Shown here: in pieces, positions 1 to 64,000 of the stretch
Position numbering within the stretch: the first letter of the stretch is position 1
How the letters are laid out: each line of letters opens with the position of its first letter
From: Neofusicoccum parvum
Taxonomy: Eukaryota > Ascomycota > Dothideomycetes > Botryosphaeriales > Botryosphaeriaceae
Length of the DNA stretch: 64,000 nucleotides
Reading direction: 5' to 3'
NCBI GenBank assembly: GCA_020912385.1
Contig: CP087207.1
Span: 868,001-932,000, forward strand
Notes under the pieces: generated by a model
Databases searched by the model: none
What the model saw: the letters and a program-made list of their open reading frames with translations, nothing else
Told to the model about the DNA's origin: nothing
Program-made: the position numbers and the translations under genes

Positions 1-685
1 GGTGCTGGAGCAATGGCACGCATGGCCTGGAGAGAAAAAAAAAATTGGGATGTCCTGGCCTCCAACCGCACACCCGGATAGACAGTAGGGATCTCGAGTG
101 TTGGCAGATTGCTGTGGAGAGGTGCGAAATCAAGAATCACGATTCGAAGGTGATCATAGAAGGCGGTAATGAAGATTCAGCCCGGCAAACCCTGCCGTGC
201 TGGTCACCGCTCGCCAGGGCGCCCCTTTGCCTCCGCGTTTGGTCCCAATCGAACCGCCCGCGCCGCTCTCGAATGTCTTTCCCCTGTTGTGCTCGTCGAT
301 CCGGGCCCGAACAGGAAGGGTGCCCCTGCCCGTCGGGGCGCAACCGCAGGCCCGCCCACCGCAGCGCCGGGCTGTGCGCGAGTCTCTTTCTCTGTGATGT
401 AAGTCAGCTTTTCCGAGCTAGCCCAGAGAGGGAATTCTGCTGACGAGCATCATTTTCAGAGCTAGTCGAGCAGGACGAGCCAACACGATGGCCACCACGG
501 GGGTTGCGCGCGGCTGATGGCCATGGCGAGTCAACTGAGTATAAGACTGCGGTGCTTGAGCACTCCAGAGTTTCTTTCTTCACCATCGAGCCACTCTTCC
601 AACTAAACAGCCTTTCGCTTCAGTCACTCTTTCTTCAGTCGCTCAATCAGTCACTCTTTCGAGACTTACATCTACAACCGCCAAA
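1..685. other. Upstream region of the first secreted-protein gene
   Basis: No convincing gene. The open frames here lack ATG starts, introns or recognisable motifs. The last 100 bases form a pyrimidine-rich leader in which the 13-mer CAGTCACTCTTTC occurs twice, at about 620-660, ending in a CCAAAATG start context. Confidence 0.5.
540..545 (+). promoter_or_regulatory. Possible TATA element (TATAAG)
   Basis: TATAAG lies 141 nt upstream of the ATG at 686, followed by a CT-rich leader typical of strongly expressed fungal genes. Assignment is by position and sequence only. Confidence 0.35.
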
Positions 686-1408
686 ATGCGCTTCTCGTTC
701 GCTTCCGCCTTCGCTTTCAGCACCCTTTTCCTTGGCGCCCTCTCTGCGCCCACCGGTGATGTCCTCAACGGCGTCTCTGGCCTGACCTCTGGCCAGACCT
801 CGCAGCTCACCCAGACCTACACCGAGAAGACGACCACCGTCACCAAGAACGAGACCGTCTACAGCGTCGTCCAGACCCTGTACACCAACGTCCAGCAGCA
901 CACCTCCACCATCAACAAGACCGTCGCTGCCGTTCCCCAGCAGCCCTCGGCCGCCGACAAGAAGACTGCCCTGATCGAGATCAAGGCCGAGATCAAGACC
1001 ATCGCCTCCCTGATCGTTGACGCCTCCGTCAAGATTGGCAAGATTGAGGTCAACGCCGACGTCGATGTCTCCGCCATTGTCGCCCTCGTTGTCAAGCTCG
1101 TCCTCGAGATCGTCGCCACCCTCCAGGGCGTCGTCGCCGTTCTCGGTGGCAGTAAGTTCCCCTCACAGCCCGCACAGCTCAAGACCAAGATGCTAACAGC
1201 GCTTCCAGCCATCACCACCCTGCTCGGCTCCGTCATCACCCTCCTCGTCAACGCCATCTCTGCCCTCCTCATCGCCCTCCAGGACATCCTCGGTGACGTC
1301 ATCGCCACCGTCTGGTCCATCGTCTCTGGCCTCCTTCCCTTCGTCGGTGACGTCCTCATCGGCCTCGGTGAGGTCCTCAAGGGCGACTGCGGCTGCCTTG
1401 ACCTGTAA
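686..1408 (+). CDS. Hydrophobic small secreted protein (unknown family)
   Basis: Probable exons are 686-1151 and 1209-1408. The intron 1152-1208 has GTAAGT, a GCTAACA branch site and CCAG. It is exactly 57 nt and contains no in-frame stop, so unspliced mRNA reads as 240 aa while splicing gives 221 aa. The protein starts with a clear signal peptide (hydrophobic core, cleavage near ALSA-PT). A Thr/Gln-rich stretch with NET and NKT glycosylation sequons follows, then a long run of Val/Ile/Leu-rich amphipathic or hydrophobic helices, and a terminal CGC motif close to the stop. The ATG is in a strong CAAAATG context, and third positions are almost all C/G, indicating high expression. I do not recognise the family. 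A cell-surface or hydrophobic-surface-binding protein is possible, but that is a guess from composition. Confidence 0.8.
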   Translation: MRFSFASAFAFSTLFLGALSAPTGDVLNGVSGLTSGQTSQLTQTYTEKTTTVTKNETVYSVVQTLYTNVQQHTSTINKTVAAVPQQPSAADKKTALIEIKAEIKTIASLIVDASVKIGKIEVNADVDVSAIVALVVKLVLEIVATLQGVVAVLGGSKFPSQPAQLKTKMLTALPAITTLLGSVITLLVNAISALLIALQDILGDVIATVWSIVSGLLPFVGDVLIGLGEVLKGDCGCLDL

Positions 1409-3165
1409 ATCATTGCAACCCCAATCGTGCATGAGTAATCAGAATCCCTCGGAGTGATGATGTGTTTGAAAAGCGGGAGAGCGGGGCAGTTGTGCGGATG
1501 AAGAGTTGTTGGAAAGAGTTAATGGTGGCGGCAGTGCGGAGTGGTGGGGAGGAAGAGGAGTGGTAGGAGCGAGTGGTTGAGGGGAAGAGGAGAAGTGCAG
1601 CGTTTAATATCTAATGCTCTACTATGGAAACGATACTTTAGAGCCGATAGAGTGTTGTATTTGTAATTTTTAAATACCCTAACTGCGGTTTGGGAGCGCC
1701 CTGCTCCCATCTCACTACTTTCTGCTCCTCGATGCAAGTGACCCGGTAACGCTTATTGCGCCCGAGGAGTGCAACGTCTGGAATGCCACTGCCTCCCAGG
1801 CGGTTGGGAAAGCTGGAAGCAACGATGGACTCGACTGAGGTCGCAACAGAGTTGAACTCGTAGTCATGGGCAGGCTGGGCTTTAAGAGCATGGTGTTAGC
1901 GATATATTAACGTCTCCACGATATTGCTGTGGCCAGTCAGGGGTTGCGGGCTCGCGTCCAGTGCTGTGGGTGTGGACGGGCCCGCTCGCTTCGCTTGCGC
2001 TGGAGCCCGTCCGTCTGTCCTCTCCGCACCGCCTCTCTTCGTCCTCGCCCCAACATCTCTCTCATTCATGCACCAACTGCTCGCTCCGCCAATACTACTG
2101 TCGCGTTTCTGGATATGGGAGGTGCTCGTCACGCCCGCGTCAGCACAGGAACGCCACTCATGCAGCATCGGGAGACGAGGCTGCGAACACCCGCGAGAGC
2201 TGATGGGAGATCCAGGTCCAGCCTCAGCCTTGTCTGCAAGGCTGCACAATGAACGCACAATCAGCCCATTGCAACGGGCTGGCCAAACGGAATAGCTGCC
2301 ATTGCTTGTGGCTAGGCGCTGCTGGCTGGCTGGAGACTTTCGGCCCAGCCTTAAAGGCGAATCGCTTTCACGTTCCGCACACCATCCGATGCTCGATCAA
2401 GCTCTGTACCACAGCAGTCTGTCGAAAGTAGCCAGCTGCGTTGTGGAGACGAGGTGTGGTATCTCTCGGAGAGTTGGTCTTGGCAAAGTGTTCAAGGAGG
2501 CTTTCAAGAATTCTTGTGCGCCATGTCAGTGGAAGGAATTCATCATGGAGTGATGACAGGAATGAACGGAAAGTGGTAGGTGAAATTGAATTGGGGAGGG
2601 AGGAGGCTCGTTTGCAAACACCATTTTCAGGTGTCGTGGTATAACAGCATCACGCGAAGGCAAATGATCGAAACGCATTACAACATGTTCATGATGGACA
2701 GTCAACGTATCCATCCGGATGGTGTTGAAGTTTCTCTCATTGCACAGTCTCACTCCATTTGAATGATTCAGCTGCTTCTCTAGTGTGCCTTCATGCCGAT
2801 GGTGAATTCTACAGCTGCCAAAGCAGTGAGACAATCTACTGGCCACGAGCGCGAGGCAAAGCTTGGTGATTACGAGTTGAAAATTTCCCTGCCACCGCTC
2901 GGAGATGTCTGATACTACCAGAAAGCCTTCACAGATCAGCTGGCTTCCTGGATGGGCCATGTGGATCTCAGATGTCAAGTGAGTGATTGTTTACTTCTCC
3001 GGTAAGAGCATTCTACCGGAACCTTCCACGTGATCCTCAGCACCTGACTGGAGTCATCTAGAAAGGGAAAAGGATTGCCATCACCTGCCGTCCGTTCTTT
3101 TGCGGCCATGTGCTGTTGCTGTCACACCCCATTCTTCCGGCAATGCGCCGGCCCTTCGCCCCGGC
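1409..3165. other. Intergenic region without supported genes
   Basis: About 1.7 kb. From about 1463 to 1602 the + strand is strongly purine-rich, probably the 3' region of the preceding gene. Several open frames at 1896-2295 overlap on both strands without ATG-supported, motif-bearing proteins and look like chance openings. Confidence 0.5.
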
Positions 3166-3173
3166 TATATAAA
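3166..3173 (+). promoter_or_regulatory. Orphan core promoter (TATATAAA plus CT tract)
   Basis: A perfect TATATAAA is followed at about 3196-3230 by a pyrimidine tract, the usual layout of a strong fungal core promoter. No recognisable protein starts just downstream; the nearest plausible coding segment is at 3632-4072. It may drive a gene whose first exon I cannot define, or a non-coding transcript. Confidence 0.4.
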
Positions 3174-3631
3174 CCCCCCTCCTCCACGCCCAACCCAGCT
3201 TTTCTTTTCTTCTTCTTTTTTTCATACTTACCTTCCTGGGGCTCCTGTCTTCAAGAACACAGGGGCCTGCTGGCTGGCCCTGCATTGCACAGCGCGGCGG
3301 TGGCTGGTATGTACTTCCTTCGGGGCTTACACCTTGGGACAATTTTTGATTTCCACTGCTTTGCTCACCTTTAGTGCTGCTCGCCTGCGCAGCAGCTATC
3401 GGTTCGCTCACTTTCGTTGATGTTTGTGTCCATGCGACATGCGTTGAGGAAGGTCGCCCGGACTTCACACTGCCACTTGAGTTGACCAGATACTCTCACT
3501 GTCTCACATGACGGAGGTAGTCGCTATGGACAAATTACTTGGCGCCCGATCAAAGTAGCGTTTGACTCCTCACTTGGGTACGTACTATAAGCCATTGACA
3601 GCTCCGTTGATTTCGCTAGACTGGCCACGCG

Positions 3632-4072
3632 TTGGCTGGGGGCATCACACCAGTGTCGAAGATCTCGCGGGCCATCAGGTACCCCTACCGTCTCAAGCGT
3701 GCCCTCGGCACCGAACGCGCCCCTTGGCGGACACAAATTGTCATGTCGCCGCTCCCGCCGACCCAACTTCCTCGCAGCACGGCCCATGACGGTGTTGTCA
3801 GAGTCTGTACGCTCGAATCAACCCTCGAGCACGCCGACATGCAGCGCAAGAACAACCACTGGTACAACTGGTCGCGCGAGTACTGGCTCGCTGAATTCGA
3901 GATGTGGATACTTGTTGGTGCCGCGGACTTGCAATTCCAGCTCTGGAGCAAGCGCGGTCAGCGACTGGATAGGAGTGGGAATGTCATTGCTGTTGAGTGG
4001 GAGCCGCCGAGGCGGGGCGTAGATGCGGATGCGATACGGAAAGAGGGATATCGTGGCATTTACAGAACATGA
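3632..4072 (+). CDS. Hypothetical coding segment, 5' end undefined
   Basis: An open segment of 146 codons, rich in Trp and charged residues in its second half (around HWYNWSREYW and EFEMWILVGA), a composition unlike chance frames nearby. The open frame begins with TTG; the first in-frame ATG is at about 3743, so the segment could be a terminal exon whose first exon lies upstream, or a 5'-truncated relic. I do not recognise the family. An ATG at 3508 opens a 16-codon frame ending in TAG, but I could not join it in frame using good splice sites. Low confidence that this is a functional gene. Confidence 0.3.
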   Translation: MAGGITPVSKISRAIRYPYRLKRALGTERAPWRTQIVMSPLPPTQLPRSTAHDGVVRVCTLESTLEHADMQRKNNHWYNWSREYWLAEFEMWILVGAADLQFQLWSKRGQRLDRSGNVIAVEWEPPRRGVDADAIRKEGYRGIYRT

Positions 4073-4600
4073 CGGGGCCTTCAATATCTTGAATCTGAGT
4101 AAGTGTCAACCACATTGGCCCGCAATCACGTGTCTCGTATTCCTCTTCTGATCACTACATCACCATCACTCCACCCCGTACGCGTCAATTCTTAGTACCT
4201 AGCACAGCCTCTTTTGCTTACGCGTCCCCTTTGCGATCAGATATTTATGTAGCACTCGATAGCATTAATCAAAGAAGACAGCGGTGTCATTCTTTCTCGC
4301 GCCGTTCAACAGTAAGAAATCTCCATCCCTTGACTTTGGCGACCTGCCCCGTTTGCCTTCGTGGCGCAGTGCGAGTCCTTTTCAGAGGCCATTCCGAATA
4401 GTAACTCAACGGCGCCTGGACTGGTTCACCATCCAAACATTTGCTGACCCCCCGGATCCGGTCTTCAGCCCTGCGAAGATCTCAACCAATGTTGTTTGGG
4501 CGCGTGACCTCAAGTCCAGACTATTTTGAAGCATGAAGGTATTTGTAACTTTATGGACAAGAGCTGGATGCAACCTCTCATTGTTGCAGTGATATGAAAC
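4073..4600. other. Intergenic, AT-richer
   Basis: I see no supported gene. A GTG-initiated open frame at 4284-4529 shows no motifs. Confidence 0.4.
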
Positions 4601-4991
4601 AGGACTATTGCAGCAACTCACTTTGAATGGCTCAATCCGCTCTGTAGTGGATTACATAGACAATACTCCTTTCTACGTCTCTCTTGAAGACTTCGACAAA
4701 GAGATGTTCACTCTACTCACTGATGGTCCTTGCATCCTCCAGGATAAATATCTCCAAGAGTATGTGTTATTTGAGGCTGTTCAGGCAGGAAAGCAAGAGT
4801 TCATGAGCATCATTCTCTGGAACTGCCCACGTTCCAAAGAGTATAGGGAATCCTGGGGGAAGAGCTTGAAATTGCCATCATGGAAGGAAATTGGGATACT
4901 GACGACGCTTTTCTGAAGGATGGAGCAGTTGCCACTGACGAGTTTTTATTCCTCCGGCGTTATGCGCGACATTCTCAGATTGATTAAGGGT
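4601..4991 (+). pseudogene. Frameshifted relic of an unidentified gene
   Basis: Two open segments in different frames read as protein-like sequence. The first, about 4608-4916, includes the stretch VLFEAVQAGKQEFMSIILW, reminiscent of an ankyrin-like helix pair. The second, about 4875-4987, continues in another frame with LKDGAVATDEF and ends at a TAA. They overlap around 4880 with no splice sites that would join them, so a decayed gene is the simplest reading. The family is not identified. Confidence 0.3.
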
Positions 4992-6017
4992 GGCGCCCCC
5001 TTAAGATATAACATTGCAAAACTCTATCCTCCCTACTCATGTTGGTAAGGTTCCAGCTCTTATTGGTCATATCTAAATGTAGATTTCTACTTTCGACATA
5101 GCCGCACTTGCATTGTGATTGATTCCCCACTCATAGTCAGCCCATCAGACATCTATGAGGTAAGTTCAGAAGATATTATAGCATTTTCACACCCTTCTGG
5201 CTAGTTGAAGTATTCGTCCGTATGCAAATTTGTAGGGTAATGTGTCAAATTCATCCGGATGAGTCTTTCAACTACCCATGTGGAAACTAGTTGCAATGCC
5301 AGTACTCCGCGAACTGGCCACGTACCCGAACTTCGGGGTTGTAGAACAGCCGAGTCTCCCTTAAATGTAACCTCAGCCATCCACTGGGAAAGCTTAAATA
5401 GGTCGTCGACAAGCTATGTTGGGACCTGGATGGCTCATCAAACTTTGAATCGAATGGCGTGGTGTAAGAAGCAATGTCCTCGGCATGCAGTAATCTTTAT
5501 TTTTCTTTGATTTTTGTTTCGTAAGTGCCCTGGAGTCGAATTCAGGCACTGGCAGTTTTTTTGATGGCGTTCATTGCCCTTTGTATCCTTCATCGATTCA
5601 ACCTCAACTTTCTTCTTGTTGCCAAACTCCGACTTTGTCGACCGAGGCCCGTATACGGCTGAGGCGGACGGACGAGAACACGAGGTATTTATTCTTACTT
5701 CCAATAAACTTCGAGCCAATCCGTTCTGAATTTTGGCTCTCCCGGAACCACAGATGTGTAAAGTTCCGTGGTTTCTCGTTGGTCACCAAATAGACTTCTT
5801 CAGAAGTCGTTGCCGATTTCATTACGGACCGGGCCGATCTTACTCGAATGGGTATCAGAATAACCAAGATTCCTCTCAGTCACCCGTTCCCCTCCCAATA
5901 AGCTTCACGAGGTTTAGGCTACTGCATACGTAGGTGGTGGTGGCACAGTACAGTAGAACGAGGAGTCGGAAGTCTTATTTGCAGCATTATCGTTGTTCAG
6001 GGGCTCCCTCTGAGAGA
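4992..6017. other. Intergenic, AT-rich
   Basis: No supported gene. A small hairpin-forming sequence (AGTGCC...GGCACT) lies at about 5524-5550. No other structure stands out. Confidence 0.4.
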
Positions 6018-6023
6018 TATAAA
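6018..6023 (+). promoter_or_regulatory. TATA box of the cysteine-rich secreted protein gene
   Basis: TATAAA within GAGATATAAAGG, 144 nt upstream of the start codon at 6162. A pyrimidine-rich leader lies between. Confidence 0.55.
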
Positions 6024-6161
6024 GGCAGCTTTATTTTGTTTTTTCTGGATTTCCTTTGATCTCATCACCGTAGCTCCAGACATTAGTCTTTTAATCAAAT
6101 CTCATAGCTGTTCCTCGAATTCCTTCGTATTTACTTCACACAACCACCGCGTCCGGTCACG

Positions 6162-6576
6162 ATGAAGTTTTCTTCCGCAGTCTTGTCTCTTTTTCCGGCG
6201 CTTGCTTTTGCCGGCATTCCTTCTTCCAATACTCAGTGTTCGGATGATCTGCGCCTCACCTGTCCGCCTAGCTCGGATGGTGTCCGCCGCTGTTTGGTGG
6301 ATGAGTACGTCACATGCCTACAGACCCGGTACACATCCGAAGGATGAGTTCCTTGGCTGATGAAACAAAACTTAGGAGTACCAACGCTGCCCTATGTGTC
6401 ACGGACTGCTCGGACACGAACTGCTGCACGCCTGGATGTTTGTACCAGGGCTGGAACAACGGCTTCTGTACCAACGGGTAAGACATATGACCTCTTCGGA
6501 AACGACAGAGACCTGACTTTGCTGCAGCAATTACCCCTGCCTTTGCTCCAACGTCGACCCAGGAAATGTTCAGTAG
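6162..6576 (+). CDS. Cysteine-rich small secreted protein (effector-like)
   Basis: Three exons fit well: 6162-6328, 6376-6477 and 6528-6576, with introns of 47 and 50 nt (GTACAC..TTAG and GTAAGA..GCAG), giving 105 aa. Residues 1-17 form a signal peptide (MKFSSAVLSLFPALAFA). The mature part has about 12 cysteines, including NCCTPGC and a CLC near the C-terminus, and no other recognisable domain. Without splicing the second intron, a TAA immediately after the donor (6479-6481) would end the protein two cysteines early; without the first, the frame stops soon after. Size, cysteine density and isolation in gene-poor DNA are typical of apoplastic effector candidates. The family is not recognised. 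Confidence 0.75.
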
Positions 6577-7740
6577 ACCTCCGAGGCTATTCTGGTTGCC
6601 TCCTGGTCCCGGTAATATATGCCTTGCACAAAGTATATGAGGCAAGCTATGCAGGGTCTCAGGAATTACCGAAATGAACTCGAACTTTTCTGATAATTTG
6701 GAAGAAATGAGTAATGTAAAATGCCCGTGACGTAGTGATTAACGAAAATTGCATTGTTATGTTAGTTGTGGTCTCAGTCACAAGGCCGTGGGTCTGGTGT
6801 GATGTATGTTTGCGGCCGCTGCTGCTGCACGCGTCACCCAAGCGCTACAACACTACCACACCAATCATTCCCAGGAAGCCCCAGAAGCGTATCGATATAC
6901 GTACTCACACCTAAATATACCGCCGCTCTCTTTGTAGTACGAGTGCCTTGAATGAGAAGTAGGGTGCTGAATGGGCGCTCGAAGGCGAAGAGGGACTGCC
7001 AACTGCGGCTCGGGGTGGGCAAAAGCAGGATACCAGGAAGTCATTTTAACCTCTTTTTCTTCGGCATGCACTAGTGACAGCTGCCGAGGGTGAATGGGAT
7101 TAATTATAGAGACGGTTGAATGATGCAAGTGGCAAATGTGAATGGGCTGAGGGACTAATCAGCGGGCCGTCCCTGCCGTAGCCCTGCATCACGACGTCAT
7201 GCCGGTGTAACATGATACTCCGGTTCTCTGCTGCGTTGATCCAACTACATCGGTCCAGTGTATACATATTATACAACCACGCTTTTTGGATAGATTCTTA
7301 GCCATGGTGGTAGTCTTAGAGTAGTAGTTCCGCCTTTATCGTCGGTCTGAAGGTATCTTTGCTCTCCGACAAGTGCTGGTCACTTCTTACCAGAAAAGCG
7401 GTCTTGCCTCGTAGAAACCCCAACATGACTGATTACATAGGAAAGGTATCCCCAATTGCTCCACCGAGACACACATCACCATTTTCAAGCTCATATGGAG
7501 AAATGCTTCTCAGCCCTGTCTCGTCATTTAGATGAAGAAGCGTCACACCAACGAGGAGATGTAAGTTTCTTCCCCTCGATTTCCGTGAGATTGAAGCCGA
7601 AAAGCTTGTCATGGATTATCACAAAGCAAGGCATGGCATTGAACGAACTACCAGGCACTGTTCCTTTCCGCACAAAGAGAATGATCGACTCGTTCATGCT
7701 AAGACCTCGAAATCCTTATTCAAACCGAAAATCGCAATTT
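6577..7740. other. Intergenic region
   Basis: About 1.2 kb between the secreted-protein gene and the 3' end of the P450 gene. The open frame 7456-7776 (+) has no recognisable content. Confidence 0.4.
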
Positions 7741-9514
7741 CTACGCTGCTCTCGTCAACTTCACCATGAGAGGTGATTTCTCCCAGACTATAAACGACTT
7801 TTGCTGGATCCAATTGGTGCTTTCTTCAGCGGGTGACAGATCGAAATGCCATAGCACGTGAGCCAAGGCTAGCCGGATCTCGTGCAACGCCAGACTGCCA
7901 TTGCTGTCAGAAACCAATCCCGGATGGCTGAAACACATCAACTCACTTTTTCCCAATGCAGCTCCGTGGGCCTCTGGAAAATGGCTGCACCACTCTCTTA
8001 TCGTCTTTGGCAAACTCGCCACTATTTTCAGCATCTGTGAGCCAGCGTTCTGGGATGAACTCTTCTGGGCGGTGGAAATTTTTGGAGGAATGGTAAGCAG
8101 GCCACTGATGCAGGCCTACCACAGCCTGTGGCACACTTCATTAGCTGGATTCCATTGACTGCAAAAGGCGAATTGTGTAAGAGTAAACCGGAAGAAGATG
8201 ACCGGATCAAGATTACTCACCCCAGCCGGCACATGAGTCCCGCAAATCATGGCACCACCCTCCGGAACCAGTCTGTACATCATGTCTGGAGTCGGCGGAT
8301 ACAGCCTCAGGCTCTCATTTATCACCGCATTCAAGTACGGCAACCTCGCCAGCGTCTCCATCGTGAACTCCTCTACCCCAGCCTCCCCTCTGACCTCCTC
8401 CACCAACTTCTTCATCTTCTCCGGGTTCCCCGTCAGATACCACACGGCGCCGCACAACGCCGTCGCCGTCGTCTCGGTCCCCGCCGCCATGAACACGGAG
8501 GCGTTGATATGCATCTCGCTGCGCGTCAGCACATCCTGCTTCCGCTCCACGAACGACCAGATATCTGCGTGCTCCAGCCCCTCGGCCTGGTCCAAGCGCT
8601 TGTCCACCAGCTCCGCGCCGTAGTTCATGTGCGCCGACCGCCGCTCCCGCACCGCCTTGGTCGACAGCCGCCGCATCATGAACGCGTACACCCACGGCAG
8701 GTAGAACCCGACGACGGCGCGCAACGACAGCAGCCTGAAGACGGCGAACACGTTGCGCACGTACAGCGAGTACGTGCCGGCGTCCAGCAGGCCCAGCGGC
8801 GCGCCGAACGCCAGGTCGGCCATGACGTCGAAGGTGGTGAAGTTGAACAGGTCGGCCACGTTCACCCTCACCCCCTTCCCGGCGTCGCTCGCGCAGGCGC
8901 GCTCGAGGTGGGCGACCAGCTTGCGCACGTGGCCCAGGACGAGGGCCTCCTGCTTCTTAAGCGCGGTGTTGGAGAAGGCGGGCGCGAAGACGCGGCGCTG
9001 GCGCGCGTGCGACGGGCCGTCGATGGCCAGCACCAGGCCGCGCGGCGCGTCGGGCGGCGCCGCATGGAAGGCCGGCTCCTTGGGCAGCGCGGCGTTGCCG
9101 TCGTGCCTGGCGTAGATGTCTGGCTCACGTCAGATGCGCGCTCTCTCGTGGCCGGCCCCCCGGTGTTGGGGGAGCTTGCGGGAGGGGTTTTGGAGGCGGG
9201 TACCGTTCCATGCGTCGCTGCTGATGTAGCTGAGCTCCGTCGGGCTCAGGCGCACCACGGCGCCGTGTCTTTCATGGGCAAGGTGCGCGTGCTGGATGGA
9301 TGTGCCGGCGAGTCGGTGCCATAGCCGGGGAAGGGAAGAGACGCGACAGAGAAGCGGCCCCGGGTAAGAGCGCAGAGGGTGAAAGAAGAGGTTGTAGATG
9401 CATTGACCGACGATGCAGGCGCACTTGTCCAGTGTGAATCAGCACATGCGGATCTTTCGATGGCCGTCTAAGAAGGCTTACCAGAACGGTGATCACGAAT
9501 TGGATGAGGATCAT
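7741..9514 (-). CDS. Cytochrome P450 monooxygenase
   Basis: Five exons on the minus strand: 9514-9482, 9423-9204, 9119-8221, 8125-7947 and 7894-7741; introns of 58, 84, 95 and 52 nt. The protein is 494 aa, the normal size of a microsomal class II fungal P450. A short N-terminal membrane anchor (MILIQFVITVL...) precedes the FFHPLRSYPGP hinge. The I-helix oxygen-binding motif AGTETT is near residue 300, the K-helix ESLR near 358, PERW near 410, and the haem loop FSRGPRSCIGKN has its Cys ligand near residue 440, so all hallmarks are intact. The sequence style (VVRLSPTELSYIS, DIYA) resembles the CYP families around isotrichodermin C-15 hydroxylase. The substrate cannot be inferred. No synthase gene for secondary metabolism lies beside it, so it is probably a stand-alone oxidase. 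The first intron's AAG acceptor is weaker than the rest. Confidence 0.9.
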
Positions 9515-10603
9515 GGTTTTTTGGCGAGGAAGTGTATGGAGGAGGTCCGCGTCATTTACTTAAACCCTTCAAAGGATCTGAGCTTACTTTCCACCGTCGT
9601 ATCTGCCGGGTGGAGTCTCACTCCGGGTGAAGTCCCACTCCGGGTGTAGTTCCACTTCGGCTGCAATATTCCAAGGGTGCAATCCTTCAGATAGCGGGGG
9701 GCACGGTGGGGCAGTGTGGCCGAGAGCGAGAGTATCGCGAAAGTGTCTGGAATAAATACTGCTCGCGTAATGTTGCTGGCCAGACACACAGGGCTTCCGA
9801 ATCGTGGCTGAGGCAAAGTAAAGCTGGGAGCTGGGAGGCTGCACGGTGGGAGCAGATGATCAAAGGCAGCAGCCTCGCTTACTCCACCCAGGACGGGCTA
9901 GTTATCCGTACCCTGGATGCGGGGATACCTACTTCTCTTGGCCAATCAGTCGCAATTCAAAATGCGCCAGCCATAATCCATATCTGAGCTTCTTCAAATC
10001 TGCGCCTGTGCTTCTTCGACAACGCCCTACCTAGAAAGCGTCGGGAGTTTCACACAGCTCCTAACAGGTCGGAGATATTTGAACGCCTTGGATCGAGACA
10101 CTTACTGTGAGGAGCCTCGGGACCTCAAGGGCAGAAGAGGAGCATCTGATCAAACATCCGGACGGCAGGATGGGTGTCTACCAAGAATTGGAACAAGAAT
10201 TTGGGTAAGATTTTAACTGTTCTGGGAAACGTGGTGGAACGCATTGGCTAAGTTCATACTGGTGCTACGCTGGTAGCCAGGCACGAAAGCGCAGATAAGT
10301 ACGGGCTCTGTTGTGGAATACTAGACGACGGGTACGGCCATTTTGAAATTACGGAGTATGGCCTGAACAGATCTGAAGTTCGTCTACAGGTGGAATACCT
10401 GATTCGAACCTTTCGTGAGCAGCAGGATGCATGGTCGAAGTTTGCAGGCTTTTATTCTAATGTATTTATCTGAAGGAGAAGTTCATCAAGTTGGAGAGTA
10501 GCCCAGTGTAAGACCGGCTATATTAACCGTATGGGACAAAAAAATAATTGAAACAATTGGCTACTTTGCTGGGAACCTATTTTGATTTTCTATCTGCTCA
10601 CCC
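9515..10603. other. Intergenic region upstream of the P450
   Basis: About 1.1 kb with no supported gene. It contains the 17-bp tandem repeat at 9606-9656. A B-box-like GATTCGAACC at about 10411 has no tRNA around it. Confidence 0.45.
9606..9656. repeat. Tandem repeat, 3 x 17 bp
   Basis: Three consecutive 17-bp units, CCGGGTGGAGTCTCACT, CCGGGTGAAGTCCCACT and CCGGGTGTAGTTCCACT, differing at two or three positions each, about 100 bp upstream of the P450 start codon. Each unit contains an inverted GGAGT/ACTCC-type half-site in some copies. Confidence 0.85.
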
Positions 10604-12502
10604 TCAGCCCGCCAGACGATACCTTCCAAATATTACACTAAAAAGGACCACCAAGAAAATGAAGACAGTGCATGCTAAATACTTGAAAATCCTGCTCTTA
10701 GAAAATTTGCCGCCTGTATTCTCTCTCTCCCTTCCCAGATTTGTCATTTCTGTTTTCTTGGGCCCCTCTCTACTGCCACTTGCACCCACAAGCGCCGCAT
10801 TCGTACCCTCATTTTGTTCCCCTTTATCGTTCGTATGCGCACAAAGAGCCTCCTGTCCCATCCGCAATCTTGCCAAATTTTCCTCGCCATGAGCGGGCGC
10901 AAAGCCTCCATTCCTTTCCCCCTCACCGCCCGCCGACCCTGTCAGCTTCTTGTGAGATCTCTCCCTCGCGCTCTTCACCCATTCCTCCTCACTTAAACCT
11001 ACCATATCCACATCCTCCTCTGTCTCCATCCTCTCCATCTTCTTCAGCCTCAGCACATCTCGCATATGCGTCTCGAAGTAGCCCACATCATCCCCCAGCG
11101 GCCTATCCACCCACTCATCAAACTGCTCCCTCGACACATCCGAAACCTCGAGCCCGTTCTCCCGCAGCAACCGCACGAGCAGACACCAACGCGCGCCTTT
11201 CCCACCGCCACCACCACCCTCACCGGCCGAACCCGGCGGCGTCTCCACCAACAACCGCATTCTCCTCTCCCTGCTCCCCTCGCTCCCCTCGCTCCCCTCC
11301 CCACTCCCCTCCCACGCCTCCCCCACGCCTCCACCCTCCCGCACAGCCCCACACCTGGCGCCCGCATCACTCGCCGAACCCCCCACCGCATCGCTCAGCC
11401 AGCACAAGAACTCCCAGACACGCACATCCACGCCGCGCCCCGGGTCGCGCAGGTCGACGAAGCGCAGAGCGCCTCTGCGCGCGTCGCGACCGGGCGCGAA
11501 GCCGAGGGTCTCGCGGCCGGCGGTGTCGGCGGCGTGCAGCAGGGCGAGCAGCAGGGCGCGGTCGGGGGCGGCGACGGCGCGCGGGTCGACGGCGTGGGCG
11601 CGCAGCACGGCGTCGACGCGGTTGGCGCGGTCGGGCAGCGCGGCGAGGAGGTCGAGCTGCGAGGGCGGCGCGCCGAGCCAGGGGCAGGCGGGTGAGATGG
11701 GGTAGGCTTTTGTGGGGAGGGTTGAGGGGCCGGGGTTGCTGTTGGCGTTGGGTTCGTCGGGGTTGCTGGTGGACATGTTGGAGGAGGTGGGGCGGTTCTC
11801 GGGGTTGAGGTTGTCGTTGCTGTTGGAGGCATCTGTGGAGGTGGGGGAGACTGAAGGCTGGGTGGGCGGGATGGGTGACTCCGTCGTGCGTTCTACTGGC
11901 GGGGTGGCAGCCGTCTCAGTGAGATGTGAGAATAGGAATGGAATGTGGTCATGAGTCGGCCTATCGACCCATTGTTTCCCGCCGGGTTTGCGTGAGATTT
12001 GGAGCCCAGAGCCTGATGGTGTTTCGAGAGATGGGGATGGTGTCTTAGTTCTCACATCATCCACCGCTTCAGGGGTGGAAGAGGAACGGGAATCTTCCCA
12101 TCCAAGAGCTTTGAGTGTCGACTCTCCCAGTTCTGTGGCAAGATCTTTGACATTCCTGGACGCGGTTGAACACCGTTCAGGCCAGGGTTCAAGTTCGGAT
12201 GGTGGAGATCTCCAACCGAAAGTTTGAGCCTGCTGCGAATTACCGTCATCCAGAGGATTTCCGTGCGTCAAGTAGGTCGAGTTTGCCTCTGCAGATGTTT
12301 CCAGCCCTTCTTTGTCGGACTCTGGGTCTTGCTGGTGGCTTTCGAGATTCTTCAGCTTTCGGATCAGAAGCTCAATGTCCTCAGGGTTAAAACTGCTCCG
12401 TTGCTGCCGTGGCGGCAACTCAGCTGCATCATCAGTCACAAGACCCGAGTGTGCTGAGCTGTCCAAGGCATTGCCTATCGATTTCTGATCGCCGTCAGCC
12501 AT
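10604..12502 (-). CDS. Tail-anchored hypothetical protein
   Basis: A single uninterrupted frame of 632 codons with an ATG at 12502. The first 260 residues are polar and low-complexity (Ser/Pro/Asn-rich). A compact, probably helical middle begins near YPISPACPWLG (about residue 265) and contains LLALLHAADTAGRETLGF and VWEFLCWLSDAVGG. A Gly/Glu/Ser-rich linker follows, then a charged helical segment (HMRDVLRLKKMERM). The extreme C-terminus is a single transmembrane helix (KYLACTVFIFLVVLFSVIFG) with a six-residue tail, so insertion as a tail-anchored protein of the ER or mitochondrial outer membrane is likely. There is no signal peptide. The middle is unusually GC-rich (Arg, Ala and Asp codons), which also produces long antisense frames. 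I do not recognise the family. Confidence 0.75.
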   Translation of the reverse strand: MADGDQKSIGNALDSSAHSGLVTDDAAELPPRQQRSSFNPEDIELLIRKLKNLESHQQDPESDKEGLETSAEANSTYLTHGNPLDDGNSQQAQTFGWRSPPSELEPWPERCSTASRNVKDLATELGESTLKALGWEDSRSSSTPEAVDDVRTKTPSPSLETPSGSGLQISRKPGGKQWVDRPTHDHIPFLFSHLTETAATPPVERTTESPIPPTQPSVSPTSTDASNSNDNLNPENRPTSSNMSTSNPDEPNANSNPGPSTLPTKAYPISPACPWLGAPPSQLDLLAALPDRANRVDAVLRAHAVDPRAVAAPDRALLLALLHAADTAGRETLGFAPGRDARRGALRFVDLRDPGRGVDVRVWEFLCWLSDAVGGSASDAGARCGAVREGGGVGEAWEGSGEGSEGSEGSRERRMRLLVETPPGSAGEGGGGGGKGARWCLLVRLLRENGLEVSDVSREQFDEWVDRPLGDDVGYFETHMRDVLRLKKMERMETEEDVDMVGLSEEEWVKSARERSHKKLTGSAGGEGERNGGFAPAHGEENLARLRMGQEALCAHTNDKGEQNEGTNAALVGASGSREGPKKTEMTNLGRERENTGGKFSKSRIFKYLACTVFIFLVVLFSVIFGRYRLAG

Positions 12503-12936
12503 GCCTTAAATTGGTGGACGAATCTGGCGCTGTTGTCTGGAGAACGAGGAGAGCGTGGACGAAGTCTGAATCGGAAAGAAAACCCAGTTATGAGTATTCG
12601 ACATATCTGGCCATGAGGGACACAATGGCCCAATCTCAATGGGAATCATCGTCAAAGGGTCCAAAGAAGTTCGGTACGGGGTCATATGCCGCCTCGGTAC
12701 CAGGAATCCAGTCTTGTTGAGTCTGCCTAACGTGGGTCAGGGTCCTTGGTGCCGTTAGTACATTGCAAATTTTCAGCCAAGTTGTTCATCACCGGTGTTG
12801 AGTCTGCGAGCGACGGCAAAGGGCTTTCATCAGTACCGCAAGCCCTGGAGGAACTACTTTCCCAGCATACTCAGAGAGAGCTGGTTGCTTCACCACGACA
12901 GCGCACGACGTCTGCCCTGAGTGATCTCCGGGATAC
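12503..12936. other. Intergenic; 5' flank of the gag-like element
   Basis: No gene. A 12-bp direct repeat (TGTTGAGTCTGC) occurs at 12715-12726 and 12796-12807. CTAACGTGGGTC at 12727-12738 recurs at 13111-13122 inside the hairpin region. These could be remnants of a long terminal repeat, but I could not define LTR ends. Confidence 0.4.
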
Positions 12937-13174
12937 CCCCAGTACGACTGTACTGGGGTGGGCGTTCCCCTCCCGGAACAACGCGTTCCGGGAATGGAAT
13001 AAGGGTATAAACAGGCGTGGATAGGCGTTCTTTCTAGGAAATCAACCATTCTTTCCTCCTTTTTCTGTTCCGGCTGTTGTCTAGGAAGGCGCCATGCCTT
13101 CCTGCCTGTTCTAACGTGGGTCTAGTTGGGAAGCGACGAGCGCTTCCCGGAACTACCTGTTCCTCTGCAGGAAC
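12937..13174. repeat. Array of five perfect hairpins upstream of gag
   Basis: Five short perfect inverted repeats follow one another. 12937-12958 has a 9-bp stem and GACT loop; 12971-12993 a 9-bp stem and 5-nt loop; 13083-13103 an 8-bp stem and GCCAT loop; 13128-13148 an 8-bp stem and ACGAG loop; 13158-13175 a 7-bp stem and CTGC loop. All stems are GC-rich and four share a GGAA/TTCC core. They lie in the leader of the gag-like ORF. Confidence 0.85.
13006..13011 (+). promoter_or_regulatory. TATA box upstream of the gag-like ORF
   Basis: TATAAA in GGGTATAAACAGG, 206 nt before the ATG at 13212 and between the second and third hairpins. Transcription from here would place hairpins 3-5 in the mRNA leader. 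Confidence 0.45.
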
Positions 13175-13211
13175 AACACCGGTGCAACCCATCCACCTAT
13201 TCACCACCACC

Positions 13212-13790
13212 ATGTCTTTCACTCCGGATCCATTCGATGGAACTCGCAACCGCGACGTGAAGGCCCTCAAGATACAATGCCAGATCGTTGCGGCACAGTC
13301 TCTAGGTGGAATACCCAATATCGAGCCAGTTTGGATTGAGGTGGTCGCTACCACCACGTTGCGAAGAGCTCTCACTGGGCCCGCAAGAGCCTTCTTCGCC
13401 ACTCTCCCTCCCTCAGACCGCCTCAATCTGGACACCATGTGTGCAGCTCTTCATCGACGGTTCCCTGAGACGGCGTTCAGTGATCGAGTACAATGGGCGA
13501 TGACGAGTCTTTTCACCTTGAAGCAAGGCAACCGGTTCATGGTCGAATACGCTCGGAAGGCCATGAATATCTACTATGCTCTCGGCCCCAGCTCCGACAT
13601 GGGAGAGCATGGCAAGCAGTATGCGCAGACCGTCCAAGGCACCGTGGTGGAGAGGTTTATTGAGAACATCCGCGATGTCGACACTCGGAATCTCATCTAC
13701 GCCGTGAAAATAATGGGGGGAGATGTCGCCTTCAGTAAGGTCACCGAAACAACTATTCGAATCGCCAATGAACGAGTGGAAGACTTGTAA
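13212..13790 (+). mobile_element. Lone retroelement gag-like ORF
   Basis: From the ATG at 13212 the frame encodes 192 residues beginning MSFTPDPFDGTRNRDVKALK, the typical start of the retrotransposon gag capsid domain of Ty3/Metaviridae-like elements. It continues through the helical capsid core (PARAFFATLPPSDR, LHRRFPETAFSDRVQWAM, LFTLKQGNRFMVEYARKAM). A TAA at 13788 ends it, and the same frame then resumes with KMDVVDLYAPRRRPP, so the stop probably truncated a longer gag. No zinc knuckle, protease, reverse transcriptase or integrase follows in any frame. It is therefore a solo or decayed gag, or possibly a domesticated one; the long open frame argues for recent insertion or selection. Confidence 0.7.
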
Positions 13791-13859
13791 AAGATGGACG
13801 TCGTGGACCTGTATGCCCCACGCCGGAGGCCTCCGCAATTTGGCCTCGGCCTGGCCAGT

Positions 13860-14102
13860 GCAGGAGAAACCACGGCCGTAGGTCTTCAAGCCTTCGTCGA
13901 AGGTGCCGCAGATATACTTGGCTTCATCATAGGTGACAGTGTTCTTAGAGGAAAGGATGGGGATGTTGGAAGCCCGAAAAACTTTGTTGGGAGCCGCCAT
14001 GCCGGTGGCGGCGAGGAGGGAAAGGCCGAGAGTAATGGGCTGCCTTTTGCTTTGCTGTTTGAATGATTCTGTTTTCTGGTTCTGCATGTTTTTAGTACTC
14101 AT
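13860..14102 (-). pseudogene. 5' part of a small secreted-protein gene cut by the gag element
   Basis: From the ATG at 14102 the minus strand encodes a polar N-region, a hydrophobic signal core (ITLGLSLLAATGMA) and a mature part with YICGTFDEGLKTYGRGFSC. Beyond about 13860 the frame merely runs antisense through the gag-like ORF as far as 13413, so the natural 3' end is missing. It could instead be an intact short peptide with an unseen splice site. The family is not recognised; two cysteines are visible. Confidence 0.4.
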
Positions 14103-14277
14103 AGGTTCAAGACCCCGACACTACATACCGTTCATTCAATTGGAAAAATATCCGCACACACGGGAAGCGACGCCGAAGCTCAATAGTAAATCACGCCTCT
14201 GATTTCCTTTCCGATACAAGTGCGACCAGCACTGCCTAAGCAAAGATGTACATTTTGGTCGATCGTCGCCGTTAGAA

Positions 14278-16623
14278 TCATTTCTCAGCAACCAGTGCCT
14301 TGGAGTCCTCCACCGCCGCCCGCGAGACCTTCTTGAGGATAACTTTGTGGTCCGCCTCGCGGTACCTCTCCCAATGATCCAGATCCTCCCGGGCCTGGAT
14401 GGACAGGGTTTCGTAGCCCTGCTTGATGACCTTGCTAACCTCTCTTGGGCTGAGGTTCTTACTCTTGACCTTACCCTTCTCGTCGCCCTCCAAGAGCGAG
14501 TGGTAGTGGCTCGACACGCTGATCAATGTCTCGATCGAGCTAGAGCTGGACTGTTTCGAGAGGTCGTAAGCGTCCCGGAACTTGGTGAGAATGTCGCCTG
14601 TCTCGACCAGCTTGTAGAAGAGATCATCGTACGCTGCTGCATCGGGGAGGAAAGATTCGCCAGCAGACAGCGAGAGGGCGATGAGATTCACTGTGTCGTC
14701 GATGAGGCGAGGAGATTCTCGAAGCGACTTGATGTCGTTTGCGTAGGTGGTCAAGAACCGGATGAAAGAGAGGAGCGAGCGCCACAGCTCGGACCAGTGG
14801 TAGGCTGTGTATTGTTAGTATAGGGTTCTCTGTAATATATGAACGGGGGGGTAACACTCACTGAAGCGTATCCGGGATCGACCCAAGAAAGAGATGATCC
14901 GTAATATGATTCCAATACAGAGACTAGATAAGGTCAGTTTTGATTTCTAAAGAAGAAGGGTTCACCTCACATGTAGAATTCGGTATCGAGACGACGCCGC
15001 AGGTTGTGGTTAATGCCATCAACCAGGATGTCAAGAATGTATGCTGCCAACACTCGATCTGTCCGTACAACAGGGAGGTAGGGCTGTCTCTGCCTGCAGA
15101 GCCTCACAGGAGTCTTGCTCTCGTCGCTGCATATCCGCTTCGCAAGTGCGGGGTCTTCGATGATTATCTGCAAGATGAAGAGATTCACATGGGTATAGAG
15201 CGCGGTTCTTGCCGAACGATGGGCATGTTGGAAGAGGTAGGATGTAAGAGAAAGGTAAGCGCTGAAAGGAGTAATGTCCGTCTTGCTCGCTGCCGGGAGG
15301 TTGATCAGATTGAAGCAGAACAATTTGTTGGCGTTCGCAAAATCGTAGGCTGAAAGTAGAATGGCGGCTTCCGGGCCGGGCCTGAGGCGATCGTCAGTAT
15401 GATCGTCATTAACTAAAATGAGATGGTGGCGTACAGGGTAGTGAACAGAGACTGGGCCTCCTCCGGGGTTGGAGCTGGCGACGCGGGCCGGGAGCCAGTC
15501 AAGGCCCCCAGGCCGACGTAGCTGAGAGCAGTCCCAATTGACCACGCCTCAGGGGTGTCGTCCTGCACAGAAACGTATTTGTCCCTAAGATCGCGGCAAG
15601 TGTTCCCCACGCACTGGACCGTCTTCTTGATGGCGACATCGTTGACAAAGTCATCGAGCCGCAGCCGGTAAGGATTCTGAAACTCGAACTTGTTGTAGTT
15701 GGCCAGGAGTCCTAAGAGGATGAACGGCTCGGAAATTTCGACCGACGATTCCGAGTCTTGAACGAACTGTACAGACATGAGCACAAGTCCTGCGAAGTGG
15801 GGTTTCACTCTAATCAAACCTTCATCAACGATGGGAAGAGATCGCGGTGTGTGAAGTACGAAATCAGACCGGTGGTGTAGGCTCCTGAAGTGATGGAGAG
15901 AGCCACTCGGATTGCCTTCCTGCGGATTTGTACTGCCCTGATATCATTATCCTCATCCTATCATATGCAATCCTGCTTCCAGATTCTGGCACAGTTCCGC
16001 CGGGGCGACTTACTGTTCCGTCCGCTGCGAATAATGTTGTCCAAAGCAGCCACCAATTCGGAAAGCACGGCATCGGCGTCATCGAGGCCCGCGAGCACAG
16101 ACAAGATGTCGGAGCTGGGGTTCGTGTACTTCTTGCTCAGCACGGCGCCTAAGAAGACTGTCAAAGTCTAGTTCGTAAGTCGGCGGGTTTCCCGGAAGTA
16201 GAGAGGCGCAGGCAGCGAGGAGGGGCAGGCGGCGGGCATTGTCTTACATCGAGTGCGATCTCGTCGGACGGGGCTTTGGCATCCTGCACGCGGTCAATTG
16301 CGCGCGAGAAGAGCTGCTGGGCGGGCACCTGGAGGGACAGCGGAGTCAGCAGCTGCGAGGATCGGAGAGGGACGATGGGCGGGGCTGGGGTTTACCTGCA
16401 GGTGCAGCATGGCATCGGCACTCAGGCTCTGCAGGACGCGTCGCAGGCTCGGGGGGTCGGGCTTGAGCAGGAAGAACTCCTGCCAGAAGCCCTCGGAGTG
16501 CTCGTGGTCGTCATGGTCGTCGAGAGCCGGGTCGGGGGACTGGAACAGGGCCTCGTACAGCTGGACGATCTTGGGCTGGAACGTCTCCGGACGAGACACC
16601 TGGGTCAGCGGCGACGGCTCCAT
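14278..16623 (-). CDS. ARMH3-like armadillo-helical protein (DUF1741)
   Basis: Eight exons: 16623-16396, 16328-16248, 16167-16014, 15932-15820, 15766-15435, 15381-14971, 14923-14862 and 14804-14278, all introns 46-81 nt. This gives 635 aa, close to the about 690 aa of animal ARMH3 (C10orf76). Recognisable stretches are the start RPETFQPKIVQLYEALF, the middle LLGLLANYNKFEFQNPYR and the C-terminal RIRFTYHWSELWRSLLSFI preceding the DUF1741 helices. In animals ARMH3 acts at the Golgi with GBF1 and PI4KB; the fungal role is presumed related. At the fourth intron the nearest acceptor would give a 30-nt intron, so the next one (15819-15767, 53 nt) was preferred. The gene is divergent from the riboside kinase, 296 bp away. 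Confidence 0.85.
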
Positions 16624-16919
16624 GTGCTCGAGTGCCGGCAGCGCGGGGAGGTGTTTCGCTTCGTCTGGACGGGGAGGACACGCAGGTGTGTTGCGCGCGA
16701 GCTTCTAATTTCCGCGCCAGATCGGCGGCCTGCCTTGGTGCTCCCCGATCGTCATCGGCCCTGGCGCGGGGCCAGCAGCCCCGAACGCCATGTACATTGC
16801 GCCCCTCTGTTTCTGCCACAGCGCGCCATTGCGGAAGGGAGACGCGCTCCCCCTGTGTCCGCCGCAGACCGCTTCGTGATCTCGCATCCGCGGGGCCCTG
16901 CCAGCTGCCGCCACCCACC
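16624..16919. promoter_or_regulatory. Bidirectional promoter, ARMH3-like / riboside kinase
   Basis: 296 bp separate the two divergent start codons. No canonical TATA box is visible, as is usual for housekeeping pairs. Confidence 0.5.
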
Positions 16920-17813
16920 ATGGTCTCGCACAACCACCCCACCGCGCACCCCTCCCCGCCCGCCCACGCCTCCGCCCAGGCCATGGCACGCCTCGCCGCC
17001 ACCGACCCCCCCGCGCCCGGCGCCTTCGACCTCTCCTCCGCTCGCGCGCTGCCTCCCGCCCTCCTGCTCGCGCTGTCCGGCCCGTCCAGCAGCGGCAAGA
17101 CGACGCTGGCGCGCCTGCTGCGCGACATCCTGCCCGGCGCGTACATCCTGCACCTCGACGACTTCTACAAGCACGACACGCAGATCCCCGTCAACGGCGC
17201 CGGCGTGCAGGACTGGGACTGCCTGGGCGCCATCGACGTGCCCTCGCTGCGCTCCGCCCTCGCCCACATCCGCGCCCACGGCTCGCCGCCGCCCGACTTT
17301 GTCAGCAAGGAGGACCAGAACGCCGTCGGCGACTGCGGCATCGCGGACGCGGCGGTCGAGGCGTGCCGGGCGCGGGTGGCGGACCTCTTCGCCGCGCCGG
17401 GCGTGGCCGAGAGGTGGGGCGGGCGCCGGATAGCCATCATAGACGGCTTCCTGCTGTTCTCGAAGGAGATGGCGGAGCTGGGCATCAGGGATCAATTTGA
17501 CGTCAAGCTGTTCTTGCGCACGTCCTACGCGACCGCAAAGCGGCGGAGAGAGGCGCGGGCGGGCTATGTCACGCTGGAAGGCTTCTGGGAAGACCCGCCT
17601 GGGTATGTGGATGACATCGTGTGGCCGAACTACGTCAAGGATCACAAGTTCTTGTTCAAGAACGGAGACGTCGAGGGTGACTTGGATGAGGAGGTCTGTA
17701 AGCAAATAGGCGTCGCAGCCATGCCCAAGGAAGCAGCTGAAGATATGGGGAAAGTTCTGGAGTGGGCTACCCAGGCAATAGTAGACGAGCTGGGAAAGGT
17801 AATCCAATCATGA
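16920..17813 (+). CDS. NRK1: Nicotinamide riboside kinase
   Basis: An intronless frame of 297 aa from the ATG at 16920 in a CCACCATGG context; longer upstream reading has no better start. A P-loop GPSSSGKTT lies near residue 60, followed by the Walker-B-like YILHLDDFYKHD with the acidic pair that binds substrate and Mg2+. QDWDCLGAIDV and, further on, RIAIIDGFLLFS and an Arg-rich lid (AKRRREAR) complete the NRK/uridine-kinase-like fold. The enzyme phosphorylates nicotinamide riboside to NMN in NAD+ salvage in the cytosol. The fungal N-terminus is about 50 residues longer than that of animal NMRK1. Confidence 0.88.
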   Translation: MVSHNHPTAHPSPPAHASAQAMARLAATDPPAPGAFDLSSARALPPALLLALSGPSSSGKTTLARLLRDILPGAYILHLDDFYKHDTQIPVNGAGVQDWDCLGAIDVPSLRSALAHIRAHGSPPPDFVSKEDQNAVGDCGIADAAVEACRARVADLFAAPGVAERWGGRRIAIIDGFLLFSKEMAELGIRDQFDVKLFLRTSYATAKRRREARAGYVTLEGFWEDPPGYVDDIVWPNYVKDHKFLFKNGDVEGDLDEEVCKQIGVAAMPKEAAEDMGKVLEWATQAIVDELGKVIQS

Positions 17814-17997
17814 GAAAAGAGAAGTGTTGAGAGTAAAGATTTCTACAAGCCGCTGCGCCTGATAAAGAATCAGCGAGAATGGCAGTCTCCCTAATCAAAC
17901 ACTAGAGCTGCAGAAAGCAGCGGGGGTATCACAAGCAATTAAAACCAAAAACCTACGCCTTTCGCGAAGCCGTCCATACGCACCATTGCAGCTCCCA

Positions 17998-19011
17998 TCA
18001 TCCCGACAGCCGCAAGAATCCAAAGATGATGTTCAGCAGAAACCCCGTCAGCACCGCAATCTGCCTCCTCCTCGACCACACGCCCTCCTCCCTAAACCCC
18101 CACCCCAGCGCCCCCAGCGGCCAAAAGAACCCCACGACATTCCCGTACAGCATATCATCCAACCCCCCATTATCCGACCACGTCGCCGTCCCCCACCCCC
18201 CACCCCCGGCATCCCCGCCCTCCGCCGCCGCCCCGTCCGTCACCGTGCCCCCGGGCCGCCCGCCCCCACCGTCGTTGTCCAACCACCGGTCCTCCATCAC
18301 CCGGATCTCCTCCGGCGACGGCATCGTGTCCGGCGTGTGCGTGAACGACAGGTTGGCCCTGAACTGCGAGCGCAGGCTCTGCACCTCGGCGGCCGTGAAG
18401 CCCGCGTTGAGCAGGCGGTCGAAGCCGCGCGGCGCCTCCGTCATCGTGCTCGTCGCGGCCAGCGCCTGGCCGCCAGCGGTGCTGCTCGAAGCGCCTTCGC
18501 CGCCGGGCAGGGTCGCTGCTGTCGCTGTCGATGCCGAGCGCGCGCCGCCGGGCTGCGCGAAGGCGGCTTCGAGCGCGGCGGCGGCGCTGGCGGCGGCCGA
18601 GGCCTCGGCGGCGAGGGCGGACGGCGTCAGCGCGTCGCCGATCGAGCAGTGGATGTAGACCTTGCGCGGCTCCGGGGCCGAGGGCTGGCCGTCGTCGAGG
18701 GCGCGCTCTTTGCCCTTGCCCTTGGCGGAGGCGTCATTGCTGCTTGTGTCCGGCGGTGGTCGGGCGCGGGGCGGCGGGGGCGGCGGGAAGCTGAGGCTTG
18801 CGGTCAGGGGCGCGGTGTCGGCGAGGACCTTGCCGGCGTGGATGAGGCGGAGGCGGCTGGCGGCGTGGGCGGCGGGGAGGTGGGTGCGGATGAGCTGCTT
18901 GAGCGAGAGGGTGGTGGTGGTCCTCGGGCTGGACACGGGCAGCGGGAGGTCCGGGAGGGAGGCCGTGAAGCGGATTATGAGGAGCACCTCTGGAGGCAGC
19001 GGGTCAGCCAT
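17998..19011 (-). CDS. dsc3: DSC E3 ubiquitin ligase complex subunit 3
   Basis: An intronless 337-aa frame from the ATG at 19011 (MADPLPPEVLLIIRF); an in-frame ATG at 19122 would add 37 residues of unlikely composition. The N-terminal ubiquitin-like fold (LKQLIRTHLP, LRLIHAGKVLAD, KVYIHCSIGD) is followed by the DUF2407 C-terminal domain (FDRLLNAGFTAAEVQSLRSQF, VMEDRWLDND). Two transmembrane helices follow (YGNVVGFFWPLGALGW and IAVLTGFLLNIIFGFLRL). Dsc3 belongs to the Golgi Dsc complex, which ubiquitinates membrane clients and, in several fungi, is needed for SREBP cleavage and hypoxia adaptation. The gene converges with the riboside kinase (184 bp) and diverges from the Dabb protein gene (222 bp). 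Confidence 0.88.
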   Translation of the reverse strand: MADPLPPEVLLIIRFTASLPDLPLPVSSPRTTTTLSLKQLIRTHLPAAHAASRLRLIHAGKVLADTAPLTASLSFPPPPPPRARPPPDTSSNDASAKGKGKERALDDGQPSAPEPRKVYIHCSIGDALTPSALAAEASAAASAAAALEAAFAQPGGARSASTATAATLPGGEGASSSTAGGQALAATSTMTEAPRGFDRLLNAGFTAAEVQSLRSQFRANLSFTHTPDTMPSPEEIRVMEDRWLDNDGGGGRPGGTVTDGAAAEGGDAGGGGWGTATWSDNGGLDDMLYGNVVGFFWPLGALGWGFREEGVWSRRRQIAVLTGFLLNIIFGFLRLSG

Positions 19012-19233
19012 TGCTGCCGTTGTGGGTGCTGGGCAGTGTTGTGGTCGGATTGGCGTGCAGGTGATGTCGGCAGATGGAAGCTCCGGCCCGGAAGCCGCCC
19101 GGCAGGGTCCCCGCAACGTCATCAGCCTGCATTCATAAGCGCGTCAACCCCGCCAAAACATCTGAGTTCCTTTGCCGTTACACGCTCCGGAGACATTCTC
19201 GTGATCCCTAAGAACCCGCTTAAGTCTAAGATC

Positions 19234-19678
19234 ATGCCTATCTTTCACATTGTCCAATTTGGCTTCAAGCCGGATGCAAGTGCAGAGAAAATTGATGATG
19301 TGAGTGCATTGTATTGTGCAAGTCTCGACAAATATGTACGTCTAACAATTCTCCAGATCTGCCGTCGCATGCTGTCTCTGAAGGACAACTGCGTCCACCC
19401 GACCGCTCAAAAGCCATATATCAAGTCTGCGATCGGCGGTCGGGACACGAGTCCCGAAGGACACCAGGTGAGCTCCGTGCTCCGCCACACGCGTTTTCAT
19501 CTAACCACGTCCGTCCACCTAGGGAGGTGTGACGCACGTTTTCGTGTCCGAGTTTGAAAACGAGGAGGACCGGCAGTACTACCTGGACAAGGACCCGGCG
19601 CATATTGAGTTCAAGAACGCCGTCAAGGACCTGGTCCAGACGGTTCGGGTTGTCGACTTTGAGCCGGGGAAATTCTAA
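19234..19678 (+). CDS. Stress-response A/B barrel (Dabb) domain protein
   Basis: Three exons, 19234-19299, 19357-19467 and 19523-19678, with introns of 57 and 55 nt, encode 110 aa. The entire protein is a Dabb fold: the opening strand MPIFHIVQFGFKPDA, the helix KIDDICRRMLSLKDNC and the characteristic THVFVSEFENEEDRQYYLDK followed by PAHIEFKN. Such proteins dimerise into ferredoxin-like barrels; family members include stress-induced proteins and polyketide cyclase-like enzymes such as olivetolic acid cyclase, so the biochemical role here is open. No signal peptide. Confidence 0.85.
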
Positions 19679-19815
19679 TCACCGAGGGGATATATCCGAT
19701 GTTCCGTAGTGCCAAAATGACCGTGCAGTCGATTCTCTAACGACCGCTGAAAACGCCTTCCAATGCAACGCCGTTCGTAGTATTATGAGGGAAATTATTT
19801 CGCGTGCCGAGAGAT

Positions 19816-20626
19816 TTAGTTGACGCTGAAGGACTCGCCGCATCCGCACGACTCGGCTACGTAGTTGTTAGCATGATATCATAGATGACCTCAACGTGGC
19901 AAACATACTGATGTTGGGGTTTCTGAAAACAAATCTCCTGCTGAGCTTGTCCTCGACCCAATCCATCTCGCTGCCGAGGATGTGGATAAGGGCCTTGGAG
20001 TCGATCAGGACCTTGACACCATCCTGTTCCACAGCGTCGTCAAACTTCCCGGGCTTGTCGACGTACTCGAGGTGGTATGCCAGGCCAGAGCAGCCCTTGT
20101 TCTTGGTTCCAACCCGAATCAATTTGGGGTCGGGCGAGTCCAGAAGCTCGCGCAGTGCGGAGACAGCGGAGGGAGTGAGGGTCATGGCAGCCTTCTTGGC
20201 CTTGAACTTGAATCGGCTCGGTCGCTTGGATGGCGCCGGAGCGGGCGCAGGAGCAGTGTTGAATGCAAGCTGAGACTTCTGAGCTTCTCCCTCCATCACG
20301 CTGATGCTGCTCTTCTTGTCGGTGCTAGCGGCGACGTGGCTCCCGCGCTGCTCGGTCAGACGCGGCGGCCGTGTCTCGTTGACCTCGGGCTTGCCGCCGA
20401 GAGAAGCGTCAGGGATGCCAGAGTTCCTTGGCGGGGCGGGCGGAGGCTGCAGATGGTGCGGCTGGTATGCGCTTGCAGTCTGTAGATGGCGGGTTTGTCG
20501 GGCAGATGACATGGTGCGGAAGCACTGGGGACACCATCGTGAGGCCGGGAGCGATGTCGAGGTGGCGAAGCGGAATAGCGACGGCGCGGCAGCGACCGCG
20601 CTGGTGGCAGAGCGCGCGAAGGGCAT
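19816..20626 (-). CDS. ISA1: Mitochondrial iron-sulfur assembly protein Isa1
   Basis: Two exons, 20626-19909 and 19856-19816, separated by a 52-nt intron (GTATGT..GCTAACA..GTAG), encode 252 aa. The first 140 residues are a basic, Ser/Ala/Pro-rich mitochondrial presequence and linker. The A-type carrier domain follows: MTLTPSAVSALRELLDSP, RVGTKNKGCSGLAYHLEY and the second-exon CGCGESFSV, so the three metal-ligand cysteines (C in GCSG and the C-terminal CxC) are all present only if the intron is spliced. Isa1 with Isa2 and Iba57 matures [4Fe-4S] proteins such as aconitase and lipoate synthase. It converges on the Dabb gene with 137 bp between stops. Confidence 0.92.
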
Positions 20627-21247
20627 GGTGGAGGTTGGTGGTAGCGATAGCGGTGGAGGGTGGTGATGGAGGCGGGATGGTTGAGTCGCGGGCGTGCGGC
20701 GGGTTTGGTGGTGTTTGTAAGCCTTAACCGCGGGCCATCGTCATATTCTCGGCACAACATGGCGGCCAATCACAGCGAAGCAGAAGTAAGCTGCGCTCCC
20801 TTCTTTCTCCTTTCGCCCCAGGGTCCTGCCATTCGGCGCCGCCACACCGCGAGGCGCCCGTCCTGCAGGCTGCACTGCTTCTTCTGGAATCGCTCCCGAT
20901 CGGACTCGTGTCTCCAACAGCCTCCTGCTGTGGCTCGTCCATTCACTTGCGCCTCGTCGCATGGCAATGTTTCGCAGTTGCTGCCTCAGAACAAACAGCT
21001 CACATGATCGTATGATGTCATCTGGATGAGTTCATATCCACCATCTTGCTTCACGGGAGGACATTCATCATCAGACCACATCGAGTGACTACGACAGGAG
21101 TGCAGCATCGGTCCACGTCTTTCTCACGCGAGCATGAGACTTAATGCCAAACCGGTGCATTAATATCCTTTTCTTTGCGCTGGTTCCCCGGTAAGCTCAT
21201 TTGGTGCAGCCCTACTATTGCGACTTGACGCAATTCGTCTGTGAGGC
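20627..21247. other. Intergenic region upstream of ISA1
   Basis: Promoter side of ISA1 and 3' flank of the ankyrin relic. I see no gene. Confidence 0.4.
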
Positions 21248-21657
21248 TTATCCGGAAAGCACGTCGTATATTTCCATCTGGCCCAAGTTCTTAGCCACGT
21301 CTGCCGGTGTCCGTCCAGCAAAGGCGTTGTTTGCTTTGTCGGCTCCGTTTTCAAAGAGCAGTGGGACGCGCTCCTTGTCTCCGCAACGGACAGTCCAATG
21401 TAGTGGCGTTGCCCTACCGTCGTGGTTGATGAATTGCTAGAAAAGCAACAGGTTCTTCAGATGTACAGGCGCTAAGGAATAGGTCTTTGTTAATGGGAGC
21501 ACCGCGCGATAGAAGCGTGCTGACTACCTCTGAATTTCCTGCAGGGGCGGCAGAATACATAGCATTTGCAAGTTCTCGTCATGCGTGATTCTAATAGGGT
21601 CTTCACTTCATCGCTCTCACCATCCTCGGCAACCCTTCGTAGCCCCTAGGCATCCAT
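21248..21657 (-). pseudogene. Ankyrin-repeat pseudogene
   Basis: Minus-strand segments read as ankyrin repeats in shifting frames: AEDGESDEVKTLLESR near 21620, then GNSEVVSTLLSRGAPINKD near 21510, then DGRATPLHWTVRCGDKERV and AGRTPADVAKNLGQMEIYD, ending at a TAA (21250-21248). The opening ATG at 21657 is followed by a TAG after two codons, and at least one frameshift lies near 21580. A GT..AG pair near 21440 would leave only a 30-nt intron. A decayed ankyrin gene is more likely than an exotic exon structure. Confidence 0.55.
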
Positions 21658-22101
21658 GGTTGAATATTAGACTGCTAAAGGATCCGTGGAGGTTCTTCAT
21701 TCGATGTTTGTTGATAAGGGGGTGAGTTGCAGCCTAGATGCGGCACAGGCTGCTCTCTGCTGAGGTCGAGCTAAGAATCTGTGAAGAATGTAGCCGATTG
21801 GCCATTCATTTCCAATCCCAATAATCTTCCAGTCTACTATGATCTCGCATAAACGGCAGAGACCCTTTGTGCAAATACTCAGAAAATGTGATGCTCCGGT
21901 ATTCAGCTTTCTAGTGACAGCTTGACGGATGTCATGAAGTACAATGCAGTATGGTTGATAGAAGGTGAAGGACTCAACACATGGTCACGAGTCATACATA
22001 CATTCGAATCTGTGCTCTTTTGCCTCCATGCTTGGGGCGGGGTATCTCATTATATACTGAACTCAAAAACGCCATTTTGCTATGCCAAATAATTACAATG
22101 C
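21658..22101. other. Intergenic region
   Basis: No supported gene between the ankyrin relic and the 3' end of the GT25 gene. Confidence 0.4.
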
Positions 22102-23387
22102 TCATTGTGCACCGCTTAGCAGAGTTGCAGTCTTCCCACTTGCGTCGATGGGCGGTGGAACCTCCGGTTCCTGGGCTGTTTCTGGCTTGCGGCTTGGCTT
22201 CAAACACCTTCCCTTCCTCCCTACCTCTTCCCTCAGCATCTGTAGCCTTTCTTCGCTGTCGAACTGGAAATCGCCACTCCAGAAACCACATTCAATGTTG
22301 CTGGTTTCCTGTCTTTCCTTAGACTGTTCCAAACCCTTGGCGTCAACAGGTGGAAGAAAGATCTCTTCTCGGGAGTCTTCCTGGGCAATTATGCTGTCGC
22401 CCGTCATGTGGTGCATGAGTTCTGGATTGACAGTGAGACACTGTAATCCTCTAACCATGCATCCGTGCAACAGCGCCTCATCGTAATGGGGCATTTCGGG
22501 CCGGTCTATGGGCGCAATGTCTCCAATAATCCGGGCAGCACCATGCCGATTCACGCCGTATCCGAACGTACAGAGGGGCCAAACGGACTGGTGGACAGTG
22601 CGTGTCTTTTCGGGAAACTCGAGAGCATCAAGGAGATCCTTTGTGAAAGGATGCAGGTTCTCTCGATCAGGAAGGCTGCTGTCGTTGAATATTTTGTGCG
22701 GCAGGGAAGCCAACGTTGAGGGATCTTGGAAGCCCTTTCCGATGCCAACCTCGAGTTTGTGGAACCAGTCGCCGCAGTGACCAATCCAGATCATGTCCCA
22801 GGCACTACTATTTCCATAATAGCTCTCGGCTGGGTGTAATTCTCGAATGGCTGCGGCCGTTTGTGGTATTTGGATTGTTCGGAGGTGGATATCCCAATCG
22901 ACATCATCTTCAAGGATCAAGGCTGTTTCAAGCCCAGAACCTAAAAACCTGTTCTACTGAGTTAGCACGTGTAACGCGACTTGTGGCCGTCAAAATACAC
23001 GTACCATTTGAGGGCGAAATCGTGAGAAAGCCAGGCAAGTTGGGATCCGCGTCCAGTTTCGCGACCACCCCACTTCATCGCATCGGTGAAGTTTTGAAGG
23101 TGCGCATCAGTCCACTCCGGCTGCTCAGGAATAGTCAAATCAATTTCGGTGACATTCGCGGCTTGAATGATTTTAGAGCGCCGGGGAGAGCCTGGCCCTG
23201 ACACGACAATGATGGCACCGAAGCCTAGTGTTGCGTTTGCTGGGCCATTCCAGTTGAAGTCCTCAGGGGCCGAATCGGTCGGTGCCTGGTAATAATAAGG
23301 CCGGAACAGCGCTCGATGGTAAGCCAAAATACAGCAGACGAAGAGTATTATGGACAACAGTTGCAGGTGTTTTCTTGCGACTAACAT
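22102..23387 (-). CDS. Glycosyltransferase family 25 protein
   Basis: Two exons, 23387-23005 and 22948-22102, with a 56-nt intron (GTACGT..GCTAACT..ACAG), encode 409 aa starting at the ATG at 23387. A short cytosolic tail and one transmembrane helix (LLSIILFVCCILAYHRALF) predict a type II Golgi membrane protein. The lumenal domain has the GT25 features: an acceptor-side WLSHDFALKW segment and the metal-binding acidic motif LILEDDVDWD just after the splice junction, then ESYYGNSSAWDMIWIGHCGDW. GT25 enzymes transfer galactose or related sugars (bacterial LPS galactosyltransferases, animal collagen galactosyltransferases). The fungal substrate is unknown. Confidence 0.85.
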
Positions 23388-24553
23388 CTTTCCAGGACGC
23401 AACAAAACACAAGGTCGGCGGAGGTGCGAGAAGCGGGTTCGGGCATCTTGACTTTTTGAATCTGCCCCCCATGGCCCGAGTCAAGCATTCGTCACATTCA
23501 ATGCACGAGCAGCCAATAATACCCTTACGTTCATCGCGCGCGCCTACCGGGCCGCGAGGACCTGCACGGTCTCGCCCCCAAACTGGCTAGAGCTCAGCGG
23601 CAATTTTCGGCTCAGCTGTGCCGTCGTGTGCGGCGCAGCAACAACACCTCACCGTCACCTCCTCAGCTCGTCTCAAACTCATTTACCACCTTGTCGGATG
23701 CGCTTATCGGTTGCTGAGACACACACGCCCCCTATTCAGCTGGAATACAACAGCCGCAAATCATGCAAAACGGGGAGTGCGAGATCGGTGCGCTTGTGGG
23801 GCCGCGGGTGTTGTGACCTGCAACGATCACCTTGCGATACGATCAGGCAGCCACGGGCGTCTTAACCGGCACCCTCCCTTTCTTCTCAACCCTATTTAGT
23901 TTGTCTGTTCGTTGCTTAACAAAGATCTGAGAAAACAGCCTCTCGGCCTTCACGCTTGAACATCAATCTTTCAGCGAAACCAGAGGCGTGCTTATGAGTT
24001 GACCGGGTGACTTTGCTTGTTTTTAGATTGGAACAAATACGGCGGAGAGCCGCGGCATTGCATCGATGGATGCTTATCCTTGCCTCACAGTCCTTGGAAG
24101 AGTTGTGATTCCCCGTTTTTCACCGCTGGAGGTTTGCTGGCAAGGCTGCAATCAGTTAGATTCCAACGCCTCGTCCGTATCTACGCCGCACCGAACCGAT
24201 GAAGATCATCCGCGGCGGATAATCTCCACATCTTATTGGTTGTCACGTTAAGCGCGTTTAGATATTCTTAGGCTTCTCTGTGGGGATGAGGCACAGCACC
24301 GCCAGCAGACTCAAGAAGGATAGAGGCAAGGCTAGCTCTGCCGCTCAAATCTTGCTGGTTCTTTGCTTCTCCTCTTTTCTCTGCCTGCTCAGGTGCTATT
24401 CCCTGTCTTTTCAGCATGCTAGCGCTCCTTTCCTGAACAACAATCGTCCCAGTGACGCTCACTTCCATACCATTCTTTTTAGCAGTCAGGTTCTACTGCT
24501 ATCTTTTGCAAAAATTCCAAGAGACGTTCGAGGGCGGGCACCCAGAGTCTCAC
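23388..24553. other. Intergenic region between divergent genes
   Basis: About 1.2 kb between the GT25 and aspartic-protease-like start codons. I found no ORF or RNA gene with support. Confidence 0.4.
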
Positions 24554-26398
24554 ATGCACGACCCCTCGATGGGTGTTTGGGCTCTAGCCCTCTGCCTATC
24601 TCTCCACGTCGACATCGGAGATGCCGCGGCAAGCCTTAATGTTCCGTGGAGCACAGCGTACTACGGACCCGACGGCCCCTGGCAGGCTGTGTCAGTTCAG
24701 GTCGGGGGCGTCAGCTCGCAAGGCACGTCCCAAATTGACTTGATACCAAGCGGCACTTACGGCTCGATGATCTTGAGCAATGCAGCATGCGACGCCTATC
24801 CAAATACCCCCTGCGGAAAGGGAGGCACCTGGGATCCTGCATACACAGACAGCACGGGCACGAACTTCAAGGGCGGCTGGTACAGCGACACTGGAGCTAA
24901 GATTGGCGACGGCGAGACGTACGTGCAGGCTATGACCGTGAACGGCCGAACAGTATCCAGCGTCCCCCTAGTTTCCATCGACAACATTGCCTTTTCGACC
25001 CCAGCCGGCAAGAAGTATGGACCCGAGGTTGGCACTATGGCTTTGGGGGGCAGTGGTTCGGAGCAGGCCCAATTCTTTTCCACAGCAACTTCCGACAGCG
25101 CGAAGTCCGGATTCATGATCACAGGAGGCTTGTTCAATCAGAGCGTTATCCCTTCATACTCTTACCTTCTTCATATCGGCGCCACAGGCTTCGATTACGG
25201 CGGGTCCCTGGTCTTAGGTGGCTATGACAAAGGACGTACACTTGGAACATACACGAACTACACCGGAGACGCGGTCAAACTGTTGGACATTGGTTTTGGA
25301 GTCGAGACGGGTGGTTCGCCATTCTCCGATGGCTTCAAAAGCAAGACCGGACTACTCCTAAACAACTCAGGCGAGCGTACAACACTATCGACAGGCATAG
25401 ACCCTGGGAGCCCATACATGTACCTTCCCGGAAAGACTTGTGAGGAGATTGCCAAACATCTCCCCATCAGCTACGACACCACGCTTCGTTACTACCTCTG
25501 GGATGTCGATGATCCAGCATACGAGAAAATCGTTACTTCACCAGCCTACCTGAGCTTCGTTTTCGCGCCTGGGACCAGTGCCACAACAAACACCACCATC
25601 AAAGTGCCATTGGCCCTTCTCAACCTTACTCTTGACACCCCCATTGTTTCCAAGCCGACACAGTTCTTCCCCTGTAACGAATACGAACCAACTTCTGGCA
25701 GTAATTATCGGCTTGGTAGAGCATTCCTTCAAGCCGCCTTCATCGGCCACAACTTCCGCACGTCAATGACGTGGCTTGGCCAAGCGCCGGGGCCTGGGTC
25801 CGGTAGGACCGGTCTGGGAGAGAATCGAAAAGACATCGCTGATGACGATGTCGAAATTGAGACTTCCGAGGACGATGGCACGACTTTTGCAGACACGTGG
25901 TCGAGTCACTGGACAGTACTTGCGGACGACAGCAACGATACAAGCTCCCCATCGGCAACGTCGACTGTCTCTGCAAGCAGCAACAATGGTGGTGGGAGCA
26001 ACAGCAGTGGTAGCGCATCCTCAGATAACGAACCTCCGAAACTGAGTGTTGGTGCAATAGTTGGAATTGTGGCCGGAGGAATCGCTCTTCTGGTGGCCAT
26101 CATCGGCTTAGTCTTTTGGCATCGACGACAGCGCAAACAGGCTACTAGAGCGGCCAACGGGGCACACGACGAAATAAAATGTCCTTACGGCTGTCATCCA
26201 GGAGGTCACAGCACACAATGTCCCTACAGAGATCTCTTGCCTGTTGCACCGATCGAACTTTGGACACAGCCGGCTATGCTGCCCAGCCACCCGCATGAAA
26301 TTGCGTATGAGCTTCCGGCCCAGTCATTCAACTCACCACGACACTCCTCTACACGTGGGCGAGATAGCGATCGGAGCAGGAGCGAATTGCATACATAG
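24554..26398 (+). CDS. Membrane-anchored aspartic-protease-like protein (degenerate active site)
   Basis: Intronless, 614 aa from the ATG at 24554; the ATG at 24569 gives a cleaner signal peptide (MGVWALALCLSL...). The pepsin-like (A1) fold is recognisable by VQVGG..., the flap-like region, GGYDKG and FFPCNEYEP...YRLGRAFLQAAF. The first DTGS motif reads IPSGTYGS, so the catalytic Asp is replaced by Pro; the second reads GIDPGSPYMYLP and keeps its Asp. Peptidase activity is therefore doubtful. After a Ser/Asn-rich stalk, one transmembrane helix (VGAIVGIVAGGIALLVAIIG) leads to a cytosolic tail with a Cys/His pair motif (CPYGCHPGGHSTQCPY). It could act as a surface receptor-like or binding protein rather than a yapsin. 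Several N-glycosylation sequons are present. Confidence 0.82.
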   Translation: MHDPSMGVWALALCLSLHVDIGDAAASLNVPWSTAYYGPDGPWQAVSVQVGGVSSQGTSQIDLIPSGTYGSMILSNAACDAYPNTPCGKGGTWDPAYTDSTGTNFKGGWYSDTGAKIGDGETYVQAMTVNGRTVSSVPLVSIDNIAFSTPAGKKYGPEVGTMALGGSGSEQAQFFSTATSDSAKSGFMITGGLFNQSVIPSYSYLLHIGATGFDYGGSLVLGGYDKGRTLGTYTNYTGDAVKLLDIGFGVETGGSPFSDGFKSKTGLLLNNSGERTTLSTGIDPGSPYMYLPGKTCEEIAKHLPISYDTTLRYYLWDVDDPAYEKIVTSPAYLSFVFAPGTSATTNTTIKVPLALLNLTLDTPIVSKPTQFFPCNEYEPTSGSNYRLGRAFLQAAFIGHNFRTSMTWLGQAPGPGSGRTGLGENRKDIADDDVEIETSEDDGTTFADTWSSHWTVLADDSNDTSSPSATSTVSASSNNGGGSNSSGSASSDNEPPKLSVGAIVGIVAGGIALLVAIIGLVFWHRRQRKQATRAANGAHDEIKCPYGCHPGGHSTQCPYRDLLPVAPIELWTQPAMLPSHPHEIAYELPAQSFNSPRHSSTRGRDSDRSRSELHT

Positions 26399-27510
26399 TC
26401 GATCGGTCAACGGGCGAATGGTAGAAGAAGTATTTGTATGTGATGGACATATGAAGAGTTGATGTATTATGAGACTTGGCTTTTTTTTTTTTAGCCATGT
26501 TCTGGCAATTGCCGCCCTGACTTCGGAGGAGATACCCTTTATTTAGTAATTTACCTCGATAGATAGTAGAAGAGCAGTCGGATATAAGGCCACGTGTTAG
26601 ACAAACGTTTCATATAATGACATTTCCAATCTGACCGATCATGTCTTCCGTGATACCGAAAACTAAGATATTGCCACCTAATACTACTACAGACCTCAGA
26701 GCCTAGCGCATAGTATTTTGACGTAGTTATTTCCCGTGGCTCCCACGGCGGACAAAGCTAAGTCACGGGAGTTTCCTATCAGGGTAAGCGGAAGTGGCGA
26801 AGCGGGGAACTGGAACCTACTACAAAAGCCGTCAGAACCCCACCACTGTCACCGATGCACTAAAAGCGTCTGTTCAAATGCAATCGTCATGGATCTTAGT
26901 CGCAAACTCGATGTCTAGCACTTCTACCGATGCGGAGACAGATCATGCGTCCGGCAGTATTCAGATTCCAAATGTTTGTCACCCACCTGGCCGGCATGTT
27001 CAATTTGGCTTGTCCTGACCTCATGCCACCAGCACTTTCGTGAGAGAGCCAGGACGAACGATTTTGCCGATCCGATCCTCAGCATGACACCGACATACTT
27101 CTCCGGAGTCTCAGAAATATGTTGAGAGTTTTGCAACTAAGCCCAAACTGTGAACACTGGTGCCTCACCATCCGCAACTCAAATTCCCTCGCCACAGAAC
27201 ATACATTCACAACAGAGAAAAGCTGATGCTCAAATCCAGACACTAGAAAGCATCATCAGAGGCAAAATGAGCAATTCTGCCAGCCATCACTTGGCCCAAA
27301 GTTGGCTTCGGGGAGCCGCTCTCGCAGACGGCTGGACAGCACGACTCCACTTCCCACAACCTAGACCCACCACCCACGACCACCAACTGGACACCCACAC
27401 ACGTTTCTCCATCGCCGTCAACCACTGCACTGCCTCTCCCCTCCCCTATAAGAGCCCAACCCCCCACAACACCCCCATCAGCAGTCCCCCACAGGACAAC
27501 CACCAAGTTA
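26399..27510. other. Intergenic region
   Basis: A 12-T tract lies at about 26482, just past the preceding gene. I see no coding signal or repeats before the tRNA-Thr gene. Confidence 0.4.
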
Positions 27511-27582
27511 GCCCCTTTAGCTCAGTGGTAGAGCGCGACACTAGTAATGTCGAGGCCATCGGTTCGACTCCGATAGGGGGCA
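27511..27582 (+). tRNA. tRNA-Thr (anticodon AGT)
   Basis: A complete cloverleaf: acceptor GCCCCTT pairs with AGGGGGC (one G-T pair), D arm with AGCTCAGTGGTAGAGC, anticodon stem CGACA/TGTCG with loop CTAGTAA, T arm ATCGG-TTCGACT-CCGAT, discriminator A at 27582. No intron. Internal A and B boxes are normal, and the first T-run is at 27628-27632. Confidence 0.95.
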
Positions 27583-28352
27583 GGACACAGCGCCTGCTTC
27601 AGCTGGTGCATCCAGCACTGGCCTACCTTTTTGGCGCTGCGCGGTGCGTGGTGGACGGAGCTTTGACGTTTTGCCTTGAGGCCAGATCGCACGGCCGATG
27701 TGGGGCTGGAAGCAGGGCGGGAGCCAGGGCGGCCCGAGCGGGGGAGAGCAGGTAGGCGGGACGGGAGCGGTTGGCGGTGGATGATGGGTTGATGGTGGGT
27801 TGGGTCAGTTTGGCCTCGGGGTGCGGGTTCTGCAACGGTTCTTCCCTTTGCGCGCCTGGGGGCTCGGAGGAGGGCGGTGATGCGGGACGGAGGCTGGAGA
27901 GATGGAGGACGTTTGTGCTGCGGGAACGGCTTGAGCTGCTGCACGCACGACGCAGCAGAGAAAAAAAAGTTGCAGGGATGCGGGGGGTAGAAAGGCCGCT
28001 GCGGCGCCGAGACACACGTTCCACTCGACGACCCGGGACACACAAAGAAAAACGAACGCTTCAACGTCGGTGAAAGGCAGAGAGTGGAAAAGAGAGAACG
28101 GGTGGTTCGAAACTCATTGCATGCACCGCGGAGGAATGCTGTCTTCGTCAGTGCTCCCTCTCGCTGATATTGCTCCAACGATGCAACGCCAGGGTTCCGC
28201 ATCCTGGCAGCCGGAAAAGGAAGGCAACCACACATATACGCACAAATCAAGCAACTTTCCAGCCGGTGCCGGTCGTTCTCCCGGTCGAGGCAAAAAATCC
28301 TCCAGGGCTTCTCGAACTGAGGGAGGAATGGAGAACAAGAATGCAAAAATGC
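27583..28352. other. Intergenic region between the two tRNA genes
   Basis: The long open frames on the minus strand (27522-28346) lack motifs and overlap the tRNA. I regard the region as non-coding. Confidence 0.4.
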
Positions 28353-28357
28353 AAAAA
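28353..28357 (-). terminator. RNA polymerase III terminator of tRNA-iMet
   Basis: Five T residues on the minus strand, 12 nt past the discriminator base. A second T-run follows at about 28345-28349. Confidence 0.7.
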
Positions 28358-28368
28358 TATAAGCCCAT

Positions 28369-28498
28369 TAGCTGCGAATGGTTTCGATCCATTGTCCTCC
28401 GGGTTATGAGCCCGGCGCTGTGAAGGTCGTTAGTACACTGGACATTACTGAATGTGAACAGTAGCAATGACTTACCGCTTCCGCTGCGCCACGCAGCT
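28369..28498 (-). tRNA. Initiator tRNA-Met (CAT) with a spliceosomal-type intron
   Basis: Exons 28498-28476 and 28417-28369 join to a perfect eukaryotic initiator tRNA. It has an A1-T72 pair in acceptor AGCTGCG/CGCAGCT, an anticodon stem with three G-C pairs (CCGGG CTCATAA CCCGG), a T loop ATCGAAA (A54 and A60), and discriminator A. The 58-nt insert 28475-28418 falls between positions 24 and 25, in the 3' strand of the D stem, not at the canonical 37/38 site. It starts GTAAGT, carries a perfect TACTAAC 12 nt before its end and finishes TTCACAG. Removing it exactly at GT..AG restores the D stem GCGC/GCGC. It contains no T4 run that would stop polymerase III. The A box is intact in exon 1 and the B box (GGATCGAAACC) in exon 2. 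Confidence 0.9.
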
Positions 28499-28799
28499 TT
28501 TTATAGTGACTTGGAAGTGCAATTGGCGCATTTCCTTTATGATGCGTGCCCATTGTGCGATGCGAAGGCAGGAATGGAGACTTGGCGAAAGTGAGAGCGA
28601 AGAAGACTACACATCGTACATTTTTTTACTCTGACGAAACAACATGACCGAAACAGGATCGACTGAAGAAAGATGATACAAACGCTTCTTCGCAGCGCCG
28701 GTCCGATGCTGCAAACTCCACGCTTGCCGACGAAGATAGTAGGGATATGAGTACCTCTGCAACACCGGAAAGAGACGTCACCACCTCACGTATTATGAA
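28499..28799. other. Spacer between tRNA-iMet and CRY-DASH
   Basis: 301 bp holding the 5' flank of the tRNA and the 3' flank of the cryptochrome gene. No other feature is seen. Confidence 0.4.
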
Positions 28800-30846
28800 T
28801 TACGCATCCTGCGAGGGCTGTCCGTCCTCCGACTGCCCCTGCTTCGCGGCCCTGTCCATGTCTCCCATCCGTCTTGGCCTCCCACCACCTCTCCCCCTTC
28901 CTCTAAACCCTCTTCCACCACGACCGCTGCCCCTCCTGTTATCCCCTCCGGCACCGCCGCCACCGCCACCCTTGTTCCCCACGGCGAACGGGATCCTCAC
29001 CAGCGGCCTCTCGACCCACTCGACGCCCTTCAAGTTCAGCCTCTCCTTCTCCTTCTCGGGCAGCCTCCACGCCTGGAACAAGCCCATCAGCATCTCCTCG
29101 CCCTTGCGGCCGCCGCCCTGCGCGCCGTCGACGTCGACGTCGCGCAGCTCCTCGACCCAGGTCTTGATGTAGGCGCCGCCCCTGTCGTAGTCGAGGGCCT
29201 GCTTGACGGGGTTGAACCTGCGGCCCTGGCGGGGGTCGTTGCCGACGCCGGCGACGTACTGCCAGTTGCCCCAGTTGTTGCTGAGGTCGTGGTCGACGAG
29301 CGCGCACTCGTACCACTCGGCGCCCACGCGCCAGTCGATGCCCAGGTGCGACGCCAGGAAGCTCGCCACGTTCTGCCGCGCCCGGTTCGACGTGTACCCC
29401 GTCAGGAACAGCTCGCGCTGCGACGCGTCGATCAGCCCGACCCCGGTGCGCCCCGCCCGGAACCGCTCGACCGCCTGCCGCGTCTTCGCCGGGTCGTCCC
29501 CGGCCCCGCCGCTGCGGTCCAGGTATCGCCACTTCTTCTTGGTGGCCCCCTCGGTGCTGCCGCCGCTCTCTGCTGCCGCGGCTGCAGCCACTGGCTCGTC
29601 CGAGCGGAAGCCGTCGACGTGGAAGAGCCGGGGCCCGAACTTGCGCGTGCAGAGGCGCATGTAGTCGCGCCAGAGGAGCTCGAAGCGGACGGCTGCGGTG
29701 CCGGTGCTCTCGCCTTTGCCGAACCCCGGCGCGGCTTTCCACGAGTCTGGAACGGTCTGGCTTCCGTCCTCGTATGCTACCAGTGAGCTGTGGATTTGGC
29801 GGGCGGTTATGCAACCGAGAGCGAGCCAGGAAGATATCTTCGTGCTGTAGTCTTCGCCGAGAAGTCCGTTGCGTGTGTCCTTGTAGTTCGCCATGGAACC
29901 TGACGAAATAAGATGCGATACTCGATCCTGGGCGGCAGATTCGCCTCCAGAGAACGGGTGCGCCGAAGTCGCCCCTGACGGCCACTTTGGCGGAGTTTCT
30001 AAATCCAAGGCTGGATCCAGAGGTTTGTTAAGGCAGTCGATCATTGATGAAAGAGACTCTGGTGGGGCAAAAGGACTCGCTTGTGGCGGTATTGAGGAGG
30101 CGGAAGGCAGTGGTGGTAGGGACTTCGGCGCAGGCACTGTCGCTCGCGGTTGAGACCGGAGGGGCTCCAGAGATTTACGGAAGGTGGTGTAGACGTCGGG
30201 GAGATCCTTGATGTTGGTGAAAGGTAGATCACGGCTGATGTGGATGGGTGGTTAGCGAAGGGCAGGTGCAGTCCTCGAATTCGACTTACTCGTCGACAAA
30301 ATACTTCTCGTCGGTCCAGAGCTTGAACTCGACCCCACTGGCCTCGGCTGCCTTGCGGGCATCGCGTTGCTCTCTCTTCTCTTCCACGCCTTCTTCCGCC
30401 GTCATCCAGATGGCTGCCACGGTGCCTCTCTCCTGGCTCCTAGCATCGCCACTTGCTGCGCCGCCATGACTCCCGTACCATGAAAGCATGTGCTGCAACA
30501 CATCTCCTACCATTCCAATCCGGATGACGAGATCGCTACCGATCTTGCCCAGAGACTCCTTCAAGTCCCACACGCTCTCGGCAGTGAACTTTGCCCTGTG
30601 AGGGCCGCATCTCCAAAAGCCAGCGACCTGGCTGCGAGCTTCCGGGTACGGGCTCTTGGCGTCATCTTTCAAGAATCCAGAGACCTCGATTTGGTTCGCG
30701 GAAAGGACGTATACGGGCAGAACATGGGTAAACTGTGAAGAGCCGGAGGCGGCCTGCTGTGTGAGTTGATGGAAAATCGGATTGTCTGCGACGCGGAGGT
30801 CTCGCCGGAGCAGGTAGATCAGCACTCGCGGTGCTGCGGACGACAT
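28800..30846 (-). CDS. CRY-DASH cryptochrome
   Basis: Two exons, 30846-30290 and 30234-28800, with a 55-nt intron (GTAAGT..GCTAACC..TCAG), encode 663 aa from the ATG of MSSAAPRVLIYLLRRDLRV. The N-terminal photolyase alpha/beta domain (WTDEKYFVDEDRDLPFTNIKDLPDVY across the junction, not a single exon) is typical of the DASH group. The FAD-binding helical domain includes GCITARQIHSSL, FELLWRDYMRL, DASQRELFLTGYTSNRARQ and HDLSNNWGNWQYVAGVGNDPR. The last 60 residues are Gly/Arg-rich (several RGG/RGR repeats), a natural RNA- or nucleic-acid-binding tail. CRY-DASH proteins bind FAD and a folate antenna, repair cyclobutane dimers in single-stranded DNA and may act as blue-light sensors. Confidence 0.92.
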
Positions 30847-33800
30847 GGCGCGAAAAACAGGCAGCGCGGCGGGAGCGGCGTGGAGAGGAGACGGACGCGT
30901 GAGGGCCAATGCAGGGACACCTAGAGGTCGGTGGGGGCCGGGGCAGTATCAACAAAGCCGGCAGGCAGCAACAGCTGTGCGGCGCGGAGCAGTTCGCGGA
31001 TATGTATGTGCAATTGGGCGGGCGGGTGGAGCGTTCGCAGGAAGTGCAGGTGGTACCGGCTGCAGGTGGGGAGGTCTCGAGGCGGCAGCCGGGGCAGACA
31101 GTCGGAACGCGTGAGGAAACGCGCATGTAAGTTTGTGCATTTCGAGAAGTCCCGGCAGCACATCCTGAGCGTCATCAGGGTCATTGGCGGACGCCACTGG
31201 AGAGGCACAATACGAGCTTGGCTGCGGTGCTGTCAGGCGCAGGGGGCGGATCTCTGGGACCGAGAGGGCTGTCTGAGCCAGGAACGGGCGCGGGCGGGGC
31301 CCGATGGGCGGGCTTGAGTTTCGATGACGAGGGCGATTCGGGCGGCAGACAGTCGAGTCGTCGATCGAGCGCGCGCCAGTGGATGGCCGGCCACAGTGCA
31401 CTAGCCAGATCGCCGCGCCAACAGGGAGCAGCAGATGCCGGCCTTCTCGCTAATCTGGCGCCTAAGCAGAACGAGCCGGCCGTCAGCCTCTCAAGCGCCG
31501 CGGACGTCGGCTCGCAAGCCGCTGTCCATGCACCCGGTGTCGAGCAGCCGGCCAGGCCCTCCCACGACCCGCCGCGCCCGCTGCCCGGCGCCCGCCCGAG
31601 CTGAGCATGACGTCGCGCCCTGGCCGGCAGCGCAGCGGCAGCGGGCAGCGGGCGGCGGGCAGCGGGCGGCGGGCAGCGGAGCGGCGGCACTGCTGGCGCT
31701 GCGGCGTCTCACCCCCCGACAGACACCCGCTAACCCTGGCTGCGCGGCCTGGCCGGGGCCCCGCGAGCGGCGAGATTGGCCAATACGCAGGCGTGCTTCG
31801 CTTCGGCGGCGCTGGGCGTGGGCGCGCGACGGCGGGCGGGCGGCGTGCACATCGTCATCACCGCGGGCGACTGGATTACCCGTTTGGTGCATCGCAGACG
31901 CCGGAAGCGGCAATGCTGCAACGGCGCCCCCGCACGGCGCTGAAGGCCCCAGGGCGTCTCCCACGTGCCTGTCACGCCGACAGGGCCTAAACCAGAGTGC
32001 CGGGCGCCCACGGGCGTTGGCTGCACCTCGCCCGTTCCCCGTCACTGCGCCATCCGCCCGTTTGATTGCCGCGCCGCGACTGACTGATGCTGCCCGCCGG
32101 CCGCCCGCCCACGCCCTCCACGCCGGCCCTCGCCGCCCACCACCGCGGCCTGCCTCCGCCGCCGCCGCCGCGGAGTGAGTCGGACCCAGCACCGCCCACG
32201 GCCGCGCGACGTTCGTTTTGGGGCACGATCCAAGACCCGCCGTGGTTCGTGTAACCGCATGCTCGATGCACGCCACATGCAATCTCCCGGGTGCCGCGTA
32301 GGTCGCACCGCATCCTCCAGCACCGCGTCGTCTGCTCTTGCTCGCTCCGGTGGCCTGGCCCATAAGATCAGCGCCCTTGTATATCAGCGCTGCTAAGACC
32401 GCTCCTCTGCCGCGCGTGTGCCCTGTCGCCGCCGACCGTGGCCCATTCACGACCATTTTCCGTTGCAGGCGCTGATCTGCTCCTCCGCCACGAGCGCCTA
32501 GCTACGGCCATCTAGCACTGCCGCGTGATGCCGCCCGCGCATTTGCTTTTTGGCCTTCCAAATCTCGAGACAGATCTTCGCATTAGACTCGCAGGCAGTC
32601 GTGGGAGTCCCCGTCTGGCGGTGCCTCGTCGTCGGCCTGCTACCCCTGTGGCGTGCTGAACAGCCCCACACGTCCTCTTCCTCCGGCTGAATATTATTCT
32701 CCGCGCATGCCTTACTGTAGACGGCAAACCGGGCCACGCGATGCATACACTGCGGCTTGCTTCATCTATCCCAAACTCGCGAGATCTTGCACGCCTTCCT
32801 GCCACACCCGTCCAGCTGTCTCGGCAGCCCGCGCCGTTTGCGGCCTTAGCTCAGGCCTGCCCTTCGCCATGCGGGATGCACTGTACAACCCTCCACAACG
32901 CGTCATCCTTGGGTTGCAGAAGCACAGTGTGCTGCGCTGGATGGGCACAGAGGTGGGCCGCTCGCCAGCCTTTCCTGCCCGACGTTGCTTTTTTCTGCTT
33001 TTTTGCTCCGACCTGAGACCCGACCGATCCTCCCTCACGGTCCGGCCCGAACCGATCGCATACGCCTGAGAGATTTCTTCCTGATCGACGGCGCACCCCC
33101 CGGGCGACGTCGAGCGAGCACGCCTGGCGGACCGGTCAGATCGGACCACGCAGCTCCTCCAACAGCCGCGCACCCGCACGCCTGCTTTCTCTCCGAGACA
33201 CGCACGCATGCAGCTGCCAAACGAACTCATCCCCCCCGAAGCGGGCGACCAACCCCGGAGCACTGACTGAAGCAGCACCGATCTCCGGCTTATTGCTCTG
33301 ACACCCAATATATCAGTCGCTCTGCACGTCATATATTTAAGCTTTCGCAGCCCAATAAAAAGTAAATTATACGTTTCCATCTCCAAGGAATCTCGAGCGT
33401 GGTTATCGCGTGCATGCTCCCAATTTGCCATGGACCGAAAGAGAACAGCGTGCCGACCCTTTTGAGCCGCACATCAATAAACGCCAAGCACTATAGAATC
33501 CTCACGAAGAACAAACACATCATCGACATGCGCCTACACACAGCCCCTTCCCCATCCACGCGTCCCGCATGCACACGACCCTCGTGACCCAGCTCTTGCA
33601 CCCCAGCACCCCCAGCCCGCCGCTGCGTGACGCCGCGCCTCGCTCTGCCCGCGAGACCAGCGAAGAACATGCGAAATCGATACACCCTCGGACAAGACCG
33701 GGGGGCGAGGGGGAAAAAATGAACCATGATTCGGAGAGCGGCGACTGCATGCGCGACGCGTCTCCACAGAAAGATTGGGACAATCAAGCCCCGCCACGTT

Positions 33801-34966
33801 TTCCTTTTTTTTTTTTTCCTGGGTGGCCTGGCCGATTGATCGGTTGATCGAGCAATCAAGGCCCGAGGCCCAGATCCAAGTGGCCCTACGTGAGCGTGCA
33901 TCAGCCCGCGTCCGCTTTGCCCCACCCATCGATATCCACACCGCGGACGGCCGTGTCTGAAAGGGTGCTGCCAAGACGCCGTGCCCGGAGTTCTCCAACA
34001 GGTGTGTTCGTGCGTGCGTGCGTCGAGCTGATCTGCGGACCCCCGAGCACAAACCGGTAAGCGCGGGACAAAGCGAGATTGGGCGTTGTGGGGGGTGATT
34101 CGTGGAGATGGTGGGGTGATGGTGGTGACTCGGTGATGAGCGATGTCAAGGGGGTTCCGGATCGTGAAGGACGTGCGTGGGGAGAAGATCGTCCGTGGGC
34201 AATGTTGCAGACGCAAAGCTCAGAGAATGCTCGGAGAAGGAGCTTGGTTGCTTGGCCTTGCGGAGGTCGAGAAGGTGATCGTTGAAATTGCGGTCCGGAA
34301 CGGGAGAAAGGCACGTGCTGTGAGACTTCTGTGAACATAGTTGTTGCATACGTACGACTCATTGGGCGTGATCTCGTTGCGGCTCGGTATACGGGAACCG
34401 TGAGGTGCTAGGCCTGATGCAGCTTCTCTTCCTCGAACCGAAATGGGAACTTGTGGGGACGAGCGCTGCAGTGGTGGAAGCGAAAAGGAAAATGGGGCTC
34501 GAGAAGCCATAAGCGATATCTAGATGAAATGAGGCACTCGACTACAAAGTGAGGAAGGTTTTGGCGTGGAACACAGGCGTAGAATTTCGTGGCAAACTTC
34601 GTTGGCTGCTCTAGCGAGTGTAGATCGACAGTGACGACCTGAATGCGTTCTAGCGGACCGAGAAAAAGCTGACACTGAAAGCCGTCCATAGCGTGAGCCT
34701 CCGAAAGAAGTAAGGCTGCGAGACGGCGGAGATAATGAGGCTCTCAGCCGGAGGACTTTGTGCTTTTCGAACATATGAAGCAGCAAGCCACTATTGCTGC
34801 AGCTTGCACAAGCTGACGACCATTCCCACCACCCTTGCTTCTGTGAAGGAAGCGACATTGAATGGAATTTTGATGCCCTGAGAAAATGTCTGACAATGCT
34901 GCCAAAGAAGGTGATCCTTGTCCGGAGCAGCTTCGGACACTGTCGGCCTCCACAGCTCACTTCCAG
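30847..34966. other. 4.1-kb GC-rich gene desert
   Basis: Between the CRY-DASH start and the 3' end of the Zn2Cys6 gene no open frame has an ATG, plausible composition or introns that I can support; many long frames on both strands reflect high GC. The stretch 33280-33370 is AT-rich (ATATATTTAAGC), and a 12-T tract lies near 33810. Long regulatory DNA or a non-coding transcript is possible. Confidence 0.45.
31643..31685. repeat. Short GC tandem repeat, about 3 x 14 bp
   Basis: Units GGGCAGCGGGCGGC at 31643-31656 and 31657-31670 are identical; the third copy is imperfect. Further GCAGCG repeats precede them. Confidence 0.75.
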
Positions 34967-37276
34967 CTACAAGAGCAACGAGTCCCAGGTGCTTTCGTTA
35001 TTGGGATCATCTTCCGGAGCGAGGTCAGGAATTTGATTCATATTGTTCAGCCAATATGACGAGTCGAAGGTATGAGCGTTGTCCCAGAAGGCCAGAGATG
35101 TCAGATCCTCGTCCGGTAGTCCCAGAGTCTCATCTAACCCCGTTGAGGTATTTGAGACTATGCCGCGTTGACCGTCTTGAGTGAATTCAGGGGAACCACT
35201 CTCGGCTAGTGTATTGCCCGACCATGACGTTTCTGCAGATGTGACGGTGCCGGACGATCCTGCTTCTTCTGGTTTCAAAATTCCCTTGACTTTGTCGTAG
35301 CATGTACGCACTATCTGCGTGCCTGAACTTGCCGTGGGGTTGCTTTTCGACATTGTAGTTAGTCGGCTGATTGCTTGTCCCATAGCTCCGTTGATCCGCC
35401 TCTTCACGTCCTCGTCCTTTGGCGGATACATAAGGGTTATCGCCGAAAGCATGATCGCAGCGTCGATGGTGTAGAAGGTAAGCCCAAAGAGCTTGTAGTG
35501 ATGTGGATCAGTCAAATCGAAATACCGCTGCTGTGCATCAAGAGTATTGAGCGCTGCTTGCACGGCAGCTTTCCGGCTTTCGACATGAGTAGCCATATGG
35601 GGCCGGTGAAGAACCATGATCACACCGTTTGCAACACTGGTGACTTGTTCTCGTTTCTTGGGTAGCAAAGGAAACTTCTTATCAAACGAAGTATCGGGAT
35701 TATCAGTCCTGGCGAAAGGTGGAGCATTGTCCATGATTGACAAGATCTGTTTGTGAAAAGCCCAAATGGCATTGTAGTCTCTTGGATAGGGCTTGTCCAG
35801 TTGCAATTCCCGCATTTCATGGACTTTCTTGGAGAGTTCGTATTGGACAAGAGTTGAGGAGAAGAACGAAGGGCCATCGTCGTCTCCCAGAGCTGGGGTT
35901 GCCAACGGGATCTTCTTCGATGGATCATCAGGAATGTTACAATCCATAGGTGTCCGGACGTCGCAGTCACTGAGGTTGATCGCTCGGGGCCGACCAAGAA
36001 CCCAGGCCATGAAGCTGCATCCATTAGCTTTTGACAATGATGCACCAAAGAACAACTGACCTGTTCCATATGAACAAGACGACCCAGATCCGTCGTTTGT
36101 GTTCGTCGTACCACAACTGCTTCAAGGTTTCTTCTAGGCAAGACGACTGTTGGATCTCAGCTTGGCGATGTAGACCAATTTCTTGAGCTTGCCTAGATAT
36201 ACGTCAGTCCCATATTTGCAGGGTGGTTTGTGGACTAACATGATTGCATCGTTAAGGGCATGCCATGCTTCTGTTCCTCGAGAACAGTTCTTCAGCCAGA
36301 CGGCCCTGAGAAAATCTGTCTGGACACCACCGACCGTGGGATCATGACGTCCTAAGATAGTCATGATCTCCATAGCGATATCGCTGAACCTTTGGGAGAG
36401 TCGATCGCACGCAGTTGCGTTTGTCACCGAAATCCCGCGGAGGCAGGCCGCATGTGGTGGGATGAGTTGCAAGCTCACCGCGCAGATCCCGAAGATCAAC
36501 GCTGCAAAGTATTGAAGATCTCGGGATACACCCTTCGGACCTGTGAATCGGGTGGTGGCAGGATTGAGGGCGGTCCATTGCGCGAATAACTCGTTGAAGA
36601 AAGGGCGTTCCAGGATCGGATAGGACCAATTGCTCTCAACAAAGTACACTTCAATGAGCTCCTTAAGAACAGCGTAAGGGGGTATCTTCTTGATGAAGGC
36701 CAGGTATTTGACTTCAGCTTCATCGGCGTATGGAGTCTGGTTGCGATTCGATGTTGCGGCACGAAAGAAATTGTCTCCTTCCAGGAGCTGCTCTTGTTAG
36801 AGAACGAAACTTTGGCGAGCATGCTAAAGTACCTTCTTCAGATCACCAAAAGCAGTTGCGCCCTCAAGGGCAGAGTAGCCCATCTCATCTTGGTTCCCGG
36901 TGCTCTTGGGAAGCGGCTCACCGGCTTCTGGTCTGTTCCGGGCAATCAGCCAACACGCAAGAGATCTGTCGACATGTCGCAGTTGTTTTCCAGAGTGCGG
37001 GAAGCGTGACGAGTTTGCACGCCCGTGTGCGAGGAGAAAGCAGGACGCATTGGCAAAGAGACGGGACATACGCTGGGTCGCCATAACAGCACTTATCTGG
37101 CACGTCACGGGCTAAGCAAATATTGCACGGCTTCTTGCGGTCGCACTGAAAACGCGTCAGAACACCAGTCTGGCAGCATCATGTCATGCGAGAGATACCT
37201 TTTGCTTCCGGCGATGGCATTCGGCACAGGCGGTGACCACACGGCGGCGCTTGGGTTGCTGCGGTTGAGATGCCAT
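34967..37276 (-). CDS. Zn2Cys6 fungal transcription factor
   Basis: Six exons: 37276-37199, 37145-37072, 36932-36833, 36787-36242 (effectively to 36240), 36192-36061 and 36014-34967, encoding about 659 aa. The DNA-binding cluster is split by intron 1: exon 1 ends TACAECHRRKQK and exon 2 begins CDRKKPCNICLARDVPDKC, restoring all six Cys ligands. The fungal_trans middle-homology domain runs from KELIEVYFVESNWSYPILE through AQEIGLHR, RRIWVVLFIW and LGRPRAINLSDCD, followed by an acidic, Ser/Thr-rich C-terminus (DPNNESTWDSLLL) that is a likely activation region. The third intron boundary (37071-36933, 139 nt) is the least certain. The gene is divergent from the acid phosphatase (902 bp), so it could regulate it, but no site evidence was found. 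Confidence 0.85.
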
Positions 37277-38178
37277 GCTGCTCTGGGAAGTTAGCGGCAG
37301 TGGAGGAGTGAGGTTCTACGGCGGGAGCCGAAGAGAAGTAGTAGTAGTCCTCGCAGAGCAGGCACGGAGCAAGCGAGGGGCTGGAGGTGGGCATGCAGAG
37401 AGAGTCACAGAGCCGGAATTTAGCACAAACTCCGGCTAATGCCCGCCACGGCCAAGCGCTGCGCCCCAGTGCCAGCGCCAGCACCAGGGCAACAGCGAAG
37501 GTTCACAGTCGGGCCGGGCTGGTGAGGCTTTGTGTCCCGATGCCGAAGCGAATACGATCCCGAGCGCCAGGAGGAGCAGTCACGTTACTGGCAGCGACGT
37601 CATCGGGTGCTGCGGCTTGCGGCGGTCTCCTGCGTGTTCTGTTCGCAGCCGGCGCGAGTGTCTCCAGCACCAGCACCTGTGCCTGGCCCCGCCTTCAGCT
37701 GCGGCTGGGATGCGCGACACGTGTCCGCCACGATCAGCGGCCGCGGCGATGCCCCGGATCTAGGGCAGATCGCTCCGCCGAAAACCACCACGCCCTGCCG
37801 CTTGCCGCTTGCCGCGAACCTGAAGCGCTGGCTGAACTTTGGCTGGCGGGATGCTCTCCGCACGCGTCCAGCACGGCGCCCCTGGGCCCAGCTTGGGGCT
37901 GAGCGCCCACGTGTCGGCGATCTCCCTTTCCCGCTGATGTCACATGCCACTTACCTGCTTTCAAGCCACCACGCGACTCCTTCTCTGCCACCACAGCCCC
38001 TCGCCATTGCCGCTCCTTTCGCCCATTGCGCGCCCATGAATTGGTAGCCGCGACACACGCCCGTCGCTCCTCCACTGACGGCCTGATCCCATTTTCGACG
38101 CCGGTCGCGAGAGACACCAGCCACGCCCACGACGATTTCTTCTTGCCCGAGCTCTTTCAGTACATATCCCATTTAATA
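37277..38178. promoter_or_regulatory. Divergent intergenic region, Zn2Cys6 factor / acid phosphatase
   Basis: 902 bp shared upstream DNA. I see no TATA box at a usual distance from either start. The long open frames on + (37387-38047) lack coding features. Confidence 0.4.
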
Positions 38179-39980
38179 ATGACGGTGTCCTTCACTGTGG
38201 TGTTCTCTGCCGCTGCTTGCCTGGCACTTGCGCTTTGGGCAGCAACCCAGACCGGCGCGTCTTCAGCTCTCCAGCTGCCATTCTTTACCTCGGAATGCCA
38301 TGGCCCAGGCTCGCTCTCTGGCTACTATGCATCCGCGCCTTATTCTTCGAGTTGGACGAGTTGGTGGAACAAGAATAGACATGTCATTGACGTAGAGGGG
38401 GTGGCTTTGGGAACGCAGGGCCGAGGCCAGGGTGGTGGAACTATCGGCAAAGATTGGAATATCCTCTACCATCTTGGAGGAAATGGGCCTTGGGTGGAGA
38501 AAGTGGATGGCGTCCTTGAAGGTGGAATAGTGGTACCGGATGGCTGTACGGTTGACCAGGTTCACATGGTGAGTTCCTGAAGGATGGTCGGCATCGAGTC
38601 TCATGATTTTCCGTACTGACTAGCGTACTCATTTAGATGTCACGGCATCATGAAAGGCTTCCTACGTTCAAAGCTGGCGTTAGTATGTGATCCCCTGGCA
38701 AACACTAGCGCTTTTGTGTGAAGGCTAACAAGCTGTAGAGCAGATGGACTTGTTGAGCCGCATCAAACGTGAGAACGTTACGCTGAAGGGGGATTTGGCG
38801 TTCGCCAACGACTGGGAATACATCACCTCTGGTATGTATGCCTGATTGCCCCAATTGTTTCAAAAAGTGAGCTCACGATTTGCAGACCCACAGCGGGACT
38901 TTGAGCAGCTCACAAACACCGGTCCGTTCTCTGGGGTCCTCGGGGCTTTTACAAACGGAATCCGGCTCCGCACTCGCTACCACCATTTGTTACCGCCAGG
39001 CGGTAAAACGAATTTCTGGGCAGGGGACTCTCCTCGTGTCATTGACACAGCTCGCTACTTTGCCGCTGGCTTCTTTGGCCTTGACTGGCAAGACCTCTCC
39101 ACTTTGCACGTCATCCCGGAGACCGCCGAGCTTGGAGCTGATACACTCACTCCTGGAGACACCTGCCTCGCCTACATCGAGGACCTGGAATATGGTCATG
39201 ACTACGGCGCGCGCATGCTTGCAGAATACCGTGCAACGTACCTCAGCAAGGTACGGAAGCGGTTGCTTCAGCAGAATCCGGACATAGAGTTCAGCGACAC
39301 GGAGATCTACGCAATGCAGGAAATGTGCGGCTTCGAGACAACCGTGCGCGGCAGCAGTGCCTGGTGCGACGTCTTCACCAAGGACGAGTGGCTGAGCTTC
39401 GAGTATGCCCGAGATGTCATTCATTTCTATCGTGCTGGCCCGGGGAATAAGTTCGGCGCGTTAATGGGATGGCTGTGGTTGAATGCCACGACGAATCTGC
39501 TCGTCGAGGGGCCGTCGGCGGGGCCATTTTTCTTCAGCTTGTGGGTTCCTCACCAGATGCGTCCGATTTCGGACATTGCTGACTTGTCGGTGTAGTGTTC
39601 ACGACGGTGACATTGTTCCAATGCTTGCCGCCTTTGATCTTCTCCACGACGATGAGGATCTGCCAATAACGCATAGAGCGGATGGCCGCGCCTGGAAAAC
39701 GTCTCAAGTCACGCCTATGGGCGGTCGCACCATCCTCGAGCGGCTTTCATGTCTCCCAGCGGGGTCGGAGAATGAATCTTCGTCCGAAGCCTTCGTGCGC
39801 GTCAACATCAATGACGGAATCGTGCCGGTGCCAGGCTGCGACAGCGGTCCAGGCGGAAGCTGCCCGCTGCAAAAATTCGCGGAGAGAATCAAGGATAGGG
39901 GCGCAGAGCTGGGAGACTTCAGGGAGAAGTGTGGTCTTAGCGAAGATATGCCGGACAGGATCACCTTCTTGCACCAATGA
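38179..39980 (+). CDS. Secreted histidine acid phosphatase
   Basis: Five exons: 38179-38568, 38637-38682, 38739-38831, 38886-39540 and 39596-39980; introns 54-68 nt, 522 aa. A signal peptide covers about residues 1-28. The branch-2 histidine phosphatase active site falls in the 46-nt second exon as SRHHERLPT; the family consensus is RHGxRxP, so the usual Gly is His here. The proton-donor motif is complete across the fourth intron (FVHDGDIVPML). Cysteines and NAT/NVT sequons suit an extracellular enzyme. Members hydrolyse phosphomonoesters, including phytate or other inositol phosphates. The start at 38179 is chosen because an upstream in-frame ATG (38026) would bury the signal peptide. Confidence 0.88.
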
Positions 39981-40733
39981 ACCCGCGTGCGTATGCGGCG
40001 TAAGCGCGCGAATGCCTTCCCTTAGTAGACCCTACATAGATGTTTTGCCAGAATAGTTGAGCCAGCTTCCCTCGCCTGTGTCTTCCGGCGTGTTCGCTTG
40101 CGAGTCGAATGGTCGTTTCATAGGGGGTTAGGGAGGACGCCAGTGTCGCGGCTTGTACAGGAGCTTTGACTTCCGAGTCAGGAAGACGGCAGCGCGCGTT
40201 GCGCAAGACAGGCCGGTCAGGCAGCACGAGAGTCATGCAGTCGTGCTCCTCCCGCCTGATATTTCGGAACTCTTCTAGACGCTTAAAAGAATGAAACAAA
40301 GCAATCCCTGATGCACATCCGCTCAAGTGCCGTAGTGTGCGCTGCAGGGTCAGAGGTAAATTGCCGGCGGCCGCCGGACCGTACTGTTATTAACCGCCGC
40401 ACAATGGCCCCAGGCAACCCCGCGCCAAAGTTTATTCGGGCTCAGATCCACCGCAGATTGGTGGAGCCCGGCAGTCCAGTCCTTGCCCGGCCGGTGACTG
40501 TCGGTGCGGATCACGCCTTGCCTTTGCCAATACCCGCCCTGCTGGAGAGGTGTGGGAATACGGGCAGCAGGCGGCACTCCTGTTTCGATTATTGATCAAT
40601 TCAATCGGACGGGAGCTTTCCGGGCTAGCCTCAGCCTACCCATGCTGTGCATGCAATGGACAAGAGTCAGCCCAGGCGTTCGGGACCGCTAGAGCCCGTC
40701 ACTCAGGCAGAGGCCACTCTGGGAACCTGACAA
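39981..40733. other. Intergenic region
   Basis: No supported gene between the acid phosphatase and the GH131 promoter. Confidence 0.4.
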
Positions 40734-40739
40734 TATAAA
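40734..40739 (+). promoter_or_regulatory. TATA box of the GH131 gene
   Basis: TATAAA in CAATATAAACC, 161 nt before the start codon at 40900, followed by a CT-rich leader. Confidence 0.55.
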
Positions 40740-40899
40740 CCTGCTCCCTCCTCATACCCTGCTCGCCGCCACCACCACCATTCTTTCTTTCTGCAGACTG
40801 CTACGCGGCTGAACTTTCATTCTTTTCTCTGTGCAAGCTTGACGCTTTGAGTGCATCCTTCATTCTTTCACCAACCACACACATCCCACCGCAGCAGAA

Positions 40900-41942
40900 A
40901 TGTCTTCGCTCCTTCTCGTCCTCACTACGCTGGCGTGCACCTCCCTCGCGGCGCCATCGCGCCCCTCGTACGGCCACTCGGGCTTCGCCGGCACCCGCCA
41001 CCGTCAGATCAACACGACGCAGTGCCCGATCCTGCTCGACGGCCGCGTGCCGTCCAACGCCACGCTCGCCTCGTTCGACACCGAGAACGGCATCTTCAAC
41101 CCGGACTACGTCAAGGGCAACAACGTGACCTGGTCGCAGATCCTCGAGGAGCCGGATGTTGCACCCTCCAAGTTCGACGTCCCGGAGTACAAGCCCATCG
41201 AGGTCACCATCAACGACGACTCCATCTTCCAGAAGCAGTACGGCTTCCGCCGCGCCGGTCTGCAGTTCGCGGCCGACAGCTCCAACGACACCTCCGACAG
41301 CGGCATCGTCACCCTCCACTGGAGCGTGAAGCAGGATGCGCAGAAGCCGCTCAACCTGAGCCACGAGTACCTGGTACGTTTGACGTTCAAATACGTTTCT
41401 TGGAACGATGCAGATCAGCTGACCGCCTTCCCAGAACGTCTGGCACGAGGCCGCCGACTACAGCGCCAACCAGTTCAACTTCAACACTGGCTACCGCATC
41501 GGCACCAACGGCACCGACAAGGAGTCGTGGCAGCTTCTGGGCCGCGACTCCAACCTTCTCTGGTCGGCTCCCATCGACTTTGAGAACTGGCAGAACTTCG
41601 CCCTGACCCTGGACTACACCGCCAAGTAAGTACAGCCAAGGCCCGCTTCTCTCTTGGCACGAAAGAGATATGCGCGTAAACGCTTGAAAGATGTATTCTA
41701 ACAATCGTAACAGCACTCTCACCATCTACTCCTCGAAGAACGCGGAGCCGCTTGCCAAGGCGGGCGGTCCGTTCACCAACGACAACTCCGGCGCCGGTCA
41801 GTTCCAGATTGGTGTCCTGAAGAAGCCCACTGGCACCGATGATGTTGTCAACAGCGGCTTCCAGGAGAGCGGTTTCTCTGAGGGCCAGATCTACGGCGGT
41901 ATCTTTGTTGAGAACAGCGCCAACAGTTGCGTCTCTTTGTAA
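40900..41942 (+). CDS. GH131 family beta-glucanase
   Basis: Three exons, 40900-41373, 41435-41625 and 41714-41942, with introns of 61 and 88 nt, encode 297 aa. A signal peptide (MSSLLLVLTTLACTSLAA) precedes the GH131 catalytic domain: TQCPILLDGRVPSNATL, the FNPDYVKGNNVTWSQIL segment, QYGFRRAGLQF and HWSVKQDAQKPLNLSHEYL followed, after splicing, by NVWHEAADYSANQF. There is no carbohydrate-binding module. GH131 enzymes of fungi act on beta-1,3-, beta-1,4- and beta-1,6-glucans and are secreted during plant biomass degradation or colonisation. Several NxT sequons support secretion. Confidence 0.9.
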
Positions 41943-42352
41943 GATGTCTTCCGAGTGCGATTAGGTGTAGATGAGGGGGCTTTAATTTCGTCCCGGCGTT
42001 GTTCGCCGGTTAACCTACGATAGAATAAACGTTTTTCTACGCAATTAGCGCCAAGTCTAAAGACGCGGGGAACAGGTAGCGTGACAGTGACATGCGTGTT
42101 TAGCGTAAAGGAGGACATGACGAAAATTGTACCAGTTGTGATTTTTTGTGCTCGCTTGATTCTATGGTCGATGTTCCAGTTGCTTCATGCCACATGACAT
42201 GAACGGTTTCGCTATGGCCGTTCTGCTGATATCGTCGACGGACTCGATGAGTTTCACCTGCTCTTGACCCAAAAACTCCTCGCAACCTCTCTGTGGTTGG
42301 TCTTCCCCGCACTGATATCATAGGTACATTTCTTGGTAATGTCATTGCTAAT
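41943..42352. other. Convergent spacer, GH131 / ARPC4
   Basis: 410 bp between two convergent stop codons. No further feature is seen. Confidence 0.45.
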
Positions 42353-43118
42353 TCAGTCAAACTGTGAAAGCAGTCAGTATGGCCGCTACGCAGTGTCGCA
42401 AGGAGGAAATACGTACCGGAGTCAGGAAAGACTCGGCGACGAAACGTGCCCGAGCGTTGAGCTGTAGTAGTTGTTAGCAAGTGCCTGAGCGGAATGGGCG
42501 CCGCCTCCACAAAGATCGACCTAAGCCGCCTCCTGCGGGGCCACTTACGAAGAGCTTCATCTCCGAAATCTCCTTGTCCACCTCCTCCATGAATTGGATA
42601 ATGAAATCGACCAGCTTATGCTTCAGCATCTCCTCGGTGTGGAAGTTGGTGATCAGGAAGGAAATATCGTATCCCTAACAGGCATCAGCTTCGCTGCCCC
42701 GAACACGGCCCAGGGGCAGCAGGTGTACCTTGATGGGCTTCCTCCGCAGGATGAAGAACTGCTCGGCTCTCTGGGTCAAGAACCTTGTGAACTTGTGGAC
42801 CAGGATATGCTCGATCTCATCGGCCTGCTTGATCTTAATGCTGACGCGCACGCTGTTGATACTCGGCTCGATGAACACGCGCTCGTTCTCGTTGCGGGAC
42901 ACGGTCAAGGGGTTCAGGAGGACTTCGGGAGACGTCTGGGCCTCGATTTCAGGAACGTTGTGCCTCTCGGACGCCTGGGAGGCGAAGTTCGACAGCGACA
43001 GCGCCCCGGTGAGGGAGGAGCGGACGCATTGGAGGTACGGCCGGAGGGATTGCGACTACCGCTAGGCGTCAGCAAGCTGCGACAGCGGATTCGGAGCAGG
43101 CGGGCGCGTGTTTACCAT
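42353..43118 (-). CDS. ARC19: Arp2/3 complex subunit 4 (20 kDa)
   Basis: Five exons: 43118-43116, 43055-42729, 42674-42549, 42461-42417 and 42361-42353. The first coding exon is the ATG alone and the last contributes only Phe-Asp-stop. The 169-aa product is nearly invariant ARPC4: [77 protein letters not shown] and [11 protein letters not shown]. Length matches the 168-aa family norm. With ARPC2 it forms the core of the Arp2/3 complex that nucleates branched actin at endocytic patches. Introns are 60, 54, 87 and 55 nt. It diverges from UBP6 with 354 bp between start codons. Confidence 0.95.
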
Positions 43119-43472
43119 CTTGACGGAGTGCAATCGGCGGGCGGAACCAGGGCGATTGCGGTGGCGGGAGTGCAAGCTGGGGCTAGCGGTACGGAGGAGC
43201 TCCCTGGACCTGGGAGGGTATGATGTGGTGAGGCGGGGGCCCTTGGGCGGTGATGCGCGGCACGTCGGCCTGCCGAAGAAGCACCGGACACGGTGGTGCC
43301 CCAGGCAGGCCCGCATTGCTTGGCGTGGTGAGCTAATCGCAGGGCAACTCTATCCAGGACATTCCATCCGCTGCTGTCGCCGCTCGCTCTGCCCGCCGCT
43401 GCCAACCTTTCCTTCAGGGCAACCCCCCGCGACCTCGTCCACCCCTTCTCTACCTGCCGTTCTCTTGCGAAG
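43119..43472. promoter_or_regulatory. Bidirectional promoter, ARPC4 / UBP6
   Basis: 354 bp between divergent start codons of two constitutively needed genes. No TATA box is obvious. Confidence 0.5.
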
Positions 43473-45606
43473 ATGGCGTCCATTCCAGGTATGCCGGCCC
43501 CGCTCTCCCCGCCGTCTTGGTGAGCAAGTCGTGGCGCGTGTACCCCCGTCCGAACTCCAAGCATCCATCTGCAAATGCTGGACTGTTATCTCAGGCACAC
43601 GCGTGCGCCTGGGTACTTGCTAGATGCTTTGGCTTCGGGCAGGTGGCGCTACGACCATCTCGCCCTCATGTTTATGCCCAGAGACGCGCAAGCATTACTC
43701 ACTTACTGACTTGCGCCACCAGTGGTTGTCAAACATCAGGGAAAGAAGTACGATGTCGAACTCGACCCGACAAGTACTGGCGAAACCTTCAAGTTCCAGC
43801 TGTACTCCCTCACCGGCGTCGAGCCCGAGCGCCAGAAGATCTTGGTCAAGGGTGGCCAGCTCAAGGATGACACCGACCTCTCGAAGCTCAATGTCAAGGC
43901 GGGCCACACCTTCATGATGATGGGCACGCCTTCCGGAGATGCAAAGGGCCAGATCGAGCGACCCAAGGAGAAGATTCGCTTCTTGGAGGACATGACCGAG
44001 GCCGAGGCCGCGCAGGTTGCTGGCGCGATACCTGCTGGTCTGCAGAACTTGGGAAACACTTGCTACATGAATTCCACTCTGCAGACCTTGAAGTCGATTC
44101 CGGAGCTGAGGGATGAGCTGGTGAAGTACAAGCCGAGGTAGGATGCTCTTGTGGAGCTGTGATATGTAATCAGATACTGACACAATGAGTAGTGCGTCGA
44201 GCGCTGCCGGCCCCAGCGACTTCAGGTCTTTCGGTCTTGGAGGTCTTGGAGCTTCGGCAGACCTCACTGAGGCTCTGCGCGACCTCTTCAAGCAGATGTC
44301 TGAGACCCAAGAAGGCTTCCCTCCCATGATGTTCCTCAATGCGCTACGAACTGCCTTCCCCCAATTCGCTCAGAAGGCCAAGGACGGTCACGGATACGCC
44401 CAGCAGGATGCTGAAGAAGCTTGGTCACAGATCGTGTCGCAGCTTCGCCAGAAGCTGAAGAGCGACGGCTCCAACAGCGATGCTGCTCAGCAGGCGGCTG
44501 GATCTTTCATCGACAGGTACATGTCTGGCAAATTCGAGACGATCATGGAATGCGACGAGTCGGCTGCAAAGGACGGTGGAGAAGAGCCAATTAAGGGCGA
44601 CGATACTTTCTTCAAGCTGAACTGCCACATCACGGCTGAGGTCAACCACCTGCGCGAGGGTCTTGTCGCAGGCATGCAGGAGAAGATTGAGAAGAACTCG
44701 GAGGTCTTGGGCCGCAATGCGATGTACACGAAGACGTCTCGCATCACAAGGCTTCCGAAGTACCTGCCTGTTCACTTCATGCGCTTCGACTGGCGAAGAG
44801 ATACGAGTAAGAAGGCGAAGATCATGAGGAAAGTAACTTTTCCTCAGGAGCTTGACGCTGTTGAATTCTGCTCCGAGGACCTCAAGAAGCTTCTCATTCC
44901 GATCCGAGACAAGATCAGGGAGATCAGGAAAGAAGAGGAAGATGTTGAGCGCGCGAGGAAGCGCAGGAAGCGCATCCAGCATGGCGAGGACATCGAAATG
45001 AGCGGAGATGTGAAGGAGAAGGGCAAGGGTTCAGCAAGTGAAAAGGGGCCTGCGAAAGACAAGAAGGACGAGAAGCAGAAGGCGTCGGGCAGTGGTGACG
45101 TTGAGATGGCAGATGTCGAATACAAGACGGATGCCCAGATCGAGGCTGAGCGTGCTGCCTCGATCTTGAAGGCGAAGAAGGAGCTCCTTGCTCTGGTCGA
45201 TGGAAAGCTTTCTGCCGACGAGGCCTGCAACCAGACCGGTCTGTACGAACTTCGTGGCGTCATCACTCACCAGGGTGCTACGGCCGACAGTGGACACTAC
45301 ACGTCCTTCGTCAAGAAGGAGGGCGAGAAGGACCCGAAAACTGGTAAGCGAAAGGAGGAAGATGGCAAATGGTGGTGGTTCAACGACGACAAGGTCTCTG
45401 AGGTCGACACGGACAGGATCGAGACCTTGTCCGGTGGTGGTGAGTAAATTGACTTGTGACTAAAACGAATGGTTCGCTAACTCTTAATAGGCCAGAGTCA
45501 CTCTGCGTTGATTCTGCTCTACCGTGCCGTGTCCCTTCCTAGCAAGGAGCACATGGAGGACGCGGAGACGGATGCGGATGCGAAGGCTAAGACAGCTGCG
45601 GCTTGA
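43473..45606 (+). CDS. UBP6: Proteasome-associated deubiquitinase Ubp6 (USP14-like)
   Basis: Four exons: 43473-43488, 43723-44137, 44193-45439 and 45491-45606. The first intron is long for this window (234 nt). The product is 597 aa. An N-terminal ubiquitin-like domain (VVVKHQGKKYDVELDP, KILVKGGQLKDDTDL) docks on the proteasome. The USP catalytic domain follows with the Cys box GLQNLGNTCYMNSTLQTLK and the His box GVITHQGATADSGHYTSFV plus WWWFNDDKVSEVD, all catalytic residues present. A Lys/Glu-rich low-complexity insertion lies at about residues 400-460. Ubp6 trims ubiquitin chains at the 26S proteasome and recycles ubiquitin. The C-terminal exon supplies GQSHSALILLYRA. Confidence 0.95.
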
Positions 45607-46037
45607 TCAGTCAATCCAAGGCGCAATCTGGCAGGCTTTCAAGCTTCTCTCTACGATTTATTGCATGTGGTCTTAGACGGTGGATTGTACGAGTTACGAG
45701 GCCTAGCACGATGGGTTCATAGATTCCGTTTACTCTGGGCATAGCATAAGAGCGGCGGTAACTCATAGGCTTGGAAGTAAATCTGAAAACTATTGGACGT
45801 CCAAATTCCTGTATATGCGCGCTTGATGCGCGAACGCGGTGTTTTACGCGTCCGCGGCGCGACCCTCTTTCCTCCCATCTCTCGTCCGCTTTTCAACACC
45901 ACTTTCGTCCCACAACCTAACTCCACGGTAACGACTCACTCACTCAGACGACCGGGCTCTCTACGCTCCTTTCCTTTCCATCTCTCTTCAAACGTCAATA
46001 TCTTGCGCTGTAGCATGCTGTAACTCCTGCCTTCAAG
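45607..46037. other. Intergenic region, UBP6 / REC8
   Basis: 431 bp holding the UBP6 3' end and REC8 promoter. No extra feature is seen. Confidence 0.4.
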
Positions 46038-48449
46038 ATGTTTTACAGCCATGAAGGTGAGCTCCACTTCTGCCTCACCTCAAACTTATCACTAACAGGT
46101 GTGGTAGTACTTACAAACCGCAAGTACGGTGTTGCAACCGTCTGGTATGTAGCGCTGACGTTCGCTCATGCAATCAGAGCGTTTACTGACATGCGAAGGC
46201 TTGTGGCAACGCTGGGCTCCAAATCTGCCACCACGAAGAAGGTGACGCGCAAGGCTATCCTCAACGTCAATGTGCCTAAGGCATGCGACACTATCATCGA
46301 ACCCGAGGTTCCGCTTGCTCTGCGTCTTCAGGGTAGTCTCCTGTAAGCTGGCCGACCTGTCACATTGCCAGCAAGTGAAAACCACTGACTGGCATCGCAG
46401 CTACGGTGTCTCAAAAGTCTACTCGCAGCAATGCTCCTACGTCCTGGCCGATGCGCAGAGTATGCAGAACCATGTTCGCACTGCGTTGATGCAGATAACT
46501 AGGGACACCGAACTTGACCCCGAGGCTGGACGTGCGAGGTATGCGCACTGAGAACTGCGAGAAGTATTTGCGAGGTAGCCCGCTGACGTCTCACTCAGGC
46601 CCGACCAGCTCGTCCTCGAGGATGACCCGTCTTTCCTTCCAGACTTCGCTCTTGCCCCGCTCGAGCTTGATGATGCGTCCGACTTGGACCTCCCGACCCT
46701 CACTCGCTCCAGCAGCTTGTCGTCGCCTCGCCGCTCGCGTAGTCCACGCCAGGAAATCACACTTGAGGAGCAGGATGGAGGCCCTGTCTTTGGCATACAA
46801 GTTCCGAGCTCTGACGGCCACAGCTTCGGAGACATTGGCGGATTCGTTGTGCCGGGTGATGACGGCCCAGGTACAAAATTTCCTGGCGGAAGTCCTCTAC
46901 GCGTCGAAGATGAAGGCTTCGAGCCACTTGTAGACTTCGGCTTTGACGCCGAGGGAAACCTCATTGAGCATGTCTCTTCCAGCCACCTGCAGAAGACGCC
47001 GGCTACTGTCCCTCGGCCAGGTCTACCCAGTAGCTCTGCTGCTAGTGCTAGAGTGAGGAAGGAGCATGAGGAAGCTCAACAGCAGGGCGCAGAGGTGGGT
47101 AGTTCTGGAGCTACATAGATGTTTGGCGACACTGACGGCGTTCCTAGTATGGCGACCTAATGGACGCCAACATGCCTATCGAGGACGACGAAGTTGATCT
47201 CCTTCCCGAAGCCGAAGCACTGCCTTCGACTCGCGATCGCCCGAGTTCTCCTTCTGGACGTTTCTTGGCTGAGGAGGAAATCATGGAGTCGTCTTCCGTC
47301 GTCCAGGCTCCGATGCGCTCCAAAGCTAAGCGTCGCGTCATACCAATGGATCGGACCATGGAACTTCGCAACACAGACCTGGCAAACTGGATGAACGATT
47401 ATGTGGACAATATGCGCGAAGCGGGAAAGAACAAGCAAGCCCTTCGTGCCTTCCATCAGGCAAAGAAGAATGCAGAATACTGGGTTCTCGGCTTGGGTAT
47501 CGGTGGCATTGGCGCCATAGTCAACGGTACCGGTCTCATTGGTCCACTTGACATGTTCAGGGGTGATGCCCTGCTCCTTTCTCTCGGAATCGACCGTAAC
47601 GCCGCTAAGAAGAAGCGCGGGCACCAGGCTATCGATCAGGACGAGAAATCCAATGACGATGAGAGGCGTGTTCGTCGGCGCTCTGAGGAAGACGAAGTCG
47701 GCCGTGGTGATGTTGACATGGAAGATGGAGGCGTCGTCAACGCTGAAGAGGAGGATGTCGAAGTCCCTCGCGAAGCAGAGCAGGAGATAGACGCGCGCGA
47801 CCACTCACAGCTATTCCCCTGGAATGTGACGGCTTCTGTGCGCAACTCCTCTCTTGCTCCTAGTGCACGCCGCGCCCTCGGCTTCGGTGGATCCGGTATA
47901 TCGTCCTCCGCTGGAGGAGCGAGTGGCATGGTTGGCTCCCTCGGCCGTAGAAGCCGCAAGGTCAGCGAAAGCCCTCTCCACGGACGTGGACCTCCTGGAA
48001 ACCTTGCGCCTCTTCCAAGCTCCGAAGCTAATGACTATGGTAATGACACGCTGGGCGGAATAGGTGGCGACATAAGTGTTGGCGGTGATGATGACTTCGA
48101 GCTTTACGGCGCTGCAGCTAGCGTTGATACGCAGACTGTCAACGAGTCCCAGATCACACAGACCGCGTTCGCCAAAGAGATGGAAAACTTCGGGATGTTC
48201 ATCTTCGACAGTCTCAGGGAGAAAGAAGAAGCCGCTGCCGCTGATGGCATCGAGCCTGCAGGCATCAATGAAATCCTGTTCGAAGACGCCCTGCCCCCGG
48301 AAACAACGACGAGGATCGTCGCTGCTCAGGGCTTCATGCATCTGCTAGCACTTGCGACTCATGGCCGCGTCTCTGCCAGACAGAACGAGCCTTTTGCCGA
48401 GATCGGTATGAGCTTGCCGCATGCTCATGAGGTCGAACCTGTGGTCTAA
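46038..48449 (+). CDS. rec8: Meiotic cohesin kleisin Rec8
   Basis: Six exons: 46038-46056, 46108-46144, 46199-46342, 46401-46538, 46599-47094 and 47148-48449; introns 51-60 nt; 711 aa. The N-terminal kleisin domain that binds Smc3 reads MFYSHEVLTNRKYGVATVW, LVATLGSKSATTKKVTRKAI, ALRLQGSLLYGVSKVYSQQC. An acidic middle follows, and the C-terminal winged helix that binds Smc1 is GINEILFEDALPPETTTRIV with FMHLLALATHGRVSA. The spacing favours Rec8 over mitotic Rad21/Scc1, as does LYGVSKVYSQQCSYVLAD. Rec8 holds sister chromatids in meiosis and is cut by separase. Five introns are packed in the first 1.1 kb, a common site of meiosis-regulated splicing in fungi, though that is inference. Confidence 0.9.
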
Positions 48450-48806
48450 TGATCAATATGACGAAGGTCAAGTCACTTGTGTTATTCAAATCCACATTGC
48501 TGTGTTGCTAATCTTAACGAATCATGGGTTCGACATTACGGGTGTTCAAGATGGTCCAACTCAGCAGATGAGGAAGCCTGCATTAGTTTACGGCAGGCGA
48601 GATGGTCACTGCCTTCTGTTTCTTCCAGCTTCTCCCTCTTAGCTAAGAACTGTAATTGTCGGATAGCTAGCCGATTGCTGGGTTTAATACACCAATCAAA
48701 GTTCGAGTGACTGTTCAAGAGAAGATTCACTCCTAGTTATATGCAGTGTTTGAAGCTTAAATGTTATGTGATATCCATAGCCACTCAATAAGTTGTATGC
48801 TTGAGC
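48450..48806. other. Convergent spacer, REC8 / WBP11
   Basis: 357 bp between convergent stop codons. AT-rich and non-coding. Confidence 0.45.
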
Positions 48807-49766
48807 TTACCCTGCGAAGGCTTCATCCTCTACCTCCTCCATCTCAACTTGTTTTAGCTCCCGCTCGAACTTAGCCGCTTCCTCATCGATGTCTACATCC
48901 TCTCCATCTGCAACTTCAGCATTCATCATCTTGTACTGTGCCTCTTCGACGGCAGCTTCTGCAGCTTGCTCCGCATCATCCATTCCTTCCTGTGCCACCT
49001 CGGCCTTCTTCTGGCCATAGCCCTGCCTCTCCAGCTTATCCAACTCCTCGGGCTCCAGCAGCTTGCCTGGCGTCGTTCCCTTCGCCGCCGCCAACTTCTG
49101 CGCCACGGCTGCTGGGACGAAGCGTGACGCCTCCTTCCGCAGGTCACGATGCACCGGCGCAGCGCTGTACACAGTCTTCGCCTCGACCGGAGCAGCCGCA
49201 CCAGTACCAGCAACACCAGCACCCGGCTTCGCAGGCAGCGCGTGCGGTCCGCCTGGCGCCTGCCTCTCCTCCATACCACCAGCGCCACCCCTTCTCGGCT
49301 TCCTCGGCACCGGCGGCGGCGTATCGCGCGGCATAGGAATATCCCTCACATCCTCATCCGTCTCACTGCTCTCGCTCGCATCCCCCCAGCCGCCCTCCCT
49401 CCTCCTCTTCCCCAGAACACCCGCTCCCCTCCCTCCCCGCCCTCCCCGCCCTCCCCTACCGCCATCATCCCGCCCCCTCCCGCCGCCGAACGTCGGCGCC
49501 CTGTCCCCCAGATCCTCGCGCGCCTTGCGGATCGCGCGCACCTCCTTCTCGAGGTTGCTCAGCGTCTCGCGGTCGCGCGGCCGCAGGTCGCCGCGCTCCT
49601 CGGCGCCCTTGAGCTCGTCGATCTGGCGCTGGAGGCGCTCCGGGTTGCGCTTGGCGAGCCGCTCGTTGCGCTGCGCGGCGACGTTGGCTTTGTTCTTCTT
49701 GAGCGCGCGTTGCTTGTCGGCTTTGTGCTGGGCGGCGACGGGGTTGAGGGATTTGTCTTTCGCCAT
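48807..49766 (-). CDS. WBP11-type splicing factor
   Basis: Intronless, 319 aa. The N-terminus is the Wbp11 domain (MAKDKSLNPVAAQHKADKQR, ALKKNKANVAAQRNERLAKR). The centre is Gly/Arg-rich (several RGG repeats), followed by a Pro-rich WW/SH3 ligand (PRDTPPPVPRKPRRG) and an acidic, probably coiled C-terminal part (EEAAKFERELKQVEMEEVE). Animal WBP11 is a nuclear spliceosome-associated protein that binds PQBP1 and PP1; the fungal protein is shorter. The gene is divergent from POP1, so two RNA-processing genes share upstream DNA. Confidence 0.85.
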   Translation of the reverse strand: MAKDKSLNPVAAQHKADKQRALKKNKANVAAQRNERLAKRNPERLQRQIDELKGAEERGDLRPRDRETLSNLEKEVRAIRKAREDLGDRAPTFGGGRGRDDGGRGGRGGRGGRGAGVLGKRRREGGWGDASESSETDEDVRDIPMPRDTPPPVPRKPRRGGAGGMEERQAPGGPHALPAKPGAGVAGTGAAAPVEAKTVYSAAPVHRDLRKEASRFVPAAVAQKLAAAKGTTPGKLLEPEELDKLERQGYGQKKAEVAQEGMDDAEQAAEAAVEEAQYKMMNAEVADGEDVDIDEEAAKFERELKQVEMEEVEDEAFAG

Positions 49767-50190
49767 GGTCGTGGTGGAGCGGTTCTAAACGAGGTGGCGG
49801 TGGTTTGTGGGAGGCGCCGAGAGCGCTGCGCGGAGGGTGTGGGTTGTGGAGCGGATGGAGGAGTTTTCGCGGGCGCAGGTCGGAGGTGTGTGGTAGTGCG
49901 AGAAGCTCGTCGGTGAGGATGCTGTAGGGCCGCGACGAAGTAATTGGTAGTCACAGCGGTGAAGGAGGTTGGTTGAGTGTGTGTGAAGTGTTTTTGTCGA
50001 GGTTCGGTCGGGGAGCTTTGGAGCTGGAGCGTCGGCGGCCGCAATGACTTCACTTTTTCACGTGCTCGCGCGAATCCCTGTCGCGCGCAAGCTCAAGGAA
50101 ATTTCCATGCTACGCCCGTCAGCTCCTCCCCCGCACCAACCATTCCGCACCGCACCCTTCCTCCGCATCCCACCGGCGCCGGATCCAACC
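49767..50190. promoter_or_regulatory. Bidirectional promoter, WBP11 / POP1
   Basis: 424 bp between the preferred divergent start codons. An in-frame upstream ATG for POP1 lies at 50044. Confidence 0.45.
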
Positions 50191-52740
50191 ATGGCGGAGA
50201 AGGGTAAGCAGCCCGCGTCGAAACAACAACAGAACCAGAACCGCAAGCGCGCAAAGTCGCGCGACGCCCGCGCCATTGCGGCACAGAGCACCGGCACCGC
50301 TTTCAAGAATGGCGAGGTCAACGTCGACGCGTTCGTCACCGCGCGAGAGTATGAGATAAAGGCGCTCGAGGATGGCATGAACAAGGCGCGCAAGGGCCTC
50401 ACCACACGCGCTTTCCAGGGCGTTCCGCGGGAGCTCAGGCGCAGGACGGCGAGCCACAATGTCAAGCGAGTGCCGCAGCGGCTGCGCAAGCGCGCGGCGA
50501 GGGAGATGGCCGAAGACAATACACCGACGGTGACGGCGAGGAGGAGGAGACCAAATGCGCATATGCGGTTACGGCTGGAGACGGCAGAAAAGCTGAAGAA
50601 AGTCACCGCGAAGGCCAAGGCTAGGAAGGCTAAGAAAGAGGGCAAGGCGAATGGGGACAGCAAGGCAGATGGCGATATGAAGGTCACCGTGACACCTGCC
50701 GAGGGAGATGCCGTGCAAAGCGACGCGATCAAGACTCGGAAACCGCGCGTCAAGACCTCGAAGCTGAAGAATCCGCCCACTCCGCCTGTCAAGTTCCGTA
50801 AGCGCCAGCTGAACAAGCAATGGCTTCCCACACATATGTTCCACACAAAACGCGCCCACTTGACACCCCCTTCGGAACCACTGTGGCGATTTGCGATACC
50901 TCTGGCACCGACAATGAAGTGCTACCGGTCGACACACAGAGCGAGTACTGCGAGGGGCGCTGTGGCATGGGACATGAGTTATATGTCGACAATTGGCCTG
51001 CAAGGATCAGAGGAGCATATTCAGAAGCTCCTAAGGGACTTTGGCGTCGACCATTGGGGAAAGAAAGGCCAAAAGTGGAGAGATGGAACAAGGACGTGGG
51101 AGGGTTGGCTGTTCGAGAAGGATGGATGGCCCGAGAAGGCCATTGCACCGGTCACAATAATTTGGTGTGCAGAGCCAAAGACTGAAGATGTGGAGATGAA
51201 GGACGATGCTACTGAAAGTGCATCTACCAAAAAGAAACATAAGAGGAAGGTCTTGATACGGATACATCCCTCGGCTTTCAAGGAATTTTGGGACGCTATT
51301 CACAAGCACAAGCCACCAGTCACCGTCGAAGACCTCCGTTGGGAGATTGGCAGCATCGAGATAACCGGCCCTGGAGCAACTGAGGCACTACGCGGCGTCC
51401 TCGACCCTGTCATGTCAGAAGGGGGTGACGATAGTCCTAGTGGCATATGGAACACTCTAGCACCCGTCACGAACCTGGGAACACTGCCAGCCAATCCAGT
51501 GCTAGGATTCAACATCGCTGACCCAAGACTCCACCATCCGCCACGCACTGTTAATCTCCCTACAGACAAGGCTTCGCAAACCCGCTTGGTGAACGTCCTC
51601 GCAAGCTGGCCTCCGGATAGAACACAGGGACCACCTGGTCTGTTCAACCTTAACGAGCGTCTTGCTGCCGCGCGTGCTCTACCCAGCCAGAAGTCGATCA
51701 ACCGTCGAAAGACGGCGGCGACGCCAGGGTCGTATCCTGAACCCGTACCAAATGACCCCACAATCCCAGTTCTCCTCTTCGCAACTCGCAGCGCTGGCCC
51801 TGGCACTGGAACATGGACACTTCTCCTGCCGTGGAAATGTGTTTCTCCAGTCTGGAGCTCGTTGATGTACTACCCACTGTCCACCGGGGCAAATGTGCGC
51901 TTCGGTGGATTGAATCAGAAGAGACAGCTGGCATTCGAGGCTGGCATTCCTTTCTTTCCAGCTGATTATTCGGCAACCAAGGCAGGGCAAGAGTGGGATC
52001 TGCATGAGAGCGAGCAGCGGAAAGCGCAGTGGGAGAGAAGACCAAAAGGGAAGAGGGTTGAGTGGGATAGCCTGGTCTTGGCAGAAGGACGGAAAGGTGA
52101 AGTGGGTAAAGGCTGGGCCTGTGACTGGGATGAGCTCCTTGAGGGCGATCAAGTTCCATCCGAACCTAAGCCTACGTTCTACCAGCTTCCCCATTCTCTC
52201 GCCGAAGAAGCCACTGCCTCACGCAAGACCGACGAAATCCCCAACGCTCAGTCTGCCTTGGCGAACGTCCGTCTTTCGCTCGTCGCGCGCGGCGACCCCA
52301 AAGACTGCGCTCGTATCTACCGCCTACCCAGCACCGATCCCTCCCTCCGCGAAAGATGGCTCTACCTCCTTCCCGATCCTCACTCAAAGTCCAACAAAAG
52401 GAAGAGGGCCGCACGGCTGCCCCAAAAGCCGCCGCCGTCAGCACCAGAGCATGTGCAACAAGCCTACCTCGCGGCTAGCTTGCTCGATGCCGATGCCAAG
52501 ACTACCCAGGCGGGTGAGAAGGATTACCCGCCGGTCCCTGGAAAGGAGGACCTGATCGGTTTTGTAACGGCAGGCAACTTCAATCTCGGTGAGGGACAGC
52601 CAACCGGAGTTGGAAATGTGGTGGTGAAGAAATTGGTGGAAGGGATGAAGAGCGAGAAGAAGGGCGTGGAAAGGTTGTGCATTGTGAGGAATGCGGGGGA
52701 GACGGTGGGGAGGTTAGCTAGGTGGGAGATTGCGGGATGA
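50191..52740 (+). CDS. POP1: Ribonuclease P/MRP subunit Pop1
   Basis: Intronless, 849 aa from the ATG at 50191 (CAACCATGG context; MAEKGKQPASK). An in-frame ATG at 50044 would add 49 residues. The POP1 N-terminal domain is seen in VNVDAFVTAREYEIKALEDG, TRAFQGVPRELRRRTASHNVKRVP (basic, RNA-binding) and the segment LNKQWLPTHMFHTKRAHL. The POPLD domain is in LLLPWKCVSPVWSSLMYYPL and VRFGGLNQKRQLAFEAGIPFFPADY, and the C-terminal part includes LIGFVTAGNFNLGEGQPTGVG. Pop1 is the largest protein of nuclear RNase P and RNase MRP, which mature tRNA 5' ends and pre-rRNA. Confidence 0.92.
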   Translation: MAEKGKQPASKQQQNQNRKRAKSRDARAIAAQSTGTAFKNGEVNVDAFVTAREYEIKALEDGMNKARKGLTTRAFQGVPRELRRRTASHNVKRVPQRLRKRAAREMAEDNTPTVTARRRRPNAHMRLRLETAEKLKKVTAKAKARKAKKEGKANGDSKADGDMKVTVTPAEGDAVQSDAIKTRKPRVKTSKLKNPPTPPVKFRKRQLNKQWLPTHMFHTKRAHLTPPSEPLWRFAIPLAPTMKCYRSTHRASTARGAVAWDMSYMSTIGLQGSEEHIQKLLRDFGVDHWGKKGQKWRDGTRTWEGWLFEKDGWPEKAIAPVTIIWCAEPKTEDVEMKDDATESASTKKKHKRKVLIRIHPSAFKEFWDAIHKHKPPVTVEDLRWEIGSIEITGPGATEALRGVLDPVMSEGGDDSPSGIWNTLAPVTNLGTLPANPVLGFNIADPRLHHPPRTVNLPTDKASQTRLVNVLASWPPDRTQGPPGLFNLNERLAAARALPSQKSINRRKTAATPGSYPEPVPNDPTIPVLLFATRSAGPGTGTWTLLLPWKCVSPVWSSLMYYPLSTGANVRFGGLNQKRQLAFEAGIPFFPADYSATKAGQEWDLHESEQRKAQWERRPKGKRVEWDSLVLAEGRKGEVGKGWACDWDELLEGDQVPSEPKPTFYQLPHSLAEEATASRKTDEIPNAQSALANVRLSLVARGDPKDCARIYRLPSTDPSLRERWLYLLPDPHSKSNKRKRAARLPQKPPPSAPEHVQQAYLAASLLDADAKTTQAGEKDYPPVPGKEDLIGFVTAGNFNLGEGQPTGVGNVVVKKLVEGMKSEKKGVERLCIVRNAGETVGRLARWEIAG

Positions 52741-53257
52741 AGCCAGACGGACGCCCACGATGCCCGAATGCGACATCCTAGCATCTCATCGCGAGCTTCA
52801 CGGGTTCAGCCGCCATTGGCGGATTTGAGAGCGGATAGGCCCAGTCTGCAGATGAAACGGGCTCAGAGGGACTTCATGTTGCCGAATACTTTGAGAGCAG
52901 CGATCTCTGGTTAACGAGAGAACGGAGCAAGGAAGAACCGACGGTGGTGTGAGCATGTCAGATAAAGATGCGCGGACACAGTGGATGACGCTGAGCGCCA
53001 ATTAAGCACGATCTGATTCGGCAACGGAGCGGGAATAAAGAGCGCGACCACACTTATCCCCGCAAAGCTAATTCCCTCGGCTCATGACGCCCGCCCAAAC
53101 TATGTAGCTTCTCCAATAATCTGCCTTGCCGAGCGGAGGCTCTTATGCGGGGAACATGCATAATCTAGCTTCCGCCAGATAAAAAGTGTCTCGACGCCGC
53201 TCCGTTCACGATGCTTTCTGCTCAATCCGGAGCTCCAATTGAGCTCGGACGGCAACC
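52741..53257. other. Intergenic region, POP1 / succinate dehydrogenase
   Basis: 517 bp. Promoter of the flavoprotein gene; no other feature is seen. Confidence 0.4.
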
Positions 53258-55417
53258 ATGCGGCCCTCTTTGATCGCACAGGCTGCTCGCTTGCGTTCCC
53301 CCGGCCTCACGCGCCTGAGCAGGCGCGCCGCCGTGCGCCGTGGATTGGCCACCGCTGCCTCCGCCAGGAAACACCCCGTGATAGACCACCACTACGAGTA
53401 ATGCCTCTGCTCCAAACCGTCAGCTCTCGACATCCACTAACAAACACCTCCCAGCGCCCTCGTCGTCGGCGCCGGCGGAGCAGGTCTACGCGCGGCCGTA
53501 GGCCTGACGGAAGCCGGCCTCAACACTGCATGCGTGACCAAACTCGTAAAGCCGCCCCTCCCCTTCCCTTCCGCCAAAGAGAGCGAGCAACTAACCCATT
53601 TCCCCCGTGGCACAGTTCCCCACGCGGTCGCACACGGTGGCGGCGCAGGGCGGCATCAACGCGGCGCTGGGCAACATGACCGAGGACGACTACCGGTGGC
53701 ACTTCTACGACACGGTCAAGGGGTCGGACTGGCTGGGCGACCAGGACGCGATCCAGTACATGACGCGCGAGGCCGTGGCCGCCGTCGTCGAGCTCGAGCG
53801 CTACGGCATGCCCTTCTCGCGCACCGCCGCCGGCACCATCTACCAGCGCGCCCTCGGCGGCCAGTCGCTCCGCTACGGGGAGGGCGGCCAGGCCTACCGC
53901 ACCGCCTGCGTGGGCGATCGGACCGGCCATGCCATGCTGCACACGCTGTATGGCCAGAGCTTGAAGCATGATTGCAAGTTCTTTGTCGAGTATTTTGCGC
54001 TTGACTTGATGATGGTTGGGGGGAAGTGTGTGGGCGTCACGGCGGTGGGGATGGAGGACGGGACGTGCCATCGGCTGTTTGCGAAGAACACCATATTAGC
54101 AACGGGAGGTGGGTTGTCGTGTCCCTGAGAGAACCTGTAGGAGATGAGAGTGGATTGAGCTGATGGTGTGCGGCAGGTTACGGACGAGCGTACTTCTCGG
54201 CGACGTCGGCGCATACGAGCACGGGAGATGGGAACGCTATGGTGGCGCGAGCCGGGCTGCCGCTGCAGGACATGGAGTTTGTCCAGTTCCATCCGAGTGG
54301 CATCTACGGTGCCGGGGTGCTGATTACCGAGGGTGCGCGCGGAGAGGGCGGGTACCTCCTCAACGGCGAGGGTGAGCGGTTCATGGAGCGATACGCGCCG
54401 ACGGCGAAGGACCTAGCATCGAGGGATGTGGTATCGAGGTCGATGAATATGGAGATCCTTGAAGGACGGGGTTGTGGGCCGGATAAGGATCATATTCACC
54501 TACAGCTTTCGCATCTACCCCGGGATATCATCATGGAGCGGTTGCCGGGAATCGCGGAGACGGCATCCATCTTCGCTGGCATCGACATAACCCAACAGCC
54601 CATTCCAGTGTTGCCGACAGTTCACTACTGCATGGGGGGCATTCCGACAAATTACAAGGGCCAAGTCCTGAACGTTGGGCCAGATGGTAAAGAAACCACG
54701 GTTCCGGGTCTTTACGCTGCTGGTGAAACAGCGTGTGTGAGCGTGCATGGAGCAAACAGACTCGGCGCCAACTCCCTGCTGGACATCGTCGTTTTCGGTC
54801 GTGCGTGCGCCATGGATATTGCGAGCAGCCATGAGAAGGGAATGCCGCATGAAAAGGCGCCCGAAAACATTGGCATGGACTCGATATCCGAACTTGACAC
54901 CATCCTGGCTTCCAATGGCGATAAGCTGACAGCTGAGATCCGTGGAGATCTGCAAAAGACTATGCAGACAGATGCCGCTGTGTTCAGGACAGGGAAGTCG
55001 TTAGGCACTGGATTCGAGCGGGTCAAAGGGGTTGAGCGGGATTTCAACGAGAGGCTGTCCGTGAAGGACAAGTCCATGATATGGAACTCGGACCTCATTG
55101 AAACGCTAGAGACACGCAATTTACTCACGTGCGCTGCGCAAACAGTGGCGAGCGCGGTGGAGAGGAAGGAGAGTCGAGGAAGTCATGCGAGAGAGGATTG
55201 CCCGGACAGACTGGACGATGAGTGGATGAAACACAGTCTCAGCTGGCAGAAGGCAGTTGGAGACGACGTAAGGATCGGATACAGGGACGTCACCTTCGAC
55301 ACTTTAGACCCGAAAGAATGCCCGGTAAGTGAATCTGCAGGGAAACGAGTAGTTCGTTCTGTGCACTAATCTTTTGGGCGTGAACAGACCGTACCTCCGA
55401 AGAAAAGGTCGTACTAG
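53258..55417 (+). CDS. SDH1: Succinate dehydrogenase flavoprotein subunit
   Basis: Five exons: 53258-53397, 53455-53545, 53616-54108, 54177-55324 and 55388-55417; introns 57-70 nt; 633 aa, the usual length. A basic mitochondrial presequence (about 35 residues) precedes the FAD dinucleotide-binding motif [17 protein letters not shown] and the covalent-flavin site [17 protein letters not shown]. Active-site residues are conserved in [41 protein letters not shown] and [13 protein letters not shown]. The last exon encodes TVPPKKRSY only. It oxidises succinate to fumarate in complex II of the inner membrane. The Cys in HYCMGG and Ser in FHPSG differ from what I recall as usual in fungi, so a diverged paralogue is possible. 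Confidence 0.92.
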
Positions 55418-55659
55418 AGACAGATTCGGAGCTGTGTAGAAAAGACGACGACCGTCGTAAGAGCTAAATCTCCGTATAGATATCTGGCGTAGAGACTGTG
55501 CGGCATGTCTGTTCATCACTTTGCTGGTATATGCTGTTTACCATCAGCGAGAGGGACGCATCAGATGAGAAACATATTTCTTTTTTCTCCGCAATTAAAC
55601 TTCAAAAGGTGGAAGGCAATAACCTTCTCACAAATGATCAGGCGATATGAAGTCCATCA
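55418..55659. other. Convergent spacer, SDH1 / DUF3632 gene
   Basis: 242 bp between convergent stops; no further feature is seen. Confidence 0.4.
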
Positions 55660-56516
55660 CTAACCACTGCTCTTGGAGACTTTGGACGCTTCGCCTAATG
55701 CCTGGCTGACCAGGGACTTCGTATCCTCTGCAACAACCGCGTCCTTCACGATGGTGAGGCGCTCCACCCAAGTCTCCCAACGATCTTCGTTGAAGCCCCT
55801 CCAGCCCGGAGCGTCCTTGAATATTGACAAACTGCTTCCAGGCTTGGCCATCTTCCCGTCGAATTGCTTCTTCTCTTGGCTAAGTTTCGACAGCGTCTCC
55901 GAGGCATAGATGAGCCAGATTGACGCAGCCTTGAGGAGTCCCGACGATGTCTCCTTCACGATATTGGAGTCTTCAGGGTTCTCAAGCGCCTCCCGGAGGA
56001 TCCATATGGCGTAGAGGCTGAGGTCGGATACGTTGGCAGCGGTGACGCGAGCGCAGAAGGCGTTGAAGTTCACGAAGGCGTCGTCAGGCTTTCCAGACTT
56101 TGAGTCTCGGGCTGGGAGATGCTTGAGTTAGAAAGCAGCCCTGTCACACGACTCCATGCGTGGGTGGACGTACCGAGATCCAAGCCTTCCCGTGTCTTTG
56201 CGCCGAACAGCGGCAGCTGCTCCCAGCGCAACTCCTCGCCCCAGACCTCAAACTTCTTGCCCTCGTGTATCGGCTGCGGCATCTCCTTGATAGCGCGCAC
56301 GATATCAACCAGCTTGCCCTGCTTGTCGTGGGGCGTCTGCTCGGCTGCGGTGGTGACAGCGGTCCACAGCCCGTCCAACTCGTGTTCTACCTTGCCCAGG
56401 TCGCCATCTTTCTCGAAGGCCTGTCGGGCTGGGCCGGCGAGCTTCTCAGCGGCTTCCTGAACGGAGATGGCGTCGGCAACAAAGGCAGCGGTGATATCGT
56501 TCGGGTTCGTGGCCAT
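55660..56516 (-). CDS. DUF3632-like hypothetical protein
   Basis: Two exons, 56516-56174 and 56111-55660, with a 62-nt intron (GTACGT..TCTAACT..CCAG), encode 264 aa. An all-helical cytosolic protein is predicted: ITAAFVADAISVQEAAEKLA, ELDGLWTAVTTAAEQTPHDKQGKLVDIV, LPLFGAKTREGLDL, then FVNFNAFCARVTAANV and LSLYAIWILREALE. The pattern (Leu-Trp then a 'TPHDKQ.KLV' helix, then a 'W..LP.FG...RE' segment) matches the fungal DUF3632 family, whose function is unknown. The start at 56516 lies in a GGCCATGGCC context. Confidence 0.8.
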
Positions 56517-57486
56517 GGCGAGGGCGTTGCGGTGAGGGGGACGAGGGAAGGCCAATTGGGGGAGCGGGAGCAGCGGGAGCAGCGGGAGGCAATATGGGGT
56601 GATAGGTGCTCGCCGGAGGGGCAGTGGATTGAGGCCGGGCGGTGGACGAGTGGTGGGCGGCGCAAGAGTCGGTGACAGCGCGCTGGACAGAGGTGGTGCC
56701 GGTCAGATGACGTCGGTGCCGGGCAGCGCGCTGGCAGCAAGCTCGAGCCAGGCGAGGTCCGACGACGGGGAGGCCATGCTCGAGGATTTTAGGTGATGGA
56801 AACTCGGGTGGTCGCCAATCAGCAGAGATAGATCAGCACATGGGAGGAGGGTAAGGTGGCCGAGGGCGTGTCGAGGCAGAGGGCTGGCGCTGTGCAAGAA
56901 CGTGAAACAGCACGCGCCTGCCCCATCCGGCCAAGCTACCCGCTCCGCCTCTGCCGATCCCGACCCGCCCCAGCCCATGACCAGCACCGCATCTCGTGTT
57001 GACTGGCTCCAGCGCCCTCGCTCTCATGCGCGCAAGCCTGGTTTCCCGCCGTGCACCTCGAGCAAGCAGCCCAATGCCGGCCGCCAGCCCTGGCCCTGCA
57101 TGGCCCCGCGTCTAATTGCAGCAGGTGCCCTGACCATCCGAATGTTTCGCCATCCCTCTGCTTGTCCGCTTGCTTCCTCAGCACCTCTGCTTGTATTTGC
57201 CGGAGCCAATGGCACGCTGGCCAGCCGCCACCTGCCATGTTCGTTTAACGTCCACTGTTCATCCACGCACAGGCGCCCGCTCCCGCCGCCAAATACATGC
57301 CTTCTCCGGCGCTACCGAAGTCATGCAGACTTGGCTCAAATTAGGGCCCAGCCTGTGTATCTTCGTATCTTCCATTCGCCGACTTCGGATTGGCCTGCGT
57401 GATAGCACCGCGTGGGGCTGCTAACCGACATGTCGGAGCTCCCCTACCCCAGGTCTGACGGCCTTAACCGCACCTCAAGCCTGCCC
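56517..57486. other. Divergent intergenic region, DUF3632 / ribonuclease
   Basis: About 1 kb without supported genes; overlapping open frames on both strands at 56902-57402 lack coding features. Confidence 0.4.
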
Positions 57487-57492
57487 TATAAA
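57487..57492 (+). promoter_or_regulatory. TATA box of the ribonuclease gene
   Basis: TATAAA in GCCCTATAAAGC, 107 nt before the start codon, followed by a CT-rich leader and CCGCCAAAATG. Confidence 0.6.
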
Positions 57493-57593
57493 GCTGCTGC
57501 CATTCGAGCTTCTGCATTCCTCGTGCCAGCAGACTCCAGAAGCCCGTCAATCCCCTCATTCACAGTCCAGTCCTCCGTTTTGATTCCGCCAAA

Positions 57594-58130
57594 ATGCTTG
57601 TCTTCCAGAACCTCGTTCCGCTGGCTGCGCTTCTGAGCATTGCCTTCGCCAGCCCCATCGAGAGGTCCGAGGGCAAGCCCCTCGAGGTCCGCCAGTCTGC
57701 CACCACCTGCGGCTCGACCTCGTACACCGCCGCCCAGGTTCGCGCTGCCTTCAACGCCGGGTACAACTACTACACCGCCGACGACACCGCTGGCAGCTCC
57801 ACCTACCCTCACACCTACAACAACTACGAGTGCGTAGACAAATATGCCTGTGACCTTGTTATGATACTAAAATTTGATGCAGGGGCTTCGATTTCCCCGT
57901 CAACGGTCCTTACCAGGAGTTCCCTCTCCTGAGGAGCGGCGTGTACACTGGCGGTACGTAAATTCAGCGCACTGAGCCTCCCCCTGTTGGGCTGGACTGA
58001 CCATCGCCTCTATTCAGGCTCTCCTGGCGCCGACCGTGTCATCTTCAGCACCAGCGGCTCGTATGCTGGCGCTATCACTCACACCGGTGCCAGCGGCAAC
58101 AACTTCGTTGGCTGCTCGGGCACTTCTTAG
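57594..58130 (+). CDS. Secreted guanyl-specific ribonuclease (T1/N1 family)
   Basis: Three exons, 57594-57829, 57883-57953 and 58018-58130, with introns of 53 and 64 nt, encode 139 aa. A signal peptide of about 19 residues and a short propeptide (ending near LEVRQS) precede a mature RNase of about 105 residues. The RNase T1 catalytic set is complete: Tyr and His in [10 protein letters not shown], Glu in YQEFPLL, Arg in GADRVIF and His in [11 protein letters not shown]. The enzyme cleaves single-stranded RNA after G. In fungi it is secreted for nutrition or released during host interaction. The exon 1-2 junction splits the Glu codon of NNYEGFDF. Confidence 0.92.
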
Positions 58131-58884
58131 ATCACGCAACATTAGGCTTGATAGTGAACCTTGTACATAGCAATGTTGGAAGGAAAAGGAGATCATGCAA
58201 GCAAAAATGAGTATTGAAAAGTGACGGAAGCCCTGGCTTTTACTTACCTCTTCTTTTGAAATTGGCTTGAATGGATAACACCCTACATTATCTTTGACCA
58301 CGACCTTTCAATTGTTTCCCAACATATACACATCAACGATTTGACTCATTTCGGTATGAAAGTCCAATTGGTAAATCATGATTTCGAAGCCACTCTAACT
58401 TCAAATCCACATCAGAATTGGGTTTCCGGGCCCAATAAATACCTGATCGTCAGTCTCTGTCTGAATCGAATATGCGTTGGAAGTGATTTCCGGGGCATAA
58501 ATTGAATCCAAAACACTTTTCTAAAACCAGTCTTAATTCAATATAAATGTTACCTCAAGTCTGTGCCGAAATTTTAATTGAATAATTGCCATAGCATCCC
58601 TTCCGTTACTTGACGTAATCTACTTTCGGAAATCATCCGACCCAGGGACCATCACATGACAATCCCCTCACTCCAGTTCCTCCACACTTTCTCTCAGCGC
58701 GTAATTGCTCGGTCATCACAGTGATTGTTGCACTTCCTGAACGCCTCTCAGTCATTCTTTATATTTCCTGTCCTCTGATCCCTTCTGTTGTTCCAAAATC
58801 CTGTGACCTCTTTCTTTTGTGTGGTCTACTTCGGAACCGATTGTCAGTGATGATAATATGCGTCCTTCAAGTGCGGGATTACCT
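58131..58884. other. AT-rich intergenic region
   Basis: About 750 bp downstream of two convergent genes. Composition is markedly AT-richer than the coding neighbourhood. I see no ORF or repeat. Confidence 0.4.
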
Positions 58885-61800
58885 TCACACCAATGATATC
58901 ATACCGAGCGTGTAGATCGGTGGACATTCTGTATATCCATTCATCAATGTTCCTAACAGAGCGGCGCTTTCTCTTCCGTCTGGGATCGAAATCAGTCCTT
59001 CTCGGGTGTAAATATTTCCTTCCACATCCTGCGCCTTAATCAAAAGACCGGAGAGCTTTTCCGTGGGCTTTTTTGTTGCCATATCGGTGCTTGCTCGTAG
59101 CCACAAGCATTGATAACTGGCTTCGGGGACATGAGGGGTCGTATCAAGGTAGACTGAGGCCACGACTGGTCCTTCCAAGCCATCTATCACCACGACCTGT
59201 TGGGTAGATTTATGCGCTGCTTTCGTATCCATTCTTACCATGCTCAATTTCCCGCGCAATTTCAAGCAACAGGCCAACACAACCCCTCCCGATTTAGGCA
59301 ACTTTGTGATGACTTCACCCACACCCAAGACTTCCACCAAATCCTGGCCAGTTCCGAGATCCGGTAAAGTGACCTGACCAGATATCGAGGACCACGACCA
59401 GGATGGTGCGTATGTACTTCCAATCCATATAAGAGAATCATGACGGCAGCTCGGGCCTCCAACGATCCACAGCAATGACCACGGAAGCGTTTGTTGCCAC
59501 AGACCTGCGAAGCAGCGGTCTCCCAGGGAGGGCTGAAGGTATTCCAAAATCCCCGACAGAATGTGTATTCTTCTCGCGCCCCGAGCGGTCGATTGCCCGC
59601 GACTGCCCAAAAGCGAGTTCGACATTTCAGCTCCGATATCGCCGTATTGGTCCATCCGATAAGCGGCATTGACAACGTCATGCCAGTGGCTGTATTCTTG
59701 TGCGCGCCATTTGGGGTCATTTTCGTGCCCTTCGAGCCAGCGATCCGACTCGGCGGTGATCTCATGGACGGCGGACCATAGGAAACCTGGCAGCCCGTTT
59801 GGCAAGGCCTCAGAAGCGTCGAGTTCGAAACACTGGAAAAAGACTTGAGACTTTCCAAAGAAAAGTTTTCGCGGCGAAAGAGTTGCCTCTTGAAGTGTCC
59901 AATCCCGCGTGCACCACATGGTCTGAGAGAATTCCGAGGCCGGAGCTCGTACATCCCCGCCTTTCTTTTCCATTTGCTTGTCATTAGTTGATGGCTGCTC
60001 GTCGACGAAAATAGTGCAAAGTGAGTTCCTGTATACCTGGCCCATGCGTCCAACCTCTTTCTTGCGATCCTCGTTGTCATCTTGCATAATGCACAGTGAA
60101 TCTATCCAAAGATATTGAACCCCAAGAGACCTGGTTATCTCAATGGCTCTTTTGATCGTGCTCTGAAGACCCGCAACTGGGATTGACTGCTTCATGCCTT
60201 CCAAACGAGTTGTGGTCAAACGCTCCTGCGGATGAGTATTTCCCCAAACATAACTCAAAGCCAAATACTGCTGTTTCGAATCCTGACATACAACTAACCG
60301 TACCTGGGAATCATTCTCGCTGTAAAACTCGACGTCGATGAGCCTCGTAGGTGACCACTGAAATGATGTACGATCATGAATGCAATTGCAAACTGCGTGT
60401 CCTTTCAAGCAGGTACGGAGCCAATGGGTGGCTAATTCAAGAGAGCTGCGTATTTTGTTGCCGTACCTCTGGGACCAGAGGCGCAGAAATTCCTCAGCGG
60501 TCCGATCTCGAGGCGAGGATGATGATGCATTCCTTTCCTTCCCGGCCCTGAACGCTGTCTCAGAATTCATCAAGGCCGTACCATCCGTGCGACAAATGTC
60601 TGTGCGGTCAAGCACCAGTGAAGAGAGAGCATAGAGCTCCTGGAATGGCCCATTTCGCTCTGCAAATGATGAGGGCCAAGCAACACAACACTGCGACGGC
60701 GGAAATCTCTGTAGAACTTCATGAGAGTTGGGGCGTTCGTCGGGGTTCAAATTCAACATTAACAATATGTTTTCGTTGAACACTGAGTGGCGGACACGTT
60801 GGCCACGATTGACAATCCTTAGCCAACTCCTGATCGGTTCGACATTTCGGCAATAGGCCTTGTCAGGGCTGAAGTGTTCCTCCTGGAACCGTTGAAATTC
60901 AGGACGAGAAGCACAACAAAAGCTAACAATTTCCACGAACACACACCCCAGGGACCAAATATCCGAGGAGGGACGGCTGATCCTCGAGTCCAATACTTCA
61001 GGCGCAGCATACTGAGGCGTGACAGGTCCCGATGCTGTACTACCTGAATAAGTTTGCTGGACGGACCTCGAGGAACCAAAATCAGTAAGCAGGATCTGCG
61101 GTCCTTTGACAAGAATGTTGGCCGGCTTGATGTCGCCATGGATAACGGAATTCCCGTGGAGGTAATGCAATGCAGAAGCCAAGCATCCATACCATTGAGC
61201 AAAACGCATGAGAGTTGTTCCCTTTGAGTCGTGGTCAACCGCTTGCTGCATCATATATTCAGCCAAGTTGGTGTCCGCAGCCGGAGAGAGGAGAAGGAAG
61301 GACTGCTGTCCCATGGTATACGAACCCAGAAGACGAATAATGTGAGGATGCCGAAGGCTCCGAAGAATCTCTATCTCTGCTGCAATTTGCCTGGAGGAGG
61401 CAGCTAGACTGGAAGCACGTCTACTGGACTGTGTAGATTTTATGACGCTCTTGCGCGCTAGTCGAAGCCGCGTGGTAAGATGGACAACTTCGTCAACCAT
61501 CGAGAAAGCTCCTCTTCCTAAGCTCTTAATTTTCATGAATGAACCATGTGGACCCTTGTTAGTAGAGTTCTCTTCCTGTAGGTCCCCCTTGGAGTGGGTT
61601 ATGGATGGTCCGTCGGCAATAAGGCCTGGTTCCTCTCGTTGTCCTCGACAGTCCAAGTGAGTGTTATCCATTGGAGAGGCTTCTCCGATAGTCGTGGAAT
61701 GCATCCTGGATCCAGATGGGCCTGGAGTTGCTTGTTGATTAGAGTCTGTCCCTCGAGTAGACCTGCCAGAGCGACCACCTCCTTTTCCGTACGATCTACC

Positions 61801-63354
61801 AAGCGGACCGGATCCGCCACCATAGCCATCATCCCCATCTTCATCACTGTCATCGCGATAGTGGTCTGATTCGTTTTGATCCCCTCTTCGGTGTGGTTTT
61901 TTCGGAAGCCGCTGGGTCCTTTCCTCGAAATCTCTCCACTGGCTAATGTTGTCCCCGTCTCTGAAATGGCGGCAAATGTGCTGACAGCGCTCTTTCCAGC
62001 TCGCGTTGTGGATCTCGTTCTGGCAAAATCCACACCACCTGTCCGAATTATCCAGCATCGTCGACATGTCTTTACAGCTAATCTTGCTATAACTGTCTCG
62101 CTTCTCCTTGTTGTCGATCTTATGCCTGTGCTTCAAGTGCTCGATGTAGTGGTCCTTCCTGTAGAACTCCTTCCAACAACGTCCGTCTGGCTCACCCCGG
62201 TGATGTTCAAGCAAGTGACCGACAGTGGTGTTGGATGCGTTACAATAAATACAACGTCCCTCATTCGTTGTGAGCTCCCTCATACAGATCCAGACCTTCT
62301 GAGGCGTGTTCTTCTCCTCGTGTTTCTTCCAATCCCCTTCTTTGGGGAACGAGGACCCACACTTCCGTGTGCATTGGAACGGCTTGGAAGGATCCATTGG
62401 CAAGTTTGACTCGTCTTGGAGCCTAATGCATGCCTTGATGTTTGGTGAGAATCCTCGTTCTGACTGGTGCCTGTCAGGCTCGTGCAATATTGCAGACGTC
62501 TCAGAGCCATCATGAGTAACGACTCTTCGAGGAGCATCAAAAGAGAGCTCCGATGCCGGGTCGCGCAAAGTGGGAAACTCGGTTTGGTATGTTGAATCTG
62601 GAATCATCATGCGATTGAATATTTCCTGAACATCACTAACGGATCTTCCGGTAAGTTGAGCAAGTGAAGTGAGATCATCAAGACCAGGGAACCGGCGGTA
62701 CTGGCTATGCCACATCTGAACGACTTTCATGGCTTTGGAGTCATGAGTCTCTTGACTCTCTACTCTCCTGCGTTTCGGATTCTGTGTGATATCTGGGCTC
62801 AGGAAAGAACTATACGTTTCATTGATGTCCTTGGATGCTATCGAGGTTGCAGATTGTCGTGTGATAGGCTCGGCTCCCGTGCGTTGAATGTTGTTGATTT
62901 GGCGATCATTCGGATCGTATTCGAGACTAGGGACGGGTTCCACCGTAGATAATCCCAAATATGGATTCAACGGTTGCGAAGGTAGCGGGTGGTCTGGGAA
63001 GCCGGACAAATGTGATGGAATGCTCTGGGTTGAGTGGCCAGAATGATCAATCAGGTAAGGCTGGTGGCTCCTTCGTCTCTGGTGGTAGGCTTGATGCAAG
63101 CTGTTCGAAGAAGCGCTACGGATCAAAGCTGCACTAGCTGAGGGATCGGGAGGGACGAGTGGAGTTCCGTCTGAAACGACGTGTTGATCCAGAGAGTTGG
63201 TTGAGAAGTTGCTTGTATGAGTTTGATGACTGTCCTGAGCAGGAAGTGTGTGTGTGTTGCTTGGCTGGGCAAAGAATATCCCTAGTTCTATGTTGTCAAA
63301 AGGAGGGTCCTGTAGCCAACGGGGACCGAAGGGATGGTCGCTAAAATTCGACAT
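58885..63354 (-). CDS. Zinc finger-protein kinase-HET fusion protein
   Basis: One uninterrupted frame of 1489 aa from the ATG at 63354. Residues 1-190 are Ser/Pro/His-rich and disordered. Around 210-250 a helical segment (VVQMWHSQYRRFPGLDDL...SVSDVQEIFNRMM) resembles a homeodomain. Around 325-465 come C2H2-like fingers (FQCTRKCGSSFPKEGDWKKH; CIYCNAS...HLLEHH; CWKEFYRKDHYIEHLKHRH; CGFCQNE...CQHICRH). About 490-600 is an acidic then Gly/Arg linker. About 608-900 is a protein kinase with glycine loop LGRGAFSMV, alpha-C Glu, HGDIKPANIL, DFGSS and APE, so probably active. About 1030-1165 is a HET domain (ALSYVWGN, YLWIDSLCIMQDD, RDWTLQEATLSPRKLFF) with a 320-residue C-terminal region. HET proteins trigger cell death in allorecognition. 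This architecture is unfamiliar to me. Confidence 0.85.
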   Translation of the reverse strand: MSNFSDHPFGPRWLQDPPFDNIELGIFFAQPSNTHTLPAQDSHQTHTSNFSTNSLDQHVVSDGTPLVPPDPSASAALIRSASSNSLHQAYHQRRRSHQPYLIDHSGHSTQSIPSHLSGFPDHPLPSQPLNPYLGLSTVEPVPSLEYDPNDRQINNIQRTGAEPITRQSATSIASKDINETYSSFLSPDITQNPKRRRVESQETHDSKAMKVVQMWHSQYRRFPGLDDLTSLAQLTGRSVSDVQEIFNRMMIPDSTYQTEFPTLRDPASELSFDAPRRVVTHDGSETSAILHEPDRHQSERGFSPNIKACIRLQDESNLPMDPSKPFQCTRKCGSSFPKEGDWKKHEEKNTPQKVWICMRELTTNEGRCIYCNASNTTVGHLLEHHRGEPDGRCWKEFYRKDHYIEHLKHRHKIDNKEKRDSYSKISCKDMSTMLDNSDRWCGFCQNEIHNASWKERCQHICRHFRDGDNISQWRDFEERTQRLPKKPHRRGDQNESDHYRDDSDEDGDDGYGGGSGPLGRSYGKGGGRSGRSTRGTDSNQQATPGPSGSRMHSTTIGEASPMDNTHLDCRGQREEPGLIADGPSITHSKGDLQEENSTNKGPHGSFMKIKSLGRGAFSMVDEVVHLTTRLRLARKSVIKSTQSSRRASSLAASSRQIAAEIEILRSLRHPHIIRLLGSYTMGQQSFLLLSPAADTNLAEYMMQQAVDHDSKGTTLMRFAQWYGCLASALHYLHGNSVIHGDIKPANILVKGPQILLTDFGSSRSVQQTYSGSTASGPVTPQYAAPEVLDSRISRPSSDIWSLGCVFVEIVSFCCASRPEFQRFQEEHFSPDKAYCRNVEPIRSWLRIVNRGQRVRHSVFNENILLMLNLNPDERPNSHEVLQRFPPSQCCVAWPSSFAERNGPFQELYALSSLVLDRTDICRTDGTALMNSETAFRAGKERNASSSSPRDRTAEEFLRLWSQRYGNKIRSSLELATHWLRTCLKGHAVCNCIHDRTSFQWSPTRLIDVEFYSENDSQVRLVVCQDSKQQYLALSYVWGNTHPQERLTTTRLEGMKQSIPVAGLQSTIKRAIEITRSLGVQYLWIDSLCIMQDDNEDRKKEVGRMGQVYRNSLCTIFVDEQPSTNDKQMEKKGGDVRAPASEFSQTMWCTRDWTLQEATLSPRKLFFGKSQVFFQCFELDASEALPNGLPGFLWSAVHEITAESDRWLEGHENDPKWRAQEYSHWHDVVNAAYRMDQYGDIGAEMSNSLLGSRGQSTARGARRIHILSGILEYLQPSLGDRCFAGLWQQTLPWSLLWIVGGPSCRHDSLIWIGSTYAPSWSWSSISGQVTLPDLGTGQDLVEVLGVGEVITKLPKSGGVVLACCLKLRGKLSMVRMDTKAAHKSTQQVVVIDGLEGPVVASVYLDTTPHVPEASYQCLWLRASTDMATKKPTEKLSGLLIKAQDVEGNIYTREGLISIPDGRESAALLGTLMNGYTECPPIYTLGMISLV

Positions 63355-64000
63355 GCTGATGTACTCGGACTGAAACGGATCTTAGAAGCGGGCTGCCGAT
63401 CGGAAGATGGAAACGAGGAAACTAGGAATGCGCCACATACCTTACGGATGCTTATCAATTATTTCCCTCACCTTGGAGGCTCTATACTAAACGTAGGGAC
63501 AACTCCGCCTCCCTCTGTGCAGGTTGGAGGAGGAGGCTCTCTTGAGCAGCGCCACCTTTCCATTTCTCGCCTGCTCGTGGACGGAGATTTCGGATTGACC
63601 GGTGTAATTAAGACTAATTTTGCCTTGATGAAGCGGGGTTTGCCCAAAATGCCAGTAAGAGTTGCCGCTCACGCCTTGTTTTGCCCGACGAGGCTGTTTC
63701 TTACATCATGCTGCATCTGCTGCGGCCAGCTTGTGCGACTTGACAGCCAAGGCACACCTGCAATCACCCTAAAGGAACATATGGAGGGGCACGAGGTTGA
63801 CTTGGTAGTCAGATGCTGGCCAATTTCCGGAAGTGCGGCCTGTAGCTCTAGGTAGGTACGATCATGAATGAGTTACTTCCGGTGAGCCTTGAGAAAACCA
63901 ACGGCGTTGCACCATCCAATACCGCCGGATGCGAGCTCTACTCCGGGTTGTGAAGACAGTCGTGAGCACTGAGTATCCTTGGAAATTGAACTGCTGACGA
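63355..64000. other. Upstream region of the kinase-HET gene
   Basis: No supported gene. The open frame at 63334-63855 (+) overlaps the kinase-HET start and begins with GTG; I regard it as promoter DNA. Confidence 0.4.

Follow-up and report, generated by a model that had tools for sequence, protein, structure and literature searches.

Probable spliceosomal introns in the D and T arms of tRNA genes of Neofusicoccum parvum

Canonical nuclear tRNA introns are located at position 37/38 and are removed by the Sen endonuclease. The stretch of 64,000 nucleotides from Neofusicoccum parvum analyzed here (hereafter the window, C2:868001-932000) carries an initiator tRNA-Met (iMet) gene interrupted in the D arm by a sequence resembling an mRNA intron, which raises the questions of whether this insert is a spliceosomal intron, whether the gene is functional, and whether it is an isolated case. 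We addressed these questions by reading the locus and by searching the genome (44 Mb in 18 contigs, designated by C numbers, label G000) for similar genes.

Anatomy of the interrupted initiator tRNA gene

The preliminary description held that the exact removal of 58 nt would restore a flawless initiator tRNA. The joined exons of the gene indeed comprise 72 nt and fold into a full cloverleaf with 21 of 21 stem pairs (acceptor 7/7, D 4/4, anticodon 5/5, and T 5/5). The hallmarks of initiator tRNA-Met are A1-T72, three G-C pairs in the anticodon stem and A54/A60, and all of these are present, together with the anticodon CAT. Direct reading also confirmed the splice signals reported, i.e. GTAAGT, TACTAAC with its branch A 12 nt before the intron end, and CAG (Table 1). 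The arrangement GTAAGY...YTRAY...AG did not arise in any of 200,000 shuffles of the insert, and eight further tRNA genes of this genome have the same architecture; the GTAAGT...TACTAAC...CAG architecture is therefore not due to chance. The insert is most likely a spliceosomal intron that would be cut from a polymerase III precursor to yield an ordinary iMet, and the eight other genes carry inserts of similar construction.

Table 1. Location of the features of the window initiator gene (window positions) and of the other tRNA genes discussed (contig positions)
Feature	Position	Strand	Remarks
Initiator tRNA-Met gene	28498-28369	minus	sequence read; insert after nt 24
Exon 1, nt 1-24	28476..28498	minus	sequence; identical in C13 copy
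A box TGGCGCAGCGG, intact	28491-28481	minus	within exon 1
58-nt mRNA-type intron, tRNA nt 24/25	28418..28475	minus	sequence; empty site in C1 initiator gene
5' splice site GTAAGT	28470..28475	minus	sequence read
Branch motif TACTAAC	28429..28435	minus	sequence read; branch A 28430
3' splice site CAG	28418..28420	minus	sequence read
Exon 2, nt 25-73	28369..28417	minus	sequence; pattern matches in three genes
Anticodon CAT	28408-28406	minus	within exon 2
B box GGATCGAAACC	28390-28380	minus	within exon 2
Two TTTTT runs, likely polymerase III terminator	28357-28353, 28349-28345 (28345..28357)	minus	sequence read
TATAAAA, putative upstream element	28499..28505	minus	directly upstream of mature 5' end
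iMet C13	1416328-1416455		exons identical to window copy; 56-nt insert, same site, GTAAGC...CACTAAC...TAG
iMet C1	1470928-1470999		uninterrupted; three stem pairs differ, each changed on both sides
Trp C4 (C4b)	about 1075717-1075861		D-arm insert 24/25; ordinary 37/38 intron
Leu-CAG C5	2705772-2705936		D-arm insert 25/26; ordinary 37/38 intron
Leu-CAG C17	499762-499927		D-arm insert 25/26; ordinary 37/38 intron
Leu-CAG C16	about 428943-429105		D-arm insert 25/26; ordinary 37/38 intron
Val-CAC C14 (L073)	about 589795-590005		three introns: D-arm 24/25, ordinary 37/38, T-arm 60/61
Val-CAC C16	about 1187407-1187565		D-arm insert 24/25; ordinary 37/38 intron
Ile-TAT C14	about 567562-567751		T-arm insert 60/61; ordinary 37/38 intron

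Initiator tRNA genes of the genome

Three initiator genes, on C2 (the window gene), C13 and C1, were found with a pattern covering the anticodon loop and the T loop (up to 3 mismatches), and a pattern based on exon 1 returned the same three genes and a match to the 5' half on C5. This last sequence (C5:2996319-2996341, L015) corresponds to an initiator 5' half with 2 mismatches, and a tRNA 3' half is absent nearby. The C2 and C13 genes have identical exons over 72 nt, and the interiors of their introns show a likeness of 0.56, against a shuffled mean of 0.55. Two findings support the reading of the locus as a real initiator tRNA with a spliceosomal-type intron in the D stem: the C13 gene combines identical exons with another GT-AG insert at this very position, and seven further tRNA genes carry such inserts. 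An insert in every iMet copy had been named beforehand as one possible line of support; two of the three genes found have one, and the C1 gene does not. It follows that initiation need not depend wholly on splicing.

Ten inserts in nine tRNA genes

The first further example, a Leu-CAG gene with a like insert, was encountered while reading other tRNA genes. Genome pattern searches followed by the reading of flanks gave a total of ten mRNA-type inserts in nine tRNA genes for five isoacceptors (two iMet, one Trp, three Leu-CAG, two Val-CAC and one Ile-TAT). The D arm holds eight of the inserts, at 24/25 or 25/26, and the T arm the other two, at 60/61; none is at 37/38. All ten are 52-61 nt long, begin with GTAAG[T/C], terminate in YAG and contain YTRAY, the A of which lies 10-13 nt before the intron end. 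The search key was GTAAG alone, so that base 6, the branch motif and YAG were outside the selection. A branch-like motif at a similar place was obtained in 1.5-5.5% of shuffles per intron, in a test with the A set at 9-12 nt from the end, which covers nine of the ten introns. In the Ile C14 insert, a nearer AG precedes the AG required by the tRNA. The patterns were narrow, leaving other positions, splice sites and T-loop sequences outside them, and nine genes is therefore a lower bound.

The empty site was seen in five uninterrupted paralogues: iMet C1, Trp C4a (~0.7 kb from the interrupted Trp C4b), Leu-CAA C5 (C5:2703055), Ile C12 and Val C16, the last as a reference for the T-arm insert of Val C14 only. 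Intron boundaries were taken from these empty sites instead of from ARAGORN scores. In trial excisions scored with ARAGORN, the GT-AG cut tied for the top score in the two iMet genes and Trp, a one-base shift giving the same product, and tied at the top with several others in Leu C5 and C17. For Val C16 it scored 110.8, against 112.1 for the best cut; for Leu C16 it fell outside the best eight, which are spurious Phe calls, and the trial with Val C14 and its three introns gave no result.

The internal promoter and the terminator were also inspected. The A box is whole in all eight genes with a D-arm insert, whereas both T-arm inserts interrupt the B box at its end and replace its last bases, which may carry a cost. 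A run of at least five T begins within 20 nt of the 3' end in all nine genes. The absence of TTTT from the introns was not significant (P about 0.5).

Search yields and controls

GTAAG after a standard A box gave 19 matches, against 38 for the reversed pattern, and reading assigned eight of the 19 to tRNA genes and 11 to other sequences. The T-arm pattern gave 42 matches, against 44 reversed; 25 of these belong to one repeat, and all 17 others were examined, two being tRNA genes. Since the raw counts do not exceed those of the reversed-pattern controls, the case rests on the full tRNA bodies around the matches. The 25 matches of the repeat, which contains GGTTCGATGTGTAAG, are mostly within tens of kb of contig ends, and it may be a subtelomeric family; the one copy of the 25 that was examined was not a tRNA.

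With GTATG after the A box there were 28 matches (26 reversed), and no B-box-like sequence matched within 300 nt of any of them, in a test without a positive control. GTGAG gave 35 matches (39 reversed), of which four were examined in their flanks and revealed no tRNA, the other 31 being judged from the matched letters. A boxes one base longer yielded 15 matches (34 reversed), including two already obtained with the standard A box. Four of the remainder were examined: one is a Lys-TTT tRNA (L110) in which GTAAG is simply part of the anticodon stem, and the other three are not tRNAs. In a general tRNA search, 63 of 860 candidates were scored, with 49 matches, of which 47 were read. The iMet, Leu, Trp/iMet and Val D-arm patterns had no match in viral contigs, and the iMet D-arm pattern had none in contigs of prokaryote genomes; a single bacterial match to the Trp/iMet D-arm pattern was not a tRNA.

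Conservation of the exons

It had also been suggested that the window gene might be silent. The interrupted genes would then be dead copies, with uninterrupted copies supplying the cell. An uninterrupted iMet gene on C1 and the uninterrupted Trp gene close to the interrupted one fit this reading, and one copy without an mRNA-type insert was found for each of iMet, Trp and Ile-TAT, so the interrupted copies of these could be dispensable. Ectopic D/T-arm tRNA introns are described in Cyanidioschyzon and nucleomorphs, and such insertions in other eukaryotes are supposed to be pseudogenes, according to two reviews (PMC4090602, PMC3978253).

Full splice signals in 10 of 10 inserts speak against dead copies, and the exons point the same way. 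In the Val pair, as in the iMet pair, identical exons surround unrelated introns: the D-arm intron interiors of Val C14 and C16 have a likeness of 0.57, against a shuffled mean of 0.55, and Val C14 carries one extra intron, yet its exons are those of Val C16. Gene conversion among tRNA genes, said to equalise introns too (PMC4090602), should have made these introns alike, but the iMet and Val intron interiors are unrelated. Moreover, Leu C16 differs from C5 and C17 in three acceptor pairs, all three of them compensatory, and all three genes are interrupted. The changed pairs are also compensatory between the iMet paralogues (3/3) and between Trp C4b and C4a (1/1). Stem pairs altered on both sides are expected if the introns are removed and the spliced tRNA is made. 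Of the four pairs that changed between Ile C14 and Ile C12, one is compensatory, one is one-sided and two are mismatched in one gene, and Ile C14 is the weakest of the nine cases.

The Leu introns are more alike (C5/C17 0.72, with a shuffled maximum of 0.76; C17/C16 0.68, with a maximum of 0.68), and the downstream flanks of C5 and C17 have a likeness of 0.78, against a shuffled maximum of 0.67; the identical exons of these two genes may therefore reflect a recent duplication. BLAST searches of the genome found no uninterrupted Leu-CAG or Val-CAC gene to take the place of the interrupted ones, although a diverged copy could escape, as the same searches missed Leu C16 and Val C14. Given the identical exons over diverged introns and the paired stem changes, we consider it unlikely, at a low probability, that the window gene and its counterparts are dead copies.

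Removal of the inserts

If the interrupted genes are active, their inserts could instead be removed by the tRNA splicing endonuclease at sites other than 37/38, a route put forward for Cyanidioschyzon and nucleomorphs. Ectopic D/T-arm introns, several per gene, do occur in archaea, a red alga and nucleomorphs, as reported in PMC4090602 and PMC3978253, and two of our ten inserts reach a four-pair central helix when a two-base shift is allowed. These shifted helices pair no more than shuffles do, and ordinary introns reach such a helix in 14 of 29 cases with the shift. At the exact junction the four-pair helix is seen in none of the ten inserts, a weak test that separates poorly, as only one of the 29 ordinary introns has it; with the exact bulge-helix-bulge (BHB) missing in 28 of 29 ordinary introns, this comparison adds little.

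The GT, branch and AG signals, which an endonuclease does not need, are present in all ten inserts. ARAGORN reported 32 other introns in this genome, three of which are misread interrupted Leu genes and were left out; among the remaining 29, none has GT..AG ends within a three-base shift, and the signals are thus special to the D/T-arm inserts. The positions of the inserts lie off the ordinary pathway, and spliceosomal introns have precedents in U6 and U3 (see below). On these grounds the spliceosome is the better candidate than the tRNA endonuclease, whose action on these inserts we regard as very improbable. The least probable reading of all takes the window gene for a tRNA-like segment within the 3' region of an upstream photolyase-type mRNA, and the intron for part of that polymerase II transcript: a photolyase-type ORF does end ~300 nt upstream on the same strand, but the intron boundaries match cloverleaf restoration in nine genes at nine places, and each of the nine is followed by a T-run.

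The anatomy, recurrence and boundaries of the inserts and the conservation of the exons were read from the sequence, and from these we infer transcription, the use of the spliceosome and the order of the steps. In the pathway that we favor, polymerase III, directed by the internal A and B boxes, would transcribe the gene as far as the T-run. U1 and U2 would bind the precursor at GTAAGT and at the YTRAY branch site, and the intron would be released as a lariat, after which the D (or T) arm would be able to fold. The tRNA endonuclease, which requires a folded tRNA body, would next cut the ordinary 37/38 intron from the precursors of the Trp, Leu, Val and Ile tRNAs.

Relationship to known introns

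Fungal U6 and U3 genes carry mRNA-type introns, and a 2017 article (PMC5832005) named no other small structured RNA as being frequently interrupted by an intron to current knowledge. As described there, the U6 and U3 introns resemble our inserts in being short and of the GT-AG type, in having a branch site (RCTRAY in U6/U3), in their small structured host RNAs and in being identified as spliceosomal by sequence, and U3 also has paralogues with and without an intron in one genome, and clustered positions. The inserts described here differ in residing in tRNA genes, which have internal promoters and are served by a second splicing system particular to them. None of the three U6 genes found in the genome (C16:1152130, C5:766338 and C2:2956570) has an intron, the full model being matched within 99-107 nt.

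Like canonical tRNA introns, the inserts have nuclear tRNA hosts, and the Trp, Leu-CAG, Val-CAC and Ile genes carry both kinds, but they differ in their sites (24/25, 25/26 and 60/61) and in their GT-branch-AG signals. They share D/T-arm positions and the occurrence of several introns per gene with those of Cyanidioschyzon, nucleomorphs and Crenarchaeota; the latter (PMC4090602, PMC3978253) rely on BHB-type junctions or, where unexplained, measure 3-24 nt, as opposed to 52-61 nt with spliceosomal signals here. Among the matches listed in searches of open-licence literature, no tRNA gene was described as carrying a spliceosomal intron, a provisional absence. The intron type is known, and the tRNA as a class of host RNA is provisionally unreported, as far as this literature goes.

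The cell likely makes part of its tRNA supply via the mRNA-splicing machinery. We also think it likely that spliceosomal introns invaded the tRNA genes of this member of the Botryosphaeriales at two hot spots (the ends of the D arm and of the T loop), with the spliceosome thereby becoming an enzyme of tRNA maturation. It would then be required by two of the three initiator genes and by all the Leu-CAG and Val-CAC genes found, some precursors would be cut by the tRNA endonuclease only after the spliceosome had acted, and translation would depend directly on mRNA-splicing capacity. If spliced as predicted, these genes would represent a further way to make a tRNA, would link splicing directly to translation capacity, and would make it possible to ask, in a natural setting, whether polymerase III transcripts generally gain access to the spliceosome. 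They would also expose a blind spot in tRNA annotation, as only Leu C5 among the nine interrupted genes reaches the gathering score of the Rfam tRNA model. The expectation that tRNA finders would miss the window gene proved correct: ARAGORN and Rfam at the gathering threshold report only a Thr tRNA in the window.

Sequence context of the window gene

This Thr-AGT tRNA gene (27511-27582, plus strand) is uninterrupted and on the strand opposite to that of the initiator gene, ~0.8 kb away. The ORF upstream of the initiator gene (28800-30137, minus strand) contains a photolyase FAD-binding domain. The window also encodes POP1 (50044-52740, plus strand), a subunit of the tRNA-processing enzyme RNase P/MRP, probably by coincidence.

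The mRNA introns nearby had been said to share the signals of the tRNA insert, and in the small sample of four SDH1 introns this applies to two (63 nt, GTAAGT...ACTAAT...CAG, and 68 nt, GTGGGT...CTGAT...CAG, both passing the motif filter) and not to the other two. The strict pattern GTAAGT..YTAAC..YAG occurs five times in the window, one occurrence being the tRNA insert, against zero or one in each of 20 simulated sequences. Among the best 120 of 7999 matches, the SDH1 fragment encoded in the window shares 85-90% identity with the named proteins from Macrophomina, Botryosphaeria, Lasiodiplodia and Diplodia, with the other named matches reaching 76%.
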